Source: a virus | DNA length: 64,000 bases | Strand: one strand, 5' to 3' | Virus record (IMG/VR): IMGVR_UViG_3300008117_000032 | Coordinates: 1 to 64,000 of that record | Shown here: piece by piece, positions 1-64,000 of the stretch | Layout: every line of letters starts with the position of its first letter | Numbering within the stretch: position 1 is the stretch's first letter | The notes under the pieces: model-generated | Databases searched by the model: none | What the model saw: the letters and a program-made list of their open reading frames with translations, nothing else | What the model was told of the DNA's origin: nothing | Made by a program: the position numbers and the translations under genes

Positions 1-1782
1 AAGTTTCAAAAACATATTGACAATCTTATTTCTAAAATCCTCAATGAGGAAATCGAGAGCAAGGTTAAACAAATTACCGAAGAAAAAGGTGAATGGCAGG
101 AAATTGAAGTTGAGGAAGGACTCAAAGGAGGTCAAAAGAAATTAGATGTTGCAGAGCCAAAGGGTAAATTAGATGCTGCAGACTTCAAAAAATTAAGAAG
201 TAAAAAGAAAGAGACTAAAGAAACCGAAGAAATGGATGAATGGTTTTTTTATGATAAAGATAAATCAACACATGGTGATTACGAAGGTGATGAAGAGGCT
301 GAAGAGGATGCAGAAGAATTGTCTCAGAATGAACCAACTTACGTTGGTAAAGGATTGGAAGACAATAAAATGAAAGCTAACCTCAAAAACAAAATATTTG
401 GTTCATTTAGCGATGAACATGGTTGGTTTGATGAAAAAGATAGAGCTCATATAGGAGATTTTGATTTCGATTTTGATGAAGAAGAATACGATGAGTTCGA
501 ACCTATGTTCCAAAAATTTGGTGAAAAAACTAATTGGTTTGCACCTGGTGAAGAAGGTAAGAAATTTTTCGACATGTATAAGGACAAATATGGTCCAATG
601 AAAATTAGAATCATGAAAGGTTTAGAAGAAGAAGCTGAGACTGAAGAAGGAAATGCTTTTACAGGGGCTTTAGCGGATGCTAAAAAAGACGGAAGAGATT
701 CTTTTGAAGTAGATGGAAAAAAATATCATGTTAAAGAATCTAAAGGTAAGAAGTGTGCGAAGTGTGGTATGATGAATTGTAAATGTAATCACAAAAAAGA
801 AACTAAAGAATCTGAAAAAAAATGGATTCAAAAAACTGATATTAAAAAAGGTGCACTTCACAAGAAATTGAATGTCCCAGATGATGAGAAAATTCCTCAA
901 TCAAAATTGAAATCATTGAAAAAAGAATTAATGAAGAAAGCTGAAGGGGATAAAAAATTGTCTTCTTCGGACTTAAAAACTTTGAAACAAGTTAATTTAG
1001 TTCTGACCCTCAAAGGAATAAAGGAAAATGAAAATAAAATCGTTTTCACTGAAAATGAACTTATAGATTTGATTGAAAATATTGTCATCGAGCAAAAAGA
1101 AAAAAAGGAAAAATCAAACATCTCAAAGAAAGAACCCGAAGGTTTGAAAAAAACAATGAAAGCTCTTAACGCGTCGAAAAAAGAAAATGAAGATTATGCT
1201 AAGAGTGTTGTGAAAAAAATGAAGGATTATCTCAAATCAGGTTCGAATGGTGAATTTAGTGAAAACCCTGAGGCGTTTCCAGAGAGTAATTATGACCTTT
1301 CAGGTATGAAAGAAAAAACAAAAAAGTATCATCCGTCTGAAGCAGTCGATGAATATATTGATGCATTCGCATACCCTGGTATGACAAATCTTGTTTATGA
1401 TGAAATCAAACCTGAAGATGAAAAAATCGAAATGTATTTGAAAGGAAATTCAAAAACAGGTAATGCTGTCAAGGACAAAGATGGTAAAGCGTTAGGTAAC
1501 GTGGTCCCGAGTGAGGTAGGTGAAAAGTTCATGAAAAATTATAAGGACAACCTATACGGTGCAGAACAACAAAACGCATCTTATAAAAGACAACCTCAAC
1601 CTGTAGACGTTGCAGGTGAGACCAAGTCAACTGGAAGTCTCAAAAAAATAAAATCATCAACTGAAAAATCTGCAAAAATATTCAACCAATTAGAATCAAC
1701 TGAGGACAAGAAATCAAAAATAATTTCTGAAGAAATGGAAAAGATGAAAAATCTTATTAGTTACGACAGAAAGACTCAGTAA
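1..1782 (+). CDS. Acidic/lysine-rich phage protein with zinc-knuckle, 5' end outside window
   Basis: The frame is open from base 1, so the gene starts upstream; an internal ATG at 232 is not the start. The visible N-terminal part (LISKILNEE) resembles the short helical N-termini of many proteins in this window. Visible parts are very acidic stretches, a Cys cluster (CAKCGMMNCKCNH, near 750-800) that could bind zinc, a segment KKGALHKKLNVPDDEKIP like one I associate with phage virion proteins, and a second internal copy of the N-terminal-type motif (FTENELIDLIENIVIEQ). Function unknown; an internal head or core protein is an inference. A terminator follows at 1811. Confidence 0.8.
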   Translation, partial: KFQKHIDNLISKILNEEIESKVKQITEEKGEWQEIEVEEGLKGGQKKLDVAEPKGKLDAADFKKLRSKKKETKETEEMDEWFFYDKDKSTHGDYEGDEEAEEDAEELSQNEPTYVGKGLEDNKMKANLKNKIFGSFSDEHGWFDEKDRAHIGDFDFDFDEEEYDEFEPMFQKFGEKTNWFAPGEEGKKFFDMYKDKYGPMKIRIMKGLEEEAETEEGNAFTGALADAKKDGRDSFEVDGKKYHVKESKGKKCAKCGMMNCKCNHKKETKESEKKWIQKTDIKKGALHKKLNVPDDEKIPQSKLKSLKKELMKKAEGDKKLSSSDLKTLKQVNLVLTLKGIKENENKIVFTENELIDLIENIVIEQKEKKEKSNISKKEPEGLKKTMKALNASKKENEDYAKSVVKKMKDYLKSGSNGEFSENPEAFPESNYDLSGMKEKTKKYHPSEAVDEYIDAFAYPGMTNLVYDEIKPEDEKIEMYLKGNSKTGNAVKDKDGKALGNVVPSEVGEKFMKNYKDNLYGAEQQNASYKRQPQPVDVAGETKSTGSLKKIKSSTEKSAKIFNQLESTEDKKSKIISEEMEKMKNLISYDRKTQ

Positions 1783-1810
1783 AAATTCACATTGAAATTT
1801 AATTTATTAT

Positions 1811-1847
1811 ATTCTCCATAGATGAACTCTATGGAGAATTTTTTTAA
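1811..1847 (+). terminator. Rho-independent terminator overlapping the next start codon
   Basis: A perfect 12 bp stem (1811-1822 with 1828-1839), a 5-base loop and a run of eight T. It lies after the gene ending at 1782, and the ATG at 1822 is inside the hairpin. Confidence 0.8.
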
Positions 1848-2289
1848 TTGGATGTCCAAGACAATACCTAAAGATGAAGTTTTGATTTGGTTCAATACTC
1901 ATAACATGAGTTATGAAAAGATTGAGCTATATGGTGACCTATTCAAAAGTTTAAACCATATTATTATCAACACTTATATGGGAGACACCGAGGGTGAAAC
2001 TAAGATTTACCTTTCGCAAGAAGATAAAGAAAAACATTTCGAGTGGTGTTGGAATAAATTATTAGAGAATTTTCTAGCGGAAAATATTAAAATAAACAGA
2101 GAAGGGGACCACAAAGAGTATTTCAAAGAATTTTTTTCAGACAGTTTTTATAATCAACAACAAGATAACGTAAAAATGTCAATACCCAAATTCCTCAATG
2201 ATGTTTTTGATGTCGAAAAAGATTTTAGTAAGTCTGACTTGGACATACTGACCGAGCTATATAAGTTAATGGAAAAAAATATGATTTGA
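1822..2289 (+). CDS. Unknown phage protein, 155 aa
   Basis: No family recognised. It is a soluble, charged protein rich in Phe, Trp and Lys with no membrane segment. The start is uncertain: ATG 1822 and ATG 1831 lie in the terminator hairpin, while the in-frame ATG at 1852 (MSKTIPKDE) lies just beyond it. If the hairpin terminates, a transcript starting near it would favour 1852 or a nearly leaderless 1822; TTATTATATT sits directly upstream of 1822, as in front of other genes here. Confidence 0.65.
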   Translation: MNSMENFFNWMSKTIPKDEVLIWFNTHNMSYEKIELYGDLFKSLNHIIINTYMGDTEGETKIYLSQEDKEKHFEWCWNKLLENFLAENIKINREGDHKEYFKEFFSDSFYNQQQDNVKMSIPKFLNDVFDVEKDFSKSDLDILTELYKLMEKNMI

Positions 2290-2369
2290 AAAAAATCTTG
2301 ATTCTATTTACACCAGACGTAAAAAAGTTAATATTATAACTATTAATAAACAACTATAACCATAGAAAA

Positions 2370-2552
2370 ATGGAAACATTAGAAAAAATCAAAGAATTGA
2401 CCGAACTACTTTCAGTTGACACAACAAAGTTTTTCAAAGGAAATAAGAGTGCGGGAACAAGAGCAAGAAAATCTGCACAAGAATTGAAAGCTCTTTTACA
2501 GAAACTCAGAGGTGAAATTCTTGAACACAAAAAGACAGAGGATAATGCATAA
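2370..2552 (+). CDS. Histone H1-like DNA-binding protein (Hc1 type)
   Basis: A 60 aa protein with the pattern KFFKGNKSAGTRARKSAQEL followed by a basic helix. It matches my knowledge of the small histone H1-like (Hc1-type) proteins common in Bacteroidota and Chlamydia. It probably binds DNA non-specifically, compacting phage or host DNA. Its stop codon overlaps the start of the next small membrane-protein gene. Confidence 0.75.
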   Translation: METLEKIKELTELLSVDTTKFFKGNKSAGTRARKSAQELKALLQKLRGEILEHKKTEDNA

Positions 2553-2733
2553 TATTGAAACGATATATATTTTTATATTTGTTTTCACAATATTAGTAAC
2601 ATTAAAAAATGTCACAAAATTTTTAAGCGCCCTGTTACAAAAAGAACCAAAACCAATGGTTTATAGTAACAGGGAACTTATCTTCTTAGGTTTATCGTTG
2701 AGTTACATAATAACATATCTTATTACGAAATGA
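2545..2733 (+). CDS. Small membrane protein with two TM segments
   Basis: A 62 aa protein starting MHNIETIYIF at an ATG overlapping the histone-like gene by 8 bases; a longer reading from 2512 would lie wholly inside that gene. Two hydrophobic segments (about residues 5-25 and 45-60) are separated by a basic loop. The next gene starts in its stop codon (ATGA), indicating coupled translation. Function unknown. Confidence 0.6.
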   Translation: MHNIETIYIFIFVFTILVTLKNVTKFLSALLQKEPKPMVYSNRELIFLGLSLSYIITYLITK

Positions 2734-3179
2734 GTTTTTACAAAGAAATAGCCCCGTTCATTGAATACATACGTTCAATCAGGAAGCTCAAAACCTATTT
2801 GAGTTTCGACATAGAGTTTCCTTCTAAATGGGTAATTCCAAAGAGTATGGTTGAGGAAGGACAAGTAGTTTCTTTCGAAACAGAGGATTCCAATAAAAAA
2901 GGGATTTCGTTCGTTACACCCTTGGATGAGGCCAACACCTCTTCTACCTTGTCTAAGATTTCAAAAATAATTAAATTGAATAAAGAAAAAGAAATCAAAG
3001 AAAAACTTTTCAAACATACAATAGAACAGTTGAAAGAAACTTTCGAAAAGACTGATTTAGATAAACTTAAAACATTATATTTCGATTTCGAATTAGAACA
3101 AACTGAATTAGAAATTAACGATGAGTCAGAGACAGGAGAAGATATTACAATGGCTGAACAGCGAGAAAGCGAAGGATAA
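2730..3179 (+). CDS. Unknown phage protein, 149 aa
   Basis: A soluble protein with a globular N-terminal half and a helical, acidic C-terminal tail. The ATGA overlap with the preceding gene and long overlap with the following gene place it in one operon (2370-3503). No family recognised. Confidence 0.7.
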   Translation: MSFYKEIAPFIEYIRSIRKLKTYLSFDIEFPSKWVIPKSMVEEGQVVSFETEDSNKKGISFVTPLDEANTSSTLSKISKIIKLNKEKEIKEKLFKHTIEQLKETFEKTDLDKLKTLYFDFELEQTELEINDESETGEDITMAEQRESEG

Positions 3180-3309
3180 AAAAGAATTGGAAAGGGAAAA
3201 AGAAAGCTTCATACGTCAAATAAAAAAGTTGAATAAAGAAGACATATTTCCCAAACCAAAAAAACTAACCTTATGGCAGAAAATAAAAATACTGATTTTG
3301 GGGAATTAG
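3121..3309 (+). CDS. Small basic protein with hydrophobic C-terminus
   Basis: A 62 aa protein overlapping the previous gene by 59 bases in another frame. A long charged helix (residues 5-40) leads into LWQKIKILILGN, a short amphipathic or membrane-associating tail. The overlap on both sides is typical of compact phage operons. Function unknown. Confidence 0.55.
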   Translation: MSQRQEKILQWLNSEKAKDKKELEREKESFIRQIKKLNKEDIFPKPKKLTLWQKIKILILGN

Positions 3310-3503
3310 AAAAGTTAGCTTTGATTGCCGACGCTTGTCAAAACGTTTTTGTCGGAAAAGCAACAATGATATTCGAGCTGAAAAAGGAAGAATATACCAA
3401 AGTCATTAATCATTTCAGAGAGATTGAAAGACATCACAAACAATTTTCAATAGACATCTCAGGAACTGAATTTCACTTTATTCTTGATGAGGAAGAGAAG
3501 TAA
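3273..3503 (+). CDS. Unknown phage protein, 76 aa
   Basis: Starts MAENKNTDFGELEKL within the 3' end of the previous gene. Small soluble alpha/beta protein, no recognised motif. Its 3' end overlaps the convergent minus-strand gene by 26 bases. Confidence 0.65.
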   Translation: MAENKNTDFGELEKLALIADACQNVFVGKATMIFELKKEEYTKVINHFREIERHHKQFSIDISGTEFHFILDEEEK

Positions 3504-4122
3504 ATCTTCTGTATAAGATGGACTTATCAAATCCTTTATTTTCCAACAATTGATATAAGTATTTTTTCTGTGGTTTAGAAAAGTCCTTAACAAACAGACA
3601 ATCACCCCTTTTGATTTTCCAAAAGTAATTTGATAGACAATCAATAAAACGTGATGCTTCTGATTCATTTTTCAAAGTGAACAAAAAGACTTTTTCCTCA
3701 TCTTGAATGATAACCTTATTATTCAACATTGATATCATTTTTACACCTTCGCCCTTCAAATAAGTTTTTATCAACCTTTGGACTTCTATCTTCTTTTTCG
3801 TTTGAATGTCGAAAACCTTTTCCTCCTTTTTGTATGGAGATATTAAAATCAATGTCATACCAGGTTCATCAAGTTTTACTCTCAAATTTCTACCCAAATC
3901 GTCGGTTAGATAGATTGGCACTTCTTGTTTTGAACTCATATGTATTATACCCATTTCATAGTCGACTTCCTTTCCTGATTCATATTTTACATCAAAAATT
4001 ACGTCACTGGATTCTTTCATTTTTTTGTTGAAAAAATCCTTAGCCTTGGAAGGGGTGATAAACTTATTTATTATTCTTTTCTTTTTTTTATCCTTGAATA
4101 ATACCACGAGGTAATTAGCCAT
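3478..4122 (-). CDS. Unknown phage protein, 214 aa
   Basis: Lys-rich soluble protein starting MANYLVVLFKDKKKKRI. No family recognised. The start codon lies only 2 bases from the start of dnaJ on the other strand, so each promoter must lie inside the other gene's coding sequence or the messages are leaderless. It converges with the 3273-3503 gene. Confidence 0.75.
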   Translation of the reverse strand: MANYLVVLFKDKKKKRIINKFITPSKAKDFFNKKMKESSDVIFDVKYESGKEVDYEMGIIHMSSKQEVPIYLTDDLGRNLRVKLDEPGMTLILISPYKKEEKVFDIQTKKKIEVQRLIKTYLKGEGVKMISMLNNKVIIQDEEKVFLFTLKNESEASRFIDCLSNYFWKIKRGDCLFVKDFSKPQKKYLYQLLENKGFDKSILYRRFTSLPHQE

Positions 4123-4124
4123 AT

Positions 4125-5045
4125 ATGAAAAATTACTACAAAATTCTAGAAGTTGAAGAGAATGCCTCAGAAGATGAAATCAAAAAGAGTTACAGAAACC
4201 TCTCAAAAAGATTTCATCCTGACATCAATCCCGATGGTGCTGAAAAATTTAAAGAGATAAACGAAGCTTACGAAGTTTTGGGAGACAGAGAAAAAAGAGC
4301 TCAGTATAATAATCAAAAGTCCAACCCATATCAAGGAACCAATTTTGAGAGTTTCTTTGATAACATGTTTGGTCGCAATCCTCATTTCCAAGGACAAAGA
4401 CCGAGGCATGCACCAGACAAAGTTGTGAGACTTCAAGTTTCACCAATTGAATCCTATTTGGGTGGGGAAAAGGAAATTCAATATAGTAGAGATATTCCGT
4501 GTAATTCTTGTCAAGGTAACGGGGGCCAGCATCAAACCTGTGGGTCTTGCGGTGGTCAAGGTTTCTTTATCAAAACATTTGGGACAGGATTCATGGTTCA
4601 ACAAATAAGGACAATTTGCGGGAACTGCAATGGTCAAGGAACCATTTTAGTTGAAAGGTGTTATTTGTGTGGTGGAAAAGGAACAAGTCAGACCATTCAT
4701 AGCATTAGGGTCAAAGTCCCACAAGGTATTGATAGTGGACAGTTTCTCAAACTACCAAACTTGGGTGATTTCAAAAACGGAGGTATGGGGGATTTGGTAA
4801 TTCAAGTGGAAATGGTCCCGAAAGATGGGTTTGAAAAGATTAATTCAGATTTGGTTTATAATTTGACACTGAATTTGGAACAAATACAAAATGATAAATT
4901 TTTAATTCCACATCCAGATGGTGATTTAAATTTACAAGCACCAAAAATAATAGACACATCTAAACCTTTAAGATTAAGAGGAAAAGGATATAAAGGTGGT
5001 GATTTTTATGTTAAACTCAATTTGAAATTCGAGAGACCTATTTAA
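4125..5045 (+). CDS. dnaJ: DnaJ-type co-chaperone
   Basis: A 306 aa protein with a J domain at residues 1-65 (HPD at 31-33, which stimulates DnaK ATPase), a linker with a short Gly/Phe stretch, four CxxCxGxG zinc motifs at about 126-192 (CNSCQGNG, CGSCGGQG, CGNCNGQG, CYLCGGKG) and a C-terminal substrate-binding domain. It is shorter than bacterial DnaJ (about 370 aa), mainly in the C-terminal half. A phage-encoded DnaJ probably redirects host DnaK to virion assembly or replication proteins. Confidence 0.93.
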   Translation: MKNYYKILEVEENASEDEIKKSYRNLSKRFHPDINPDGAEKFKEINEAYEVLGDREKRAQYNNQKSNPYQGTNFESFFDNMFGRNPHFQGQRPRHAPDKVVRLQVSPIESYLGGEKEIQYSRDIPCNSCQGNGGQHQTCGSCGGQGFFIKTFGTGFMVQQIRTICGNCNGQGTILVERCYLCGGKGTSQTIHSIRVKVPQGIDSGQFLKLPNLGDFKNGGMGDLVIQVEMVPKDGFEKINSDLVYNLTLNLEQIQNDKFLIPHPDGDLNLQAPKIIDTSKPLRLRGKGYKGGDFYVKLNLKFERPI

Positions 5046-5178
5046 AAAATTCTATTATAATTTTGAATATTTCGATTGTTCCGTAAACAGATGAGAAAAC
5101 AATATAACTTCCTAAAATTAACACGCCCCATTTAACTCTATTTATTGGACGATTTGATTTACAACTACTACATGCCAT
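5038..5178 (-). CDS. 46-aa CxxC membrane microprotein
   Basis: Starts MACSSCKSNRPINRVKWG. A CxxC pair at the N-terminus is followed by one hydrophobic segment (VLILGSYIVFSSVYGTIEIF). It overlaps the end of dnaJ by 8 bases on the other strand. TATAAATA runs directly into the start codon on this strand. A small zinc-knuckle membrane protein is the best description; function unknown. Confidence 0.55.
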   Translation of the reverse strand: MACSSCKSNRPINRVKWGVLILGSYIVFSSVYGTIEIFKIIIEFFK

Positions 5179-5185
5179 ATTTATA
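5178..5185 (+). promoter_or_regulatory. TATTTATA late-type promoter motif
   Basis: TATTTATA 3 bases upstream of the ATG at 5189. The same eight bases read TATAAATA on the minus strand, touching the start of the 46-aa gene, so it may serve both. Confidence 0.5.
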
Positions 5186-5188
5186 ATT

Positions 5189-5365
5189 ATGATTTTGGAA
5201 CAAATTATTAAAAGAGTTCTTTACCAATATTTGGACGAGAAAGAACAAAAGAAATTTAAGAAACCAAGGAAATATAGTAAATCATATTGTAAATCTACAT
5301 CATGCTCAGATATGGGATTTACTCAGAAAGCTTCATGTAGACCTTACAAAAATTGTTATAACTAA
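5189..5365 (+). CDS. 58-aa Cys-rich phage protein with internal-protein-like N-terminus
   Basis: Starts MILEQIIKRVLYQYLDEKEQ, matching the short helical N-terminus shared by many proteins here. The C-terminal half has four Cys in the pattern YCKSTSC, MGFTQKASC and YKNCY, which resembles a short Cys motif I recall from T4-like phage proteins. It follows a TATTTATA motif by 3 bases. Probably a packaged or structural small protein (inference). Confidence 0.65.
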   Translation: MILEQIIKRVLYQYLDEKEQKKFKKPRKYSKSYCKSTSCSDMGFTQKASCRPYKNCYN

Positions 5366-5366
5366 A

Positions 5367-5397
5367 TTTGCTTTTTTGATTTTTTTTATTATATTTC
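5367..5397 (+). promoter_or_regulatory. Bacteroidota-type promoter, leaderless
   Basis: TTTG (5367-5370), 19 bases, then TATATTTC (5390-5397), close to the TAnnTTTG consensus. The ATG at 5402 is 4 bases beyond, so the message would be essentially leaderless. Confidence 0.6.
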
Positions 5398-5401
5398 TTA
5401 T

Positions 5402-6241
5402 ATGTTAAGTTATATCGGAGGAAAATCAAAAATTGGAAAATGGATAGTCGAATACTATCCTGAGGATATGGAAACATATGTCGAAACATTCGGGGGAATG
5501 TTTTGGTGTTATTTCAACATGAATTTAGAAAAATTCACAAACCTCAAACGAGTGGTCTACAATGACTTCAACCCACTAAACTACAATCTATTTCAATGTG
5601 TTCAGAATCCTGCTGAACTCCAAAGAGTTTTGGACACCATACCGGTTCAAGAGTTTGGTAAATTAGTTACAGACATAAGTTACAAGGATAGATTCAGAGA
5701 GTATCAAACTGAATTATTTTCATCGGGATTTACTATAAATTACCCTGACTACGAAGTTGCTGCAAAATACGTTTACATTGTCACTCAAGTGTTCAGTGGA
5801 AGTAAACCTGAAACTTCTAACTTTATAGATTTGAAGGGAAAGTATCGTTCAAAATATTTGTCTTTCAGAGACAAACTATCTAATCCAAAATGGGTCGAAC
5901 ACTTTAATAAGATTACTCATGTTGAAAATATGGATTTCCAAAAGGTTATAGAGAAATACGACTCCCCGTCAACTTATATTTACTTGGACCCACCATATTG
6001 GAAAACTGAAAATTACTATTCCAACCATGATTTCGACAGAGCAGACCACGAAAGATTGGCAAATGTGTTGAATTCAGTCCAAAGTAAGTTTAGTTTATCT
6101 TACTACGATTTTGACCTTTTAAGTCAATGGTATTCAACAGATAGATTCAGATGGGAAAAGAAGAAGTTTGCTAAAGCAGCTGCTGCGAAAAAAGGGACGA
6201 AACAAAATATGGGTGAAGAGCTCTTGATATTGAATTATTAG
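5402..6241 (+). CDS. DNA adenine methylase, D12 (Dam) class
   Basis: A 279 aa protein. Residues 3-9 (SYIGGKS) and FGGMFW near 30-36 form the AdoMet-binding motif I of the D12 class, followed by the acidic motif YNDFN (about 56-60) and the catalytic DPPY at about 196-199. Length fits Dam/DpnII-type enzymes. It transfers a methyl group to N6 of adenine, in phages usually for self-protection or timing. Motif I deviates from the usual FxGxG (FGGMF). No cognate endonuclease is adjacent, so an orphan methylase is likely. Confidence 0.88.
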   Translation: MLSYIGGKSKIGKWIVEYYPEDMETYVETFGGMFWCYFNMNLEKFTNLKRVVYNDFNPLNYNLFQCVQNPAELQRVLDTIPVQEFGKLVTDISYKDRFREYQTELFSSGFTINYPDYEVAAKYVYIVTQVFSGSKPETSNFIDLKGKYRSKYLSFRDKLSNPKWVEHFNKITHVENMDFQKVIEKYDSPSTYIYLDPPYWKTENYYSNHDFDRADHERLANVLNSVQSKFSLSYYDFDLLSQWYSTDRFRWEKKKFAKAAAAKKGTKQNMGEELLILNY

Positions 6242-6261
6242 TTATTTTTGTGTAATCAATA

Positions 6262-6269
6262 TATTTATT
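6262..6269 (+). promoter_or_regulatory. TATTTATT late-type promoter motif
   Basis: TATTTATT located 16 bases upstream of ATG 6286; variant of the recurring motif. Confidence 0.45.
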
Positions 6270-6285
6270 AATAAATTCGTGGTAG

Positions 6286-7608
6286 ATGAAATTTACATCA
6301 TTACTTAAAGATATTTTGTTGGAGCAATCAAGATTTGAGATTTTGAGAAATGCTTTAACAAAACCTACTGAAGACAAGAAGGGAAAAAAACAAAAGCCCA
6401 AGATGACCGTGGCTGAATTTTTAAAATTGGTGCAGGCAGACCCTACCACTAAATTAAATAACGTTGACCCTGAGAGTGCAGACTCCAAAGAACTTGAAAA
6501 AATAAAGGCAGGTAAGTATGTTAACTGGCTCATCAAAAGTTTCTTGAACGTTAAGACTGAAAGACAACCTGGTGATACGGGTTATGAAAGAGAACTTGCT
6601 CAAGTAAAGGAAACATTCTTGGAAGACCTGTATAAGGTTACAGATGATTTGAAGAAATTCGGAAGATTTTACAAACGTATTCCTTTGGAAAAAAGGGATA
6701 TAATGAAGTTGACTCCTGACCAATTGTATGACGAAGTTAAAGACTTCGACCTTACGATGGCAACAACAACTAAAGCAGAAAGAAAAACTGCCGAAGTTCA
6801 CCCTGGTGCTGAACTCATGTATGACGGTGAAGATTGGAGAGTGATTAAGATTGAAGACAAGGGTTTATCAGGAAAAGAAGCCGCATGTTTTTACGGTGGA
6901 AATAATAGAGAGACTAGATGGTGCACTTCTGCACCTGGATTGTCTTGGTTTGATAGATATATTAAGGACGGTCCATTATATGTTGTGTTCAATCCAAATG
7001 ACCCTAACAAAGCCTCTGAAACAGGTTTACCTGTTGAAAGATTTCAATTCCATTTCCCATCCAATCAATTTATGGACAAGGATGACCGTCAACAAGATTT
7101 AGTTGGGCTACTCAATGGAAGAATGTCTGAATTGAAACCGTTATTCAAACCAGAATTTGCAAAAGGTTTGACTGTTGGAGGTGAAAAACTTGTTATTGAT
7201 AGTTTTTCTCATGGTGCAATTGGAAAATTCATTGCCCTTTATGGTTTAGACGATTTGATAGATAACTTACCATCTACCTTGACTGAATTTCAAATCCAAA
7301 ATAGAGACAAAAATAATATTATTATTAACATTCCTGAATCGATTTCTAGATTCAAAGACTTGAGAATGATATTACTTGATAATTGTGTTGAAACTGTGCC
7401 CGATTCAATTTGTGAATTACCAAAGTTGAAGTTCTTAGCACTTATTAATAACAAACAACTTACTTCTATCCCTGAATGTGTGTGTAACATGCCGAGTCTT
7501 TTCTTTATTAATCTGAAAGGAAGTGACAATTGTCAAGTTCCTGAATGTATCAAAAGAAAAGGTAGTGACATGGGTAACAATATGTGGGATTTGGAAGGTG
7601 AGGAATAA
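6286..7608 (+). CDS. WCT-motif phage protein with C-terminal leucine-rich repeats
   Basis: A 440 aa protein. N-terminus LLKDILLEQ matches the putative capsid-targeting signal. The central domain (about residues 170-275) has GKEAACFYGG, RWCTS near 211 and FQFHFPSNQFMDKDD near 255-264. Related signatures occur in the proteins at 22488 and 47854. Residues about 325-425 form leucine-rich repeats (spaced I-P-E/D-S-I, L-P-K-L-K-F-L). Repeats suggest protein binding. Function unknown; an injected effector or internal head protein is an inference. A late-type promoter motif precedes it. Confidence 0.8.
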   Translation: MKFTSLLKDILLEQSRFEILRNALTKPTEDKKGKKQKPKMTVAEFLKLVQADPTTKLNNVDPESADSKELEKIKAGKYVNWLIKSFLNVKTERQPGDTGYERELAQVKETFLEDLYKVTDDLKKFGRFYKRIPLEKRDIMKLTPDQLYDEVKDFDLTMATTTKAERKTAEVHPGAELMYDGEDWRVIKIEDKGLSGKEAACFYGGNNRETRWCTSAPGLSWFDRYIKDGPLYVVFNPNDPNKASETGLPVERFQFHFPSNQFMDKDDRQQDLVGLLNGRMSELKPLFKPEFAKGLTVGGEKLVIDSFSHGAIGKFIALYGLDDLIDNLPSTLTEFQIQNRDKNNIIINIPESISRFKDLRMILLDNCVETVPDSICELPKLKFLALINNKQLTSIPECVCNMPSLFFINLKGSDNCQVPECIKRKGSDMGNNMWDLEGEE

Positions 7609-7618
7609 TCATTTCACT

Positions 7619-7897
7619 ATGAGCGTAGATGTTGACATATATATGAATAACATCGTCAAGTTTTTCAAGGAAAATCCAAAAGACTTATTTAATCTTATTC
7701 CAAAAGACAAGGAAGAAGAATTTTATGTAAAGATTCGTGAGGTAGCCTTTGATAATATCGAAAATGGTAAAGAGGTTAGTTTAACTCAGAAACAACTCAT
7801 TGACGTGTGTAGAGAGCTTAATCAGAAACCAATCGAAACTAAAGAATTATTTGCACCTTTCTTCAAGACTAAATTTGGTCTAGTTTGTTTAAATTAA
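7619..7897 (+). CDS. Unknown small phage protein, 92 aa
   Basis: ATG 7619 (MSVDVDIYMNN) follows the previous stop by 10 bases; a longer in-frame reading to 7523 would overlap the LRR gene and lacks support. It is acidic and helical, with VSLTQKQLIDVCRELNQK near the middle, a pattern I associate with small phage proteins. Function unknown. Confidence 0.65.
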   Translation: MSVDVDIYMNNIVKFFKENPKDLFNLIPKDKEEEFYVKIREVAFDNIENGKEVSLTQKQLIDVCRELNQKPIETKELFAPFFKTKFGLVCLN

Positions 7898-7899
7898 TT

Positions 7900-7929
7900 T
7901 TTGTAATTCAAATTAATACTGTATCTTTG
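7900..7929 (+). promoter_or_regulatory. Bacteroidota-type promoter
   Basis: TTTG (7900-7903), 18 bases, TATCTTTG (7922-7929). Start site expected near 7935, giving a short leader before ATG 7948. Confidence 0.75.
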
Positions 7930-7947
7930 TAATCTAAATTAATAAAC

Positions 7948-8703
7948 ATGATTACACTCGATTCTATTCGTAACACAGTTCCCGCCGTTTTCTCTACAAG
8001 TGCAGACCCTAAAATGTCTGAGAAGTATACCTTCGTTCCAACCATGGAAATTTTGGAAAATTTTGACCGTGAAGGTTGGAGACTCTATTCCGCAAAACAA
8101 ATAGGTCAAGGTCGTTTTTCGAGTCACGAACTACGTTTAAGAAATGGAGAATTACCTCAAGTCGGAGATTCATTGGTTGAGGCAGTGATTCGAAATTCAC
8201 ACAATGGCATGAGCACCTTTTCAGTGAGCGCCGGTCTTTTCCGTTTGGTTTGCTCAAATGGTCTTACTGTTCCAACATCAGTTGCTGACAGTATTTCTGT
8301 TAAACATATGCGTGTTGACATGGGGGTTGTTCGTCAAATCACTGATGAGTTCGCTGACCGTCTCCCACTTATCCAAAGAGCTGTAGGTCGTATGGAAACG
8401 ACAGAACTCAACGAAGAAAGAACAATTGATATGATGAATAAGGCATCCCTCCTTCGTTGGGAAAAAGGTTCAGTTCCTACCTCAATAAACGTTGAAGAAT
8501 TACTTCGTCCCGAGAGAGATGCTGATAGCGGTAATTCTGTTTGGAAAGTCTTTAATGTGATTCAAGAAAAATTTGTCCGTGGTGGAACTAAATATCAATC
8601 CAAGAGAGGTCGTTTGGTTACAATGAAGGAATTGAAAAACTTCCAAACCATTAATAAAATCAACACCGGTCTTTGGGAATTGGCTGAATCATATTGTGGT
8701 TAA
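7948..8703 (+). CDS. DUF932 family phage/plasmid protein
   Basis: A 251 aa protein with the family hallmarks: FVPTMEILENFDREGW near the start, HELRLRNG, VIRNSHNGMSTFSVSAGLFRLVCSNGL in the centre and a helical C-terminus. DUF932 proteins are common on phages and plasmids; their biochemical role is not established. Its own host-type promoter suggests early or middle expression. A strong terminator follows at 8709. Confidence 0.85.
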   Translation: MITLDSIRNTVPAVFSTSADPKMSEKYTFVPTMEILENFDREGWRLYSAKQIGQGRFSSHELRLRNGELPQVGDSLVEAVIRNSHNGMSTFSVSAGLFRLVCSNGLTVPTSVADSISVKHMRVDMGVVRQITDEFADRLPLIQRAVGRMETTELNEERTIDMMNKASLLRWEKGSVPTSINVEELLRPERDADSGNSVWKVFNVIQEKFVRGGTKYQSKRGRLVTMKELKNFQTINKINTGLWELAESYCG

Positions 8704-8708
8704 TTTTT

Positions 8709-8735
8709 GAAGGGAGTTTTCTCCCTTCTTTTTTT
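8709..8735 (+). terminator. Rho-independent terminator
   Basis: GAAGGGAG, TTTT loop, CTCCCTTC, then seven T. Ends the DUF932 transcript; its T run abuts the next promoter's TATATTTG. Confidence 0.88.
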
Positions 8736-8737
8736 AT

Positions 8738-8745
8738 TATATTTG
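8738..8745 (+). promoter_or_regulatory. TATATTTG -7 element, leaderless
   Basis: Matches TAnnTTTG with the ATG at 8753 only 7 bases downstream. No convincing TTTG upstream element at the usual spacing, because the terminator stem occupies that region. Confidence 0.5.
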
Positions 8746-8752
8746 TATACTA

Positions 8753-10366
8753 ATGACTGAAATCTATAAAGTAAATTTTACAAAATTCATTTCTGAAAAA
8801 TATAGAGACCACTCATCTTTGAATGAGAGGAATATAGTTTTTGGAGAAACAGAGGACTTGAGACATCCTTTATTCGTAATTGAAAACAAATTTCACGATG
8901 AGGAAACATTCGTAAAGAATTTTGCCAACCCCATCTATGCTGTAAACAGGTATTACAGTATGATTGTAATTGAAGAAAAAGATGATAAATTATCCTTGAA
9001 ATTTTTCTATGGTGGAAAGGCCAGAGGGGTTGGGAAGCCATGGTTCAAAGTCTCTAAAAATGTTGAATTTCTAACCGTAAACAAAAAGACGGGCGATTTT
9101 TATAGAGGATATTTGCACAATTACCAAAAGAAAAAAAAATTCACTAAATCCATACGAAGAAATTATTTTCCTAATAACCCTTTTTCCTCTATACTGTCAA
9201 GTATCAAAAATCATCTCTCCAATTTTTGTGACAACTCATCTGAGGTTATTTTCGAAGTTGCTAATAAATTCTTCGAAAGAATAGATTTAAATTTGGATAA
9301 ATTGGATAATGATGAAAAATTAATGAAATTCTATTTGGACAAAAAGGGTTTCAAGTATCCAAATAATTTTTGGATTTATGTGAATTTCATGTGGGGTAAG
9401 GATTACAGAAAAATCTTGAAAAAAAATGACAAGAAAATTGTTGATACATTTATGCAAGTTTGGAGTTTTAAAGGAAAAAAACTTAAAAAATATCTACATG
9501 AAGTAAATTTTCTCAATGTTGAACTTTATACTTGTGCTAAGAAATTATTCGGAGAGGATTGGTTAAATCAAGATGGTGATATCATCAAAGAAATTCTAAG
9601 TTCTCAAGGGAAATCCATATCAATACCTGATAATTTCAAAAATTATCTTTCCAACGAAGAATTGAAAAAAGTTTATTCTGTTTTTAAAGGAATGATTCTC
9701 AATGACACAATGAACAATTGGACATTTAATGACCATGTAAGAACCTACACTTCCTTAAAAGAATTCGGTGAGACTGAAACAAGGTGGACGACTGATGGTA
9801 ATGATTACAATAAATTCCAAGCAGAACACTTGGATTGGACTGATAAATTGGACCATTATCGTAAAGGGTCTTACATAAGACTTTATCCTGAGTATTTTTA
9901 TGACAGAATCGAAAAACCTTTAGATGATTTTTTTCCTGTCTTATTGAAAACTAGTGAAGAATATAATCATGAAAGTTTTAATCAATCCAACTGTGTAAAA
10001 GGATATATTGGTAAAGCGGGTTCCATGATAATTTCACTTAGAAAAAATTCAATTGATTCCACAGAAAGAGCAACGATTGAATATAGAATTGTTTTTCTGA
10101 AAAATATAGACAAAATACATGTGGATAGAGTTCAAACTTTAGGAAAATTCAATCAAAAACTTGATTCATCTTGGAGTAAGGTTCTATTGAAATTAGATGA
10201 AGTTGTCTTATCTTGCTTTGAGGATAAAAAATTCGAAACAGTCTCGATAGAAAAAGTTTGTAACAACGGAATCAAACTTTCCTCAGGTTCTCATTTTGAT
10301 GATGATGGAAACTTGATTTGGACTGAGAGAAAAACAACAAACAATTATTACACATGGGATTTTTAG
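8753..10366 (+). CDS. PcfJ-like phage protein
   Basis: A 537 aa protein. The C-terminal third has SFNQSNCVKGYIGKAGSMII, a run of basic residues, then TERATIEYRIVFLKNIDKIH and a Q-x-x-G-x-x-N pattern. This is the layout of PcfJ-like proteins of conjugative plasmids and phages (NCVxGY...ATIE...Q..G..N). The N-terminal two thirds are helical and Lys-rich. PcfJ function is not well defined. The following gene overlaps its end by 13 bases. Confidence 0.65.
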   Translation: MTEIYKVNFTKFISEKYRDHSSLNERNIVFGETEDLRHPLFVIENKFHDEETFVKNFANPIYAVNRYYSMIVIEEKDDKLSLKFFYGGKARGVGKPWFKVSKNVEFLTVNKKTGDFYRGYLHNYQKKKKFTKSIRRNYFPNNPFSSILSSIKNHLSNFCDNSSEVIFEVANKFFERIDLNLDKLDNDEKLMKFYLDKKGFKYPNNFWIYVNFMWGKDYRKILKKNDKKIVDTFMQVWSFKGKKLKKYLHEVNFLNVELYTCAKKLFGEDWLNQDGDIIKEILSSQGKSISIPDNFKNYLSNEELKKVYSVFKGMILNDTMNNWTFNDHVRTYTSLKEFGETETRWTTDGNDYNKFQAEHLDWTDKLDHYRKGSYIRLYPEYFYDRIEKPLDDFFPVLLKTSEEYNHESFNQSNCVKGYIGKAGSMIISLRKNSIDSTERATIEYRIVFLKNIDKIHVDRVQTLGKFNQKLDSSWSKVLLKLDEVVLSCFEDKKFETVSIEKVCNNGIKLSSGSHFDDDGNLIWTERKTTNNYYTWDF

Positions 10367-10713
10367 GTAAACCAGATTTTATTAATCAATTAGAAAAAAA
10401 AGAAGGTATTTTTTCCCTTTTGGATTTTCACAGATATCCAGATGATTTAATCAAGTATTTGGATGAAAAAAAACTTAAGAGAGTTTATGAGAGAGGAGTA
10501 GTTTCCAACCGAGGCAAAGCTAAATGGGAGGAAGTCATTTACGAAACAGCTCAAAAGTTCTATCTTCAAGTTAATACAATAAACGTAAATGGAGAAGATG
10601 AGTTTGGACTCACTATTTATTATAAACCTGAACAATTTAAAGAACTTGTTTTTTTAACAACTCAACTTTTAAAACCCTTCAAAGATGGAACAGATAACAA
10701 CGGAACAACTTAA
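10354..10713 (+). CDS. Unknown phage protein, 119 aa
   Basis: Starts MGFLGKPDFINQLEKKE inside the end of the PcfJ-like gene and overlaps thioredoxin by 29 bases, so the three are likely one transcript. Soluble alpha/beta protein; no recognised family. Confidence 0.65.
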   Translation: MGFLGKPDFINQLEKKEGIFSLLDFHRYPDDLIKYLDEKKLKRVYERGVVSNRGKAKWEEVIYETAQKFYLQVNTINVNGEDEFGLTIYYKPEQFKELVFLTTQLLKPFKDGTDNNGTT

Positions 10714-11008
10714 ACAAAAAATTAACAACGGAGAAAATTTTGTATTGGATTTGTTTGCAACATGGTGCGGACCTTGTAAAATAATGTTATACAATCTCGA
10801 AAAGGTGAACGAATCCCTGATTAGTGAGTCAACAAGTTCACCCAAGTATTCAATCTATAAGTTGGATATTGATTCCGATAGAGAGTATGTCGTAAACGAA
10901 CTTCAAATCAGAAGTGTTCCAACAATTAAAATATTTAAAGAAGGTAAAGAGGTGTTTTCTAAACCTGGTGTCATGACTGCACCCGAAGTATTAAATCTTT
11001 TAGATTAA
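10685..11008 (+). CDS. Thioredoxin
   Basis: A 107 aa protein with the redox motif WCGPCK at residues 27-32, cis-Pro segment SVPTIKIF and usual thioredoxin length. Reduces protein disulfides; in phages thioredoxin-like proteins often supply electrons to ribonucleotide reductase, although none is in this window. Paired with glutaredoxin one base downstream. Confidence 0.92.
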   Translation: MEQITTEQLKQKINNGENFVLDLFATWCGPCKIMLYNLEKVNESLISESTSSPKYSIYKLDIDSDREYVVNELQIRSVPTIKIFKEGKEVFSKPGVMTAPEVLNLLD

Positions 11009-11009
11009 A

Positions 11010-11309
11010 ATGAAAAATTTAAACGTTATAGTATACACAATGAAAGGATGTCCTCATTGTGATGAATTCAAAAAAATGTTGAGAACCGAAAACATAGACT
11101 TCTTTGAACGAGACATCGATGAGTATTCCAAAGAATATAATATGTATTCTGAAGTGACGGAAAATGACATGGTTCCAGCTTTGATGATTATCGAAGGTGA
11201 CGATAAAGATTATGAACCTCATTTATATGCTCCAGAAAGAAATTATAATGAATTAACTGAGGCAATTCAAATTATACAAGGACACAGAAAAAAATTAGGT
11301 ATTATATAA
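11010..11309 (+). CDS. Glutaredoxin-like protein
   Basis: A 99 aa protein with CPHC at residues 14-17 and the thioredoxin-fold pattern VIVYTMKGCPHCDEF, then MVPALMI carrying the cis-Pro. The CPHC centre is more typical of glutaredoxin/DsbA-like proteins than the classical CPYC. Overlaps the convergent minus-strand gene by 8 bases. Confidence 0.85.
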   Translation: MKNLNVIVYTMKGCPHCDEFKKMLRTENIDFFERDIDEYSKEYNMYSEVTENDMVPALMIIEGDDKDYEPHLYAPERNYNELTEAIQIIQGHRKKLGII

Positions 11310-12015
11310 TAATAAATCCCTCAACCTTTTCTTTCAAAAAATCATATTCGTAAAGTGGGTCTGTGAGTTCGATACTCCAATCCACTTTTTTTATTTCTTT
11401 GGCGATTGGCTCCATATTGAAATCAAATATATCTAAGACCGCAGAACGAAGCACTTCATCCTTTGTTTTGTAAAATCCATCGTAAACGCTGAATCCAAAT
11501 TCATTTTCATCATTTCTCTCATTTGTTAGATGAAATTCCAAACTCGTGACAAGGTAATTGGATGGAATGTTGTAGAATATTTTTTTCCCATAATAATAAA
11601 GTAATCTACCCTGAGTTAGGGAATAACCGTGGGGAAATGAAGAAACGTATACTAATTCATCAGTTTCTTCGGAAATCTCATTTTTTTCGATTTCGGTTTG
11701 ATTATATGAACAGTTGGAGGTATTACTGTGGTATGTGTGGGAAATTGACTTTACATCAGGTAAATCAGAATCATATTCAATTAAGTCAATTGTATGGGTG
11801 AGTTTAGAGGGTATTTCGAATCTCTCATTAAATTTAGAAATTATGTTTGGTAAAAATAAAACTTCTTTTGAAGTGGTTTTTCCTTTGATAACAAAAAAAT
11901 TACCACAGTCGATTACTTTTATTATTGAGTTCTCTTCAGTTGATATCTCAGAAAGAATGTAGTCTGAAAGTAAGTTTACAACGTAAGATTTGCTACCTAT
12001 TTTTTTTAATGTCAT
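11302..12015 (-). CDS. Unknown phage protein, 237 aa
   Basis: Starts MTLKKIGSKSYVVNLLSDY. Mixed alpha/beta soluble protein with many Ser, Tyr and Asp; no motif recognised. Convergent with glutaredoxin and divergent from the fibre cluster. Confidence 0.7.
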   Translation of the reverse strand: MTLKKIGSKSYVVNLLSDYILSEISTEENSIIKVIDCGNFFVIKGKTTSKEVLFLPNIISKFNERFEIPSKLTHTIDLIEYDSDLPDVKSISHTYHSNTSNCSYNQTEIEKNEISEETDELVYVSSFPHGYSLTQGRLLYYYGKKIFYNIPSNYLVTSLEFHLTNERNDENEFGFSVYDGFYKTKDEVLRSAVLDIFDFNMEPIAKEIKKVDWSIELTDPLYEYDFLKEKVEGFIII

Positions 12016-12088
12016 AAATTAATAATTATAATAGTGTCAATTATAAAATTTTCCAAAATAAAAATGAATACAAATTCTATTCAACTTG

Positions 12089-12096
12089 TATTTATA
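12089..12096 (+). promoter_or_regulatory. TATTTATA late-type promoter for the fibre cluster
   Basis: TATTTATA 19 bases upstream of ATG 12116, followed by a short A-rich leader. As the three fibre genes are linked, this probably drives all of them. Confidence 0.5.
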
Positions 12097-12115
12097 TAAA
12101 TAGAAAAAAACATTC

Positions 12116-14740
12116 ATGGGTGATATTTTAATAGTTCCGAGTAATTCCATTTCTAGAACACCAGACAGAGTCCCTTATATAAATTGGGTTAACAGTGGAA
12201 CAAGTGTTTGGAGAGTTGTGCCAACGGGTAAGATTAATCTTAGCTCAGCATCAGTTACTAATCAATTAGTTATTGACCGTTCTAGCCAAACAATTGGTGT
12301 TGTAACGCTTAATGTTTCTGATTATTTTGCTATTGACTCAGTTCAAGTAATTGATGGAACTTTGGATTGGATTGGACCAACCACAGGTATTGCAGGAGCT
12401 CAAGGGGCTCAGGGTCACCAAGGTGCGCAGGGCAATACAGGTGCACAGGGTGATACGGGTGCACAGGGAAATTTGGGTGCACAAGGGTTACAAGGAATAC
12501 AAGGTGCACAAGGTGATACAGGTGCACAAGGTCAGGTTGGACCCCAAGGGGCACAGGGTGCTAAAGGCACAACCCAGGGTGCACAGGGTAATACAGGTGC
12601 ACAAGGAGCCACGGGAAATACCGGTGCACAAGGAAATACAGGTGCACAGGGTAATACAGGTGCACAAGGAGCCACAGGTAACACAGGAGCGCAAGGTAAC
12701 ACGGGAGCTCAAGGAAATGTTGGACCACAAGGGGCCACAGGTAATACAGGAGCACAAGGAAATACAGGTGCACAGGGTCATACAGGTGCTCAAGGAGCTA
12801 CAGGTAACACAGGAGCACAAGGTAATACAGGAGCACAAGGAAATGTTGGTCCACAAGGGGCCACAGGTAATACAGGAGCACAAGGTAATACAGGAGCACA
12901 AGGAAATGTTGGACCACAAGGGGCCACAGGTAACACAGGGGCTCAGGGAGCTACCGGGGCTACAGGTAACGTAGGACCACAAGGAGCCACAGGTAACACA
13001 GGAGCACAAGGTAATACAGGAGCACAAGGAAATGTTGGCCCACAAGGAGCCACAGGTAATACAGGTGCACAAGGACCTACAGGTTCTACAGGTGCAGTAG
13101 GACCTCAAGGTGCTACAGGTCCTCAAGGGGCTCAAGGACCACAAGGTGCGACGGGTCATGCTGGTGCTCAGGGTGCTACAGGACCACAAGGAGCACAGGG
13201 ACCAACAGGAAATACAGGTCATCCAGGTGCACAAGGTGCTACGGGGAATGCTGGTTCTACTGGGGCACAAGGTGCGACGGGTCATGCGGGTGCTCAAGGT
13301 GCTACAGGACCACAAGGTGCACAGGGGCCAACAGGAAACACAGGTCACCCTGGTGCTCAAGGTGCTACAGGTAATGCAGGTTCGACGGGTGCTCAAGGAG
13401 CCACAGGACATCCAGGAGCTCAAGGAGCAACAGGACCAACAGGACCTCAAGGTGCTCAAGGTGCCGTTGGTCATACAGGAGCACAAGGAGCCACAGGACC
13501 ACAAGGTCCAACAGGTTCGGGTGGAGGAACAGGACATCCAGGAGCACAAGGAGCCACAGGACCACAAGGTCCTCAAGGTTCAGGTGGAGGAACAGGACAT
13601 CCAGGAGCACAGGGAGCCACAGGACCACAAGGTCCAACAGGTTCTGGTGGAGGAACAGGACATCCAGGAGCACAAGGTGCCACAGGACCACAAGGTGCAC
13701 AAGGTGCAGGGGGTAATACAGGTGCAATTGGTCCTCAGGGAGCAACAGGTGCTCAGGGTTCACAGGGTGGTAAGGGTGCTACAGGTCATCCAGGTGCACA
13801 AGGAGCAACAGGAAATCAAGGTGCTCAAGGTGCTCCAGGACCACAAGGTGGAACAGGAGGTCAGGGTGCTCAAGGTGCTCAAGGTCCTCAAGGTGGTGGG
13901 GGTGCTACGGGTAGCCAAGGGGCGCAAGGAGCTGCTGGACCGAAAGGTCCAAACGGAGGTCAAGGTGCTCAAGGTGCACCAGGTGTAACAGGACCTCAAG
14001 GTAACCAAGGTGCACAAGGACCAGGTGGTCCTACTGGTCCTACGGGTAACCAAGGTGCACAAGGGTCGGGTGGTCCTACGGGTCCTACGGGTCCTACGGG
14101 AGGACAAGGAGCCCAAGGTGCACAAGGTGCAACAGGACCTGGCTCGTTCACCTCTTGTTTTGTTCAGAATCTATGTGGTGATTCTTATTACGCCATTTGT
14201 GTAAACGCGGGGGCATGTCAAAACAGAACAGTTTATTCCCAAGATATTAACTGGCAAGCAAATTTTAGCATCCAACTCGCTTCAGATGTTACAACTTGTC
14301 AAAACTCAACATTTCAGTGGACCTATGGTTCAATTACGATTGGTGTTACATATTTGTATTATGGTTCTACTAACTTCAATGGTTATTTTACATACGGGGG
14401 CAGCTGCTCTGATAGAAGAGTCAAATATAATGTTAAATCACTTGATAATACACTTGAAAAAATTCTTGAACTTAGAGTCGTAGAATACGATTGGAATGAA
14501 AAGTTGACGAAAAGCGATTACATTAAAAGATTAAACAATAACAAGCTTCACTCGATTGGTCTGATAGCTCAAAATGTTAAAGAATTTTTCCCGACAGTAG
14601 TTAAAATCGGTTCTGATGGTTTTTATACTGTTGAATATAATAGAATGAACGCCGTTTTGATTGAAGGTATTAAAGAGCAACAAGTATTTATATCAGATAT
14701 CGAAAAACAAATAAATGAACTTGAAAACCTTCTTAATTAA
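12116..14740 (+). CDS. Collagen-like tail fibre 1 with S74 chaperone domain
   Basis: An 874 aa virion fibre. Residues 1-90 form a small beta-rich attachment domain. About residues 92-690 are Gly-X-Y triplets, dominated by GAQ, GAT, GNT and GPQ, expected to form a collagen triple helix. A Cys-containing beta domain follows ([20 protein letters not shown] region). From residue 765 a Peptidase_S74 intramolecular chaperone begins ([12 protein letters not shown] ... [12 protein letters not shown]) with a C-terminal coiled coil. S74 domains trimerise the fibre and are usually released by self-cleavage at the Ser before Asp. Stop and next start share one base. Confidence 0.93.
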
Positions 14741-17169
14741 TGTCTGACGTTATAATATATCCCAATGGTAAAAGTGGTGGAAACCCTAACCCTCATATGG
14801 AATTTGAAGGGATTTCATCCGCGGACAAAATACAATTATCTGTTAATGGTTCTGGAAATATCCAAGTTTCATCAACAACAAAAAGTAACATAGCAACTAT
14901 CGGAGCTGAATTACTCGTTGATGGTGCAAAGGTCACCGGAGGAATATATGGATTGTATGTGGGTGGTATAGAAATGATTAATGAAGTTGGCGAATGGGTA
15001 GGACCTGCTGAGGGTATATCTGGATTTACCGGTGCTCAAGGAGCACAAGGTGCTTCAGGAACTACAGGCTCTCAGGGGTCAATAGGTGCTCAAGGAGCGC
15101 AAGGTTCTCAAGGTGCTAAGGGAGCAATAGGAAATGTAGGTGCTCAAGGTTCACAAGGTTCGATAGGACCTCAAGGAGCTCAAGGTGCTACGGGTGGACA
15201 GGGAGCACAGGGAGCTCAAGGAGCGGATACGGGAGCTCAAGGTGGTCAAGGAGCTCAAGGTGGTCAAGGAGCTCAAGGTGCTCAAGGAGCTAACACAGGT
15301 GCTCAGGGTTCACAAGGTGCACAAGGAGGACAAGGTGCTCAAGGTGCTCAAGGTGGAACAATTGGTGCTCAAGGAGCTCAAGGAGCACAAGGAGGACAGG
15401 GTTCACAAGGAGCTCAGGGAGCTAATACAGGTGCTCAGGGTGCACAAGGAGCCCAAGGAGGACAAGGTGCACAAGGAGCCCAAGGAGGAACAACAGGTGC
15501 TCAGGGTGCACAGGGGGCACAAGGAGGACAAGGAGCTCAAGGAGCTCAAGGAGGAACAACAGGTGCTCAGGGTTCAACTGGAGCACAAGGTGCACAAGGT
15601 TCTCAAGGAGCACAAGGAGGAACAACAGGAGCCCAAGGAGCTCAAGGTTCACAAGGAGGACAGGGTGCTCAAGGAGCCCAAGGGGGAACCACGGGGGCAC
15701 AAGGAGGTCAAGGAGCTCAAGGTGGAACAGGAGCACAAGGAGCCCAAGGAGGAACAACAGGTGCTCAAGGTGGTCAAGGCTCACAAGGAGGACAGGGAGC
15801 GCAAGGTGCACAGGGTGCTTCAACAGGTGCACAAGGAAACCAAGGTGCACAAGGACCACAAGGTGCTCAAGGTGCACAAGGAGCCAATACAGGAGCTCAA
15901 GGTAATACAGGTGCTCAAGGAGCTCAAGGCTCTCAAGGAGCACAAGGAGCCAATACAGGTGCACAAGGAAACCAAGGTGCACAAGGACCACAAGGTGCTC
16001 AAGGAGCACAAGGAGCCAATACAGGAGCTCAAGGTAATACTGGAGCACAAGGGGCACAAGGTTCACAGGGTGCTCAAGGTGGTTCAACAGGTGCCCAAGG
16101 TGCGACAGGTAATCAGGGTGCCCAAGGAGCCCAAGGAGCTCAAGGTGGTTCAACGGGAGCACAGGGAGCTCCTGGTGTTCAGGGCTCTCAAGGGGCTCAG
16201 GGAGCTCAAGGAGCTTCAACAGGTGCACAAGGTGCTCCTGGTGTCCAAGGTTCACAAGGAGCTCAAGGAGCCCAAGGAGGAAATACGGGTGCACAAGGTG
16301 CTCCTGGTGTCCAAGGTTCACAAGGAGCCCAAGGAGCTCAAGGTGGTAACCAAGGTGCACAAGGTAACCAAGGTGCTCAAGGACCAACAGGTGCTCAAGG
16401 AGCTCAAGGTGGAACTACAGGTGCTCAAGGAAGCCAAGGTGGAGGTGGTTCCACAGGTGCTCAAGGAGCACAGGGTGGTGCTCAGGGAGCTCAAGGCGCT
16501 CAGGGTCCTGTTGGGGCTCAAGGTGGAACAGGAGGGGGAGGTGCAACAGGATTCCAAGGAGCACAGGGACCAACAGGACCTACAGGAGGAACAGGAGGAC
16601 AAGGTGCCCAAGGAGCAGTGGGGCCTGGTGGAGGACCAGGAGCTACGGGAGCCCAAGGGGCTCAAGGCTCGGGTGGTGGTCAAGGGGGTCAAGGTGCCCA
16701 AGGTGCTACAGGTTCAGGTGGGGGCCAAGGTGGTCAAGGTGCTCAAGGTAACGTAGGACCTACAGGTCCTCAGGGTGGAACTGGTCCAACAGGAGGTCAA
16801 GGAGCTCAAGGAGCTCAGGGTCCACCTTCAGACCAAAGACTTAAAGATAATATTCAATCCTTAACAAATGTATTAGAAAAAGTTAAAGGTATTGAGGGTG
16901 TTAGATTCGAATGGGTTGACCATCCTAAAATATCAATGAACCGTGCAATATCTCTTCCAAGTGCATTTACTGGTGAAACAATAGGTTTTATTGCACAGCA
17001 AATTGAAGATATCGTCCCAGAAGTTGTTTGGACAGACGAGGAGGGCTTTAAATCAGTTGAATATGGTCTTATGGTAAGTTTGGGTATTGGTGCACTTCAA
17101 GAACAACAGAAAAGAATAATCTCAATAATGGAGAGAATAAAAATTTTAAAAGATAATTTAAGTGTCTGA
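14740..17169 (+). CDS. Collagen-like tail fibre 2 with S74 chaperone domain
   Basis: An 809 aa paralogue of fibre 1. N-terminal attachment domain ([14 protein letters not shown]), Gly-X-Y region at about 92-695 and an S74 chaperone from about 697 ([12 protein letters not shown] ... [14 protein letters not shown]). Unlike its neighbours its triplets are interrupted about 18 times by a four-residue unit (GANT, GGTT, GAST, GGST), mostly one per 22 residues. It lacks the Cys-rich domain of fibre 1. Start codon overlaps the preceding stop by one base. Confidence 0.93.
15217..16430 (+). repeat. 66-base tandem units in fibre 2
   Basis: Units coding six Gly-X-Y triplets plus one G-x-x-T four-residue break, commonly 22 residues (66 bases). 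Bases vary between copies while protein pattern is kept, so copies are not very recent duplicates. Confidence 0.75.
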
Positions 17170-19504
17170 AAATATAATAATATATCCTGATTATGCGTTT
17201 CCCACGGTCGAATTCGTTGATTCTGGCTCAACCTCAACATATTTGAAGCTTGAAGACGATTCACCACTACTACATTTGCATTGGACAGATAATAGTAATA
17301 TTGTTTATCTTGCTTGGAGAAGTGATAAACCTTCATTTGTAACTTACAATAGTAACCTCAAGATAACAACTAGTTTAAAAAATTCAGCAGGAACACTTAT
17401 CAACTCTACAGGATGGGTTGGTAATAGAGAACCAACTGGTGCTCAAGGTAGTATTGGTTTTCAAGGGGGACAAGGTGCTCAAGGAAATCAAGGTTCCCAG
17501 GGAGTGACAGGTGGTCAAGGTGCTCAAGGTTCACAAGGGGGTCAAGGAGCACAAGGTCCAACAGGGGCTCAAGGTATTACTGGCTCACAAGGTTCCCAAG
17601 GTGCTGTAGGTCCACAAGGCGCACAAGGTGGTCAAGGTGCTCAGGGTGCAATAGGTGCACAAGGCGATACTGGTTCTCAGGGTTCACAAGGAGGTCAAGG
17701 TGCTCAAGGTGCCACAGGTTCACAGGGAGCGGTCGGTTCTCAGGGTTCACAAGGTGGACAAGGTGCTCAAGGGCCGGTAGGGTCACAAGGTGCTACAGGT
17801 TCTCAGGGTTCACAAGGAGGTCAAGGTGCTCAAGGTGCCACAGGTTCTCAGGGAGCGGTTGGTTCCCAAGGGTCACAAGGAGGTCAAGGAGCACAAGGAC
17901 CAGTTGGGTCACAAGGAGCTACAGGTTCCCAAGGTTCACAGGGAGGACAAGGAGCTCAAGGTGGACAAGGTTCACAAGGTGCCATAGGTTCACAAGGTTC
18001 ACAAGGTGGACAGGGAGCTCAGGGTCCCGTTGGTTCAGCAGGAGCCACAGGTTCCCAAGGTTCACAAGGTGGACAGGGAGCTCAAGGGCCAGTAGGTGCA
18101 CAAGGGGCCACGGGCTCACAAGGTTCGCAGGGAGGCCAAGGAGCACAAGGTCCAGTAGGTTCTGCGGGTGCCACAGGTTCCCAAGGCTCACAGGGTGGAC
18201 AAGGAGCTCAAGGAGCGCAAGGTTCGGGTGGTAATCAAGGAGCTCAAGGACCAACAGGTGGACAAGGAGCTCAAGGAGGACAAGGTTCTCAAGGTGGTAA
18301 GGGTGCTACAGGACCAACAGGTGGACAAGGAGCTCAAGGAGCGCAAGGTTCGGGTGGTAATCAAGGAGCACAAGGACCAACAGGTGGACAAGGAGCTCAA
18401 GGAGGACAAGGTTCACAAGGTGCCAAAGGTGGTCAAGGTTCACAAGGTGGACAGGGAGCACAAGGAGCACAGGGGCCTGTAGGTGCCACAGGTTCACAAG
18501 GTTCTCAAGGAGGACAAGGTGCTCAAGGAGCACAAGGTGGTAAAGGTAACCAAGGAGCTCAGGGACCAACAGGAGGACAAGGTGCGCAAGGAGCTCAAGG
18601 CCCAGGAGGAGCCCAAGGAGCACAAGGACCGGCAGGAGGACAAGGTGCGCAAGGAGCTCAAGGTGGTAAAGGTAACCAAGGAGCACAAGGACCGGCAGGA
18701 GGACAAGGTGCGCAAGGAGCTCAAGGCAGTGGTGGAAACCAAGGAGCCCAAGGTTCACAGGGAGGACAAGGTTCTCAAGGTGGTGGTGGTGCAACAGGAG
18801 CTCAAGGAGCTCAAGGTTCTCAAGGTGGACAAGGTGCTCAGGGTCCTGGCGGAGCACAAGGTGCTCAGGGTCCTGGCGGACCAACGGGTAACCGAGGTCC
18901 ACAGGGAGCTCAAGGTCACACAGGACCTCCTGGTGGAGGAGGTGGAACTGGTTCTCAAGGAGCCCAAGGTCCATCACAAGGTAATGGAAACCAAGGTGCA
19001 CAAGGTGCTCAAGGTCCTGGAGGACCAACCGGTCCTACGGGTAATCAAGGTGCTCAAGGGACTGGTGGTGGAACAGGAGGAACAGGTCCACAAGGTGCTC
19101 AAGGTGGAGGTGGTGGAACTGGTCCACAAGGTGGCACAGGACCAACAGGGGCACAAGGTGCATCAGGTGCACCTGGACCATCGGATTTAAGGTTCAAAAC
19201 TAATATCAGACCAATTACAGATAGTTTGGACAAAATATTAAAGACTAGAGGTGTTTCCTACCATCTAATAAAAGATGATGAAAGACCCGAGTTACTTCAG
19301 ATAGGTTTTATTGCACAAGAGTTGCAGTTGGTATTTCCTGAACTCGTTTATGAAGACCCAGAAACCACAATGTTATCAATAAGATTTGAAACGATTATAT
19401 CAGCTTGTTTAGAGGCAATCAAAGAACAATCCACCCTTTTAGATTTCCATGAAAGGAAATTAGAAAAATTGGAAATGTTAGCAAGCGGAAAAAAAGGGAT
19501 TTAA
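17162..19504 (+). CDS. Collagen-like tail fibre 3 with S74 chaperone domain
   Basis: A 780 aa paralogue beginning at a GTG that overlaps the end of fibre 2 by 8 bases (protein [14 protein letters not shown]). An N-terminal domain of about 90 residues is followed by Gly-X-Y triplets rich in GSQ, GGQ and GAQ (about 93-670) and an S74 domain from about 674 ([12 protein letters not shown] ... [13 protein letters not shown]) with a coiled-coil end. N-termini of fibres 2 and 3 share the S-(D/E)-x-I-I-Y-P pattern. A bidirectional terminator follows. Confidence 0.92.
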
Positions 19505-19520
19505 AAATCCCTTTTTTTTA
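19491..19520. terminator. Bidirectional rho-independent terminator
   Basis: AAAAAGGGATTT pairs with AAATCCCTTTTT, flanked by A run and T run, between the fibre cluster and the convergent minus-strand gene. Confidence 0.85.
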
Positions 19521-20369
19521 TTTATAGTTTTTGTTGATAATGTCTCTAATCTCGAAAGTTGTATTGTAGAACATACTTAGGAACTTTTTCCATATTTCAG
19601 GATTAAATTTCTTAATCAATTCGACATAGTGTAAATAATATGGTTCCTCACCTCTTTCAGGAAGTAAGTCCGCCAAATGGGGCATATCTGCGGTCAGATT
19701 CTTAAGAACTTTGAATGAATCTTGTCCTACGTGTTCGTCATTGATTCTGAAAAGAATGTCTTGACTGAGCTTATTTAATGGCTCACCCTTGGCAAAATAG
19801 TTGAGAATATTTTTCAAAGACTTATCCAAAATCTCTTTGTTTTCAATTTTTCTTAATCTTTTTGCTCTTCTTTCAAATTCTCTTACAAGACCTTCCAAGA
19901 ACTCATTTGATATCGCAAAGAATTCTATTGGATGACCCCAATACTTTTCATCAGACTTTTCATCATAGCTCAACATATATTTTGGAGACCAAGAACTACT
20001 TTGAGTTGGGTCACTGGCGTGTATCATCTCATGATAGATTGTAAGATAAAGATTTTTCTTAGATTCGTAATATTTTGGATTTACCTCGATATAAATGTCT
20101 GCGGGGTCATAAGATTTACTCGGTTTAGTTCCCATAAATCCCAAGTATTTCAATCTTGGATTAACAATCACTTTTACCAAACCGTCAACACCATTTGCAG
20201 TTTTGAAGGGGATAACATCAACAACCTCTTTCTTATTACCGTAATTTTTGTTTCGGTCATTCCAAAGGTTTTCTACGACCGAATTAATTTTTTGTAGTAA
20301 TTCAGGTGTGAATTTATATCTTTTAGCTTCAGATAAAATATCGGATAATATGTTGATGAATTTAGGCAT
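19518..20369 (-). CDS. Zincin-like metalloprotease (HEMIH) with internal-protein-like N-terminus
   Basis: A 283 aa protein starting MPKFINILSDILSEAKRY, an N-terminus of the shared LxxILxE type. A zinc-metalloprotease helix YHEMIHASD lies at about residues 112-120 and a downstream HPIEFFA could supply further ligands or substrate contacts. It overlaps the upstream minus-strand gene by 8 bases. Known families with such motifs cut proteins; target unknown. Packaging into the head and delivery with the DNA is an inference. Confidence 0.75.
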   Translation of the reverse strand: MPKFINILSDILSEAKRYKFTPELLQKINSVVENLWNDRNKNYGNKKEVVDVIPFKTANGVDGLVKVIVNPRLKYLGFMGTKPSKSYDPADIYIEVNPKYYESKKNLYLTIYHEMIHASDPTQSSSWSPKYMLSYDEKSDEKYWGHPIEFFAISNEFLEGLVREFERRAKRLRKIENKEILDKSLKNILNYFAKGEPLNKLSQDILFRINDEHVGQDSFKVLKNLTADMPHLADLLPERGEEPYYLHYVELIKKFNPEIWKKFLSMFYNTTFEIRDIINKNYK

Positions 20370-21144
20370 TCAAATCAGTCCTCCAATCTATGTTTATTTT
20401 ATTAGGTTTGATTTTACCTGTATAAGAATCAAATACTTGTTTGAAAGGTAATTGAGCTTGTTTGATGTTTTTGATTCTTGTCATGTTATCTCCTATCCCT
20501 GTAGATAAATAGGCTTGAATCTCATCATCTACCACATTTTCTCCATATCCCATACCAGTTATTTTTCTTGCTACCGATTCTCTTACATTTGGCTCGAGTC
20601 TTTCTATGTTTTTCATTTGTTTGTTCTTATAAATTGGAGATGAAAACCAAAGACCATGTGCTACTTCGTGAAAAATAAGTGAAGGGTCTTCACCATTACT
20701 TTGGTCAATACCAATTAAATAGAAATCCTCTCCACCTACTAACGTTCTAATCGTATCTATTACACTAAACATTATCAAATCATAAAAATTTACGTCTGGA
20801 ATAACTTTCATACAAGATTCAATTGAGTTACAAGGGATATTATAACCTGCCCAATCTTCATGATAAGAGAAATAATCTTTCTTGGTCTTTTTCTTGTAAT
20901 GTTTCACGTAGTCATACCATTTGAAACCTTTTCCTCTAAATGTCTCGGAATCTGACTCATAAAACTCCTGATACCTCATAAAAACTCTTGCTCTTAATTT
21001 GTCGTCTTTGATGACAAGAGCAAAAATCTTTGGATACATCTCGAAAAGTTCTATTTGGGATAAAATATTTTTGATGTTTGGTGGAGGAGTTTTTCTTGGA
21101 GTAAAGCCTCTTTGTTCAACTAATATGTATTTTACGTAAGCCAT
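20362..21144 (-). CDS. Zincin-like metalloprotease (HEVAH)
   Basis: A 260 aa protein starting MAYVKYILVEQRGF, again with the ILxE N-terminus. FHEVAHGLWF at about residues 158-167 is a zinc-binding HExxH helix, and DDEIQAYL about 55 residues later offers the Glu third ligand of a gluzincin arrangement. Start codon overlaps the preceding gene's stop by one base, so 22154-19518 is one operon. Substrate unknown. Confidence 0.72.
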   Translation of the reverse strand: MAYVKYILVEQRGFTPRKTPPPNIKNILSQIELFEMYPKIFALVIKDDKLRARVFMRYQEFYESDSETFRGKGFKWYDYVKHYKKKTKKDYFSYHEDWAGYNIPCNSIESCMKVIPDVNFYDLIMFSVIDTIRTLVGGEDFYLIGIDQSNGEDPSLIFHEVAHGLWFSSPIYKNKQMKNIERLEPNVRESVARKITGMGYGENVVDDEIQAYLSTGIGDNMTRIKNIKQAQLPFKQVFDSYTGKIKPNKINIDWRTDLNA

Positions 21145-22154
21145 TAAAAATAATCAGAAAATATTTCATTTATGTTTTTGTCAAGCAATCTTGAGTCAGG
21201 GTAATCAGGAAACCACAATCTGAGACAATCCTTTTCTTCCCTAATTATTTCTATAAAACTTCCATGGTAATCAAGTGTTCCTGAATTTCCATAACCTTTG
21301 TTAGAATGTAAAAAATCATTCACGATACCTTCGAAATCATATATTGGTATTTTGAATTTTTCAACCACAGTTTCTTTTTTGTATGGGTGGGGAACATTTA
21401 TCCATTGTTTTTTTTCGGTGTTGAAATATTCATCCAATTTATTGAAAATGCTATTATATACCTCACTTTCGTAAGCAGAATTATATGAATTAGAATGAAC
21501 AGAGTATAAATCAGATTTTACATCGGCAAGCTCATCTTTTAGTAAACTATTCATGGACTCCTCATCGTCGATTATTCTCGTCACATTTTCTGAATCTATA
21601 GTCCAATAATTTTCATGTCCTTGCTCAGTGGCTATTAACTCCATTTCTTCCGTATCAGGACTCAACTGTTGACCTGATAATTCTTTAACAATCCTTTCTT
21701 TAAAAATTTCTAAATTCTCTTTGGTTAGTTCTTCAATGACATCTCTGTAAACATCATCGGTTGTGTCCCAATAAGGTTCGAAAACATCCTCACCAACTAA
21801 AATACTTTCAATTGTATCTCTACTCGGACCGTCTCTTCTATCATCACAAAATAAAATTGCTAAATCAACTCTGTCACCTTGCCAATAAACATCTTTACCT
21901 TCTATTACAACATCAGATAAAATCTCATTCATCCATTTGTAATATTTTTCTCTATCATTATCGTATAACCACAAAAGATATTCATTTTGCCAATCTTCGG
22001 AACCCGCAGCATTCTTCGGGTCGATTTCACCCATCAAACCTCTTTTCTTCAACACATTGAACCATGTTTCATAATCACCAAAATATTTTTTTACATCCAA
22101 GTCATTATTATTGAATGATTCCAAGAAACCACGTATAGAATATTCATTTTCCAT
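21144..22154 (-). CDS. Unknown acidic phage protein, 336 aa
   Basis: The start is set at 22154 (MENEYSIRGFLESF), because TATTTATA lies 4 bases upstream on this strand; an in-frame ATG at 22181 would precede the motif. Acidic, Trp/Tyr-rich, mainly helical. No recognised domain. First gene of a three-gene minus-strand operon with the two zincins. Confidence 0.7.
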   Translation of the reverse strand: MENEYSIRGFLESFNNNDLDVKKYFGDYETWFNVLKKRGLMGEIDPKNAAGSEDWQNEYLLWLYDNDREKYYKWMNEILSDVVIEGKDVYWQGDRVDLAILFCDDRRDGPSRDTIESILVGEDVFEPYWDTTDDVYRDVIEELTKENLEIFKERIVKELSGQQLSPDTEEMELIATEQGHENYWTIDSENVTRIIDDEESMNSLLKDELADVKSDLYSVHSNSYNSAYESEVYNSIFNKLDEYFNTEKKQWINVPHPYKKETVVEKFKIPIYDFEGIVNDFLHSNKGYGNSGTLDYHGSFIEIIREEKDCLRLWFPDYPDSRLLDKNINEIFSDYF

Positions 22155-22158
22155 ATCA

Positions 22159-22166
22159 TATAAATA
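22159..22166 (-). promoter_or_regulatory. TATTTATA late-type promoter motif
   Basis: Minus-strand TATTTATA immediately downstream of the terminator at 22167 and 4 bases from the start at 22154. Confidence 0.5.
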
Positions 22167-22193
22167 CAAAAAAAGGGACAAATTTTGTCCCTT
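22167..22193 (-). terminator. Rho-independent terminator
   Basis: On the minus strand AAGGGACAAAA pairs with TTTGTCCCTT and is followed by a T run. It closes the 59-aa gene upstream. Confidence 0.82.
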
Positions 22194-22220
22194 GAATTAT
22201 TTTTTTGTGAAGTGGACATA

Positions 22221-22400
22221 TTAGTCCCTAATGTATCCGTTAGTTTGTCCTTTGTTGGTGTTATAATATTTTTCAACAGTTTTTTTAACTGTTTCTTTCA
22301 ATTCTTGATTTTTGGTCATAATTGTTTTTTGAACTGCCTCTTGAGCTAGCTTTTGAGCTTCAGGCGAGGTATTCTGTTTGTTTTTACATCCGCATCCCAT
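22221..22400 (-). CDS. 59-aa small phage protein with N-terminal CGC
   Basis: Starts MGCGCKNKQNTSPEAQKLAQ and continues as a single charged helix ending NTNKGQTNGYIRD. The MGCGC start resembles small phage proteins I have seen annotated as hypothetical. A TATTTATA/TATAAATA pair lies 22 bases upstream and a clean terminator follows, so it is a self-contained transcription unit. Confidence 0.65.
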   Translation of the reverse strand: MGCGCKNKQNTSPEAQKLAQEAVQKTIMTKNQELKETVKKTVEKYYNTNKGQTNGYIRD

Positions 22401-22422
22401 GGTAAAAAGATTTTTTAGTTTT

Positions 22423-22436
22423 TATTTATATAAATA
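22423..22436. promoter_or_regulatory. Overlapping TATTTATA / TATAAATA motif
   Basis: TATTTATATAAATA, readable in both directions, upstream of the minus-strand 59-aa gene. Confidence 0.45.
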
Positions 22437-22467
22437 TTACTTCCAACCAATTATAATTAAAAAAAGA

Positions 22468-22475
22468 TATTTATT
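22468..22475 (+). promoter_or_regulatory. TATTTATT late-type promoter motif
   Basis: Lies 12 bases upstream of ATG 22488. Confidence 0.45.
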
Positions 22476-22487
22476 AAAGAAAACTTG

Positions 22488-24248
22488 ATGAAAATTTTAG
22501 AATTAATATTAGAAAACAAATCAGAAGAACTCAAAGCTAAGTATGGAACGAAATTTTCTGAGGAGCAATTGAAAAAAATCATTGATAACGTTCCTCAAAA
22601 ATTTTGGGATTGGGTTGCCAAAAACTTTGAGGTGATGAACTTTGAATCTAACTTTCAAGACTTAGTCAGAAAACTTAGAGAATTTGATAAGATTTCATCA
22701 AACCTACCTAAAACTGATATTAATTCATATAAAAGTGTTTCCGAACTCAGTGATGAATTACAAAAATATGCGAACAGACCAAGAAGAGATTATAAACAAG
22801 TTGAGGGTGGTAAAGTTGTTTTCGATGATGGAAGATTTTTTGTTGTGAATCCTCAAACACATCAGGCTTCATGCTATTACGGTAAAGGAACAAAGTGGTG
22901 CACCGTGGCAAGTTCAGACCACCAATTCAATTATTATAACACAGAGGGTAAATTGTTTTATATTTTAGATAGAAGTGCTGATTCATCTGACCCATTCTAC
23001 AAAGTAGCCTTGCTCAACAAATTTGACGGTAACAAAAGTTTTTTCACGGCCACAGACCAACAAACAAATATATATCCTGCTCATGTGGGCACCGCTAAAT
23101 ACAATGAGATAATTAATCAGATAACTGAATACATGAACTCAGAGTATTCTGAACAAATAAAGATTTTTAATGACAAAGAAGCCGCGAAAAAAGAAAAAGA
23201 GAGACAAGAAGCACTAAGACAAGCAAGAATATTAAGGCAAATGAGAGACGATGCTGAGGAGAGAAGGATGGAAAATGAATGGGCTCTTGGTCCCGATTGT
23301 CCTGAAGAGGGTTTGAAAGCCCACGCCCTTTTAGATTGGTTGGTTGACACAAGTGACGTTTCAGCGTTGACAAATGAGGACAGAATAGAAATTCAGAGAC
23401 TTAAAGATGAAATCGAGAGACTTAAAAACCAATACGATAATAGTGAGGAAGTAGAAACAGACATTTTAGACGAAATCAGTGACTTAGAGGATGAGTTGAA
23501 TGAATTAGAGGAAAAAATTGATGTATACAACATAATACCCACAGGAGAGTATTATGATTGCACGGAATTTGAGGTAATAGATGCAGGTTTGAGTGATAGA
23601 AAATATGCGGTGGGAACGGAGGGTGAAATGCAATCAAGTTGTGAGGAAAGGGTGGATTCATTAATTGACGATATTGGTTATGGCGGTTTCAGTAGTGGGT
23701 TTGCGAGAGGTTTCATTGACGATGAACAAGTCGCGGACTATGCAAGAGACTACTTAGGGGACGATGTATATCAAAATCCTGAGGTTTATTTGGATGAAAG
23801 TGAGAGACAATTATCTTCCAAACAAAAAGAAGAAATCGAAATTCTCAAAATGAGAATAAAAAGAACCGAAGTAGAAATTGAGAGATTTGAGGAACTAATT
23901 GGGGACGGGGGAGATGATGATTCGATTCAAGATAAAATAGATGAACTAAGTGAATTGATAGTAGAATATCAGGATGAAATCGATGATATTGAGAACGACC
24001 CTGATGGAGAATTCCCTGATGATTTGGTTGAAGAAAAAGTTGATGAATTAGTTGATGATGTTATGAGAGACCCCGAAGGTTTTTTAAATGAGCATGGGAT
24101 TGACTGGGAACAATTTATAGACAAAGATGAATTTATACAAGGGGTGATAGATGCTGATGGATTTGGGCAAACACTTAATTCTTACGATGGGAATGCTGAT
24201 GAGGTGAAAATTCAAGACCAATGGTTTTACGTAATGAGAATTGATTAA
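22488..24248 (+). CDS. WCT-motif phage protein with acidic coiled-coil tail
   Basis: A 586 aa protein; start ATG 22488 (MKILELILENKSEE), one codon after an in-frame TTG. The N-terminus has the LxxILxE-type signal. Residues about 105-210 carry the WCT signature (CYYGKGTKWCTVASSD, then YYNTEGKLFYILDRS) shared with the 6286 protein. Residues about 225-265 are a charged helix, and about 290-end alternate acidic coiled coils (EIERLKNQYDN, ELNELEEKID) with globular parts. Function unknown; a packaged protein is an inference from N-terminus and promoter motif. Confidence 0.8.
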   Translation: MKILELILENKSEELKAKYGTKFSEEQLKKIIDNVPQKFWDWVAKNFEVMNFESNFQDLVRKLREFDKISSNLPKTDINSYKSVSELSDELQKYANRPRRDYKQVEGGKVVFDDGRFFVVNPQTHQASCYYGKGTKWCTVASSDHQFNYYNTEGKLFYILDRSADSSDPFYKVALLNKFDGNKSFFTATDQQTNIYPAHVGTAKYNEIINQITEYMNSEYSEQIKIFNDKEAAKKEKERQEALRQARILRQMRDDAEERRMENEWALGPDCPEEGLKAHALLDWLVDTSDVSALTNEDRIEIQRLKDEIERLKNQYDNSEEVETDILDEISDLEDELNELEEKIDVYNIIPTGEYYDCTEFEVIDAGLSDRKYAVGTEGEMQSSCEERVDSLIDDIGYGGFSSGFARGFIDDEQVADYARDYLGDDVYQNPEVYLDESERQLSSKQKEEIEILKMRIKRTEVEIERFEELIGDGGDDDSIQDKIDELSELIVEYQDEIDDIENDPDGEFPDDLVEEKVDELVDDVMRDPEGFLNEHGIDWEQFIDKDEFIQGVIDADGFGQTLNSYDGNADEVKIQDQWFYVMRID

Positions 24249-24270
24249 TAGTTATAATAAATTATCTTTT
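24241..24270 (+). promoter_or_regulatory. Bacteroidota-like promoter, leaderless
   Basis: TTG at 24241-24243, 19 bases, TATCTTTT (24263-24270); ATG 24275 is 4 bases beyond. Confidence 0.5.
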
Positions 24271-24274
24271 TGTT

Positions 24275-25054
24275 ATGGCTAGACAAAAGAAACAACCGTT
24301 CAGATTGAAGCCCGATTGGATGTTGAAAAAACCTGTTGACTTCGAATACAACAAATATACTTTATTGGATTACCTTCAGAAGTGCGAAAACAATTTCAAC
24401 AATCTACAAATTTATCCTGACTTTGTAGAACTTTCACTTCATTTGGCTAACATACAATCACTTGTCAAAGAAAATAGGTTACTACTTACAAATAAGACAT
24501 TCGAGTCATGTGATGATGAGATTCTTCTTAAAGAATTGGTTCAAAAAAAACCAAGACAATTAAGTGATTCTGAATCCAATGAACTTGACAAGACAATCAA
24601 ATATTCTGGTAACAAATTATTTGACGCCTTCAATATGGCTAAGTCAATTTGGAACATGGCTTACGACCACATGGACCTCAGTCTCAAAAGAAATAAAAAT
24701 AATTTAGCCGCGGGGAAGGGGTATGTTTACTATTTCAAAAAATCCTTGAATGAAATTTTCATTTGGGAATATGAAATAAAAAAACCCGAGAACGAGAATT
24801 TCAATAGTAAAATTTATTTAAACCTCATATACAACACATTACCAAGTGATGTAACGTTGAACTCAATTATAGAAACCTTCTCAACTTGGAATGAAGAAGA
24901 ACATTTTAAAGATTTACCTATTTTTGAATTGAAGTCCACGAATGATTTCCCAATGGAGGAAACTTTCTTACCCATAATGAAAAGAAAAATAATGGCATAC
25001 GTTTTTCAGATTGTTAATTTAGAAAAAATAAATAATTTTGACTCTGAACTATAA
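24275..25054 (+). CDS. Unknown phage protein, 259 aa
   Basis: Starts MARQKKQPFRLKPDWMLKKP and has LLDYLQKCENNFN, a pattern I associate with conserved hypothetical proteins of large phages. Mostly helical, soluble. Begins a long co-directional run of small genes to 28313. Confidence 0.7.
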   Translation: MARQKKQPFRLKPDWMLKKPVDFEYNKYTLLDYLQKCENNFNNLQIYPDFVELSLHLANIQSLVKENRLLLTNKTFESCDDEILLKELVQKKPRQLSDSESNELDKTIKYSGNKLFDAFNMAKSIWNMAYDHMDLSLKRNKNNLAAGKGYVYYFKKSLNEIFIWEYEIKKPENENFNSKIYLNLIYNTLPSDVTLNSIIETFSTWNEEEHFKDLPIFELKSTNDFPMEETFLPIMKRKIMAYVFQIVNLEKINNFDSEL

Positions 25055-25068
25055 AATTATTATTTTTG
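25037..25068 (+). promoter_or_regulatory. Bacteroidota-type promoter, leaderless
   Basis: TTTG (25037-25040), 20 bases, TATTTTTG (25061-25068); ATG 25073 is 4 bases downstream. Confidence 0.65.
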
Positions 25069-25072
25069 TTTT

Positions 25073-25285
25073 ATGGGATTCAACAAAAGAATTATTTCAG
25101 CTGAATACACATTGAAAGCACTTGAAAACAATAGTCTTAAAGATTATTATGGAAAAAGTGATATGTTAATTTTTGAAGATGAACTGAGTTCAAAAGTTTA
25201 TGAATATTACAAAAGTGGAAAAAACGAAAAAGAAATTCTATTAACTATAAAAAACATGGAGGAAAAAACCAATGAAGTGTATTAA
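25073..25285 (+). CDS. Unknown small phage protein, 70 aa
   Basis: Starts MGFNKRIISAEYTLKALENN; helical, charged. Overlaps the next gene by 14 bases. No family recognised. Confidence 0.65.
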   Translation: MGFNKRIISAEYTLKALENNSLKDYYGKSDMLIFEDELSSKVYEYYKSGKNEKEILLTIKNMEEKTNEVY

Positions 25286-25505
25286 AGCTTTAAAAGCATC
25301 GAAAGACGTTGAGGTCGGTGACATCAAAAGAGTTGATGACAAAACCGCTTACAACATGGTTGGGAGTATGTGGGCATATATTCCCAAATCAGAATGGAAA
25401 CTTGTAAACCGTAAAACTAAAACTACAGAGCAAGTAACCGAACAAGTAGAAAAGAAACCCTACAAGAAGGGTCAAAAATCTGAAAAACATAAAAACAAAC
25501 AATAA
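25272..25505 (+). CDS. Small phage protein with basic tail, 77 aa
   Basis: The N-terminal half (VEVGDIKRVDDKTAYNMV, then MWAYIPKSEWK) looks like a small beta fold; the C-terminal third is very Lys-rich (KKPYKKGQKSEKHKNK), suggesting nucleic-acid contact. Its stop overlaps the next start by one base. Confidence 0.65.
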   Translation: MKCIKALKASKDVEVGDIKRVDDKTAYNMVGSMWAYIPKSEWKLVNRKTKTTEQVTEQVEKKPYKKGQKSEKHKNKQ

Positions 25506-25720
25506 TGGGAAACGTTAAGAATCATTTAATCGAAATGCTTCGTTTAGAAGCTGAAGCACAAAAAGCCAAAGCATTACTTACTTTGGAATTGTTATCAAAT
25601 CATGCATCAGGAATTGGAGACCACTCTACAGGAGATTTCTATAAAAATGCTGAAGAAGCACTCCAAATGTTGGTGGATGCCGATGATAAATTAGAAACAT
25701 TACAAAAATACTTTTTATAA
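25505..25720 (+). CDS. Small helical phage protein, 71 aa
   Basis: Starts MGNVKNHLIEMLRLEAEAQK; helical with a DHSTGDFYKNAEEAL segment. I recall similar starts in conserved hypothetical proteins of T4-like phages. Function unknown. Confidence 0.65.
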   Translation: MGNVKNHLIEMLRLEAEAQKAKALLTLELLSNHASGIGDHSTGDFYKNAEEALQMLVDADDKLETLQKYFL

Positions 25721-25721
25721 T

Positions 25722-25910
25722 ATGAAAAGATTCACAATCGTAGGTGTGAGAACTATTGATGAATATGTCACCTACACCGTTGAAGCCGAGACTGAAGATG
25801 AGGCAATCGAAATGGTTGAGAGTGGTGAGATTGATGACAATGACGACCATTGGCAAAAAGAAACATCAGGAGGTGAAGACTTTCACGTTCAAAACGTAGA
25901 AGAAATTTAA
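25722..25910 (+). CDS. Small acidic phage protein, 62 aa
   Basis: Pattern YTVEAETEDEAIEMVESGE is a beta-strand followed by an acidic helix seen in many tiny phage proteins. One base after the previous gene. Function unknown. Confidence 0.6.
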   Translation: MKRFTIVGVRTIDEYVTYTVEAETEDEAIEMVESGEIDDNDDHWQKETSGGEDFHVQNVEEI

Positions 25911-25915
25911 TTACA

Positions 25916-26041
25916 TTGAAAAAAATATTAAAAAAAATAGATTGGTGGTTTGACTATTACATTGTATGGATGTTGTATAATGGAAATAAGACTCATAGAT
26001 ATATTGAATACATGGAAAACAAATGGGGCTCAAAAAAATGA
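25916..26041 (+). CDS. 41-aa aromatic microprotein with TTG start
   Basis: In-frame reading from TTG 25916 gives MKKILKKIDWWFDYYIVWML, then YNGNKTHRYIEYMENKW. It sits 5 bases after the preceding stop and its stop overlaps the next start (ATGA), fitting the compact operon. Rich in Trp and Tyr, possibly membrane-peripheral. The non-ATG start lowers confidence. Confidence 0.45.
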   Translation: MKKILKKIDWWFDYYIVWMLYNGNKTHRYIEYMENKWGSKK

Positions 26042-26226
26042 ACAAATTAGATGATGGACTTAAAATATACTTGTCTATTTTGTTAGCTTCTTGGGTAACA
26101 ATTATAATTTATTTGGTTAACTATGAAAATCAAAATCACATCCAAGAAGAGTTCATAAAAAAAGAATTGGATTCATATCCCACAAATCACAGTCAAATCT
26201 CAGATTCAACTTTAAATGCTAGATAA
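26038..26226 (+). CDS. Small single-span membrane protein, 62 aa
   Basis: Start ATG 26038 chosen because it overlaps the previous stop. One hydrophobic segment (IYLSILLASWVTIIIYLV, about residues 10-27) with a polar C-terminal domain probably facing the periplasm. The next gene starts in its stop. Confidence 0.6.
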   Translation: MNKLDDGLKIYLSILLASWVTIIIYLVNYENQNHIQEEFIKKELDSYPTNHSQISDSTLNAR

Positions 26227-26453
26227 TGAGTAAAGAAATGGTAAACCACCCGAATCATTATGGTGGAGAAGAAAATCCTTACGAGGTGATTAAAGTTTGT
26301 GAGGCTTGGGAGTTACACAAAGATGCATATCTCTTCAATGTAGTCAAATACGTTGCAAGAGCCGGTAAAAAAGATTCTTCAAAAGAATTAGAAGACCTCA
26401 AAAAGGCTTCATTTTACTTAAACCGAAAAATACAAAATTTAGAAAATGAATAA
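26226..26453 (+). CDS. DUF3310 family protein
   Basis: A 75 aa protein with the DUF3310 hallmarks: VNHPNHYGG, YEVIKVCEAW, LFNVVKYVARAGKK and a C-terminal helix DLKKASFYLNRKI. Common in phages, sometimes annotated nucleotide-kinase-like, but activity is not established. It lies in a run of one- to eight-base overlaps. Confidence 0.9.
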   Translation: MSKEMVNHPNHYGGEENPYEVIKVCEAWELHKDAYLFNVVKYVARAGKKDSSKELEDLKKASFYLNRKIQNLENE

Positions 26454-26628
26454 ATTGAGTTTACTAGCAAAGACCTGTTTCTTGTTAGGTTTTATTGGTG
26501 TGATAGGTTCGATAATACTTTCTTTTATTGATGGTAAAGACTTTACTTGGCAGTTCATTACACTTCTTTGGATGGGTTCATCATTCGTTAATGAATTGAG
26601 AATAAAACAATTGGAGGACAAAAAATGA
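26446..26628 (+). CDS. Small membrane protein, 60 aa
   Basis: Two hydrophobic segments (CFLLGFIGVIGSIILSF and WQFITLLWMGSSFV) and a charged tail. Overlaps DUF3310 by 8 bases and APS kinase by 4. Confidence 0.6.
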   Translation: MNKLSLLAKTCFLLGFIGVIGSIILSFIDGKDFTWQFITLLWMGSSFVNELRIKQLEDKK

Positions 26629-27074
26629 TATACTGGTTAACAGGACAGCCTGGTGCTGGCAAAACAACAATCTGTAACGAAATCTTGGACATTAGAGACC
26701 ATAGAATATTTCATATCGACGGTGATGACCTAAGAGATTTATTCGATAATAAAGATTATTCTGAAACAGGGAGAAGAAAGAACATAGAACTCGCACAACA
26801 AATCGCTCAATACCTTCACAACAAAGGTAAAGATGTATTAGTATCGTTGGTTTCCCCTTACAAAGACCAACGAGACAAGTTCAAACAGAAGATGGGGGAT
26901 AATATGGTTGAGGTTTATATTCATACAACAGAGGTAAGAGGAAGAGAAAGTTTCTTTGTTAAAGAATATGAGGCACCTACCGAAAGATATCTTAGTATCG
27001 ACACCACAAATGAAAGTGTTGAGGTATCTGCAAAAAAAGTTTTAGACTATGCAAAAAATTCACGTAGAGGGTGA
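26625..27074 (+). CDS. cysC: Adenylylsulfate (APS) kinase-like protein
   Basis: A 149 aa P-loop kinase: GQPGAGKTT at 7-15, HIDGDDLRD at about 35-43, GRRKNIELAQ at about 52-61 and SLVSPYKDQRDK at about 75-86, all matching APS kinase (APS + ATP gives PAPS). Shorter than the usual 170-200 aa. Two PAPS-type sulfotransferases occur at 59518 and 60105, supporting PAPS production. A related small-molecule kinase cannot be excluded. Overlaps the nucleotidyltransferase by 26 bases. Confidence 0.85.
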   Translation: MIYWLTGQPGAGKTTICNEILDIRDHRIFHIDGDDLRDLFDNKDYSETGRRKNIELAQQIAQYLHNKGKDVLVSLVSPYKDQRDKFKQKMGDNMVEVYIHTTEVRGRESFFVKEYEAPTERYLSIDTTNESVEVSAKKVLDYAKNSRRG

Positions 27075-27450
27075 CCCTAAGTTAAAAAACACGGGGGCAA
27101 AACAGTATTCCATGTTTATCGGAAGATGGCAACCGTGGCATGCTGGACACAGATGGTTGATTGACCAAAGACTCAACGAAGGTAAAAATGTTTTGATTTG
27201 TATTAGGGATATTGCCCCTGATGAAAAAAATCCTTTTTCCGCTCAAGAAGTTGAGGCGAACATAAAAAAAGAATTATGGCAATTGCTCAGTGACCAAACG
27301 GTAAAAGTAATTGTCATACCCGATATTGAATCTGTCAATTTTGGAAGAGGAGTAGGTTATGATATTATTGAACATGTTCCACCTCAGGACATTCATGATA
27401 TCTCTGCAACAAAGATTAGAGAACAAATGAAACAAGAGGGAAAGTTGTAA
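27049..27450 (+). CDS. HxGH nucleotidyltransferase (cytidylyltransferase superfamily)
   Basis: A 133 aa protein with GRWQPWHAGH at 25-34 (HxGH nucleotide binding) and ISATKIREQM near 118-127 (ISxTxxR), the two signatures of the cytidylyltransferase/NMN adenylyltransferase superfamily. Substrate cannot be told. The tight pairing with APS kinase suggests nucleotide-activated sulfate or sugar chemistry, but it is far shorter than ATP sulfurylase. Confidence 0.8.
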   Translation: MQKIHVEGDPKLKNTGAKQYSMFIGRWQPWHAGHRWLIDQRLNEGKNVLICIRDIAPDEKNPFSAQEVEANIKKELWQLLSDQTVKVIVIPDIESVNFGRGVGYDIIEHVPPQDIHDISATKIREQMKQEGKL

Positions 27451-28313
27451 TGGAAAATTATATAAGAAAAATAACTCAAGGAGATTGTGTTGAAGTCATG
27501 AAGACCCTACCTGAGAAATCAATTGATTTAATTGTAACATCACCACCGTATGGTGTTGGAATCGAATACGATGTTCATGACGACGACGTTCAATTTGAAG
27601 ATTACAAGGAATTTTCAAAAAAATGGTTGACCCAAGCTTTCAGACTTTTGAAAGACGACGGAAGAATTGCCCTGAACATACCTTATGAAATCAATAGACA
27701 AGATAAAGGTGGGAGAATTTTCATGGTTTCGGAATTATGGTCAATCATGCAAAAAATTGGTTATAAGTTTTACGGACTGGTTGACCTGAATGAAAACTCA
27801 CCACATAGAAGTAAGACCACTGCTTGGGGCTCATGGATGTCACCGTCCTCTCCTTATATCTACAATCCGAAAGAATGTGTGATTTTAGCATATAAAAAAG
27901 ATAGAATCAAAAAGATTAAGGGGGAGCCGCAATGGGTTGGAGTTGTTGAGGAAATCGAGAGTGAGGATGGAAAAAAAAGAAATAAGACAATGTATACTGA
28001 GGAGCAAAAACGTGAGTTTATGGATTTAGTATATGGTCAATGGGACTATTTCGCTGATACAAAACAACTTACCAAGGCAACCTTCTCAATGGATATTCCA
28101 GCGAAAGCCATAAAAATATTAACCTATAAGAACGATTTGGTTCTTGACCCATTCATGGGAAGTGGAACAAGTGCATGTGCGGCAGAGATATTAGATAGAA
28201 GGTGGATAGGGATTGAACTCAGTCCTAATTATGCGGAAGTCGCTCGAAAAAGAGTTCAACATTTTATAGATAAAAAAAATCAACCAGAACTTGATTTTGA
28301 AAAGGAGGTCTAA
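27450..28313 (+). CDS. DNA methyltransferase, N4-cytosine/N6-adenine type
   Basis: A 287 aa protein with catalytic TSPPY at 30-34 near the N-terminus and the AdoMet motif DPFMGSGTS at about 233-241, then GIELSPNYAEVARKR. This beta-type motif order (catalytic before AdoMet) fits type II/III orphan methylases. Begins in the stop of the preceding gene; a terminator overlaps its own stop. Confidence 0.92.
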   Translation: MENYIRKITQGDCVEVMKTLPEKSIDLIVTSPPYGVGIEYDVHDDDVQFEDYKEFSKKWLTQAFRLLKDDGRIALNIPYEINRQDKGGRIFMVSELWSIMQKIGYKFYGLVDLNENSPHRSKTTAWGSWMSPSSPYIYNPKECVILAYKKDRIKKIKGEPQWVGVVEEIESEDGKKRNKTMYTEEQKREFMDLVYGQWDYFADTKQLTKATFSMDIPAKAIKILTYKNDLVLDPFMGSGTSACAAEILDRRWIGIELSPNYAEVARKRVQHFIDKKNQPELDFEKEV

Positions 28314-28326
28314 CCTCCTTTTTTTA
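28301..28326 (+). terminator. Rho-independent terminator overlapping stop codon
   Basis: AAAGGAGGT, CTA loop, ACCTCCTTT and T run; the methylase TAA is at the loop. Confidence 0.85.
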
Positions 28327-28337
28327 TATCCGAGGGA

Positions 28338-28345
28338 TATTTATA
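28338..28345 (+). promoter_or_regulatory. TATTTATA late-type promoter motif
   Basis: Located 13 bases upstream of ATG 28359. Confidence 0.5.
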
Positions 28346-28358
28346 AGAAAAAGTATCC

Positions 28359-29573
28359 ATGGCAGAATTTATAATTTCTGAAAAACAACTCCAACTTTTG
28401 AATTTAGAAATTCTCAAGCAAGACAATTATAGGCTTGCCGAAGAAAGTTGGTCAAAGTTTTCCAAAGAGGAAAAAAAACAAATCGTCGAAACACTGTGTG
28501 TTCTATATCCATCAAAGGGTAAATTAGTAAACGAAGCAAAGTGGTATAACACCCTTGGTGATATCGTTGGAATTTTTGACCCAACAGGGGTAGTTGATTT
28601 AGTAAACGGTATCTCTTATTTGAAACAAGGAGATAAATTATTCGGATTATTATCAATCATTTCAGCTTTACCATATGCTGGAGACATCGTTGCCAAACCT
28701 ATGATGGCAGCCCTCAAAATTGGTGGTCCTGGCGTGAAGAATTTGAGAAAAGTTACCGCCTTGGTTGAAGCAGGAAAAACAGCCGAAGCGGCTAAAATGC
28801 TTGATAATATAACCGCGATGGGTGGTGTGACAGGAAGATTTGTTTCAGCTTTCAGTAAAATCGCTGGTAAGTTAAGAGGATATATCGAAAGAGTTCCGAT
28901 GCCATTGATGGGAGGGTTAAAGAAAACTGTTTTACAATGGTTTGATTTATTCGCTAATTATAATAAAGCAACAGCACCTTTGAGAAAAACAGGTCAAGAA
29001 ATAGTGAGGGGTATGACAGGATTGAAAACTGCAACTACATCTGTTGGAGTATGGTCAAAAGCTAAACAACTAGCGGCACTCGAAGAACTTACCAAACTAG
29101 CTAAAGAAGCACCAGGTTTATTTTCAGGTTATAGAACAACCAAAGGAATTTTGTCTTGGAAAAGTGTTTTCAGAGGAATGCCTCAACTATTGAATAGAAA
29201 TGCATCCGTAAGAAGTTTAATGAGACAAACAAAATGGTGGATGGGATTATTAGATTATATGAATATTGCAAATTTTGTCGGACCCGATGAATTGGCGGCT
29301 AAAATTGGTGAAGACGAACTTCTGAAAAATATGGAAAACTATAATAAAACAGAAGAAGCTCAAAATAATTTTGAGTCGGACTTTAACCAAGCAATAAACG
29401 CTGATGCAGGTCAAGATGGTGGTTCAGGTAAAGTAGGGTATGGGCAAATTCAACCTCTTTTTGGTTCTGGTGCTTACAAACCTCAAAGTTCATCTGAAAA
29501 ACCGAAAGAAAATAATCCAGTTCAAAACATGTTTAGTAATATGTTTTCGGGTTCGTTAAATCCTTTACCTTAG
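28359..29573 (+). CDS. Putative internal virion protein with membrane-active central region
   Basis: A 404 aa protein. The N-terminus MAEFIISEKQLQLL is the shared signal type. Residues about 63-117 read WYNTLGDIVGIFDPTGVVDL...YLKQGDKLFGLL...ISALPYAGDIV, a Gly/Pro-rich amphipathic layout recurring in phage virion proteins and pretoxin-like domains. Further amphipathic helices and a Gly/Ser/Pro-rich tail follow. A role in DNA ejection or membrane insertion is an inference. Confidence 0.65.
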   Translation: MAEFIISEKQLQLLNLEILKQDNYRLAEESWSKFSKEEKKQIVETLCVLYPSKGKLVNEAKWYNTLGDIVGIFDPTGVVDLVNGISYLKQGDKLFGLLSIISALPYAGDIVAKPMMAALKIGGPGVKNLRKVTALVEAGKTAEAAKMLDNITAMGGVTGRFVSAFSKIAGKLRGYIERVPMPLMGGLKKTVLQWFDLFANYNKATAPLRKTGQEIVRGMTGLKTATTSVGVWSKAKQLAALEELTKLAKEAPGLFSGYRTTKGILSWKSVFRGMPQLLNRNASVRSLMRQTKWWMGLLDYMNIANFVGPDELAAKIGEDELLKNMENYNKTEEAQNNFESDFNQAINADAGQDGGSGKVGYGQIQPLFGSGAYKPQSSSEKPKENNPVQNMFSNMFSGSLNPLP

Positions 29574-29588
29574 TAATATTTAAATTAT

Positions 29589-29960
29589 ATGAAAGAAGAA
29601 TTGATAAAAAAATTAGTCCAAATCCAAATTCAATGGAGATTTTTACACTGGCAGACGTTTGGTGATGCAAAACATAAAACCTACGGTGCAATTTATGAGG
29701 GATTAGATGGTCTCATTGATGAGTTCACTGAAACCATGATGGGAAAGTATGGTAGACCTGAATTTGAACCTGAGTTTGGATTGATGTTTCAAGACATCAG
29801 TAAGTTAAGTATTCAGAATTTCATGGACGGAATCACAGAATTTTTAGTTGGAATCTCTGACCAATTGGACTCGAGATATGATACAGATTTATTGAATCTA
29901 AGAGATGAAATGTTAGGTTTGATTAATAAATCGAAATACTTGTTGACTCTGAAATATTAA
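29589..29960 (+). CDS. Ferritin/Dps-like helical protein (DUF5856-like)
   Basis: A 123 aa four-helix-type protein with WRFLHWQTFGDAKHKTYGAI and EGLDGLIDEFTETMMGKYG, similar to the phage/cyanophage Dps-like family I know as DUF5856. His, Glu and Asp positions could bind metal. Its stop overlaps the next start by one base. Confidence 0.6.
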   Translation: MKEELIKKLVQIQIQWRFLHWQTFGDAKHKTYGAIYEGLDGLIDEFTETMMGKYGRPEFEPEFGLMFQDISKLSIQNFMDGITEFLVGISDQLDSRYDTDLLNLRDEMLGLINKSKYLLTLKY

Positions 29961-32116
29961 TGAAGAACCTAATAACTGAGACAGGTTTAAGAGATATTTC
30001 CGCATTAAGAAAAAGATACCCGAAGGCTGAAATATATTTCCACCAAGATTTAGATGGTGTAACTACTGCTATTGCGATGAAAAAATACCTTGAGAACAAT
30101 GGTATTGATGTGGTAGATGTTCACGTAATACAATATGGGGAAAAAGAATTTGCGGTTAAGAAGAATGACGCTAAGGGTGATACCATGCCTGTTTTGGTTG
30201 ACTTTGCTCATGGTAAACCAATGTTCGTTATCCACACGGACCATCATGACAAACAAATAGGTGCGGAAAAAGGTGCTTCGAAATCATTTAGACAAGCACG
30301 TTCAAACGTGGAAACAATCTCACAAATAATTTCACCCAAAGATTTATTTCCCTCATCTGACGTTTTATTGATTAACACTGTTGACTCCGCAGATTTCGCT
30401 AGACAAGATATAAGTCCCGAGGAGGTAGTCAATTATCTTTTTAGATTAGATAAAGAAAAGCCGTTACAAAGAAACAAAATGTTATTGGGTTTCGTTATAA
30501 ACAAACTCATTTTAGCATTCAAAAACAAGAAAGGATTTTTGGAGCGACTTGTAATGAATTCAGAACCATCTTTGATGAATATACTTAGTAACATCAAAAC
30601 ATGGATGAAAGATACAAATGCACCAAAACCAGAAGAACTACAAAAACACGCACAAGATTATGCAAAACAAATGAAAGGATTTCCCCATGTTGAAGATAAT
30701 ATCATTTACCAATATGGTGGAGGTAGTATGGTTAAGCCTGGCTCTTATGACAGGTATACCCCATTTAGAAATAACCCTGAAGCAGACTTTCTCATCATGG
30801 CATGGCCGATGGGATTACTTCAAGTATCATGCAATCCTTTTAAAAAGGAAAGGAAGCTCAAAGGTGTTAATCTCGGAGAGATTGCTAAAGAGGTCATTGC
30901 AAAGTATGAAGCTCAACTCAAGGAAAGAAAAGTCCCGTTATCAACGATAAAATGGATTAGTGAAACAGGTGTTAACCCTGAAAGTGTTGGGTTTACATTC
31001 GAGGATTTTAATGCGGTTTATGGTGAAAAATTTGCAGAACAAGAAAGAGGAGAAGAGGCTTTGAATAGACTTAAAGAAATGATGTCAAAACCATTTACAT
31101 CATTAACAGATGAAGAAAAAAGTATCTTAGATAATATTAATGTAAGTGCTTGGGAATTAATCAACGCAAACTCTGGAGGTCACAAGTGTATCACGAATAT
31201 AAGTGGATTGAACTATCTTGGTAGGTCCAAAAGACCACCCGAAGGTCAATATAGATATGACCCTGAAAGAGAAGATGCACCATATGTAAAATTTACAAAA
31301 ATGTTGGCTTCAGATTTCTTCAGAAAGTTAAAGGAAAAAATTTCTCAATCTGAGTCAAAATTGGAGGAACAGTACAATCCCTCTTCGGGGGACATTAGAG
31401 TACCAAGTTTATCAATTGCAAGACAGAAGGATGATTTTGTTTTTAAGTCACTTCAACCCATAGACAAAAATCAATCAGGTTTTTTTATGTTCTTTGTTTT
31501 TCCGAAATATAGACCTTCAATGACAGATTCTTGGATTGCTCGCATATTAGCATTCCACGGAAGAGCATTGGAGTGGGTAGAGGATTATTTAGGTTTGAAT
31601 GAACAAGTTGGAAAGAGAGAAATCAAAATATATGCCACTGGACATGGAGGTTGTATTTTAGTTGACCATACAGGTATTGTAAAATTATATGAGTTTGGAC
31701 CTTACGATAACGATGGAAACGGAAAGGTTTTGAAAACTGAAATGGGGAAAATTGCGACTATAGATTCACAAGGAAACTTCACAAATGCTGGTGATGTTGC
31801 AAGAACTTGTAAAGCCAAAACTTTCAAAGACGGTCCAAATCTAACAATGTGGACAAATGTTATGAGATTACCTAATTTCACAGACTCTGTGAACGAGGCT
31901 AGTAAACCAAGAAGTTACTCATTCATAGATTTGACAGAGGGTGGTGATTCGAATTGTGCAACCTTTGCAGTAGATGTTGCTAAAGCAGGTGGTATTTCAG
32001 ATATTAGTATAGGTTCAACCACAATACCATTTTTTGGAACAGTGCCTGAGAAACCAAAAACAATATTTTTGAGAATGAGGTCAAGTAAATTTTTTGTGAG
32101 AGATTTCACAGTTTAG
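29960..32116 (+). CDS. DHH-phosphoesterase-like protein fused to a papain-like domain
   Basis: A 718 aa protein. N-terminus MKNLITETGL is the shared signal type. Residues about 24-140 carry DHH-family marks: HQDLDGVTTA (28-37), VDFAHG and HTDHHDK near 92, and NTVDSADF. The C-terminal domain has GHGGCILVDH near 560 and SNCATFAVDVAKAGG near 665, an order (His before Cys) like circularly permuted papain/NlpC folds. DHH proteins cut phosphodiesters such as oligoribonucleotides or cyclic dinucleotides; the second domain may be a peptidase or acyltransferase. The fusion is unusual. Confidence 0.72.
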   Translation: MKNLITETGLRDISALRKRYPKAEIYFHQDLDGVTTAIAMKKYLENNGIDVVDVHVIQYGEKEFAVKKNDAKGDTMPVLVDFAHGKPMFVIHTDHHDKQIGAEKGASKSFRQARSNVETISQIISPKDLFPSSDVLLINTVDSADFARQDISPEEVVNYLFRLDKEKPLQRNKMLLGFVINKLILAFKNKKGFLERLVMNSEPSLMNILSNIKTWMKDTNAPKPEELQKHAQDYAKQMKGFPHVEDNIIYQYGGGSMVKPGSYDRYTPFRNNPEADFLIMAWPMGLLQVSCNPFKKERKLKGVNLGEIAKEVIAKYEAQLKERKVPLSTIKWISETGVNPESVGFTFEDFNAVYGEKFAEQERGEEALNRLKEMMSKPFTSLTDEEKSILDNINVSAWELINANSGGHKCITNISGLNYLGRSKRPPEGQYRYDPEREDAPYVKFTKMLASDFFRKLKEKISQSESKLEEQYNPSSGDIRVPSLSIARQKDDFVFKSLQPIDKNQSGFFMFFVFPKYRPSMTDSWIARILAFHGRALEWVEDYLGLNEQVGKREIKIYATGHGGCILVDHTGIVKLYEFGPYDNDGNGKVLKTEMGKIATIDSQGNFTNAGDVARTCKAKTFKDGPNLTMWTNVMRLPNFTDSVNEASKPRSYSFIDLTEGGDSNCATFAVDVAKAGGISDISIGSTTIPFFGTVPEKPKTIFLRMRSSKFFVRDFTV

Positions 32117-32460
32117 AAGATATATTCTACCGTATCTCCAGCTTCAATCCCTAACATTTCACAGGTCCCACCCTCGAGTTCTAATACGATATTTCCATTT
32201 CCACAATAACTCGGACAAGGTTCCTCTAAACAAGGAGGACAGTCGTGATGTATATTGACAATAACATTATTTTTTATCATTATTATATCAAGTGGGATGA
32301 TACAATTTTTCATCCAAAAACATTGTTTTTTACCACCCATTAAAAATAATAAACCATTGAATGAATCATCGAATTTTCTTCTCATCATCCCAATAGCTTG
32401 GGATTTTGGGTCAACCAATGTTTTAACATTAAAATAATTTTCATTAATTTCAACAATCAT
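32113..32460 (-). CDS. DUF192 family protein
   Basis: A 115 aa protein. Start ATG 32460 (MIVEINENYFNV) follows a minus-strand TATTTATT by 4 bases. Hallmarks: AIGMMRRKF, GLLFLMGG, CFWMKNCIIPLDIIMI, and the ending AGDTVEYIF. An extra Cys cluster (CPPCLEEPCPSYC) sits in the middle. DUF192 function is not established. Divergent from Nudix through a shared palindromic promoter region. Confidence 0.88.
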   Translation of the reverse strand: MIVEINENYFNVKTLVDPKSQAIGMMRRKFDDSFNGLLFLMGGKKQCFWMKNCIIPLDIIMIKNNVIVNIHHDCPPCLEEPCPSYCGNGNIVLELEGGTCEMLGIEAGDTVEYIF

Positions 32461-32472
32461 ATTTAATAAATA
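32460..32472. promoter_or_regulatory. Palindromic bidirectional promoter motif
   Basis: TATTTAATAAATA reads TATTTATTAAATA on the other strand. It lies between the divergent starts at 32460 and 32475, only 14 bases apart, so one element appears to serve both genes. Confidence 0.55.
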
Positions 32473-32474
32473 CA

Positions 32475-32894
32475 ATGAAACAACAAAGCTATGTAGGAAT
32501 TATGGTAAAATGTAAGGATAAAGTTTTACTATGTAAAAGAAACAATCTCGGTTCTTTCCCAGGTATGTGGTCGATTCCAGGTGGAAAACTCGAAGAAAAT
32601 GAAACAACACAAGAAGGTGCCAAACGCGAATTTTTCGAAGAAACAGCGGTTAGTATCGATGACCAAGAAATTACTTTTATTGGACTCATTCCAAGACACA
32701 CTCGTGACGGTAAAAAAGTTAAAGGGTTGATGTATGTGTATTTGTTAATTGTTGAAGAATGTATTGAACCAGATTTCGAGAAAGCCATTGACGGAGAAGA
32801 ACATACTGATTGGAAGTATTTCAGTTTCGATGAAATCCGTGCTGAAAACACAGGTGACTATATGTATAAATTAGCTGAAATTATTTTACAATGA
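32475..32894 (+). CDS. Nudix hydrolase
   Basis: A 139 aa protein with the full Nudix box GGKLEENETTQEGAKREFFEE at about 34-54 (G-x5-E-x7-REuxEE). Size and context fit small MutT-type enzymes that hydrolyse nucleoside diphosphate derivatives such as oxidised dNTPs or NDP-sugars; substrate not predictable. Next gene starts in its stop. Confidence 0.93.
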   Translation: MKQQSYVGIMVKCKDKVLLCKRNNLGSFPGMWSIPGGKLEENETTQEGAKREFFEETAVSIDDQEITFIGLIPRHTRDGKKVKGLMYVYLLIVEECIEPDFEKAIDGEEHTDWKYFSFDEIRAENTGDYMYKLAEIILQ

Positions 32895-32995
32895 TTGTAT
32901 TAGGTTTAATTATGTTTGTCATCGTTATAGGAATCATAGGATGGTTCGATATGATGAGACAACTCAGAAGAATGGTTGACGATTTGGACCACTAA
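32891..32995 (+). CDS. 34-aa membrane microprotein
   Basis: ATGA overlap with the Nudix stop. One hydrophobic helix (MIVLGLIMFVIVIGIIGW) and a charged tail RQLRRMVDDLDH. Translationally coupled; function unknown. Confidence 0.5.
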   Translation: MIVLGLIMFVIVIGIIGWFDMMRQLRRMVDDLDH

Positions 32996-33039
32996 AAAAA
33001 AATATTTTTTCTTAGGGTTACTTTTTGAACTTTTCGGAA

Positions 33040-33047
33040 TATTTATA
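33040..33047 (+). promoter_or_regulatory. TATTTATA motif at head of the RNA region
   Basis: Perfect TATTTATA with no open frame downstream; would start transcription near 33055-33060 into a non-coding segment. Confidence 0.4.
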
Positions 33048-33048
33048 T

Positions 33049-33110
33049 GTTCATGTCCGAGAGGACGAACACCCCAAACACTCGAGATGAATAAAAGAGT
33101 AATCTCGAAA
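33049..33110 (+). ncRNA. Possible structured 5' RNA element
   Basis: A hairpin (GTTC/GAAC and GTCC/GGAC around a GAGA tetraloop, 33049-33070) followed by a second stem (TCGAGAT with ATCTCGA, about 33084-33110). No coding sequence. Either an independent short RNA or the leader of the tRNA/RNA transcript. Confidence 0.35.
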
Positions 33111-33125
33111 TAATAGTCCCACGAA

Positions 33126-33157
33126 TTTGGTTATTTGAGAAAATCTCCGTATATTTG
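33126..33157 (+). promoter_or_regulatory. Bacteroidota-type promoter for the tRNA-like region
   Basis: TTTG (33126-33129), 20 bases, TATATTTG (33150-33157). No start codon of a real gene follows; downstream are the structured element and tRNA-like gene. Confidence 0.75.
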
Positions 33158-33200
33158 TGGGACTTCTTTTTCAAAACAACATAGTTCTTAAAAATATTGA

Positions 33201-33274
33201 AATGATGACTCCTGCTGGTTCAACCAGCGCATGACGTGGATAGGTGACCGAGGGGTAAGTAGGAGTTAATCATT
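33201..33274 (+). ncRNA. Structured RNA element, closed by a 12-bp stem
   Basis: AATGAT and ACTCCT (33201-33213) pair with AGGAGT and ATCATT (33261-33274). Inside, GCTGGT/ACCAGC forms a 6 bp hairpin at 33214-33228 and GGTGACC-like bases suggest a second small hairpin, giving a multi-branch fold. It is immediately 5' of the tRNA-like gene and may be an RNA of its own or a processing signal. No known family recognised. Confidence 0.5.
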
Positions 33275-33277
33275 ATA

Positions 33278-33352
33278 TTGCGGGCGGGGGGCAAGGTGTT
33301 CCATGGGTCTCATAAGCCCACTTAGCTTGGTTCGATTCCAAGGCGACGCAAC
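33278..33352 (+). tRNA. tRNA-Met(CAT)-like gene with irregular acceptor stem
   Basis: Anticodon arm 33304-33320: 5 bp stem around loop CTCATAA, anticodon CAT at 33311-33313 with T before and A after. Variable loop CTTAG. T arm 33326-33342: CTTGG, TTCGATT, CCAAG, fully canonical. A D stem of four G with TTCC fits. The acceptor pairs poorly: TTGCG (33278-33282) pairs with CGCAA (33347-33351), but the inner part is mismatched, and no CCA is encoded. It could be a diverged tRNA, one with unusual processing, or a tRNA mimic. Confidence 0.6.
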
Positions 33353-33362
33353 AAAAAAAAGA

Positions 33363-33394
33363 TTTGAGAGTTTAAAAAAACCTTCTTATCTTTG
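33363..33394 (+). promoter_or_regulatory. Bacteroidota-type promoter, second in RNA region
   Basis: TTTG (33363-33366), 20 bases, TATCTTTG (33387-33394). Perfect consensus, no protein gene follows. Confidence 0.78.
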
Positions 33395-33399
33395 TAAAA

Positions 33400-33510
33400 C
33401 ACACGATGAGAGTCGTATGTTCTTTGACAAAGACTGAATTTGAACCTGTCCCATTAAGAGTGGGGGGTATTAGAATCGAATCAGAAAAAGTCAAAAAAAG
33501 TTTCAAAAAG
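33400..33510 (+). ncRNA. Possible short leader RNA between promoters
   Basis: Between the second and third promoters. Small hairpins are visible (ACGA/TCGT at 33404-33417; CCCATTAAGAGTGGG near 33451-33465) and a boxA-like site at 33419. No open frame and no clear terminator, so it may simply be the upstream leader of the large RNA. Confidence 0.35.
33419..33427 (+). promoter_or_regulatory. boxA-like site GTTCTTTGA
   Basis: GTTCTTTGA matches the boxA antitermination core of rRNA operon leaders in many bacteria. It lies about 25 bases after the second promoter, the position expected in an rRNA-like leader. Confidence 0.5.
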
Positions 33511-33511
33511 A

Positions 33512-33543
33512 TTTGACAGTTCCAAAAACGTGTCTTAACTTTG
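33512..33543 (+). promoter_or_regulatory. Bacteroidota-type promoter for the large RNA
   Basis: TTTG (33512-33515), 20 bases, TAACTTTG (33536-33543). Start expected near 33550. Confidence 0.75.
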
Positions 33544-33623
33544 TGAAACAATTGAAGGGGAGGAGTTGTAAGTGTTCCAACTTCGGATGGTCGTCAAGAT
33601 TCTTCTTCCCTTTAAATTTGAAA

Positions 33624-33632
33624 GTTCTTTGA
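33624..33632 (+). promoter_or_regulatory. boxA-like site in large RNA
   Basis: Second GTTCTTTGA, about 75 bases into the large RNA; same core as at 33419. Confidence 0.45.
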
Positions 33633-34513
33633 ATTAAGATATTATCTTCACAGTTAGTTGATGATGAAACCTTCGGGTTTATTCTGAGACATTCTGTTCA
33701 AGATATTGGCCGCCTATGGTCATTAAATAAACTATGAAAATAGTATAAAGTGGAACTCCCTGGTTTGGGAGGTCTGCGGTTTCCGAAAGGGAACTCGAGT
33801 AGGCAATCAGGATATTATCTGACCTTTAGTACTGAGGGTGACACTGTAGGGAACGTGGTTGGGTAATCAAGCGATACGGGTCGTTTGATTGAGGTGGGAA
33901 CACCAATAAGAATAACCTGAAGGATTAATGTAAGAAACTATGGCATCCACCATAGTAATTGCGTGATTCAATATTAGAGTTGGCTTAACACCGAACAAGG
34001 TAAGTTTCATAACAGGTGGTGCTGATGGAACCTTAACTTTCTCTCTACCAAGAGGTTAGTTATGAAGTTGACTCAAAATATGGAGGTCGGGAGACTTCAG
34101 AGAGTAGCTTAGTATCGTGTCGTCCAAAAGATGGCATGGCTTCAGACGGGCCGCTACTTTCATCATCCGTAAACCAACTTTGTTAATTAAGGTTTAACAA
34201 ACTCAAAATTAAACAAGGAAAAGTGCTCGTCAGTTGTGTGCGACAGGTCACTACATAGTTAAGAGATGTTCTTAGCCTTGAAGGGTCCCAAGCCCGACAG
34301 GATTTTCTTGAAAGTTCTCTAATCCCGCAAGGATTAATTGGGGTGGCAACCTCGAAGAGTGATGAGTAACGAGAGAGTGGTACACAACTTAAGGATTGGT
34401 TAATCTAATTGACCGTGACTGAGGATTACTTCTCAAAAGGAAGTGGAAACGAAGGGAAATCATAATCCTTCCAAAGATTCTCACCAAAACTTGTATTCTC
34501 AGAGTTTTTTGCC

Positions 34514-34546
34514 AACCCCGTCAGTTTCTACTGGTGGGGTTTTTTG
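34514..34546 (+). terminator. Terminator of the large RNA
   Basis: AACCCC pairs with GGGGTT, with inner CAG/CTG, followed by TTTTTTG and another T run. It lies between the RNA and the convergent minus-strand gene. Confidence 0.82.
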
Positions 34547-34551
34547 TTTTT

Positions 34552-36687
34552 TTAACAACCGTAGCTATCAGTTATTGAACCATTCGTTGCGATTCTATAC
34601 CAATCGGAGGAACCTAAAGTGTTGTTGGTATAATACAAGTCATTACCATTGTATGGTGTTGTTAGGTTTGAATCTGAATAAAATTTGGTAATTGTATACC
34701 AACTTGATTCTGCGGCATATAAGGTCTGAGTTAAAACAACAGGATTACAATCTATCGATACAAAAGTTTGTCCTGAGGTAACTGAATAAGGGTAAAATAC
34801 AAATGATTGCGTAGGTGTTTGAGATGGTGTTACAGACTGTGTAACTGTTGGTTCTGTTTGTGTTGGTGTAGGAGTTTGAGTTACAGAGGCCGTCGGAGTC
34901 TGTGTAAGCGTTGGTGTAGGTGAGTTGGTAGTTGTTGGTGAGTTAGTTGGTGTACTAGTAGTTGTTGGAGTTGGAGTATTAGAAGCGGTCAATGTTGGTG
35001 TGTTAGTAGTTGTTGGAGTTGGAGTATTAGAGGCTGTCAATGTTGGTGTGGGTGTCGGACACGCACAAGGTGAATTATAATACAAATTATTGAACTCACC
35101 TGAAATAACAGTTACTGAACCATATTCTATACAACCCTCGGGTGCACCCCAAGAATCAACACCAGCTTCAACGCTCAGGATATTTACTTCTCCACTACAA
35201 CAATCTGTGTAACTGAAAAAAGTTTCAGTTAATGTTACATCGAAATAAATTTTTTGATAACAATCGGCAAGTCTCGTTTGTGTTGGTGTAGGAGTAAGTG
35301 TGCCTGTGACTGTCGGACTGGTTGTTGGTGTTGGTGTAGAGGTCGAGGTCGATGTAGGAGTTAATGTAGGAGTTGAGGTCAATGTAGGGGTTAGAGATGG
35401 TGTCGTGGTCGGTGTTGGTGTTGAGGTCGGGTTTATTGTAGGAGTTGGGGATGGTGTTGGACAAAGTCCCTGACAACACTCACAACTATCGAAACATTCT
35501 AAAACATCATTCGAATTCACGACAACCGAAGGGCTTACATTATCAAAACATTGAGGAACTCCCCCACATTCAGTATGAGGTGCCTCATCACAATAACCGT
35601 AAATTACAGAACAACTGTCGGTTAAATTTGGATTCGACGAACGGAAATATCTCAAGAAAGATGGGTCCCCACATAGAAGAGCTGAATAATAGTAAACAGG
35701 AGGGGTCTGTGTAGGTGTTTGAGTGTTGGTAGGTGTTTGAGTGTTGGTAGGTGTTTGAGTGTTAGTTGGCGTTGGAGTCGGGGTAGAGGTGTTGGTAGGT
35801 GTTTGAGTGTTAGTTGGCGTTGGAGTTTGTGTAGAAGTATTTGTTGGTGTTTGAGTGTTGGTTGGTGTTTGTGTAACGGTCGATGTTGGAGTTGGGGTAG
35901 TGCAGTTGGTTATGTTTCCTGGAGGAGATTTCAATACCATCCAAACATCTTGAGCGAAGGGAATTTGGGATGGTTCAAATAAATAAATCGAAATACCATC
36001 TATAGAACAACCAGAAAATAATAAGTCCCAAATTCTAGGTATTGAATTGATGTTACAAGGGTCCTCTCCAGGTCCGAAACAGGTTTCAGGGTAAATAATG
36101 TAATAGTAATTCAATCTATTGTCAGATAAGTCCCTCACTCTATATTGGATAGCCAAAGAAGGAGAAGAGATATAAACAGTTCCTGCTAAGTTATAATTGG
36201 GACACTCACCAACTTGAAAATTCGTTACTAAATTTGTCCAAGGAATACCGTTGAACACTGTTGGGTCGATGTAAGGAGGATTGTATGTTGCAATTCTATA
36301 ATCTATATTAACGTTGGGTGGTAAGGCATATTCACTTGAAATTCTTAAAGTGACTGGAAACGGATATGGGTATTCATATACATAACAAGATTCGGTGTTG
36401 ACATTCACAACATCCCCCAAAGAATATGTCTGTATCATGTTTAATATATCTCCGTCATCTTGACTAACTAAATTCTCAGAAAAGTAATTTGGAATTTGTA
36501 TTGATGATGGAACAGCCCAAATCCTTTTGGATTGTTGAGGTAGTATTTCGTCTTGGTAAACCCACTGAAAATTCGAACTCTTCTGATAATTTATTGTTAT
36601 GACAGAGTCAGTAGGATTGGAAAAAGAAATTTTCTCAGTTTTTTTTACAATTCTTTGTTGACCAATAATTATAACGGGATTTGACAT
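34552..36687 (-). CDS. Thr/Pro-rich repeat virion-type protein
   Basis: A 711 aa protein; start ATG 36687 (MSNPVIIIGQQRIVKK) lies 5 bases after a minus-strand TATTTATC, whereas the in-frame ATG at 36714 precedes it. Residues 1-270 form beta-rich globular domains, followed by three mucin-like linkers of TPTxT/TQTPT repeats alternating with small Cys-containing modules (CCQGLCPTP, CCSGEVNIL regions). Similar T/P-linked proteins in large phages are probably surface decoration or adhesion proteins (inference). Converges with the large RNA. Confidence 0.78.
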   Translation of the reverse strand: MSNPVIIIGQQRIVKKTEKISFSNPTDSVITINYQKSSNFQWVYQDEILPQQSKRIWAVPSSIQIPNYFSENLVSQDDGDILNMIQTYSLGDVVNVNTESCYVYEYPYPFPVTLRISSEYALPPNVNIDYRIATYNPPYIDPTVFNGIPWTNLVTNFQVGECPNYNLAGTVYISSPSLAIQYRVRDLSDNRLNYYYIIYPETCFGPGEDPCNINSIPRIWDLLFSGCSIDGISIYLFEPSQIPFAQDVWMVLKSPPGNITNCTTPTPTSTVTQTPTNTQTPTNTSTQTPTPTNTQTPTNTSTPTPTPTNTQTPTNTQTPTNTQTPTQTPPVYYYSALLCGDPSFLRYFRSSNPNLTDSCSVIYGYCDEAPHTECGGVPQCFDNVSPSVVVNSNDVLECFDSCECCQGLCPTPSPTPTINPTSTPTPTTTPSLTPTLTSTPTLTPTSTSTSTPTPTTSPTVTGTLTPTPTQTRLADCYQKIYFDVTLTETFFSYTDCCSGEVNILSVEAGVDSWGAPEGCIEYGSVTVISGEFNNLYYNSPCACPTPTPTLTASNTPTPTTTNTPTLTASNTPTPTTTSTPTNSPTTTNSPTPTLTQTPTASVTQTPTPTQTEPTVTQSVTPSQTPTQSFVFYPYSVTSGQTFVSIDCNPVVLTQTLYAAESSWYTITKFYSDSNLTTPYNGNDLYYTNNTLGSSDWYRIATNGSITDSYGC
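34830..35900 (-). repeat. Thr/Pro-coding low-complexity repeats
   Basis: Three blocks (about 34830-35060, 35275-35460, 35700-35905) of short repeats coding (T/S)PT and TQTPTN units, separated by unique Cys-containing modules. Confidence 0.7.
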
Positions 36688-36692
36688 ACTTA

Positions 36693-36700
36693 GATAAATA
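36693..36700 (-). promoter_or_regulatory. TATTTATC late-type promoter motif
   Basis: Minus strand, 5 bases upstream of the start at 36687. Confidence 0.45.
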
Positions 36701-36749
36701 CAAACAAGTTTCATTCAGGATTGAAAAACGGAGCCAAAATGTAATTTTT

Positions 36750-36780
36750 TTTGGTAATTGAATTTAAAAGTTTATCTTTG
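36750..36780 (+). promoter_or_regulatory. Bacteroidota-type promoter
   Basis: TTTG ending at 36753, 19 bases, TATCTTTG (36773-36780), 15 bases before ATG 36796. Confidence 0.72.
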
Positions 36781-36795
36781 TAGAAATTAAAGAAT

Positions 36796-37077
36796 ATGAA
36801 CATGTCAGGTCTCAACATCAAAATTCTACATGAAACTTTCGGAACCCTTTTGGATGAAACTTTTGTTAATCAAATTCAGTTCAAACTTTTTCTTAAAATG
36901 GTTCAAAGTTCAATTGAGATGAAAACTGATTTAACCTTCTTCAATGGTGTGGATTTCTTGGTTCATATCCCACACAAACATTTGGTTAATTCAATTGTTA
37001 TGACTAAACTTGATTTCTATTCTTTAACTGACCATCTTATTAATAAATCTAAAATCGAAGCGGAGGTAACAAAATGA
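36796..37077 (+). CDS. Unknown phage protein, 93 aa
   Basis: Starts MNMSGLNIKILHETFGTLL; helical with one beta hairpin (FFNGVDFLVHIPHKHL). Driven by a host-type promoter, overlaps the next gene by 4 bases. Function unknown. Confidence 0.7.
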   Translation: MNMSGLNIKILHETFGTLLDETFVNQIQFKLFLKMVQSSIEMKTDLTFFNGVDFLVHIPHKHLVNSIVMTKLDFYSLTDHLINKSKIEAEVTK

Positions 37078-37358
37078 AATTCAGTGATTTAGTAAAAATA
37101 GTAGCAGTTGGTGCCTTGGTTTATGGTGCCTATAAATTGGGTGAGAAAAAAGGGCAAAAAAGCTCCTTACCTTACACACCTGCAGATGAACCTATGGGTG
37201 ACATACAGGACGCCGAAGTGGTTCAAGAGAAAAGTGAATCTGATTTTATACAGGAACTCATAGATTCGTTAAGGAAAAAACCAAATAAAACCGCAAAGGA
37301 TAAGAACACATTAGAACTTTTAGAAATCAAATTAAGACAATTACTCAAAGGATTATGA
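37074..37358 (+). CDS. Membrane-anchored small protein, 94 aa
   Basis: N-terminal hydrophobic anchor (LVKIVAVGALVYGAYKLG), an acidic Pro-containing linker and a charged C-terminal helix. Coupled to both neighbours by 4-base overlaps. Confidence 0.68.
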   Translation: MKFSDLVKIVAVGALVYGAYKLGEKKGQKSSLPYTPADEPMGDIQDAEVVQEKSESDFIQELIDSLRKKPNKTAKDKNTLELLEIKLRQLLKGL

Positions 37359-37654
37359 TAACGATTGAAAATATTATAGAACACTCCAAACCCCATAGAA
37401 ATATGGTTGAGGGTGCACGTCAGACATATATGACTGATGGAAAAATTGGACTCTCAATTGTTGGGGGTGCTCAAGGGTTGTATGGTGATTTCAAAGATGA
37501 TTTCGAAATTGCAATTATGGACAGTGAGACTGGTGATTTCGTGACAAAATATTACTTACCTGAAGCTAACGATGATGTTGTTGGATATTTAAGTTCTGAG
37601 GCTCTTACCTCTTTAGCCAACACATTATTTCCAAAAGGTTTCCAAGTTCGTTAA
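37355..37654 (+). CDS. Unknown phage protein, 99 aa
   Basis: Small alpha/beta protein; MVEGARQTYMTDGKIGLSIV and FEIAIMDSETGDFVTKY suggest a beta sheet. Last gene of the 36796-37654 operon. Followed by a UUCG terminator. Confidence 0.7.
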   Translation: MITIENIIEHSKPHRNMVEGARQTYMTDGKIGLSIVGGAQGLYGDFKDDFEIAIMDSETGDFVTKYYLPEANDDVVGYLSSEALTSLANTLFPKGFQVR

Positions 37655-37696
37655 ACTTGGTGGTGGAGTGGCTGGCAAAACCGTTCAGCCCCTATT

Positions 37697-37725
37697 GGGA
37701 GACTTCGGTCTCCCCTTTTTTTTTT
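37697..37725 (+). terminator. UUCG-loop rho-independent terminator
   Basis: GGGAGAC, TTCG, GTCTCCC, then C and a long T run. Confidence 0.9.
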
Positions 37726-38203
37726 ATTCCCACCAAACACCGAAACCACAGTTTTGGAATACTATGTTGTAGGCTTGTTCTTTGATGTGGTCCAATAACT
37801 CGTCCAAGTCACTCCAACCACCCATGTCTGTATTGTCGATTACTACTTGAATTGTAAAGTAGCTCTCATCACCTGTTTCTGGGTCTGAACTCAATATGTT
37901 TGAATCGCCCCAACTACTTTTAGCAATCACATCATTTTCCGATTCCCTCTCGTCGTAGTATTGTGGAAATATTTTTATGTAACAATATTCGTCTCCACCC
38001 AAGTCAACCCTGACTCCATCTTCACCTTGCAATTTATTTATTGCTTTTTCACAAAAATCGATTACACCTTCCTCACCAACTCTGTCTCTTATACCAAGGA
38101 GAAAATAATCTAAGTTGTATCCAACCATCTTGGCAATAGATTGAATGTCAGGATTTGGATAACCCTCTTTTTCTAATACCTTTAAAAAATATTTTACATC
38201 CAT
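37724..38203 (-). CDS. Unknown acidic phage protein, 159 aa
   Basis: Starts MDVKYFLKVLEKEGYPNP; acidic, ends in an aromatic-rich NCGFGVWWE. Follows the CxxC-repeat gene by 10 bases on the same strand. No family recognised. Confidence 0.7.
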   Translation of the reverse strand: MDVKYFLKVLEKEGYPNPDIQSIAKMVGYNLDYFLLGIRDRVGEEGVIDFCEKAINKLQGEDGVRVDLGGDEYCYIKIFPQYYDERESENDVIAKSSWGDSNILSSDPETGDESYFTIQVVIDNTDMGGWSDLDELLDHIKEQAYNIVFQNCGFGVWWE

Positions 38204-38213
38204 TCTATATAAA

Positions 38214-39071
38214 TTATTGGAGATGGCTTATGTCCCAACTTGGTGTTGTGAAGAATTTAGGTTTTCTCGGTTCAAATCTAACATTTGGAAGTTGATTATA
38301 AAGTCCCAAACAATATATTTGGTCTGGGGTTACTTCATCAGAAAGTTCAGCGTGTTCTTGTGTCACTTCTCCGAGTATAATTATAGATTTACTATTATAG
38401 AATCTATCTGTTGGTATAACTTCTTCAAATTCTTCCTCTTTGATTTCGAATAAGTCGTAAAGGTTTCTATTCCAACAAACTATAAATTGAATGTCAAATA
38501 GTTTTTCATCGGTTTCGAGATTTCCATCACCATTACAATCATCACAATATACATCCCCATCACCACCACATATGTGACATGTAACCTTACCTGTTCCATT
38601 ACATTCGTCACACTCCCTTTGTCCTTTACCTTCGCACTCATCACAGTCCTCAGGTCCGTCATCTCCATCTATTTTACCATCACCATCACAAAAATGACAA
38701 GTGACTTCAAGGTCACCCTCACACTCATCACATTCCAAATCACCTATTCCATTACAGTTATCACATCGTACATGTCCTCCTCCATCACACATACCACATT
38801 CATCGTAGTAGGTTTCGTCTTCCGTTGAAAAGACTGTTGCAAAAAAGACTTTATCATACCATTCTTCTATTTGTTCTTGGGGTATGTTTTGTGAAACACC
38901 CCAAGTGGCAATACATAATTTAATGAAGTTGTCAGGACCCATATACTTAAAGTAATCCCAATAGTTTTTTTCTCCCGTCAATGTGTTGTAAACATCATTT
39001 GGAGTCTGAGGTGGTTTAGTAAAGTCACTAAACATCCTTTTGGCTAATCTATAAATCTTACTGTTGGTCAT
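38214..39071 (-). CDS. Extended DnaJ-type zinc-finger protein without J domain
   Basis: A 285 aa protein with eight CxxC units (CGMC, CDNC, CDEC, CHFC, CDEC, CDEC, CHIC, CDDC), most followed by GxG, at about residues 82-190: twice the number in DnaJ. No HPD J domain is present. A helical N-terminal domain and an alpha/beta C-terminal domain flank the zinc region. It may bind unfolded proteins or nucleic acid (inference). Acidic residues fill the repeats. Confidence 0.78.
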   Translation of the reverse strand: MTNSKIYRLAKRMFSDFTKPPQTPNDVYNTLTGEKNYWDYFKYMGPDNFIKLCIATWGVSQNIPQEQIEEWYDKVFFATVFSTEDETYYDECGMCDGGGHVRCDNCNGIGDLECDECEGDLEVTCHFCDGDGKIDGDDGPEDCDECEGKGQRECDECNGTGKVTCHICGGDGDVYCDDCNGDGNLETDEKLFDIQFIVCWNRNLYDLFEIKEEEFEEVIPTDRFYNSKSIIILGEVTQEHAELSDEVTPDQIYCLGLYNQLPNVRFEPRKPKFFTTPSWDISHLQ

Positions 39072-39471
39072 AGTTCATCGTTATGTATAAAAGAACTTTA
39101 TGTAGTTCATCTAATTTGTAATGGAATTCTAATATCATAGGGTCATTAATAATTAAACCATCAACATCACCTCCTTTAAACTTAAAGGTTACTGGGTCGA
39201 TTTGGTGTTTGAAAAAAAATTCATGCACTTGGTTTGAGATTATTGATAACATATGTCCAACACTGTGTGCGTCTCCGTCACAAGCGCCCTGATAATCAAT
39301 TTCGACATCAACATCCATTCCCTCCATTACATCACCATTATATGAAATGTCTGTCACTTGGAGGTTTATCAACTCAAAGTGTTTGTGCATTTCACTTAGG
39401 AAAAGATACTTGAACTTTTCCGTAAGCGTTTCTTTGTATCTATATTTCCATTCTTTAGAAAATTTTTCCAT
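39058..39471 (-). CDS. Unknown phage protein, 137 aa
   Basis: Start ATG 39471 (MEKFSKEWKYRYKE) chosen because TATTTATA lies 5 bases upstream; an in-frame ATG at 39531 precedes the motif. Alpha/beta, soluble. Overlaps the CxxC-repeat gene by 14 bases. Confidence 0.65.
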   Translation of the reverse strand: MEKFSKEWKYRYKETLTEKFKYLFLSEMHKHFELINLQVTDISYNGDVMEGMDVDVEIDYQGACDGDAHSVGHMLSIISNQVHEFFFKHQIDPVTFKFKGGDVDGLIINDPMILEFHYKLDELHKVLLYITMNYDQQ

Positions 39472-39476
39472 ATTAA

Positions 39477-39484
39477 TATAAATA
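39477..39484 (-). promoter_or_regulatory. TATTTATA late-type promoter motif
   Basis: Minus strand, 5 bases upstream of the start at 39471; probably drives 39471-37724. Confidence 0.5.
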
Positions 39485-39531
39485 GATTTGTCTTTTGAAT
39501 ATTTTCCTTTAGTTTTTAAAAAACAAATCAT

Positions 39532-39954
39532 ATGGGAATCACTGTAACACTAACAGCAGAAGAAATCCTAAACACACCTAACGACTTCGAACTTGGTGGT
39601 CTTGCAAGAAACAAATACTGGCAAGAAAGAAGAAACCTTGAGGGTCCTCCTCAAGATGATGAACATTTCATGATGGAAATTGCTCCTGATGGAAGTGTAA
39701 AGAAAATCATTCGACCTTGGACTTGTTCAATCTGTGGTAAAGATACTTCTGAAGTTGAATATGATTATCTTGTAGGATATGACCATTTGGGATGTGTTCT
39801 CCAAGGAGACCCAAAGATGGATGAGAAAGACAGATGTGTAATCTGTGGACAAGAATCACCATACCTTCGTTCAACAAATATAAATGAAAGAATTGGATAT
39901 GTGGAAGGTGGGGGACAAGCTTGTTTCCAACCACACATTTGTGATAAAGTTTAA
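39532..39954 (+). CDS. Zinc-ribbon phage protein, 140 aa
   Basis: Two CxxC pairs: CSICGKD at about 64-70 and CVICGQE at about 102-108, with His and Cys downstream (GYDHLGC, PHICDKV), likely one or two zinc sites. Divergent from the minus-strand operon. Function unknown. Confidence 0.7.
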   Translation: MGITVTLTAEEILNTPNDFELGGLARNKYWQERRNLEGPPQDDEHFMMEIAPDGSVKKIIRPWTCSICGKDTSEVEYDYLVGYDHLGCVLQGDPKMDEKDRCVICGQESPYLRSTNINERIGYVEGGGQACFQPHICDKV

Positions 39955-39960
39955 AATATA

Positions 39961-39992
39961 TTTGGCTGGTAAATTGTGGTTCCCTATCTTTG
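39961..39992 (+). promoter_or_regulatory. Bacteroidota-type promoter
   Basis: TTTG (39961-39964), 20 bases, TATCTTTG (39985-39992), before ATG 40012. Confidence 0.75.
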
Positions 39993-40011
39993 TGTAACAA
40001 AACACAACAAT

Positions 40012-40467
40012 ATGACACAAACCACTACCCTTCCCGCAGTAAACATCAACACCAACAACGCCTATTCTTCTGACGTTTTTTACGGTTCATTCAGAACTTT
40101 CGTTAAAGGTAAATCTCTCGACGTTTCAGTTTCAAACCACCTGAAAGATATCAACAAAGAATATGAATTCCGCATCGCAGGCAAATGCAAAGCTGGGTTT
40201 ATCAACATCCACGACACCAAAGGAACTGTTGATGTAATCCGTGGATATGGCAAGAATTCTTTGGTCAACATTCAAGTTAAGAACGAATACGGTCAGTGGA
40301 TGAACGTTTACACTACAAAAGGTGGTAAGTGGTATTCAATCGACCTTGGTTTCTTAAAGGTAATCACCGTTGGAACCATGAGAACTTGTTTCCCTGACAT
40401 GTGTGATATGAACTTGTGGACATTGGTTGGAGCAAAGACTTGGGCAGATAAAGCATTCGCGAAATGA
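40012..40467 (+). CDS. Unknown phage protein, 151 aa
   Basis: Start ATG 40012 (MTQTTTLPAVNIN) follows the promoter. Beta-rich and basic (FYGSFRTFVKGKSLDVSV). GC is slightly higher than surrounding late genes. Next gene starts in its stop. Confidence 0.72.
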   Translation: MTQTTTLPAVNINTNNAYSSDVFYGSFRTFVKGKSLDVSVSNHLKDINKEYEFRIAGKCKAGFINIHDTKGTVDVIRGYGKNSLVNIQVKNEYGQWMNVYTTKGGKWYSIDLGFLKVITVGTMRTCFPDMCDMNLWTLVGAKTWADKAFAK

Positions 40468-40694
40468 TGTGGGAAATATATGGATATATCGGGAGCGTCC
40501 TCATTTTAGGTTCATTCCTAATTGAGGACGTTTTCCGTCTTAGAGCGGTCAACACGGTTGGCGCAATTTTTTGGTTAGTTTATGGATTCGGAATTTCGGC
40601 AGGTCCGACAATTGTTGTAAATTCGTGCGTTATCATCATTCACTCCTATTGGTTTTACAAACACAGAAAAGAATGGACATCAAAGAAAAAATAA
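40464..40694 (+). CDS. YgjV-like small membrane protein
   Basis: A 76 aa protein with three hydrophobic segments and the pattern GSVLILGSFLIEDVFRLRAVN, then VGAIFWLVYGFGIS and CVIIIHSYWFYK, resembling the YgjV inner-membrane family. ATGATG start overlaps the preceding stop. Role unknown. Confidence 0.65.
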   Translation: MMWEIYGYIGSVLILGSFLIEDVFRLRAVNTVGAIFWLVYGFGISAGPTIVVNSCVIIIHSYWFYKHRKEWTSKKK

Positions 40695-41938
40695 AATCAG
40701 CTCCCAAATACCCTGGTTGTTACATCTACAAAGATGGCAAAGACCAGGTAATATATGTGGGGATGTCCAAGTTCCTTCCCAAACGTGTTGCGTCTTATTT
40801 CAATAAGAAACACGATGACAAGAAGACAAGGACCCTTGTTGAACAAATACGTGACGTTGAGTATCAGATTGCTTCATCTGAGGCTGAGGCTCTCATCATG
40901 GAGGAAGAACTCATCAAAATTTACAAACCCAAGTTCAACATCAAAGGTAAAGATGATAAGTCAAGAACTTGGCATTTGTCTTTGACTGGTGGACCATACT
41001 CCAAACTTCAAATAACTCATGGGAAAGGTGAGGACACCTGTGGAATCAACTTCACCTCAGGTCAAAGGGCGTATGAAGTTATGGAACTTATCAACGACAT
41101 CCTTCCACTTAGAACTTGTTCCTATACTTTGAATCAAGAAAACATCGGGGCAGGTAAATTCAAACCATGTCTTGAGTATCATATTGGTCGTTGTAACGCA
41201 CCCTGCATTGCCTTGGAATCGAACCTTGAATATCTGAAGTATCAATTAATTGTTCGAAAGATATTCGAACTTGATTATAAGATGTTAAAGGTGTTTCTCA
41301 CAGGAAAAATGCATGAGTTTGCCAAGAACTTGGAGTTCGAAAAGGCGGACAACTACCTCAACAGGGTTAATCAAATCAAAAAACTTGAAGAGAAACTCGA
41401 ACCCATCCGTGTAAGGAAATATAACAAGATTGCCTTTGGTATAAAAAAGGTTTTGGGTCTTAAAAATCTTCCTTTGATTATCGAGGCGTTTGACAACTCA
41501 CACAATCAGGGTGACTCAAATGTTGCGGCCTCTGTAAGATATGTGAATAACAAACCTCTCAAGAGTGAATACCGTAAGTATATCATTCGTGAGGAGTCAA
41601 ACAATGGTAATGATTGTCTGTCATTCGAGGAAGTGGTTTACAGACGTTTTAAGAGACTCTTGGATGAAAAGGGTCAACTACCTGACCTTGTTCTAATTGA
41701 TGGGGGAATTGGTCAATTAAACGTTGCAAAGAAGGTATTTGAGTCTCTTGGACTTACCAACAGGATTGATTTGATATCAATTTCGAAAGACCAAAAACAC
41801 AGGTCACAGACCGTTCATACAACTGATGGTAAACAACATCCAATGGATTGGTCCGTTCTCGGAGTTATTCAAGAAGAGGTTCACAGGTTTGCAATAAAGT
41901 TTCATAGAGAAAGAGCAGGAAAAAAACTTTTGGCATAA
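40673..41938 (+). CDS. uvrC: UvrC-like excision nuclease subunit, shortened
   Basis: A 421 aa protein; start ATG 40673 overlaps the previous gene. GIY-YIG nuclease domain at about 12-100 (YPGCYIYKDGK, VIYVGMSKFLPKRVASY), a UVR motif near 213-235 (EFAKNLEFEKADNYL) and the RNase H-like second nuclease domain from about 270 (IEAFDNSHNQGDSNVAASV ... LVLIDGGIGQLNVA). Bacterial UvrC is about 600 aa; here the C-terminal helix-hairpin-helix DNA-binding domain is absent and the inter-domain region is short. It may work with host UvrAB or damage host DNA. UvrA and UvrB are not in the window. Confidence 0.9.
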   Translation: MDIKEKIKSAPKYPGCYIYKDGKDQVIYVGMSKFLPKRVASYFNKKHDDKKTRTLVEQIRDVEYQIASSEAEALIMEEELIKIYKPKFNIKGKDDKSRTWHLSLTGGPYSKLQITHGKGEDTCGINFTSGQRAYEVMELINDILPLRTCSYTLNQENIGAGKFKPCLEYHIGRCNAPCIALESNLEYLKYQLIVRKIFELDYKMLKVFLTGKMHEFAKNLEFEKADNYLNRVNQIKKLEEKLEPIRVRKYNKIAFGIKKVLGLKNLPLIIEAFDNSHNQGDSNVAASVRYVNNKPLKSEYRKYIIREESNNGNDCLSFEEVVYRRFKRLLDEKGQLPDLVLIDGGIGQLNVAKKVFESLGLTNRIDLISISKDQKHRSQTVHTTDGKQHPMDWSVLGVIQEEVHRFAIKFHRERAGKKLLA

Positions 41939-41974
41939 TAGGGTTTGTGTCTTATATTTGCACAAATATTTATA
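41929..41974 (+). promoter_or_regulatory. Combined host-type and TATTTATA motifs
   Basis: TTTG (41929-41932), 20 bases, TATATTTG (41953-41960), then TATTTATA (41967-41974) 3 bases before ATG 41978. Both motif classes precede this gene. Confidence 0.5.
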
Positions 41975-41977
41975 GAT

Positions 41978-43462
41978 ATGATGTCCAAAAGTTTGGCAAT
42001 AGCCCTCAATGAAAAAGATGTTGAAAATTCCTACCGACACGAATTCAAAAAGAAATTCAAGGATATGGAAATCACATCTCCTTTTGGATGCGATGGATTC
42101 GGAGTTTCCAAATCTCACAAGGTCAGAACTCTTATGGAGTTCAAAGATGATTTGAATTTGTCAAACAAATCTGAACTTGTAAAAGTTCTTGCTCAATCTG
42201 TTTTCTATGTAAAGCGTTTCTACGATAAAGGAATTGTTCCTCCATCTACAATTTTCATCGGGGATAGAAACGAGTGCTTAACATTACATGTCAATGATAT
42301 CATTAAGTATTTAGAAATGGATTTGGATTGGAGTGTTCCACCCTCATCTGCTCATTCAATTACTGATTTAGTATTAACCATGATGAAGGACGAATCAATC
42401 AAACCATTCGTCTATGATTCTCATCATTTTCCTGAGTGTATTCAAAAGGTTAAAGACCTCACTGATAATGTTCAAAGAAAAGTTCTCGTTACGGACAAAA
42501 ACATTACAGAGGTATTCCGTTATTTTGATGAAAAAGTTCTTGTAAAAAATAAGTTCACTACCAATGAAAGAGCGAATCTATTTGTTCAAATTTTGGTGAA
42601 CAAGGACGACAACTATCTTCACCCTGTCAAGAAAAGAAAGACAGTTGTTTCAAAGGCGTTAGGTGAGGTTCCTGTAGTATCTCGTGAAGCCTTCGAATCA
42701 TTCTTCGGACACTTTTCGTCTTCTTATACGCCATCTCAGAAACATAAGTTAGCCGCTGTTGTTGACCGCATTGTTGAAGATACTGTTCGTCGTAAACAAG
42801 GTGAGTTCTTCACACCTTCAATTTGGGTAGACAAAGCCCACGAATATATCACATCAGTGTTCGGTGAAGATTGGAAAGAAAAATATATTGTTTGGGACCC
42901 TGCTTGGGGGACGGGGAATCTTACCCGTGATTATAAGTTCAAAGAACTTTATTGTTCAACTTTAATTCAGGCAGATATTGATACTGCAAATCAAATGGGA
43001 TATAACCCTGAAGCGGTTAAGTTTCAATATGACTTCTTGAATGATGATTATGAGAAACTCCCTATTGGTTTGAGAAATGCGATTGAGGGAGGTAAGGAGA
43101 TTATTGTATTGATGAATCCACCCTACACCACGGGTTCGAAAAAAACATCTTATAAAGAAGAGGGACATGATAGGGCGGGTGCAAGTAAAACTAAGATAAA
43201 TGAAATCATGGTTAAAGAAAAAATGGGAAATTCGGCTCAACAACTCTACCTTCAATTCATATATAGAATTCAAAAAGAGTTCAAAACGAATATTGCAATA
43301 TTCTCTCCATTAACATGGATTTCAGGACCATCTTCCGAAACATTTAGAAAACTTTTTTTTGGTGAATATTCATTTTCAGGAGGTTACATAATGGATTCAT
43401 CCAACTTCGCGGATGTGTCTTCTTGGGCACTTTCATTTTCAATTTTCTCAAATAAAAAATAA
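41978..43462 (+). CDS. N6-adenine DNA methyltransferase, catalytic part
   Basis: A 494 aa protein (MMSKSLAIALNEKD). GEFFTPSIWVDKA near 275-287, AdoMet motif WDPAWGTGNL near 306-315 and catalytic NPPY near 381-384 are the gamma-type order of type I/IIG adenine methylases. The N-terminal 250 residues are a specificity-like or accessory region. The protein ends soon after the catalytic core, and the next gene reads like the missing C-terminal part. See the split-gene finding. Confidence 0.85.
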   Translation: MMSKSLAIALNEKDVENSYRHEFKKKFKDMEITSPFGCDGFGVSKSHKVRTLMEFKDDLNLSNKSELVKVLAQSVFYVKRFYDKGIVPPSTIFIGDRNECLTLHVNDIIKYLEMDLDWSVPPSSAHSITDLVLTMMKDESIKPFVYDSHHFPECIQKVKDLTDNVQRKVLVTDKNITEVFRYFDEKVLVKNKFTTNERANLFVQILVNKDDNYLHPVKKRKTVVSKALGEVPVVSREAFESFFGHFSSSYTPSQKHKLAAVVDRIVEDTVRRKQGEFFTPSIWVDKAHEYITSVFGEDWKEKYIVWDPAWGTGNLTRDYKFKELYCSTLIQADIDTANQMGYNPEAVKFQYDFLNDDYEKLPIGLRNAIEGGKEIIVLMNPPYTTGSKKTSYKEEGHDRAGASKTKINEIMVKEKMGNSAQQLYLQFIYRIQKEFKTNIAIFSPLTWISGPSSETFRKLFFGEYSFSGGYIMDSSNFADVSSWALSFSIFSNKK

Positions 43463-43487
43463 GTCCTATCTTTACAAAAAAAACAAA

Positions 43488-44399
43488 ATGTTTACATACG
43501 ATTTACTTGAATTAAATAAAGATTTTCAAATAGAAAATAAATCAACCAAATTTGTTTATAATACAGACCAACTCAAGTCACTAAAAGATTATGCGAAAGG
43601 TCAAATAAAAGGGGCGAAAGATGCTCCTCAACTTTCTTCATCTCTGAAAGTGAAACAAAAAGGGTATGGTTCACTATTACCTAATAGTTTTGGTTATTTA
43701 CTTTCTACCGCCAACAATGTAGGAAAGAGCATGGAAGATGTCGCTTTGTTTACAAGCACCTGTAGTGTTGGTCATGGATTTTCAGTTACTCAAAAAAATT
43801 TTATAGAGTCTTTATTATTATTTTCAGTTCGAAGAATGATTACTGCAGATTGGAAAAACGAAAAGGACGAATATCTCGCTCCAAATGAACAACATGAATT
43901 GTTCAATCAATTCAAGTATGATTCTGTTGTTTATTCTTTATTCGAGTCTAAATCAAATCAATCTTCTCTTCGTCAAGTTGAATACAAAGACCAATTATGG
44001 GATATAAAAAACGAATTCTTTTGGATGTCCTTAGACAAGATGAAAGAACTTGCGGACCAAAACGGATATGATGAACTTTACAACGACGCAAGGACATCTT
44101 CAGACCGTTATGTTCACAAAATTCTATTTGGTGAAGAAAGAATCTACGACAAACTTTCTCCTGATGCAAAAGCAGTATTAGATAAAGCAACAGAACTTGT
44201 TGAAAGGTCTATGGAACTTCGTCAAGTTATGGCAAACGATGAAAATCATCTCAACTCTTGGGATGCAGGGTATGCTCAACTTAAACTTGTGTGGAAAGAA
44301 TATTTCCAAGAAGAGTTCAAAGAGTTTCGTCAGTTATATAAGAACTTGGAAGATAGAATGAGACCATTAGTATATGAACTTGGTTTTTTAAAAAAATAA
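43488..44399 (+). CDS. Probable C-terminal part of the split methyltransferase
   Basis: A 303 aa protein; start ATG 43488 (MFTYDLLELNKDFQ) after TATCTTTA (43467-43474). Features such as SFGYLLSTANNV, FTSTCSVGHGFSVTQKNF and LFSVRRMITADWKNEKDEYLAP resemble the region that follows NPPY in one-piece adenine methylases of this type. It starts 25 bases after the previous stop. The C-terminal half is helical. It presumably binds the catalytic protein; a single base change did not obviously cause the split, since a promoter-like site is in the gap. Confidence 0.65.
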   Translation: MFTYDLLELNKDFQIENKSTKFVYNTDQLKSLKDYAKGQIKGAKDAPQLSSSLKVKQKGYGSLLPNSFGYLLSTANNVGKSMEDVALFTSTCSVGHGFSVTQKNFIESLLLFSVRRMITADWKNEKDEYLAPNEQHELFNQFKYDSVVYSLFESKSNQSSLRQVEYKDQLWDIKNEFFWMSLDKMKELADQNGYDELYNDARTSSDRYVHKILFGEERIYDKLSPDAKAVLDKATELVERSMELRQVMANDENHLNSWDAGYAQLKLVWKEYFQEEFKEFRQLYKNLEDRMRPLVYELGFLKK

Positions 44400-44400
44400 T

Positions 44401-44431
44401 TTTGGTGAATTGTGTGAAATGATTATCTTTG
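44401..44431 (+). promoter_or_regulatory. Bacteroidota-type promoter
   Basis: TTTG (44401-44404), 19 bases, TATCTTTG (44424-44431), 21 bases before ATG 44453. Confidence 0.75.
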
Positions 44432-44452
44432 TATTCACAAAACACATCCACC

Positions 44453-45121
44453 ATGACTACCACAACCCAAGTTTCAGTTCAAGACAAAGTTCGTAACTAC
44501 CAAGGTCAAAACCGTTTCATCCTCAATAAGGTTATCAACAAGGAAGAGCTTCCTGAGGATGTGAAGCGTATCGTTGACTACAAGGGCGAGAACCCTTTCG
44601 TAAAGGACATCGCCTCCAAATTTCAGAAGTGGGGTACACTTACCTCAAAGCAAATCTCAGCCGCTGTGGCTCAGATTCAGAAGGAAGAAGATAAGGAGAA
44701 GACCATTCGTATGAACTGGCCTACCGAAGGTGAGACCATTAAACTTGGTCGTAAAAAGGGTATGGAACTCAAAGAGACCTACGGTCTTCAGTTTAACCCC
44801 ATCCTTATCGACATCACTCGTGTGAAGGCGGTGTCACCAAAGGCGGTACAGTTCACAGGTAAGTTGACTATCAAGCGTGGTAAGGTTTGTACATGTTGCA
44901 TGAAGACTCTCACAGATGAGTTCTCTATGTTGACTGGTCTCGGTAAGATTTGTGCGGGTCATATGGGTGTGGAATATATCAAGGACGCTTCAGAAGCAGA
45001 AAGATTCCGTCAAGATTATCTTCGTCGGGTGGAAGAAATTGGTGAATTGACTTTTTGGGTTCCTAAATCCCAAATCAAAAAGTGGGATGGTGAGACTGAA
45101 GCAATCCTTCGAGCAATGTAA
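44453..45121 (+). CDS. Zinc-finger phage protein, 222 aa
   Basis: Start ATG 44453 (MTTTTQVSVQDKVRN) follows its promoter. A Cys/His cluster CTCCMKTLTD...GLGKICAGH at about 150-175 resembles small zinc fingers of the form CxxC..GxGxxC found in phage proteins. Codon use is richer in GC than neighbours (CGT, GAG, AAG), suggesting high expression or separate origin. Followed by a strong terminator. Confidence 0.72.
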   Translation: MTTTTQVSVQDKVRNYQGQNRFILNKVINKEELPEDVKRIVDYKGENPFVKDIASKFQKWGTLTSKQISAAVAQIQKEEDKEKTIRMNWPTEGETIKLGRKKGMELKETYGLQFNPILIDITRVKAVSPKAVQFTGKLTIKRGKVCTCCMKTLTDEFSMLTGLGKICAGHMGVEYIKDASEAERFRQDYLRRVEEIGELTFWVPKSQIKKWDGETEAILRAM

Positions 45122-45125
45122 TAAG

Positions 45126-45153
45126 AACCCCTCCAATAAGGAGGGGTTTTTTT
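45126..45153 (+). terminator. Rho-independent terminator
   Basis: AACCCCTCC, AATAA loop, GGAGGGGTT and T run. Confidence 0.9.
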
Positions 45154-45192
45154 ATTTGGTTTATTTGAAATAATTTTTTATAATTTTAAACT

Positions 45193-45351
45193 ATGACAAA
45201 ACAAGAAGTAAAAGATGCGATTTTTTCTTTAGACTACGTCTCAGGGCAATTGAAAGTTTATGGTGAGAAAAACGATTATGACCACGAGCTTTTACTAAGA
45301 CACCTCAAAGACGTTGTTAATAAAATCGAATCAGACAAACCATCCAATTAA
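45193..45351 (+). CDS. 52-aa small acidic protein
   Basis: Starts MTKQEVKDAIFSLDYVSGQL and ends KIESDKPSN; two short helices. Bracketed by two near-identical terminators, so it is a separate transcription unit. Function unknown. Confidence 0.6.
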   Translation: MTKQEVKDAIFSLDYVSGQLKVYGEKNDYDHELLLRHLKDVVNKIESDKPSN

Positions 45352-45356
45352 TTTCA

Positions 45357-45384
45357 AACCTCTCCAATCAGGAGGGGTTTTTTA
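45357..45384 (+). terminator. Rho-independent terminator
   Basis: AACCTCTCC, AATCA loop, GGAGGGGTT and T run; almost the same as the one at 45126. Confidence 0.88.
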
Positions 45385-45394
45385 TTTTGTTTTG

Positions 45395-45402
45395 TATTTA
45401 TA
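45395..45402 (+). promoter_or_regulatory. TATTTATA late-type promoter motif
   Basis: Located 3 bases upstream of ATG 45406; heads a five-gene operon to 47100. Confidence 0.55.
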
Positions 45403-45405
45403 ATC

Positions 45406-45834
45406 ATGAGAGAACTCATCAAAAAAATATTAAGGGAGGCAATTGTTTTGACATCAGACACACCTGATTGGGTGGAGAAGTTTCATGAACTTTCAAAAGA
45501 GGAGAGAATTCAATTTATTAAGGACTACAAAGTTCGTATCGAACGTATACTTCCAAAGATTATAGAATTTTTTAAAGTTAAGTTTGGGGATGAGTTGGTG
45601 AAGATTGAGATTGGGGAGAAAGGAACTCATTATGGAAATGAAGGTTTCTCCATTCAAAGACCAAACATCAAATTTTACTTTGACTTCAGCAAACAAAAGA
45701 AGGATAGGAATTGGTCTTTACTTGCCAAGAGGGAAGTATATAAGGACCTCAAATCTTATTTCAATTTGGATATTGCCTATTATGGAACACCACTCGAATA
45801 TGAGGTTTTTGAAATGACCTGGACAAAAGTATGA
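45406..45834 (+). CDS. Unknown protein with internal-protein-like N-terminus, 142 aa
   Basis: Starts MRELIKKILREAIVLTSDTP, with ILRE-A fitting the proposed signal and cut site. The rest is alpha/beta and basic. Overlaps the next gene by 4 bases. Function unknown. Confidence 0.7.
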   Translation: MRELIKKILREAIVLTSDTPDWVEKFHELSKEERIQFIKDYKVRIERILPKIIEFFKVKFGDELVKIEIGEKGTHYGNEGFSIQRPNIKFYFDFSKQKKDRNWSLLAKREVYKDLKSYFNLDIAYYGTPLEYEVFEMTWTKV

Positions 45835-46148
45835 TGAAAAGATATATTATTACAGAACAACAAAACGATAGGATAAAAGAAATTATCAAACAGGTTGCTG
45901 AGACTTTCACAAACAACTCTGTTATGAAAACTGAGGTTGCGATTGAAGAAGGTAAAGCAATGATGGGTGGAACCTATTATATTCTTCATCCAATATTTTA
46001 TGTTACCGAAAGAACTATGGGTCCTGATTTTCATTTTTTTAAACACCAACTTGCACAGTTCGTTGAGGATATGGTTGGAGTTCCCGTTCATTCAGCCACC
46101 GCAACAATAAGAAATATTAACCATGAAGTACGTAATAACAGAAAATAG
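45831..46148 (+). CDS. 'IITE' family protein, 105 aa
   Basis: Starts MMKRYIITEQQNDRIKEIIK, the shared N-terminus. The rest (MMGGTYYILHPIFYVTERTM) is a small alpha/beta domain. First of four tandem genes with this kind of start. Overlaps the next by 26 bases. Confidence 0.68.
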   Translation: MMKRYIITEQQNDRIKEIIKQVAETFTNNSVMKTEVAIEEGKAMMGGTYYILHPIFYVTERTMGPDFHFFKHQLAQFVEDMVGVPVHSATATIRNINHEVRNNRK

Positions 46149-46476
46149 GTTAAAAAATTTGATATTATCTTATCTTGATTCAATCGATTGGTGGGAGTGG
46201 GATATTGGTGATGGTGAGTTTAATCTTGCAGACGGACAGTATAATACAAGCAAAATTCTTTACAGAATTCAATATTCAAGTATGCATCCACACAGAGAGT
46301 TTGAAGTGATTTACCTTAGTGATGGATTAGTTACTCAATTAACTAAACTTTTTTCAATTCCTAATCTCGACGCCATCAAAACCATAATAAATTGGTTCAA
46401 TGAGAGATATGATAAATCCCTCACAATGGATAATTTTGAGTGGATGCATGAAGAAGACCAAAATGAAGACGAGTAA
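46123..46476 (+). CDS. 'MKYVITEN' family protein, 117 aa
   Basis: Starts MKYVITENRLKNLILSYLDS. After the shared segment comes an acidic WWEWDIGDGEF region and a helical C-terminus (LVTQLTKLFSIPNLDAIKTI) also seen in its two downstream neighbours, so the three are paralogues. Function unknown. Confidence 0.7.
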   Translation: MKYVITENRLKNLILSYLDSIDWWEWDIGDGEFNLADGQYNTSKILYRIQYSSMHPHREFEVIYLSDGLVTQLTKLFSIPNLDAIKTIINWFNERYDKSLTMDNFEWMHEEDQNEDE

Positions 46477-46477
46477 T

Positions 46478-46786
46478 ATGAAATACATTATTTCTGAAAA
46501 TAGGTTGAATCAGTTTATTATCGACTACCTTAACAATTTGATTGAAAGGAAGGTTGTTAACCGACTTCATCCTTATATTGTAGTATCTCACCAAATTGGG
46601 GATGGTGAAGACGATTGGGAGGACATTATGGAATTTGACCACACAGATGGAAGATTATGGGTTAACCGCCACTTCCAAAAAAATATGACCGATATGTTTG
46701 CTTTGAGTGAAGAAAAAATGAAACTCTTAATTAAACTATGGTTCGAAAATAAATTCAATGTTAAGGTGGAATTCGTAGAGCCATGA
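46478..46786 (+). CDS. 'MKYIISEN' family protein, 102 aa
   Basis: Start ATG 46478, one base after the previous stop; a longer reading to 46400 overlaps the previous gene. Paralogue of the genes on each side (MKYIISENRLNQFIIDYLNN, C-terminal MTDMFALSEEKMKLLIKLWF). Function unknown. Confidence 0.68.
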   Translation: MKYIISENRLNQFIIDYLNNLIERKVVNRLHPYIVVSHQIGDGEDDWEDIMEFDHTDGRLWVNRHFQKNMTDMFALSEEKMKLLIKLWFENKFNVKVEFVEP

Positions 46787-47100
46787 AATACATCATCACA
46801 GAAAATAGATTAAACAAGTTCCTTGGAATTGTTGGAGAATCTAAAATAAATGACAAGATTTTTTTATTTCTTGACAGTTACCTTGAGGACTATTCTCCTG
46901 AGGAAACTAACAACCTAGTCTTGTTCGGAAAAGGTAAGGAAAACAAGATGGCATATGAGAAAGGTGACCAAATTTTATTCGTTACTGACCAACTTTTCGA
47001 ACTCGTAAAAATCATGTTTAACCTATCCAAAACAGGAACAAAAGAGGTTTTCAAGGATTACTTGGGTAACATGGGTTACAGGGTCAAAAGGTTCATGTAA
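46783..47100 (+). CDS. 'MKYIITEN' family protein, 105 aa
   Basis: Third close paralogue: MKYIITENRLNKFLGIVGES and C-terminal FVTDQLFELVKIMFNLSKTG. Overlaps the previous gene by 4 bases. Ends the 45406-47100 operon. Confidence 0.68.
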   Translation: MKYIITENRLNKFLGIVGESKINDKIFLFLDSYLEDYSPEETNNLVLFGKGKENKMAYEKGDQILFVTDQLFELVKIMFNLSKTGTKEVFKDYLGNMGYRVKRFM

Positions 47101-47123
47101 GACGATTTTCGGATTTTCAAAGA

Positions 47124-47187
47124 TATTTATAAGAGAATATAAATCCCATCCCATCTCAACTTAGTTGTAGGTGAAGATGGGTTTTTT
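47124..47187 (+). ncRNA. Possible very short terminated RNA
   Basis: TATTTATA (47124-47131) is followed within about 20 bases by a terminator-like structure: CCCATC (47150-47155) pairs with GATGGG (47176-47181), an inner CAAC/GTTG hairpin, and T run. It would make a transcript of roughly 50 bases with no open frame. It could also be simply an attenuator in a longer message. Confidence 0.35.
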
Positions 47188-47194
47188 ATTTATA
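47187..47194 (+). promoter_or_regulatory. TATTTATA late-type promoter motif
   Basis: Overlaps the T run of the preceding terminator; 20 bases before ATG 47215. Confidence 0.5.
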
Positions 47195-47214
47195 AACCGT
47201 TAAATAAAACGAAA

Positions 47215-47661
47215 ATGAAGAAACAATTTTTGTTATTTTTTGCTCTCGTATGTTCGCTAGTAACATTTGCACAAGATAAAAAGGGATGGGATATCTCTGT
47301 TGGTGCAACTGTGAACGCTCCGTTAGCAGGAAATGTTGGTTGGGATTCCAAAGCATGGGGTCAGAAAGTTAACTTTCATAAAAAGAATTTGAATGTATCT
47401 TTCCAGTTCATGCAAGACAAGGCGTCTTTTGTAAGAATGCCTGTTTTAGTTGGATACCGTAAGCACCTTAAGAAGAACCTTTATGTTGGTCTTGACGGGG
47501 GTGTTACTTTGTTCGATGGACAAAAAGGGCAATTTACTTATGTCCCTACCATTGGATACAAGATAAACAAGAAGTGGTGCTTAGAACAATCAATTCTAAG
47601 AACTGTAAAAGATGGTAAGCATTCCAACCTTGTAGGTTTGGGTCTGAACTATCATTTATAG
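47215..47661 (+). CDS. Secreted beta-rich protein, possible outer-membrane barrel
   Basis: A 148 aa protein with a signal peptide (KKQFLLFFALVCSLVTFAQ, likely cut after AQ, a usual Bacteroidota pattern). The mature part alternates hydrophobic and polar residues (WDISVGATVNAP, LYVGLDGGVTLF, HSNLVGLGLNYHL) and ends in an aromatic/hydrophobic strand as in small porin-like barrels. A phage-made envelope protein could alter the infected cell surface, for example superinfection exclusion (inference). Confidence 0.72.
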   Translation: MKKQFLLFFALVCSLVTFAQDKKGWDISVGATVNAPLAGNVGWDSKAWGQKVNFHKKNLNVSFQFMQDKASFVRMPVLVGYRKHLKKNLYVGLDGGVTLFDGQKGQFTYVPTIGYKINKKWCLEQSILRTVKDGKHSNLVGLGLNYHL

Positions 47662-47691
47662 TCTAAACAAAATTAAACCTTTTAAAAAACT

Positions 47692-47799
47692 ATGGAACAA
47701 TTAGAATTTTTATGGCATTGGCACTTTTTATTAGGTGTCGTTGTCGGAGTTGTGGTGGGACCACATATTCTAAAGCTTGTTTCTAAAATCAAGAAATAA
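47692..47799 (+). CDS. 35-aa membrane microprotein
   Basis: MEQLEFLWHWHFLLGVVVGV and VVGPHILKLVSKIKK: one hydrophobic span with a basic tail. Just before a strong terminator. Function unknown. Confidence 0.55.
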   Translation: MEQLEFLWHWHFLLGVVVGVVVGPHILKLVSKIKK

Positions 47800-47805
47800 G
47801 TAAAG

Positions 47806-47831
47806 GCCCCCGAGAAATCGGGGGTTTTTTT
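47806..47831 (+). terminator. Rho-independent terminator with GAAA loop
   Basis: CCCCCGA, GAAA, TCGGGGG, T run. Confidence 0.92.
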
Positions 47832-47841
47832 ATGTCCAAAG

Positions 47842-47849
47842 TATTTATA
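47842..47849 (+). promoter_or_regulatory. TATTTATA late-type promoter motif
   Basis: Located 4 bases upstream of ATG 47854. Confidence 0.55.
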
Positions 47850-47853
47850 AAAC

Positions 47854-49419
47854 ATGGAACTACGCTCCCTCATTTGGAAAGTATTAAAAGAACAAGTTGA
47901 CCAAAATGTTCTCAATCTCAAAAACAAATATGTAGGTGAGGGAAAGCCCATTTCAGAAGATGACTTCAATAAAATAGTTGAAGTTACGGGTAACAAATTT
48001 TATTTATTGAGTTGGCTCACAAAGAAGGTGGGAACTGGTATTATCAAAGCCGAGGATGTATACAAGTATAAAGAATACTTCGACCTATACGAGAAAAATA
48101 AGAAAAAGTTTGAATACAAGGACATTCACCTGTATAGGACCGCCGAAGATGTTAAGAAATTTTTGCAAGAGATTGTTAAACTTAGAGAAGGAAATATTGT
48201 CTATGATGAAATACAGGGTAAAGATAACTTTGTTTCACAAAATGATATCGAGAAGTTGGAATCCTCAGGTGGAATAAAATACTTGGGGATATATGACAAT
48301 GGCGACTACAAGTATCAGGTATTCGAAGTTTTTGGTGTAAACAAAGATGTTTGGAAGTTATATAGAGACATTCTAGGAAGATGCAAAGGAAGAGACAAAG
48401 GTGCTAAAATTGATATATGTACCATAGGTCAATATAGTTACTTCAAAAATTATCTGACTGACCCAAAGGGTTCAAGTTATTTTTTACTTTTTAATTTGGA
48501 TGATAGGAGGTCTCCTTATCAATTACATCATGAGTCAGGTCAGTTTATGGACAAAAATGACTATGAAACGCATAAGATAAAACAAATAGATTTTTTCAAA
48601 TTTGTTGGTGATAGGGTTCCAAAATATAGTATCGAAGCTGAAAATTTTCCAAGCCAATTTGAAATCCCCGTTAAAGATAAAGGTTTCGAAGACGACAATG
48701 GTAGAAAGCAGGGTGTGTGGAAATACTTTTACGGTGGAGGACAACTTGCGGGAATTAAGACTTATAAAAATGGTGAAGAAGAAGGGCCTTTTGTTCAATA
48801 CTATTCCGACGGAAAAATTGAGAAAAAGGGAACCACTTTAAGTGGAGGTTTAGTAGGTGAATATGAAGAGAATTTCAAAAACGGAAAAATTTACAGAAAA
48901 GGCACATATAATAATAACGGAAAACGAATAGGTATATGGATGATGGGTGATTGGGACGGAGTTTATAAGAATATGAATTATTCAGATATGACTCAAACGG
49001 GCTATACTGGTACAGGTAAAATTAGATATGTTTCCAACATGAGAGACGAACGGGATTCTTACCCATATGGTAAAACTATTTTTTTCGGAAGAACAGGAAA
49101 AGTTGAAGCCATGGGTAAAATCGGAGCTACTAAGTCTTACTTAGGTAAATGGACTTATTATTTTCCAAATGGAGCTATTCGCTCCCAAGGTAGTTTTCGA
49201 GGGGGTTACCGAAGTGGTCTTTGGACTGACGTGGTCAAATCGAAAGATGGAAACATGTATATTTTCGAGGCTGATTTCTCATTAGGGACGCCATCAGACA
49301 AAGTAAACGTTTATGATATCAATGGTGAGTTTTTGAAAAAAGTAAGTCCAAAAAAAATTAATCCACCTTATTGGGAAAATACTTATTTAAGTACAGAAAA
49401 ATTTAAAGCAATAACATGA
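47854..49419 (+). CDS. WCT-related phage protein with MORN-type repeats
   Basis: A 521 aa protein. N-terminus MELRSLIWKVLKEQVDQ fits the shared signal. The central domain (about 150-240) has KIDICTIGQYSYFKNYL and HHESGQFMDKNDYE, the second matching QFMDKDD of the 6286 protein, so they are related, though W of WCT is replaced. About residues 265-490 carry MORN/YwqK-type repeats (GVWKYFYGGGQLAG, GPFVQYYSDGKIEKKG, GKWTYYFPNGAIRSQG). Such repeats often bind membranes or proteins. Stop overlaps the next start by 4 bases. Confidence 0.78.
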   Translation: MELRSLIWKVLKEQVDQNVLNLKNKYVGEGKPISEDDFNKIVEVTGNKFYLLSWLTKKVGTGIIKAEDVYKYKEYFDLYEKNKKKFEYKDIHLYRTAEDVKKFLQEIVKLREGNIVYDEIQGKDNFVSQNDIEKLESSGGIKYLGIYDNGDYKYQVFEVFGVNKDVWKLYRDILGRCKGRDKGAKIDICTIGQYSYFKNYLTDPKGSSYFLLFNLDDRRSPYQLHHESGQFMDKNDYETHKIKQIDFFKFVGDRVPKYSIEAENFPSQFEIPVKDKGFEDDNGRKQGVWKYFYGGGQLAGIKTYKNGEEEGPFVQYYSDGKIEKKGTTLSGGLVGEYEENFKNGKIYRKGTYNNNGKRIGIWMMGDWDGVYKNMNYSDMTQTGYTGTGKIRYVSNMRDERDSYPYGKTIFFGRTGKVEAMGKIGATKSYLGKWTYYFPNGAIRSQGSFRGGYRSGLWTDVVKSKDGNMYIFEADFSLGTPSDKVNVYDINGEFLKKVSPKKINPPYWENTYLSTEKFKAIT

Positions 49420-49736
49420 AAAAAATCACATTAATTCTGCTCGGTGTATTTGCCACACTTACACTAGCAGCTCAACCGCCTATGAGACCACAAGGCCAAA
49501 GACCTCTTCCTAATCAATTTAGAGACTTTATAGACCATCGACAAAGATGGGAAATGGAAAGACCTCAGATTGAAAAGAAAGACGGTAAAGTCATTATAAC
49601 AATGTCTGAAGAACAATTCAAAAGAATGCAACAAATGAGAGCGGCTCAAAGAATTAGAATGGCTCAACATAAACCACAACCTGTGTGTTCCAAATGTCAA
49701 AGACATCATGGTAAACCACACAGAAGAAAAGTTTAA
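49416..49736 (+). CDS. Secreted Pro/Arg-rich protein, 106 aa
   Basis: Signal peptide KKITLILLGVFATLTLAAQ, then a Pro/Gln/Arg-rich mature part and a C-terminal CSKCQRHHGKPHRRKV with Cys and His that may bind metal. A region MSEEQFKRMQQMRAAQRIRM recalls periplasmic metal-sensing helices. Exported function unknown; coupled to the MORN protein gene. Confidence 0.65.
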   Translation: MKKITLILLGVFATLTLAAQPPMRPQGQRPLPNQFRDFIDHRQRWEMERPQIEKKDGKVIITMSEEQFKRMQQMRAAQRIRMAQHKPQPVCSKCQRHHGKPHRRKV

Positions 49737-49742
49737 TAAATC

Positions 49743-49814
49743 ATGAAACAAATCTGTAATTTCATCACGAAAATAACTTTTGGTAAAGTATGTTTCGGAT
49801 GGTGTAAAAAGTAA
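49743..49814 (+). CDS. 23-aa Cys-containing microprotein
   Basis: MKQICNFITKITFGKVCFGW then CKK, directly before a terminator. The ITFGKVC pattern seems familiar from tiny phage proteins but I cannot name a family. Confidence 0.35.
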   Translation: MKQICNFITKITFGKVCFGWCKK

Positions 49815-49819
49815 AAGAG

Positions 49820-49843
49820 CCCCTCATTAGAGGGGTTTTTTTT
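49820..49843 (+). terminator. Rho-independent terminator
   Basis: CCCCTC, ATTA loop, GAGGGG, eight T. Confidence 0.88.
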
Positions 49844-49858
49844 GTCACAAAATTTTCC

Positions 49859-49866
49859 TATATTTG
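49859..49866 (+). promoter_or_regulatory. TATATTTG -7 element
   Basis: Matches TAnnTTTG 16 bases before ATG 49883; the nearest TTTG is too close (14 bases). Confidence 0.45.
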
Positions 49867-49882
49867 TGAAAATATAAATAAT

Positions 49883-50098
49883 ATGAAAATAGATTTTGAC
49901 TCACCGAAAACAACTTCCAAAACTGTTTGGTTTAATGGAGAAACTGATGATGAAAGAAAATTCACAATCGTTGCCACTTGGGATGAGTGGGATGATTGGA
50001 CTGCGGACTCATCTGAAATTATGTGGGACGATGAAGCTGGTAATGAAGATGAGTGTCAAGAAATAATCCATGAGTTCCTTTCACAAATGAATTCATAA
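49883..50098 (+). CDS. Small acidic phage protein, 71 aa
   Basis: Acidic and Trp-rich (TWDEWDDWTADSSEIMWDDE), beta strand then helix. Independent unit with its own promoter element. Function unknown. Confidence 0.65.
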   Translation: MKIDFDSPKTTSKTVWFNGETDDERKFTIVATWDEWDDWTADSSEIMWDDEAGNEDECQEIIHEFLSQMNS

Positions 50099-50158
50099 TA
50101 TCGGAATACTTTACTTGTTCAGGGTTTCAGGTTATAATCCCATAATAAATTAATCATT

Positions 50159-50497
50159 ATGAGTATTATCGCAATTATCGGGTGGGTTCTTTCAGTTGTC
50201 ACCTCTCTTTTTTTAGGTAAAGGAGCAATTGAAAAAATCGTTGGAACCCAAGAAATGGTTGGAAATTTTGCTTACATGAAACTCGAAAAGTATAGAGTTA
50301 TTACAGGCGTAGGTGAACTTATTGGAGCAATCCTCCTTTCAGTTCCAATGACATCTGTTATCGGTGCTTTTATTATTTGTTGTTTCATGAGTGCGGCTGT
50401 TGTTTTACACTTATCTTTGATGGGTGGAAACAAAACAGAAATGCCAGCTCTTGTTGGCTTAGCTGCAGTTATAAGTTATCTCCTTAGACTTTTCTAA
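50159..50497 (+). CDS. DoxX-like membrane protein
   Basis: A 112 aa protein with four hydrophobic segments and the DoxX-like layout (GKGAIEKIVGTQEMVG after TM1, GVGELIGAILLSVP at TM2, then two more). Such proteins are common in Bacteroidota; roles in redox or membrane homeostasis are only partly known. Likely taken from the host. Terminator follows. Confidence 0.75.
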   Translation: MSIIAIIGWVLSVVTSLFLGKGAIEKIVGTQEMVGNFAYMKLEKYRVITGVGELIGAILLSVPMTSVIGAFIICCFMSAAVVLHLSLMGGNKTEMPALVGLAAVISYLLRLF

Positions 50498-50515
50498 AAC
50501 GAAACGTAAAATTCA

Positions 50516-50542
50516 AACCCCTCCTTAGTGAGGGGTTTTTTT
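50516..50542 (+). terminator. Rho-independent terminator
   Basis: AACCCCTC, CTTAGT loop, GAGGGGTT, T run. Confidence 0.88.
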
Positions 50543-50553
50543 GTTAATAAAGG

Positions 50554-50561
50554 TATTTATT
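50554..50561 (+). promoter_or_regulatory. TATTTATT late-type promoter motif
   Basis: Located 3 bases upstream of ATG 50565, which decides that start over an upstream TTG at 50541. Confidence 0.5.
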
Positions 50562-50564
50562 TTT

Positions 50565-51236
50565 ATGAAGTATATCATAACCAAATCACAGTTGGCGAAG
50601 TTACAAGAACAAAAGGCTTGGTATAAACCGAGCACTTGGTTTGATGATGAAGAAGAGAAACCAAAGGTTACCGATTGTAGTCCTGAAATAATTGAAGCTG
50701 AAGATTGGAAAGAACTTTATTCTGAATTGGTTGAAAAGGGAATGATAAAACAGGGAGAAAAACTTCTGATAGTTTGGGGACCTGAACAAAGAATGTATTA
50801 CACACAAGACGGTAAAACCGCAATCAAAACTGTTATTGTATCAACTGGTGCGAATGGTTTTAACAATCGTCCTGATAATAAGGAAACACCAACAGGTTTG
50901 TTACAAGTAAAAGGAAAAGTTGAGGCAAAACCATATGAGGTGATTGTGGCTAAAACTCCAACAGGTAAAATTTTGGGTCCTGACAAAGACTCGATGAGAG
51001 TGGATGAGAAGGGACAAAGACACGTGGCTGAGGTTCTCACAGGTATTTTGGAACTCGATGGGTTAGAGCCATGTAACAAAAACGCATTTTCAAGGAACAT
51101 ATATTTCCACGGAACAAACAAAGAGAAAAACTTAGGAACTCCTCGTTCCAACGGTTGTATTAGAGTTTCAAACAATGCAATTCAATGGATGTTGAACTCA
51201 ATTCCTTCAGGCACCAAGGTATACATAAAACCGTAA
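50565..51236 (+). CDS. L,D-transpeptidase (YkuD-like) with internal-protein-like N-terminus
   Basis: A 223 aa protein; start ATG 50565 (MKYIITKSQLAKLQEQK). The N-terminal 20 residues are the shared signal, with no secretion signal. The catalytic domain has PTGLLQVKGK near 108, HGTNKEKN at about 182 and SNGCIRVSNNA near 194-204: the His and Cys of YkuD L,D-transpeptidases. These cross-link or edit peptidoglycan. In a phage it could reseal or modify the wall at entry, which fits packaging in the head (inference). Confidence 0.88.
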   Translation: MKYIITKSQLAKLQEQKAWYKPSTWFDDEEEKPKVTDCSPEIIEAEDWKELYSELVEKGMIKQGEKLLIVWGPEQRMYYTQDGKTAIKTVIVSTGANGFNNRPDNKETPTGLLQVKGKVEAKPYEVIVAKTPTGKILGPDKDSMRVDEKGQRHVAEVLTGILELDGLEPCNKNAFSRNIYFHGTNKEKNLGTPRSNGCIRVSNNAIQWMLNSIPSGTKVYIKP

Positions 51237-51273
51237 TTTTCCTTTATAAATTTTATTTTTTATTATTCTTCTC

Positions 51274-51606
51274 ATGAGTAACAAAATCATTGAGCAAGAA
51301 AACAAAATGATTGCCGAGATTCTCGACAATTTCGATTTCCGTAAATGTGAAATCGCTATGAAGACTCTTCGATGGACTTGGGCTTTTGATTCAAATACAC
51401 CCACAATCGAAATGTTGAAATCATCTGCTGTCGGTAGGCTGAGAGATGCTATGGAATTGGCAAAAAAAGGGAAATGTTCGAAAGCAACTTACTTTTCTTC
51501 GAGTGGTGGACTCAAGGGAAATGCTTGGGTAAATAGGTATGGACATATCGAGGCAGTTAGATTAGAATTCGTATTAACAGATTGGGATTCAGATGGAGAT
51601 GTTTAA
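51274..51606 (+). CDS. Unknown phage protein, 110 aa
   Basis: Starts MSNKIIEQENKMIAEILDNF; contains TLRWTWAFDSNTPTIEMLK and a beta-rich end (IEAVRLEFVLTDWDSDGD), a layout I recall from conserved hypothetical phage proteins. Overlaps the next gene by 14 bases. Confidence 0.68.
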   Translation: MSNKIIEQENKMIAEILDNFDFRKCEIAMKTLRWTWAFDSNTPTIEMLKSSAVGRLRDAMELAKKGKCSKATYFSSSGGLKGNAWVNRYGHIEAVRLEFVLTDWDSDGDV

Positions 51607-51913
51607 AAAAGGTGATAAATTCATTCACTTCACAAAATATGGTGGAATCAACAAAGGAGAGGTTCAAGGACTTCATTCCACAACGGTATGGGACTTCGAT
51701 AATTTATGTAGATATGAATCAATTTCCATCTTTACAACCGAAGGTGTAAGATTAAATTTAGATGGAACGGATGGTCGAATTTACAAAATTGATTCTGAAA
51801 TGGTCAAAGACCAAGCAAGACAGTTTGAAAAAATGATGAAAAAAGCTTCAGATAAAAAGAATAGACCATCCAAAGAAACAATTCACCACTTAGATGAAGA
51901 CAAAAAAACCTAG
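51593..51913 (+). CDS. Unknown phage protein, 106 aa
   Basis: Beta-rich N-terminal part (FKKGDKFIHFTKYGGINKGE) like a small SH3-type barrel and a basic helical tail. Start 51593 or ATG 51599. Overlaps the glycosyltransferase by 20 bases. Confidence 0.62.
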   Translation: MEMFKKGDKFIHFTKYGGINKGEVQGLHSTTVWDFDNLCRYESISIFTTEGVRLNLDGTDGRIYKIDSEMVKDQARQFEKMMKKASDKKNRPSKETIHHLDEDKKT

Positions 51914-53141
51914 TGCGATAGTTTACGGTTGGGTTTCCACAGGGAAATTCATTTTAGAATCTGATATTTACTTCGAGGAAAGACTTTATGATGAAGTCAC
52001 CATTTATGCATTACCCTATACCAATGATGTGGCGGGGGATTATACGAAATATCAACCTGATGTTATCCTGTCCTTTATAGATGAAATCGAAGTTCCTCAT
52101 TATTTCTTAAAACAAAAACATGTTCATTACGAATTCTTACCTCAGGATAACGTTTTAGCAAACATAGTTGTTTGTCAAACGGTATTCAAAAATACTGACT
52201 ATCAAAGACCGAGATTCTCAATTTTTACACCAACATATAAAACAGGAGAGAGAATAAGGAGAACTTATGAAAGTTTGAAGAATCAAACATTCACAAATTG
52301 GGAATGGGTTGTTGTTGATGATTCGCCAGATGACGAGACTTGGAACTTGTTGAAGGAATTTTCGAACATTGATTACAGAGTAAAGATACACAAAATATAT
52401 CCCACTTCAGGGGGTAATGTAGGGTTAGCTAAAAACAGGGCGGCTATGTTGTGTGATGGAGATTGGCTTTGTGAATTGGACCACGATGATGCACTCATAA
52501 GTGATTGTTTGGAGGTTTGTAATGACGCAATCGAAAAATACCCTGATGCTGGTTTCTTGTATACTGATGTATGTGAGTTATACGATGATGGTGAAATGAA
52601 GTCTTATGACCATGATTGGTCAGGTAATTGGTATGCTAGACCTGATAACTTTTTTGACTTCGGTTATGCAGGACACTCGTGGGTTTATGCTGATGGACAA
52701 AAGTATCTGGCACATTGGTATCCAGATATCAATCCATTGACAATCCGTTTCAACATCTCAATGCCCGACCACATAAGAATGTGGGAAAGAAAGCTCTATC
52801 ATGAACTCGGTGGTCACAACAAACTAACCCCGGTAGCCGATGACTTTGAAATGATTGTCAGAACATTCTTACATACAAGGTTTATTCACGTGAAAAGAAT
52901 GTTATACTTACAATACAACAATCGTAATAGCACTGTTGATAACAATGCTTATGATATAAACAGAAGGGCGAGATTAATCAGAGACCACTACGACAAAAGG
53001 ATTCATGATAGAATCAAAGAGCTTGGTTTCGATGATTGGTATTGGAATGAAGAGAGAGGACACTCCCACAAATTTCAAAACCACGTTCCAATAAAAAAAT
53101 ACTTCGACGAAGAAGGAGTAATGAACTACACTTATGAATAA
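51894..53141 (+). CDS. Glycosyltransferase family 2-like protein
   Basis: A 415 aa protein. An N-terminal domain of about 100 residues precedes a GT-A catalytic domain: FSIFTPTYKTGERIRRTYES near 104-123, VVVDDSPDD near 135-143, NVGLAKNRAAML near 178-189 and the metal-binding ELDHDDA near 196-202. It transfers an activated sugar to an acceptor. Same operon as a second glycosyltransferase and UDP-galactopyranose mutase. Confidence 0.88.
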   Translation: MKTKKPSAIVYGWVSTGKFILESDIYFEERLYDEVTIYALPYTNDVAGDYTKYQPDVILSFIDEIEVPHYFLKQKHVHYEFLPQDNVLANIVVCQTVFKNTDYQRPRFSIFTPTYKTGERIRRTYESLKNQTFTNWEWVVVDDSPDDETWNLLKEFSNIDYRVKIHKIYPTSGGNVGLAKNRAAMLCDGDWLCELDHDDALISDCLEVCNDAIEKYPDAGFLYTDVCELYDDGEMKSYDHDWSGNWYARPDNFFDFGYAGHSWVYADGQKYLAHWYPDINPLTIRFNISMPDHIRMWERKLYHELGGHNKLTPVADDFEMIVRTFLHTRFIHVKRMLYLQYNNRNSTVDNNAYDINRRARLIRDHYDKRIHDRIKELGFDDWYWNEERGHSHKFQNHVPIKKYFDEEGVMNYTYE

Positions 53142-54288
53142 GAAAGCAAAAATTGTATTGAACTCGATGGTTGGAAATGAATCCAAAACCATCATGAGAA
53201 TGTTAGAATCAGTGGCACCTTATATTGATTACTATGTAATCCAATGTAATGGAAACGATGACACAGAGTCCAAAATTAATGTTTTTTTTCAAACCAAAAA
53301 CATTCCAGGTTTCACTTATAAAATCGATTGGAATTTTCCTGGTTGGAATAGAGACCATACCCTACAAAAATGTCTTTCATCAGAACATGGTTGTGACTGG
53401 GTTTTGAGGATGGATGCGGATGAGACCCTTCATGTTGATTCAGATTTCGATTGGTCAATTTTAGAAAACACACAAATACAAAGTTACAATATTGCAGCAC
53501 AAGCCGGCGATACAAATTATTTCAGAACTTGGTTTTGGAATGCTAAATTACCTTGGTTTTTTGCACACGACAAAAGACACGAAACAATTCATCTTCCTGA
53601 AATTGGTGAAGATTTTCAAAGAATTAACATGCCCTATGGGCTCAGACACATCGTTTCACAAGATGGTGATACTTGGGCGGCACCAAGAAAGTTTTTAAGA
53701 GATGCACTCGAACTGGAAATTGATAAAGTTGTAGGAAACAAGGTTCATGAAGATTACTATCACCTTTGGTATATTGCTAAGAGTTATGCTGATTGTTATG
53801 GGAACTCGAGCGAATTACCTTTCGGAAGAAAACACTCAGAAGAATATGCTAGAAGGTCTTTGTGGTATTATGAAAGATTCATGGAATTGACACATGTTTG
53901 GGGTGTTGAGAAAAAACCAAAATATGAAGATGAGATGGCTTACTTTGGTTTGATTGTTATGGGATGGTCTTATGATTTCTTGGGTGAACATGCGAAAGCC
54001 GAGGAGGTTTTCAAGTTAGCGAGCGAGTTTAGTAAAGATAGAAATGAAAACTTACTTTATCTTGCATTCCATTATGATTCATTAGGTAAAACTCAAGAAG
54101 CAATTCAGGTAATCGACAAGATGATGGAACCTGAAAGAAAAAACCCTTTCCCTGTCAAATCCTTTTTAATTGAAAGTAGGGCTTATACCAACACAGGGAA
54201 TTTTCTTGTTGAATACAAAGAGAGATTGACAAGAAAAACTGAGGAACATGTTATTGATTCTGAAAGTTTCAATTTTGATTTCAAATGA
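53134..54288 (+). CDS. Glycosyltransferase with C-terminal TPR-like region
   Basis: A 384 aa protein. The start AKIVLNSMVGNESKTIMRML and the acidic LRMDADETL near 91-99 mark a GT2-type (GT-A) glycosyltransferase; GWNRDHTLQKCL lies between. Residues about 270-350 form helical TPR-like repeats (GWSYDFLGEHAKAEEVFKLA). Overlaps both neighbours (8 and 4 bases). Confidence 0.82.
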   Translation: MNKKAKIVLNSMVGNESKTIMRMLESVAPYIDYYVIQCNGNDDTESKINVFFQTKNIPGFTYKIDWNFPGWNRDHTLQKCLSSEHGCDWVLRMDADETLHVDSDFDWSILENTQIQSYNIAAQAGDTNYFRTWFWNAKLPWFFAHDKRHETIHLPEIGEDFQRINMPYGLRHIVSQDGDTWAAPRKFLRDALELEIDKVVGNKVHEDYYHLWYIAKSYADCYGNSSELPFGRKHSEEYARRSLWYYERFMELTHVWGVEKKPKYEDEMAYFGLIVMGWSYDFLGEHAKAEEVFKLASEFSKDRNENLLYLAFHYDSLGKTQEAIQVIDKMMEPERKNPFPVKSFLIESRAYTNTGNFLVEYKERLTRKTEEHVIDSESFNFDFK

Positions 54289-55391
54289 TTTTATTGAATT
54301 TTCCAAAATATGATTATTTGATAGTAGGGGCGGGACCATTCGGTTCCGTTTGTGCTTACGAACTAACTAAGAAAGGAAAAAAATGTTTGGTAATTGATAA
54401 AAGACCTGTAATAGGTGGAAACTGTTATACTGAAAACGTGGACGGTATTCACGTTCACAAATATGGTGCACATATTTTCCATACCAACGACAAACATATT
54501 TGGGATTACGTGAATCAATTTGCCGAGTTTAGACAATACACACATAATGTAATTGCGAACTACAAGGGCGAAATGTTTACATTACCATTCAACATGTGGA
54601 CATTCAATCAACTTTGGAAAGTCAACGAACCTGAAAGAGCGAAACAAATTATTGAGGAGATTAAATATAAGGGAAAGATAACCAATCTCGAAGAACAGGC
54701 AATGTCAATGGTGGGTGATGAAATTTATCAGAAACTCATCAAGGGATATACTGAAAAACAATGGAACAAAAACTGTCAGGAACTACCCCCGTCAATTATC
54801 AAAAGATTACCTTTAAGGTTTACTTGGGATAGTAATTACTTCAATGACAAATATACAGGGATGCCAATTGGAGGTTATACTCAAATATTTGAAAAGATGT
54901 TACAGAAATGTGATGTTGAATTAGGGGTAGACTACTTCGAATCGAAGTTATATCATGATTCGCTAGCTCAAAAGGTAATCTACACAGGTCCCATAGATAG
55001 ATTTTTTGACTACCTTTATGGAAATTTAGAATATAGAAGTTTGGAATGGGAAACAAAACGTTTGGAAAAAGATAATTTTCAAGGGGTTCCCGTGGTTAAC
55101 TATACTGACCGAGAAACACCATACACAAGAATATTAGAACATAAGTGGTTTGACCCACAAAATCAAAAAGGAACAATTATTAGTTATGAATTCCCTGCAG
55201 ATTATAATGGTGAGAATGAACCTTACTATCCAATAAGAGACGATAGAAATACCCTAATTTACGAAAAGTATAAAGAATTGACGAATGATTTACCAAATTA
55301 TTATTTTGGTGGTAGATTAGCAACATACGTTTATTACGACATGCACCAAATAATTGCACAAGCGTTAAATTTGGTTAAGCAACTTGACTAA
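54285..55391 (+). CDS. glf: UDP-galactopyranose mutase
   Basis: A 368 aa flavoprotein: FAD-binding YLIVGAGPFGSVCA (GxGxxG at 15-20), VIGGNCYTE, HKYGAHIFHT, TLPFNMWTFNQL, and C-terminal YYFGGRLATYVYYDM, all standard for Glf, at the usual length. Converts UDP-galactopyranose to UDP-galactofuranose. With two glycosyltransferases, it points to galactofuranose-containing glycan on the virion or host surface. Confidence 0.95.
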   Translation: MILLNFPKYDYLIVGAGPFGSVCAYELTKKGKKCLVIDKRPVIGGNCYTENVDGIHVHKYGAHIFHTNDKHIWDYVNQFAEFRQYTHNVIANYKGEMFTLPFNMWTFNQLWKVNEPERAKQIIEEIKYKGKITNLEEQAMSMVGDEIYQKLIKGYTEKQWNKNCQELPPSIIKRLPLRFTWDSNYFNDKYTGMPIGGYTQIFEKMLQKCDVELGVDYFESKLYHDSLAQKVIYTGPIDRFFDYLYGNLEYRSLEWETKRLEKDNFQGVPVVNYTDRETPYTRILEHKWFDPQNQKGTIISYEFPADYNGENEPYYPIRDDRNTLIYEKYKELTNDLPNYYFGGRLATYVYYDMHQIIAQALNLVKQLD

Positions 55392-55479
55392 GATGTCTTT
55401 ATACACTATACTTCTGAACTAAATACAAATTTATGATACCGATGGTCAGAACAGACCGTATGATGTTAACGATGCGCTT

Positions 55480-55776
55480 ATGGAATATTTCAAATTGTCT
55501 TCAGAGTTGGTAAGTCTAAAAGAAAAAATACACCTTGCCAACCAACCAATATATGGTAAGATTTTTTTGATGTCCGAACTCAAGTCTCAGGCTCAAAAAC
55601 TAGCCGCTCTAAGTTGTGAAGAGGGTAAAAGTAAAAACCGATACAGCGATGAGACTGAATATAAGACAAGTGTCATCAATATTATCTCAAGGGATAATAT
55701 GATAAAAAATATCGAGGACCAAATCGAAATGTTACAGGATGAGTTAGATGCTCACAACGCAACAACTCAGATATAA
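55480..55776 (+). CDS. Unknown helical phage protein, 98 aa
   Basis: Starts MEYFKLSSELVSLKEKIHLA; long helices ending in a coiled coil (KNIEDQIEMLQDELDAHN). No recognised motif. The following 220 bases (55777-55998) carry no gene that I can see, only a small inverted repeat near 55822-55840. Confidence 0.6.
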   Translation: MEYFKLSSELVSLKEKIHLANQPIYGKIFLMSELKSQAQKLAALSCEEGKSKNRYSDETEYKTSVINIISRDNMIKNIEDQIEMLQDELDAHNATTQI

Positions 55777-55987
55777 GTTATAAGGTCGGGTGGGATTGTG
55801 ATAAAATCAGAGAGATAGTTGGCTTCATGTCAACCAGCAACAATTATAGTATGTGATATCCGATGAAGATTTTGTTTAATCAAGATTCAAATCTCAAGTA
55901 TTCAAAAACAGACCAACCCTCATCCAATCAAAATTCATATAACTTTTTGATTTTTGAACTTTCTCCCTGACCTTTCCCTTTCATGGA

Positions 55988-55995
55988 TATTTATT
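55988..55995 (+). promoter_or_regulatory. TATTTATT late-type promoter motif
   Basis: Located 3 bases upstream of ATG 55999. Confidence 0.5.
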
Positions 55996-55998
55996 TAC

Positions 55999-56400
55999 AT
56001 GAAAGTTTGTCTCAAAAACATATCAAAATCAAATTTATCGGATTCAATTGATGTAATTAAGGATTTTTGTCAGTTATTACAAGATGAATTGAAATTAAAA
56101 AAAGACGTTCATATTCATTTTGAAAATGAGAGAAATGAAAATATGACAACAGGTGTTAGAATGCCCGAAAGTGAGATTTTTGTTCTTTGTAAAGGTAGAC
56201 TTTTAATTGATATTTTAAGGACGTTAGCCCATGAATGGGTTCACGAATATCAACATCAGTCAATGGGTGTTCCTGAGGATGAACCTATACAAGATATTGG
56301 AGGTCCTGAAGAAAATATGGCGAGTGTTCTATCATCCGTCTTTTTGAAAAAGTTTCAAAAACAATTTCCTCAACATATAAAAAAAATATTCGGAGAGTGA
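55999..56400 (+). CDS. SprT-like zinc protease, small
   Basis: A 133 aa protein; start ATG 55999 (MKVCLKNISKSNLSD). The zinc helix AHEWVHEYQHQ at about 77-87 gives HExxH plus a further His, followed by acidic residues that could complete the site (PEENMASVLSS). Similar to small SprT/zincin phage proteins. GTGA overlap couples it to the ParB-like gene. Confidence 0.72.
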   Translation: MKVCLKNISKSNLSDSIDVIKDFCQLLQDELKLKKDVHIHFENERNENMTTGVRMPESEIFVLCKGRLLIDILRTLAHEWVHEYQHQSMGVPEDEPIQDIGGPEENMASVLSSVFLKKFQKQFPQHIKKIFGE

Positions 56401-57014
56401 TTTTACGTGAACAAATATTAAGAATTAAAAGACTCATAAATGAGTTATCACCTGATTCTTCAGGTGTTCAGGAATTTCTTGATGACGTGAAAAAACATCC
56501 TGAGCTCCTCAAACATTTGAAATTTAACAAATTCAAAGACTTAGAAGATTACGTCTATGATGCTGGCATTTCAGATTTTGATGACCTAAGAAATGAGGTC
56601 AACTATTTTATGGAGAGAAGGAAAAGATACTTGAAGTCAGAAATGGACGAAATAGAAAGAGTAGTTCAAGATTTGAATAGAGACGAAAATATCGATATAT
56701 CTGTCGAAGATGTTTATCGTGCATTAGACAACGCCATCGAAGTTAAAATACCCGACGAGGTTTGGAACAATCTTGAAAATACGGAATGTAATCAAATCAA
56801 AAAAGGTGAGATGAAAAAAGTAATGGCTCTTGCAAAAAAGTATAACAAACAAGACCCACGAGAGTTGAAAAAAGCCCTTCAAAGTGGTGACTACAAAAGA
56901 CCACTAATACTCAAATTTGGTGACAGATTCCATTTAGTTGCTGGTAACACAAGACTTTGCACTGCAGCTGCGATGGGAATCAAACCACAAGTTCTCATAG
57001 GAGAGATATTTTAA
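56397..57014 (+). CDS. ParB-like domain protein with internal-protein-like N-terminus
   Basis: A 205 aa protein from GTG 56397 (MILREQILRIKRLINELS). The N-terminus fits the shared signal. The C-terminal domain (about 165-205) has KRPLILKFGDRFHLVAGNTR then LCTAAAMGIKP, the ParB/sulfiredoxin-type nucleotide-binding signature (GxRhxLVxGNxRL). The middle is acidic and helical. A role in DNA binding or CTP/ATP-dependent switching cannot be told. Confidence 0.72.
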   Translation: MILREQILRIKRLINELSPDSSGVQEFLDDVKKHPELLKHLKFNKFKDLEDYVYDAGISDFDDLRNEVNYFMERRKRYLKSEMDEIERVVQDLNRDENIDISVEDVYRALDNAIEVKIPDEVWNNLENTECNQIKKGEMKKVMALAKKYNKQDPRELKKALQSGDYKRPLILKFGDRFHLVAGNTRLCTAAAMGIKPQVLIGEIF

Positions 57015-57025
57015 TAGACAATATA

Positions 57026-57056
57026 TTTGAAGATACAAAATATTTTACTATTTTTG
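57026..57056 (+). promoter_or_regulatory. Bacteroidota-type promoter of the umuDC operon, leaderless
   Basis: TTTG (57026-57029), 19 bases, TATTTTTG (57049-57056). GTG 57061 is 4 bases downstream. No LexA-type palindrome is evident beside it. Confidence 0.7.
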
Positions 57057-57060
57057 TATC

Positions 57061-57378
57061 GTGAATACAACTGCGAAAGAGTTAAATATTAAGTCAAGAA
57101 CAACAGGATTTGCATCTCCCGCCGAATCTTATGTAGACAAACGTTTAGACCTCAATGATTTAATCATTCAGAACACGTATACGACCTTTTATTTCCGTTA
57201 TATGGGTCCAAACACACTTGGAGTCAAGACAGGAAATATCCTCGTCATAGACCGTTCTATTGACCCTACAGAAGGTGAGTTAGTTGTCCTCACAGAGAAA
57301 GACCATTTTAAAATTAGAAAATACGAAGGACAAGAGAATGTTTGGGGGAGAGTCTCTTGGATTTTAAACAAGTTATAA
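57061..57378 (+). CDS. umuD: UmuD-like protein, predicted protease-dead
   Basis: A 105 aa protein from GTG 57061. GFASPAESYVDKRLDLN (about 15-32) matches the segment just after the UmuD cleavage site, and GNILVIDRSIDPTEGELVVL the core fold. In UmuD the nucleophile lies in SGDSM; here the aligned residues are GPNTL. The catalytic Lys of FTVKK is aligned with Arg in FKIRK. It therefore looks unable to cleave itself and nearly starts as a processed UmuD'. First gene of the operon ending at 60904. Confidence 0.8.
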   Translation: MNTTAKELNIKSRTTGFASPAESYVDKRLDLNDLIIQNTYTTFYFRYMGPNTLGVKTGNILVIDRSIDPTEGELVVLTEKDHFKIRKYEGQENVWGRVSWILNKL

Positions 57379-57379
57379 G

Positions 57380-57949
57380 ATGAAGAATTTAATTATCATT
57401 GCACATCCTGACAAACAGAGTTTTTGTTACAACGGAATACAAAAAACAATTGCAGATACCTTAGAATCTAATAAAGAAGATTTCTATATTGTAGACCTCT
57501 ATGCGGAAAACAAGACATTTGATTTTGGTAAAGATAAAGTTAGGGAATATAAAGACTTAATTACATGGACAGATAGAATATATTTCATATCTCCTGTTTG
57601 GTGGTTTAGGACAACACCAATGTTAGAGGCGTTCTTTGACCAAATATTCACACCAGGGTTTGCATACAAGTTCATACCAGTCACAAAAAAATACGGATAT
57701 CCAAAACCTTTGTTGAAGGATAAAAAGGTTCGAACTTATTTGACTCATGGTGCACCATCATTACCCGTCCTTACTTTATATCTAAACTCAGTTAAACTAA
57801 GATTAGTAATGGGGGTTTATTCATTTGTTTTTGGTTGGTTCAGAACAAAGACACGTCAGTTTTGGAGTGTTCCATTCGTGAGTCAAAATGAGAGATTGGT
57901 CTATCTCGATAAAGTAAAATCAGATGTAAGAGGAGATTTAAAAAAATGA
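57380..57949 (+). CDS. Flavodoxin-fold NAD(P)H oxidoreductase
   Basis: A 189 aa protein of the quinone-reductase (Flavodoxin_2) family: LIIIAHPDKQSFCYNG at the FMN/FAD phosphate site, FISPVWWFRTTPMLEAFFDQ and FTPGFAYKF, then THGAPS. It reduces quinones or similar compounds with NAD(P)H. It lies between umuD and umuC, with a one-base gap upstream and an ATGA overlap downstream. Confidence 0.88.
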   Translation: MKNLIIIAHPDKQSFCYNGIQKTIADTLESNKEDFYIVDLYAENKTFDFGKDKVREYKDLITWTDRIYFISPVWWFRTTPMLEAFFDQIFTPGFAYKFIPVTKKYGYPKPLLKDKKVRTYLTHGAPSLPVLTLYLNSVKLRLVMGVYSFVFGWFRTKTRQFWSVPFVSQNERLVYLDKVKSDVRGDLKK

Positions 57950-58326
57950 AATATAGAACAAGAAAGTTAATTAAACCGAGTGATTTGAATGCTAGGGGAA
58001 CATTATTTGGAGGACAAGTTTTAAAGTGGATTGACGAAGAGGCTGCAATATTTGCTGTCTGTCAATTAGGAGAAAGAAACATTGTAACCAAAGCGATGAG
58101 TGAAATAAATTTTGTTTCAACCGCAGTGGTAGGTGATATAGTGGAATTTGGTATGGAACTGATTAATGTTGGAAATACCTCAATTACAATTGCGTGTGAT
58201 GTTAGAAACAAAATGACAAAACAATCTGTAATCAAAATTGACAAAATTGTTTTTGTTAATTTAGATGAGAATGGAAAACCAAAACCACACGGAAAACCTA
58301 AAATAGATAAAAATGCAGTCCAATAA
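57946..58326 (+). CDS. Hotdog-fold acyl-CoA thioesterase (YciA-like)
   Basis: A 126 aa protein with [20 protein letters not shown], the hotdog thioesterase signature (N-x-x-G-T-x-F-G-G), and [18 protein letters not shown]. Full length for YciA-type acyl-CoA thioesterases. Hydrolyses acyl-CoA; why a phage carries it with umuC is unclear. Overlaps umuC by 14 bases. Confidence 0.88.
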
Positions 58327-59521
58327 AAAAATCGGTATTGTAGATTGTAACAATTTTTACGTTAGTTGTGAAAGAGTTTTCAATCCAATCTCCATTGGGA
58401 GACCTACAGTTGTTTTATCTAACAACGATGGTTGTGTTATTGCCCGCTCTCAAGAAGCCAAAGCCCTTGGAATCAAAATGGGTGAACCTTTCTTTATGAA
58501 AAAAGACTTCATGGAAGAACATAGATTCTGTGTTTATTCATCAAACTATAACTTGTATGGAGATATGTCAGACAGAGTCATGACAACCATAAAGAAGTAT
58601 GCTAAAGAAGTTGAGGTCTATTCTATTGATGAGTGTTTTGTGGATTTTTCTAATATACCCGATGATGAACTTTTAGATAGATTACATCTTATTCGTAATG
58701 AGGTTAAAAGACTTACAGGAGTTCCTGTTTCAATAGGTGTCGGTCCAAATAAGACATTAGCCAAACTTACATCACATATAGCCAAACAACAACAATCATA
58801 CGATGGTGTTTGTTCATATTGGAGTTTGCATGATTTTAGGGAATCACTTTACACAATATCTGTAGATGAGGTTTGGGGTATTGGTAGACAGTGGAATAAA
58901 AAATTAAAAAACTTAGGAGTTGAGAGTGTTGGTCAATTTGTTATGATGTCTGATAGTATTGTCAGAAAAATGATGAATGTAAATGGACTTAGAACAAAGT
59001 GTGAACTTCTTGGTATGTATTGTCATCCTGTAAAACCATTACCAAAGTTAAAAAAGAACATAGCATCAACAAGGTCATTCGGACAAGACGTAAATGATTT
59101 TAATCAATTATCTGAGGCCATGTATACATATATTAAAAACGGGGTGAAAAAACTTATTGATAATGAAATATCACCAAACCGAGCAACCATATTTTTAAGT
59201 GGAAATGTTCATAAAGGTGAAAAACATTACTCGAGTAAACAGATTACATTTCAAAAACAAACAAGAGATGTGGATGAAATATGGAGCCAGGTATATCCAC
59301 ACTTAAAGAAAATTTATAACTCAAGTAAGAATTATAAAAAATGTGGAATTATATTTAATGAACTTATGCCCGAGAATATAGAACAACCCACTTTATTTAC
59401 AACTTCAATACAGTTAGTTCAGGCACCCATAAACAAAAAAAAAGAGTGGGAGATGAGACAAGATTTCATGTCCCAAAAGTATACCACATCTTGGGATGAA
59501 ATACCCAAAGTTTTCGTATGA
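58313..59521 (+). CDS. umuC: UmuC-like Y-family DNA polymerase
   Basis: A 402 aa polymerase: [15 protein letters not shown] with Asp11, [30 protein letters not shown] with Asp106 and Glu107 as metal ligands, [13 protein letters not shown] in the palm and helix-hairpin-helix [12 protein letters not shown] in the thumb. Little-finger domain follows. Performs error-prone translesion synthesis, normally with UmuD'. Catalytic residues are intact, unlike those of its UmuD partner. Overlaps the sulfotransferase by 4 bases. Confidence 0.95.
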
Positions 59522-60102
59522 ACATATCAGAAATTAATAAATCATTTGTTTGGTTACAAGCTAGAACAGGTTCGGTTCATTGTGTAAAAGTTTTGAAAAA
59601 CTACGGATTTTCAACTTACAAAAAAACGCCTGATGGTTTGAAAGTAATCCCGTTAAACAATAACCATTCCTTCGATTATCCAAGCGGACACAAAGATTAT
59701 ATTTTTTTATCTACGGCTCGAAATCCATTTTCAAGAATTTTATCTTTTTATAAATTTAATCACAAAAATCCGAATATTTGGAGTCCTGAAAGTTTTCAGA
59801 ACTATTTTTATATGAACTTTCCTAAAACAACATTGAGATGTATAATTTGGCCATTTAAGGAAAGGACTCCGGATTATTTTATCAGAATCGAAAATCTTTA
59901 TGATGATTACAATAAAATACCTTTCATAGCAAATTCCGATTTCGATAAATTAGTTCAAATTAGAAATTTATGTTCTATTAAAGATAATGATACCGATGTC
60001 ATAAATGACGTTGACAAATATTTCACTCAGGAAATCAAAGATATTATTTTTTCCTGTTCTCAAGACTACTGTAGTATGTTAAACTATGATTATCCATTCT
60101 GA
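59518..60102 (+). CDS. Sulfotransferase-like protein 1
   Basis: A 194 aa protein. [17 protein letters not shown] near 10-26 corresponds to the 5'-phosphosulfate loop, with ARTGS in place of [21 protein letters not shown] near 64-79 is the 3'-phosphate motif (RxP..R..S.Y). Uses PAPS as sulfate donor by family knowledge; acceptor unknown. Paralogue of the next gene. Confidence 0.8.
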
Positions 60103-60104
60103 CA

Positions 60105-60722
60105 ATGAGAACAACTAAATTGTTAAATATATCTGAGGAAATGAAATCATTTCTTTGGACACCACCCAAAACAGGTTCACACCATGCGGTAACAGTATTC
60201 AGTTGTCTACCTTTCACTTTCATGGAGTGCAGTTCAGATAGGTCTGAAGTTAAGAGGAAATCCAATTTTCCAGGTCATTTCCACAACACGGATTTGTTTG
60301 ACGGTCACGAAAACTACTCTCTCATTTGCACGGCTAGAAACCCACTCACAAGATTGGTCTCAGCCTACAAATTCCAAAACCAAGTTAAGGAAATCAGTCC
60401 AAAAGGATTCAAGGAATTTTTTTCGAATTACATCAGGAGCACATCATTTGATTATTTTCTTTCAGGGACTGTCGAAGTTCCTAGAGTTCCTGATTTTTAT
60501 GTCAGAACCGAGAGTTTATATGAAGATTACGTAAAAATTCCATTCATATCAGATAGTAATCTTTCCAAATCAGGTTTATTGAAAGAGCTTTGTGGAAAAC
60601 TCAAAAATGAGTCCCACAGGGAGTTGGATTTAAAAGAATGTTATACAGATGATATGATTGAATACTTATACGAAAAAAATCGTTGGTATTTTGATAAATT
60701 GGGTTATGAACCAAAAATATGA
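60105..60722 (+). CDS. Sulfotransferase-like protein 2
   Basis: A 205 aa paralogue of the preceding protein with a cleaner phosphosulfate loop (FLWTPPKTGSHHAVTVF near 16-32) and CTARNPLTRLVSAYKF near 75-90. Both share the later motif SLYEDYVKIPFI / [12 protein letters not shown]. Gap to the first is 2 bases, so tandem duplication followed by divergence is likely. Acceptor unknown. Confidence 0.82.
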   Translation: MRTTKLLNISEEMKSFLWTPPKTGSHHAVTVFSCLPFTFMECSSDRSEVKRKSNFPGHFHNTDLFDGHENYSLICTARNPLTRLVSAYKFQNQVKEISPKGFKEFFSNYIRSTSFDYFLSGTVEVPRVPDFYVRTESLYEDYVKIPFISDSNLSKSGLLKELCGKLKNESHRELDLKECYTDDMIEYLYEKNRWYFDKLGYEPKI

Positions 60723-60904
60723 GTGATAAGAAACAAACAGGAATTTTTATTCCGATTAAGGTTGGTGATATAATTTACACGGGTAGATTTAGAAATAGAA
60801 GAACCACGGTCAAGACAATCGGTGTTGATGAATTTGGTATGCCAACAATCAATGGAAAGCGGGTTTGTAATTTCAAAATTACGAATAAGGAGAAAAAAGA
60901 TTAG
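60719..60904 (+). CDS. Small phage protein (VGDxIxxGRF type), 61 aa
   Basis: IKVGDIIYTGRFRNRRTTVK then TIGVDEFGMPTINGKRV is a beta-barrel-like pattern I recall from small proteins of large phages, where it often follows an N-terminal helical signal; here that signal is missing. Last gene of the umuDC operon, with an ATGA overlap. Confidence 0.65.
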   Translation: MSDKKQTGIFIPIKVGDIIYTGRFRNRRTTVKTIGVDEFGMPTINGKRVCNFKITNKEKKD

Positions 60905-61650
60905 ATTTTTTTGTGATAAATCGATGCAACAAAGTAATCGATATCTCCACCTGATTTTTTGAATTCCTCCTCAGGATTTATTTTTACAAAATCGTTTTTG
61001 GATTTACCAGTATCACTTGAACTATCCTTATACCAAACATTCGAATATTTTGGTAAAACTTTCGACCATATTCTGAATGAACCTGTGAACAACACCGAAC
61101 TACTCATAAGGTAATCACAGTTCTCAAGTATCGAAAGATACATTTTAAGACCATAACCCATCCCGATTAATTTTCTCTCGGCTGCAGATGTTTGAACAGT
61201 TAATGAATTACCTTTCATATTCGCCTCATCTGTCGAAATTTTACCTACAAAAATTTGAAACATTGGGTCAAAAAAATAAAACTCTTTCTCACTCCCGTTT
61301 TTATTGATAAAATAACTCAAACCTAATCCTGCTGATTTGAGATTGAATATTTTTTTTGCTAAGTAGTAAGCGAAACCCGTTAATGAGTCGTATCGAGTAA
61401 GTTCTCTTGGCTTGGTTTGTTGCCTTAATCCGAAGTAATTGTATAAGTCGAGGAGTTTGTAATCGGTGATTTTTGTAGGCTGATAACCCAATTTATCAAT
61501 GTAATATTTTTTTGCTAATTTGGAAAATTCTTTGAACTTCAATTTCTCACTCATCATCTTTAAAAAATCCTCTAATGGTTGAGTTTCGAAATGGCCTCTA
61601 GACCTGTGAAGTTCATTTATTTCTATATCTTTTTTTTCGTAAATTAACAT
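60901..61650 (-). CDS. Possible GNAT-like acyltransferase, 249 aa
   Basis: Residues near 160-205 read ERKLIGMGYGLKMYLSILEN then SSSVLFTGSFRIWSKVLPKY, resembling the acetyl-CoA loop and following strand/helix of GNAT enzymes (GxGxG, S/T..IW.K). The N-terminal 90 residues are helical. Assignment is tentative. Converges with the operon ending at 60904. Confidence 0.5.
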   Translation of the reverse strand: MLIYEKKDIEINELHRSRGHFETQPLEDFLKMMSEKLKFKEFSKLAKKYYIDKLGYQPTKITDYKLLDLYNYFGLRQQTKPRELTRYDSLTGFAYYLAKKIFNLKSAGLGLSYFINKNGSEKEFYFFDPMFQIFVGKISTDEANMKGNSLTVQTSAAERKLIGMGYGLKMYLSILENCDYLMSSSVLFTGSFRIWSKVLPKYSNVWYKDSSSDTGKSKNDFVKINPEEEFKKSGGDIDYFVASIYHKKI

Positions 61651-61658
61651 ATCAATAC

Positions 61659-61934
61659 TTATTCGTCACACTTTTTTGCCGTAGAACCGACCATCACATC
61701 AATTCCCGTAAAATTTTTTATAGATTCTTTGACACCGTTTCTCATTCTCTTTGCAACAAATTCAGGTTTTGTTTGAATTGATTGGACAAAGTCGATGTTC
61801 AGAATAATGTATACCCAAATATTATCGTGCTCATCAAGTTCCTTATCAATGAAGAAACCACATATCCCTTCAACATCCCATTGATTGAGGAAGTTTTCGA
61901 GAACCGAAACAATTTTATCATGTTTGTTTTCCAT
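61659..61934 (-). CDS. Unknown phage protein, 91 aa
   Basis: Start ATG 61934 (MENKHDKIVSVLENFLNQW) lies 4 bases after a minus-strand TATTTATT; an in-frame ATG at 61964 precedes it. Small alpha/beta protein with a hydrophobic strand (DNIWVYIILNIDFVQ). Function unknown. Eight bases from the next minus-strand gene. Confidence 0.62.
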   Translation of the reverse strand: MENKHDKIVSVLENFLNQWDVEGICGFFIDKELDEHDNIWVYIILNIDFVQSIQTKPEFVAKRMRNGVKESIKNFTGIDVMVGSTAKKCDE

Positions 61935-61938
61935 TATT

Positions 61939-61946
61939 AATAAATA
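61939..61946 (-). promoter_or_regulatory. TATTTATT late-type promoter motif
   Basis: Minus strand, 4 bases from the start at 61934. Confidence 0.45.
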
Positions 61947-61985
61947 TAACAAAGAAATATTCAAAACAATTGTTTGGACCTCAGA

Positions 61986-61993
61986 TATTTATT
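61986..61993 (+). promoter_or_regulatory. TATTTATT late-type promoter motif
   Basis: Located 5 bases upstream of ATG 61999 and decides that start over in-frame codons further upstream. Confidence 0.5.
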
Positions 61994-61998
61994 TTTGG

Positions 61999-63336
61999 AT
62001 GAATCTGCAAGAAAACATACGAAGAATCAGAGTTCTCATGGGGGAAGCGGTCGAAGACGAAAGTTTCGAAATATCCTATGACGTTGACCCTAAAATTAAG
62101 GATTTACAAAATTTCTTAACATCAAAGAAATATTACATTGGAAAGTTTGGTCCGAACAAGGATGGTGTTGACGGGAAGTATGGTCCATTCACAAAGGCGG
62201 CACACGAGGCATTTAAAGCTGGAATGAAACCAGAGGTTTTCAACAATCGAAGAGAACAAATTGCGCAGAAATATATTGGTGATGTAAAAGATGAGACACT
62301 CAGTAAAGAGTTCAATTTTCACTTGATTCCTGATGGGAAAAATAATTACCGTTCTGCACAGATACCTGTAACACTTAATGGTAAAGATTATTTGTCAGAG
62401 CTTATCGACAAATACCGAATAAAAACTATCATCAGATTCAACGGAGACGGTCGTGATTCAAGACATTACTCGACACACCCGATGACAACAATACAATCAG
62501 AAAAGAATTTAGCAGAATCAAAAGGGGTTAAATTCTTTAAACTTTCATCTACTAAAGACCAAGATAAAGTTAATTCATTACTTAGCCAAGGTAATGTTCT
62601 CATACACTGTGCTCACGGTGCCGATAGAACAGGTGGAAATGTTGGAGGTTACCTTTACCAAAACGGTTGGGGTGACACTAAAAAAATATGGGATTATACA
62701 ACTAACTACAATGGTTGGAACCGAATGCTAATGTCTAATCCAAAACTTTTTGTCATGACAGGGTTTTTACCACAAGCACAAAAATTCGGTGTGAAGGATT
62801 TAGAACAAGCCATAGACTTAGCCAATAACAAAAAGACGATAACTAAAGGTAAGAATACTATTTCTCAAGGTAAAAATATCATTATTGGGGATTCACAAGT
62901 CCCATATGTTGATATGAATACAACTAAAGCGTCGAGGTTGACCAAATCAGGTGGAATTGATGGTCTTTGGGAAGGTGGAAAAACTGTTTCATGGTTGACA
63001 GACGCAGTTTCACAATATCCCAAGAGTAATGACGTTTCCAATGTAATTATAGTAATTGGGACTAATGGGGGATTTGGTAAATTTACCAAGGATGATATAC
63101 CCAGATTGTTTAGCGTTCTGAAATCAAAGTTTCCAAACGCTAACTTTTACGTCGTTCAAGGTTCTTGGGGATGGGGTGGATTGAAAAACATAACAGAAAA
63201 AGAAGTGAGAAATTACTATAAACAATTTAAACAACAGGGGGCAACCTTGATTGAACCACCGATAGGTAAAATTGAGCCACATTCGAATCATCCTATTTAT
63301 CAATCTATTGGTTCGAGTATTGATGGTATGTTATAA
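61999..63336 (+). CDS. Peptidoglycan-binding / tyrosine-phosphatase-like / SGNH hydrolase fusion
   Basis: A 445 aa protein; start ATG 61999 (MNLQENIRRIRVLMGEAV), the shared N-terminus. Residues about 30-75 match a peptidoglycan-binding domain (DLQNFLTSKKYY ... DGVDGKYGPFTKAAHEAF). Residues about 120-230 form a phosphatase domain with P-loop HCAHGADRTG at 203-212 (Cys204, Arg210). Residues about 290-445 form an SGNH/GDSL hydrolase: IIIGDSQVPY near 294-303, IGTNGG and a final HSNHP. The SGNH part may deacetylate cell-wall glycans. The three-part fusion is not one I know. Confidence 0.8.
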   Translation: MNLQENIRRIRVLMGEAVEDESFEISYDVDPKIKDLQNFLTSKKYYIGKFGPNKDGVDGKYGPFTKAAHEAFKAGMKPEVFNNRREQIAQKYIGDVKDETLSKEFNFHLIPDGKNNYRSAQIPVTLNGKDYLSELIDKYRIKTIIRFNGDGRDSRHYSTHPMTTIQSEKNLAESKGVKFFKLSSTKDQDKVNSLLSQGNVLIHCAHGADRTGGNVGGYLYQNGWGDTKKIWDYTTNYNGWNRMLMSNPKLFVMTGFLPQAQKFGVKDLEQAIDLANNKKTITKGKNTISQGKNIIIGDSQVPYVDMNTTKASRLTKSGGIDGLWEGGKTVSWLTDAVSQYPKSNDVSNVIIVIGTNGGFGKFTKDDIPRLFSVLKSKFPNANFYVVQGSWGWGGLKNITEKEVRNYYKQFKQQGATLIEPPIGKIEPHSNHPIYQSIGSSIDGML

Positions 63337-63346
63337 ATAAAAAGGA

Positions 63347-64000
63347 ATGAAGATAAGATTAACTGAAGAAAAATTAGTCCAAATTATAACTGAAATTGTT
63401 GAACAAGTTAATCAACAACCAACAAAGTTATTGGAGGTTCCTCATTTTTTGCAATCAGATGATAGCACCTGTGGACCCGCATCACTCAGGATGGTATTTG
63501 GTTACTACGGAAAAAACATGAGTGAAAAAGATATTGCGGAGATTTGTGACCATACCTATGAATTGGGGTGTAAAAGTGAAGATATGGCATGTGCTGCAGA
63601 GGCACTCGGATTTGATGTTTATCTTAAAAATAATTCTACAATTGATGAAGTTATTAAGTTGGTTGATGCTAACGTCCCTGTAATTGTTGATTGGTTTTGT
63701 GGTGACCCACCTGAAGGTCACTCTTCAGTTGTTATAGGGTATAATGATGATAACTTATTCATACTTGACCCTTACTTAGAAGAAATGAGGGTTGTCAGTA
63801 AAACTGACTTCAGAAGATGTTGGTTTGACTTTTACGAAACGCCAATCAATCCACAAAACTTATACGTCGGACAAATAATTGTCATAAGACCTAAGTCGGG
63901 TCAAAAGATGGAACAAACAGAAGGAGAACTGAAAGAGAGATGCTGGAAAGGATACACCCAAAAGGGTATGAAAACGATGTTTGGGAAAAGATACCCAAAC
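63347..64000 (+). CDS. C39-like papain-fold peptidase, cut by window end
   Basis: Open to the last base, 218 codons visible. N-terminus MKIRLTEEKLVQIITEIVEQ is the fullest form of the shared signal. The peptidase domain has VPHFLQSDDSTCGPASLRMV (catalytic Cys near 42), GHSSVVIGYNDDNLFILDPY (His near 127, Asp near 140). C39 domains normally cut after double Gly. The visible end CWKGYTQKGMKTMFGKRYPN matches a C-terminal motif I associate with phage virion proteins, so the stop is probably just beyond. Confidence 0.82.
   Translation, partial: MKIRLTEEKLVQIITEIVEQVNQQPTKLLEVPHFLQSDDSTCGPASLRMVFGYYGKNMSEKDIAEICDHTYELGCKSEDMACAAEALGFDVYLKNNSTIDEVIKLVDANVPVIVDWFCGDPPEGHSSVVIGYNDDNLFILDPYLEEMRVVSKTDFRRCWFDFYETPINPQNLYVGQIIVIRPKSGQKMEQTEGELKERCWKGYTQKGMKTMFGKRYPN

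Follow-up and report, generated by a model that had tools for sequence, protein, structure and literature searches.

The structured RNA encoded at 33550-34546 of the window, by which we mean the whole stretch of 64,000 nucleotides that was analyzed, is on the evidence of its sequence the GOLLD RNA of a large lake Bacteroidota phage. Our preferred reading, to which we assign a probability of roughly 70%, is that this GOLLD constitutes a unit of its own (33512-34541), which would be transcribed with rRNA-type boxA antitermination and whose product would assemble into a cage. The window belongs to an IMG/VR virus record of 181,846 bases (G000), and the same GOLLD locus is present in virus records of 317 and 321 kb, two contigs of 321 kb carrying it in identical form.

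The 3' domain matches the Rfam model RF02032 over its entire length (table 1). The initial annotation had seen in this RNA a possibly diverged relative of GOLLD or ROOL; the GOLLD relationship was right, and "diverged" is too weak a description because the score of the 3' domain exceeds the gathering cut-off of 150 bits by more than a factor of two. When the region was compared with the Rfam models, as had been suggested, GOLLD was matched, and ROOL, OLE, HEARO, tmRNA, and RNase P are absent among the six matches in 32800-34700 at E values up to 1. ROOL is, according to PMC12286853, likewise a large, ornate phage RNA often near tRNAs and also cage-forming. The 997 nucleotides of 33550-34546 fold with -300.7 kcal/mol (z = -5.2; 0 of 20 shuffles as stable), in agreement with the many stable hairpins noticed at the outset.

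The gene-free stretch reported around the RNA was confirmed and found to be longer than claimed: It spans approximately 32996 to 34551, beginning after a 34-aa open reading frame (ORF), and contains further RNA units. The single ORF of at least 60 aa within 32894-34552, an 82-aa GTG ORF at 34443-34691, overlaps the 3' end of GOLLD and the terminator and is taken to be spurious. The 34-aa membrane-like ORF (32891-32995) overlaps the stop of a Nudix gene; it is likely a small phage gene, as diverged relatives occur in many GOLLD loci.

Table 1.— Features of the GOLLD unit and of the RNA units upstream of it; positions are those of the window.
Feature	Position	Strand	Basis
First upstream promoter, for RNA A and the tRNA-like sequence	33126-33157	+	Exact pattern match
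RNA A: conserved hairpin with variable complementary outer stem	33206-33268	+	Core pattern, alignment A2, fold
Degenerate tRNA-CAT-like sequence	33280-33352	+	Likeness to phage tRNA-Met
Second upstream promoter, before RNA B	33363-33394	+	Exact pattern match
boxA of RNA B, GTTCTTTGA	33419-33427	+	Pattern match
RNA B, conserved hairpin core	33445-33467	+	31 viral-contig stretches; hairpin in fold of 19 sequences
Bacteroidota-type promoter of the GOLLD transcript, TTTG-N20-TAACTTTG	33512-33543	+	Exact pattern match
Leader hairpin immediately preceding boxA, in a boxB-like position	33552-33615	+	MFE and centroid fold
boxA-like element, GTTCTTTGA	33624-33632	+	Between promoter and GOLLD RNA
GOLLD 5' domain, outside the Rfam model	33694-34099	+	58-sequence alignment A3, covariation
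Cross-domain helix, 5' side: 5'-domain hairpin loop ACGGGT	33876-33881	+	Pairs with 34165-34170
GOLLD 3' domain, Rfam RF02032	34100-34505	+	322.1 bits, E 1.9e-91, model 1-416 of 416
Cross-domain helix, 3' side: ATCCGT, joining segment after Rfam outer stem	34165-34170	+	Covariation
Intrinsic terminator	34514-34541	+	12-pair hairpin, then T run

Promoter, boxA leader, and terminator

The highly structured RNA lies between a promoter and a terminator of its own, as had been proposed. The promoter matches exactly a pattern that we take to be the Bacteroidota consensus, and its reading as a host-type promoter is strengthened by counts: The window contains 11 matches against a mean of 2.3 and a maximum of 7 in 100 dinucleotide shuffles, and three of the 11 fall within the 418 bases directly upstream of the GOLLD RNA. 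For the terminator, described beforehand as strong, the hairpin and T tract are present, but the motif is weak when taken alone because 1.5 occurrences are expected by chance in the scanned 1.9 kb, where one was found; it begins, however, 9 bases past the last GOLLD position, 34505.

Between promoter and RNA we found a leader hairpin, which stops 8 nt short of the nine-base element GTTCTTTGA. The names boxA and boxB are applied here to leader motifs in the window and its relatives on our own assumption that they correspond. To interrogate the distribution of boxA, at least 143 matching GOLLD loci were reduced to 119 whose 5' end was complete and whose upstream sequence was long enough, and to 75 leaders after removal of duplicates; a leader was scored positive if GTTCTTT(G/A)A occurred no more than 130 nt before the GOLLD start. 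Of these 75 leaders, 71 have the motif, among them that of the window (dinucleotide shuffles: mean 0.55, largest 5), as do 49 of 52 after clustering (shuffle mean 0.32). Across the whole window the motif is not clearly enriched, with seven occurrences against 3.5 expected and seven of 100 shuffles reaching the same number.

The 71 leaders with boxA were clustered to 43, a promoter with a looser -33 box lying upstream of boxA in 39 of them. A perfect stem of at least five pairs ending no more than 8 nt before boxA was found in 20 of the 43 (mononucleotide shuffles: mean 2.2, largest 5), and the remaining 23 are without such a hairpin.

It should be noted that boxA does not belong to GOLLD in general, because six GOLLD loci from phages outside the Bacteroidota setting, of Streptococcus (two), Acinetobacter, Mycobacterium, and roseobacters (two), show no boxA within the 900 nt that precede the 3' domain; the motif as a universal GOLLD feature was rejected on these grounds. 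Of two huge phages, one (L276) has boxA, and the other (L277) only TCTTTGA inside a stretch judged tRNA-like by eye.

The same motif is found before the rRNA genes of the presumed hosts. Among 61 genomes, 23 gave a 16S match, and with one more genome added, 18 Bacteroidota genomes had a recognized 16S start and at least 250 nt upstream. In 13 of these 18 the exact boxA lies no more than 250 nt ahead of 16S (shuffles: mean 0.14, largest 1), in five it is missing, and a looser motif is found in 16 (shuffle mean 0.33). The order of promoter, hairpin, and GTTCTTTGA was seen by eye in the rRNA leader of the Flavobacteriales locus L279. The GOLLD leader therefore looks like a host rRNA leader of the boxB-boxA-boxC type, sharing with it promoter, hairpin, the identical nine-base motif, and a long structured RNA; it differs in that its product is a phage RNA and not rRNA.

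Other promoter-like sites in the phage loci served as controls, and 13 of 258 have boxA within 150 nt. Ten of these 13 end 20-41 nt before an Rfam tmRNA, one precedes a tRNA-Leu array, one a tRNA-like sequence recognized by eye, and one has no assignment; among the 245 control sites without boxA, 17 are followed by a tRNA or tmRNA no more than 300 nt away, including the tmRNA of L043. Most tmRNA genes seen in these phages are preceded by boxA, that of L009 not being among those with both promoter and boxA. The phage studied here has a tmRNA of its own (161079-161474, minus strand of the 181,846-base record), with a promoter and GTTCTTTGA in its leader.

These observations bear on what the element may do. 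It could act without Nus-dependent antitermination, either in the processing or stabilization of the RNA or by belonging to a longer promoter or start region used for stable RNAs, an explanation we hold to be unlikely while giving it serious weight. It would account for the often short distance from promoter to boxA (median 28 nt), and a processing signal could equally sit in the 20-41 nt between promoter end and tmRNA start; tmRNA and tRNA are, moreover, short and hardly require antitermination. Against it speak the occurrence of the motif before host 16S genes, the hairpin that precedes boxA in nearly half of the clustered leaders, and the distance from boxA to the GOLLD start, which ranges from 9 to 119 nt and suits a tethering site more than a fixed cleavage site. 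A further argument for antitermination comes from Escherichia coli, in whose rRNA leaders NusB-S10 binds boxA; PMC10250234 calls the element necessary and sufficient for the antitermination complex.

Far less probable is that the leader motif was merely inherited, GOLLD units sharing descent and carrying a boxA without function. The relatives are all homologous, and the 75 include many close ones, as their reduction to 52 indicates; yet the bases flanking boxA are less conserved than the motif (in a logo of 34 leaders with full flanks, which is conditioned on the motif so that the motif columns are fixed), its distance is variable, and the same motif stands before unrelated tmRNA genes and host rRNA.

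The 5' domain and a cross-domain helix

The Rfam model covers only the 3' domain, and the 5' half of the RNA can be aligned with 57 relatives. The resulting alignment A3, with 58 sequences including the window's own, was drawn from the loci of the 75 dereplicated leaders, near-identical and 3'-incomplete ones being dropped. RNAalifold predicted 194 pairs on A3, 132 of them with compensatory changes. The 5' domain accounts for 97 predicted pairs (96 scorable), in which 96.8% of cells are paired and 68 pairs show double changes; control versions with the 3' partner slid by one to three columns gave 35-41% and 20-29 pairs, a comparison that favors the unslid version because the structure was derived from A3, although A3 itself was not fitted to the structure. 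A separate, less conserved 5' domain upstream of the 3' domain, as known for GOLLD, is thus indicated by 68 of 97 pairs against 20-29. We conclude from this covariation that the 5' domain is a structured part of GOLLD. Covariation among homologues, for which a check had been advised, was seen in both domains. We give practically no weight to a new class of large phage RNA, an idea of the initial annotation that could draw on the missing Rfam model for the 5' half, since it is refuted by the full-length match to RF02032 with 322 bits, and the 5' half, found in every one of the 58 aligned sequences, shows covariation with the 3' half.

Scanning all column pairs of A3 for covarying helices beyond the predicted fold recovered the Rfam model's outer stem (34100-34108 with 34153-34161), lower-scoring alternatives, and one helix between the two domains. 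This predicted helix consists of six pairs between a hairpin loop of the 5' domain and the joining segment that follows the outer stem (table 1). Of its cells, 99.7% are paired, against 32-45% in slid versions, and it shows 17 double changes; none of 500 shuffles, which ignore relatedness, matches either value. The number of pair types, eight, is not exceptional (shuffles: mean 6.2, largest 9). Five different sequences occur on the 3' side, and each is complemented by the loop. The helix is also retained in the two huge phages, which lie outside A3, as GTAGAT or GTAGGT with ATCTAC. A simple search of the six non-Bacteroidota GOLLDs returned scattered candidate six-mers in some of them and no clear equivalent.

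The covariation fits pairing within one chain as well as between chains and cannot tell the two apart. The GOLLD cage is described in the text of PMC12286853 as a homo-14-mer held by intermolecular bridges B1-B10, which include self-kissing L21 loops and the kissing bridge B7 between L20 and J13/15, assigned there to 3' regions. The GOLLD of the window resembles env-38, the subject of that cryo-EM study, as far as env-38 is known here from its description: Both have the full 3' domain (RF02032), a length above 800 nt, a phage location, and two domains of which the 5' one is less conserved. Env-38 is described as lying downstream of a Met-tRNA, and a tRNA-Met-like sequence lies upstream of the present GOLLD. 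The differences from env-38 as described in that text are the boxA leader with a Bacteroidota promoter and the covarying helix from a 5'-domain loop to the segment after the 3'-domain outer stem, which may be B7 or a further contact. The helix is a structural prediction that can be checked in the next cage structure from this clade.

Upstream small RNAs and phage setting

Two small RNAs precede the GOLLD unit, and neither reaches the cut-off of any Rfam family. RNA A is a hairpin of approximately 40-70 nt with a nearly invariant core, which lies next to tRNA genes or between them in numerous phage tRNA arrays (e.g., L190, L195, L199, L218, L229, L230, and L260). A search of viral contigs with its core pattern gave 94 stretches, two or more of them by chance; 54 copies had full flanks, and removing L204 and L248, whose matches were judged fortuitous, left 52 distinct copies. 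A tRNA gene is no more than 200 nt away from 42 of these, and 31 have a tRNA-CAT whose start follows the core by 30-44 nt. The inner hairpin contains a covarying pair (CG in 18, AU in 14, and UA in one). The outer stem varies in sequence and stays complementary, an appearance that is favored because the best complementary stretch was picked for each copy. By eye, only a weaker boxA-like sequence, GTTCTTAAA, was seen with RNA A (33184-33192). Under strict filters and with no positive control, no RNA A was found in 198 Bacteroidota genomes. RNA A may serve as a processing element; alternatively, it may be a new small RNA of phages.

RNA B (33395-33500; also in L177, L183, L018, L189, and others) has a promoter of its own, a leader hairpin, boxA, and the core CCTGTCCYATTANGAGTRGGGGG, with boxA present in 18 of 19 distinct leaders. 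A further conserved block at 33003-33100, also present in L023 and L143, contains a promoter-like TATTTATATG, a GTTC..GAAC hairpin, and CACCCC; identity to L143 over 32996-33078 is 90%.

The neighboring tRNA-like gene of the initial annotation is a real sequence, in that 33279-33339 has 82% identity to the tRNA-Met of Aeromonas phage 1233; as a gene it fared less well, since neither ARAGORN nor Rfam calls it and only three of seven acceptor-stem pairs form by eye (four of seven in L023). It may reflect the decay of a tRNA, or it may be a tRNA-like element that serves some other purpose. This degenerate sequence is the only tRNA neighbor of GOLLD in the window itself, and 24 tRNAs over the cut-off are found elsewhere in the same phage. 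In 36 of the 75 dereplicated loci, ARAGORN calls a tRNA no farther than 1.5 kb from GOLLD, and in 35 of them the anticodon is CAT.

GOLLD and tmRNA lie within approximately 4 kb of each other in 13 contigs (L009, L012, L020, L026, L040, L042, L045, L048, L085, L093, L118, L043, and L008), 11 of which were examined because of a control site with boxA. Two roseobacter phages, DSS3_MAL1 and MD18, have a tRNA-Arg within their GOLLD match (L274 2070-2533 and L275 2066-2533), and a tmRNA that also matches the permuted tmRNA model follows closely.

Our first GOLLD pattern gave no matches in viral contigs, and a pattern from the better conserved 3' part gave at least 118 stretches in IMG/VR. An Rfam scan of 16 such loci (L008, L043, L119, and 13 others, the latter picked for carrying a control site with boxA) returned GOLLD above the cut-off in all 16, and Rfam also confirmed GOLLD in phages of Acinetobacter, Mycobacterium, Streptococcus, and roseobacters and in the two huge phages. 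A neighboring gene of 718 aa was compared in 50 of 56 loci; only 12 of these 50 records sharing the gene have a GOLLD match, and many are short fragments. In bacterial genomes a strict GOLLD pattern found nothing, and a looser one found four stretches, none of them GOLLD by Rfam; both were exact-pattern scans, from which it does not follow that host chromosomes lack GOLLD.

Two proteins encoded elsewhere in the window may be mentioned for its phage setting: a UvrC-like repair nuclease with GIY-YIG and UvrC RNase H domains (40571-41935), and a collagen-repeat protein with a C-terminal S74 chaperone peptidase (12116-14737), likely a tail fiber.

A proposed route from leader to cage

We propose that host RNA polymerase initiates at the GOLLD promoter, and that leader hairpin and boxA would then recruit an rRNA-type complex, with host NusB-S10(NusE) binding boxA on the nascent RNA. 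This complex would carry the polymerase through approximately 1 kb of structured, untranslated RNA without Rho-dependent termination, and may also aid the folding of GOLLD. Transcription would run to the terminator at 34541, the RNA folding while it emerges, and the GOLLD copies would self-assemble into a cage. Nus-factor action and antitermination are inferred here by analogy with rRNA leaders, and cage formation by analogy with another GOLLD, for which it was seen in vitro (PMC12286853). For one Lactobacillus brevis prophage, PMC7567579 states that phage production did not require GOLLD.

GOLLD itself is a known class, and the leader type and the long-range helix are additions to it. In open-access literature we found no description of a GOLLD boxA leader or of a covarying long-range helix, and none of the open-access GOLLD literature found names boxA. 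Nor did we find, in the available portions of the GOLLD literature, an account of how the phage transcribes an untranslated RNA of approximately 1 kb without premature termination. The boxA leader points to a way in which the phage could produce so long an RNA and makes the question of GOLLD transcription directly testable. The company of GOLLD, namely tRNA-CAT, tRNA arrays, and tmRNA, favors a role tied to translation or ribosomes, and boxA, by linking GOLLD to the kind of leader used for rRNA and tmRNA, narrows the guesses to ribosome and translation biology.

Beyond this locus, large Bacteroidota phages might copy the rRNA-operon program of their hosts, with GOLLD, tmRNA, some tRNA units, and small hairpin RNAs all starting with a host promoter and boxA, and with the NusB-S10 machinery making them and helping to fold them; we offer this only tentatively and rate it at somewhat under even odds. 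If true, the elongation complex on which GOLLD cages assemble would be one taken over from ribosome synthesis, a clade-specific helix would lock the cap to the ring of the cage, and the phage might slow host rRNA synthesis by drawing the antitermination machinery away.
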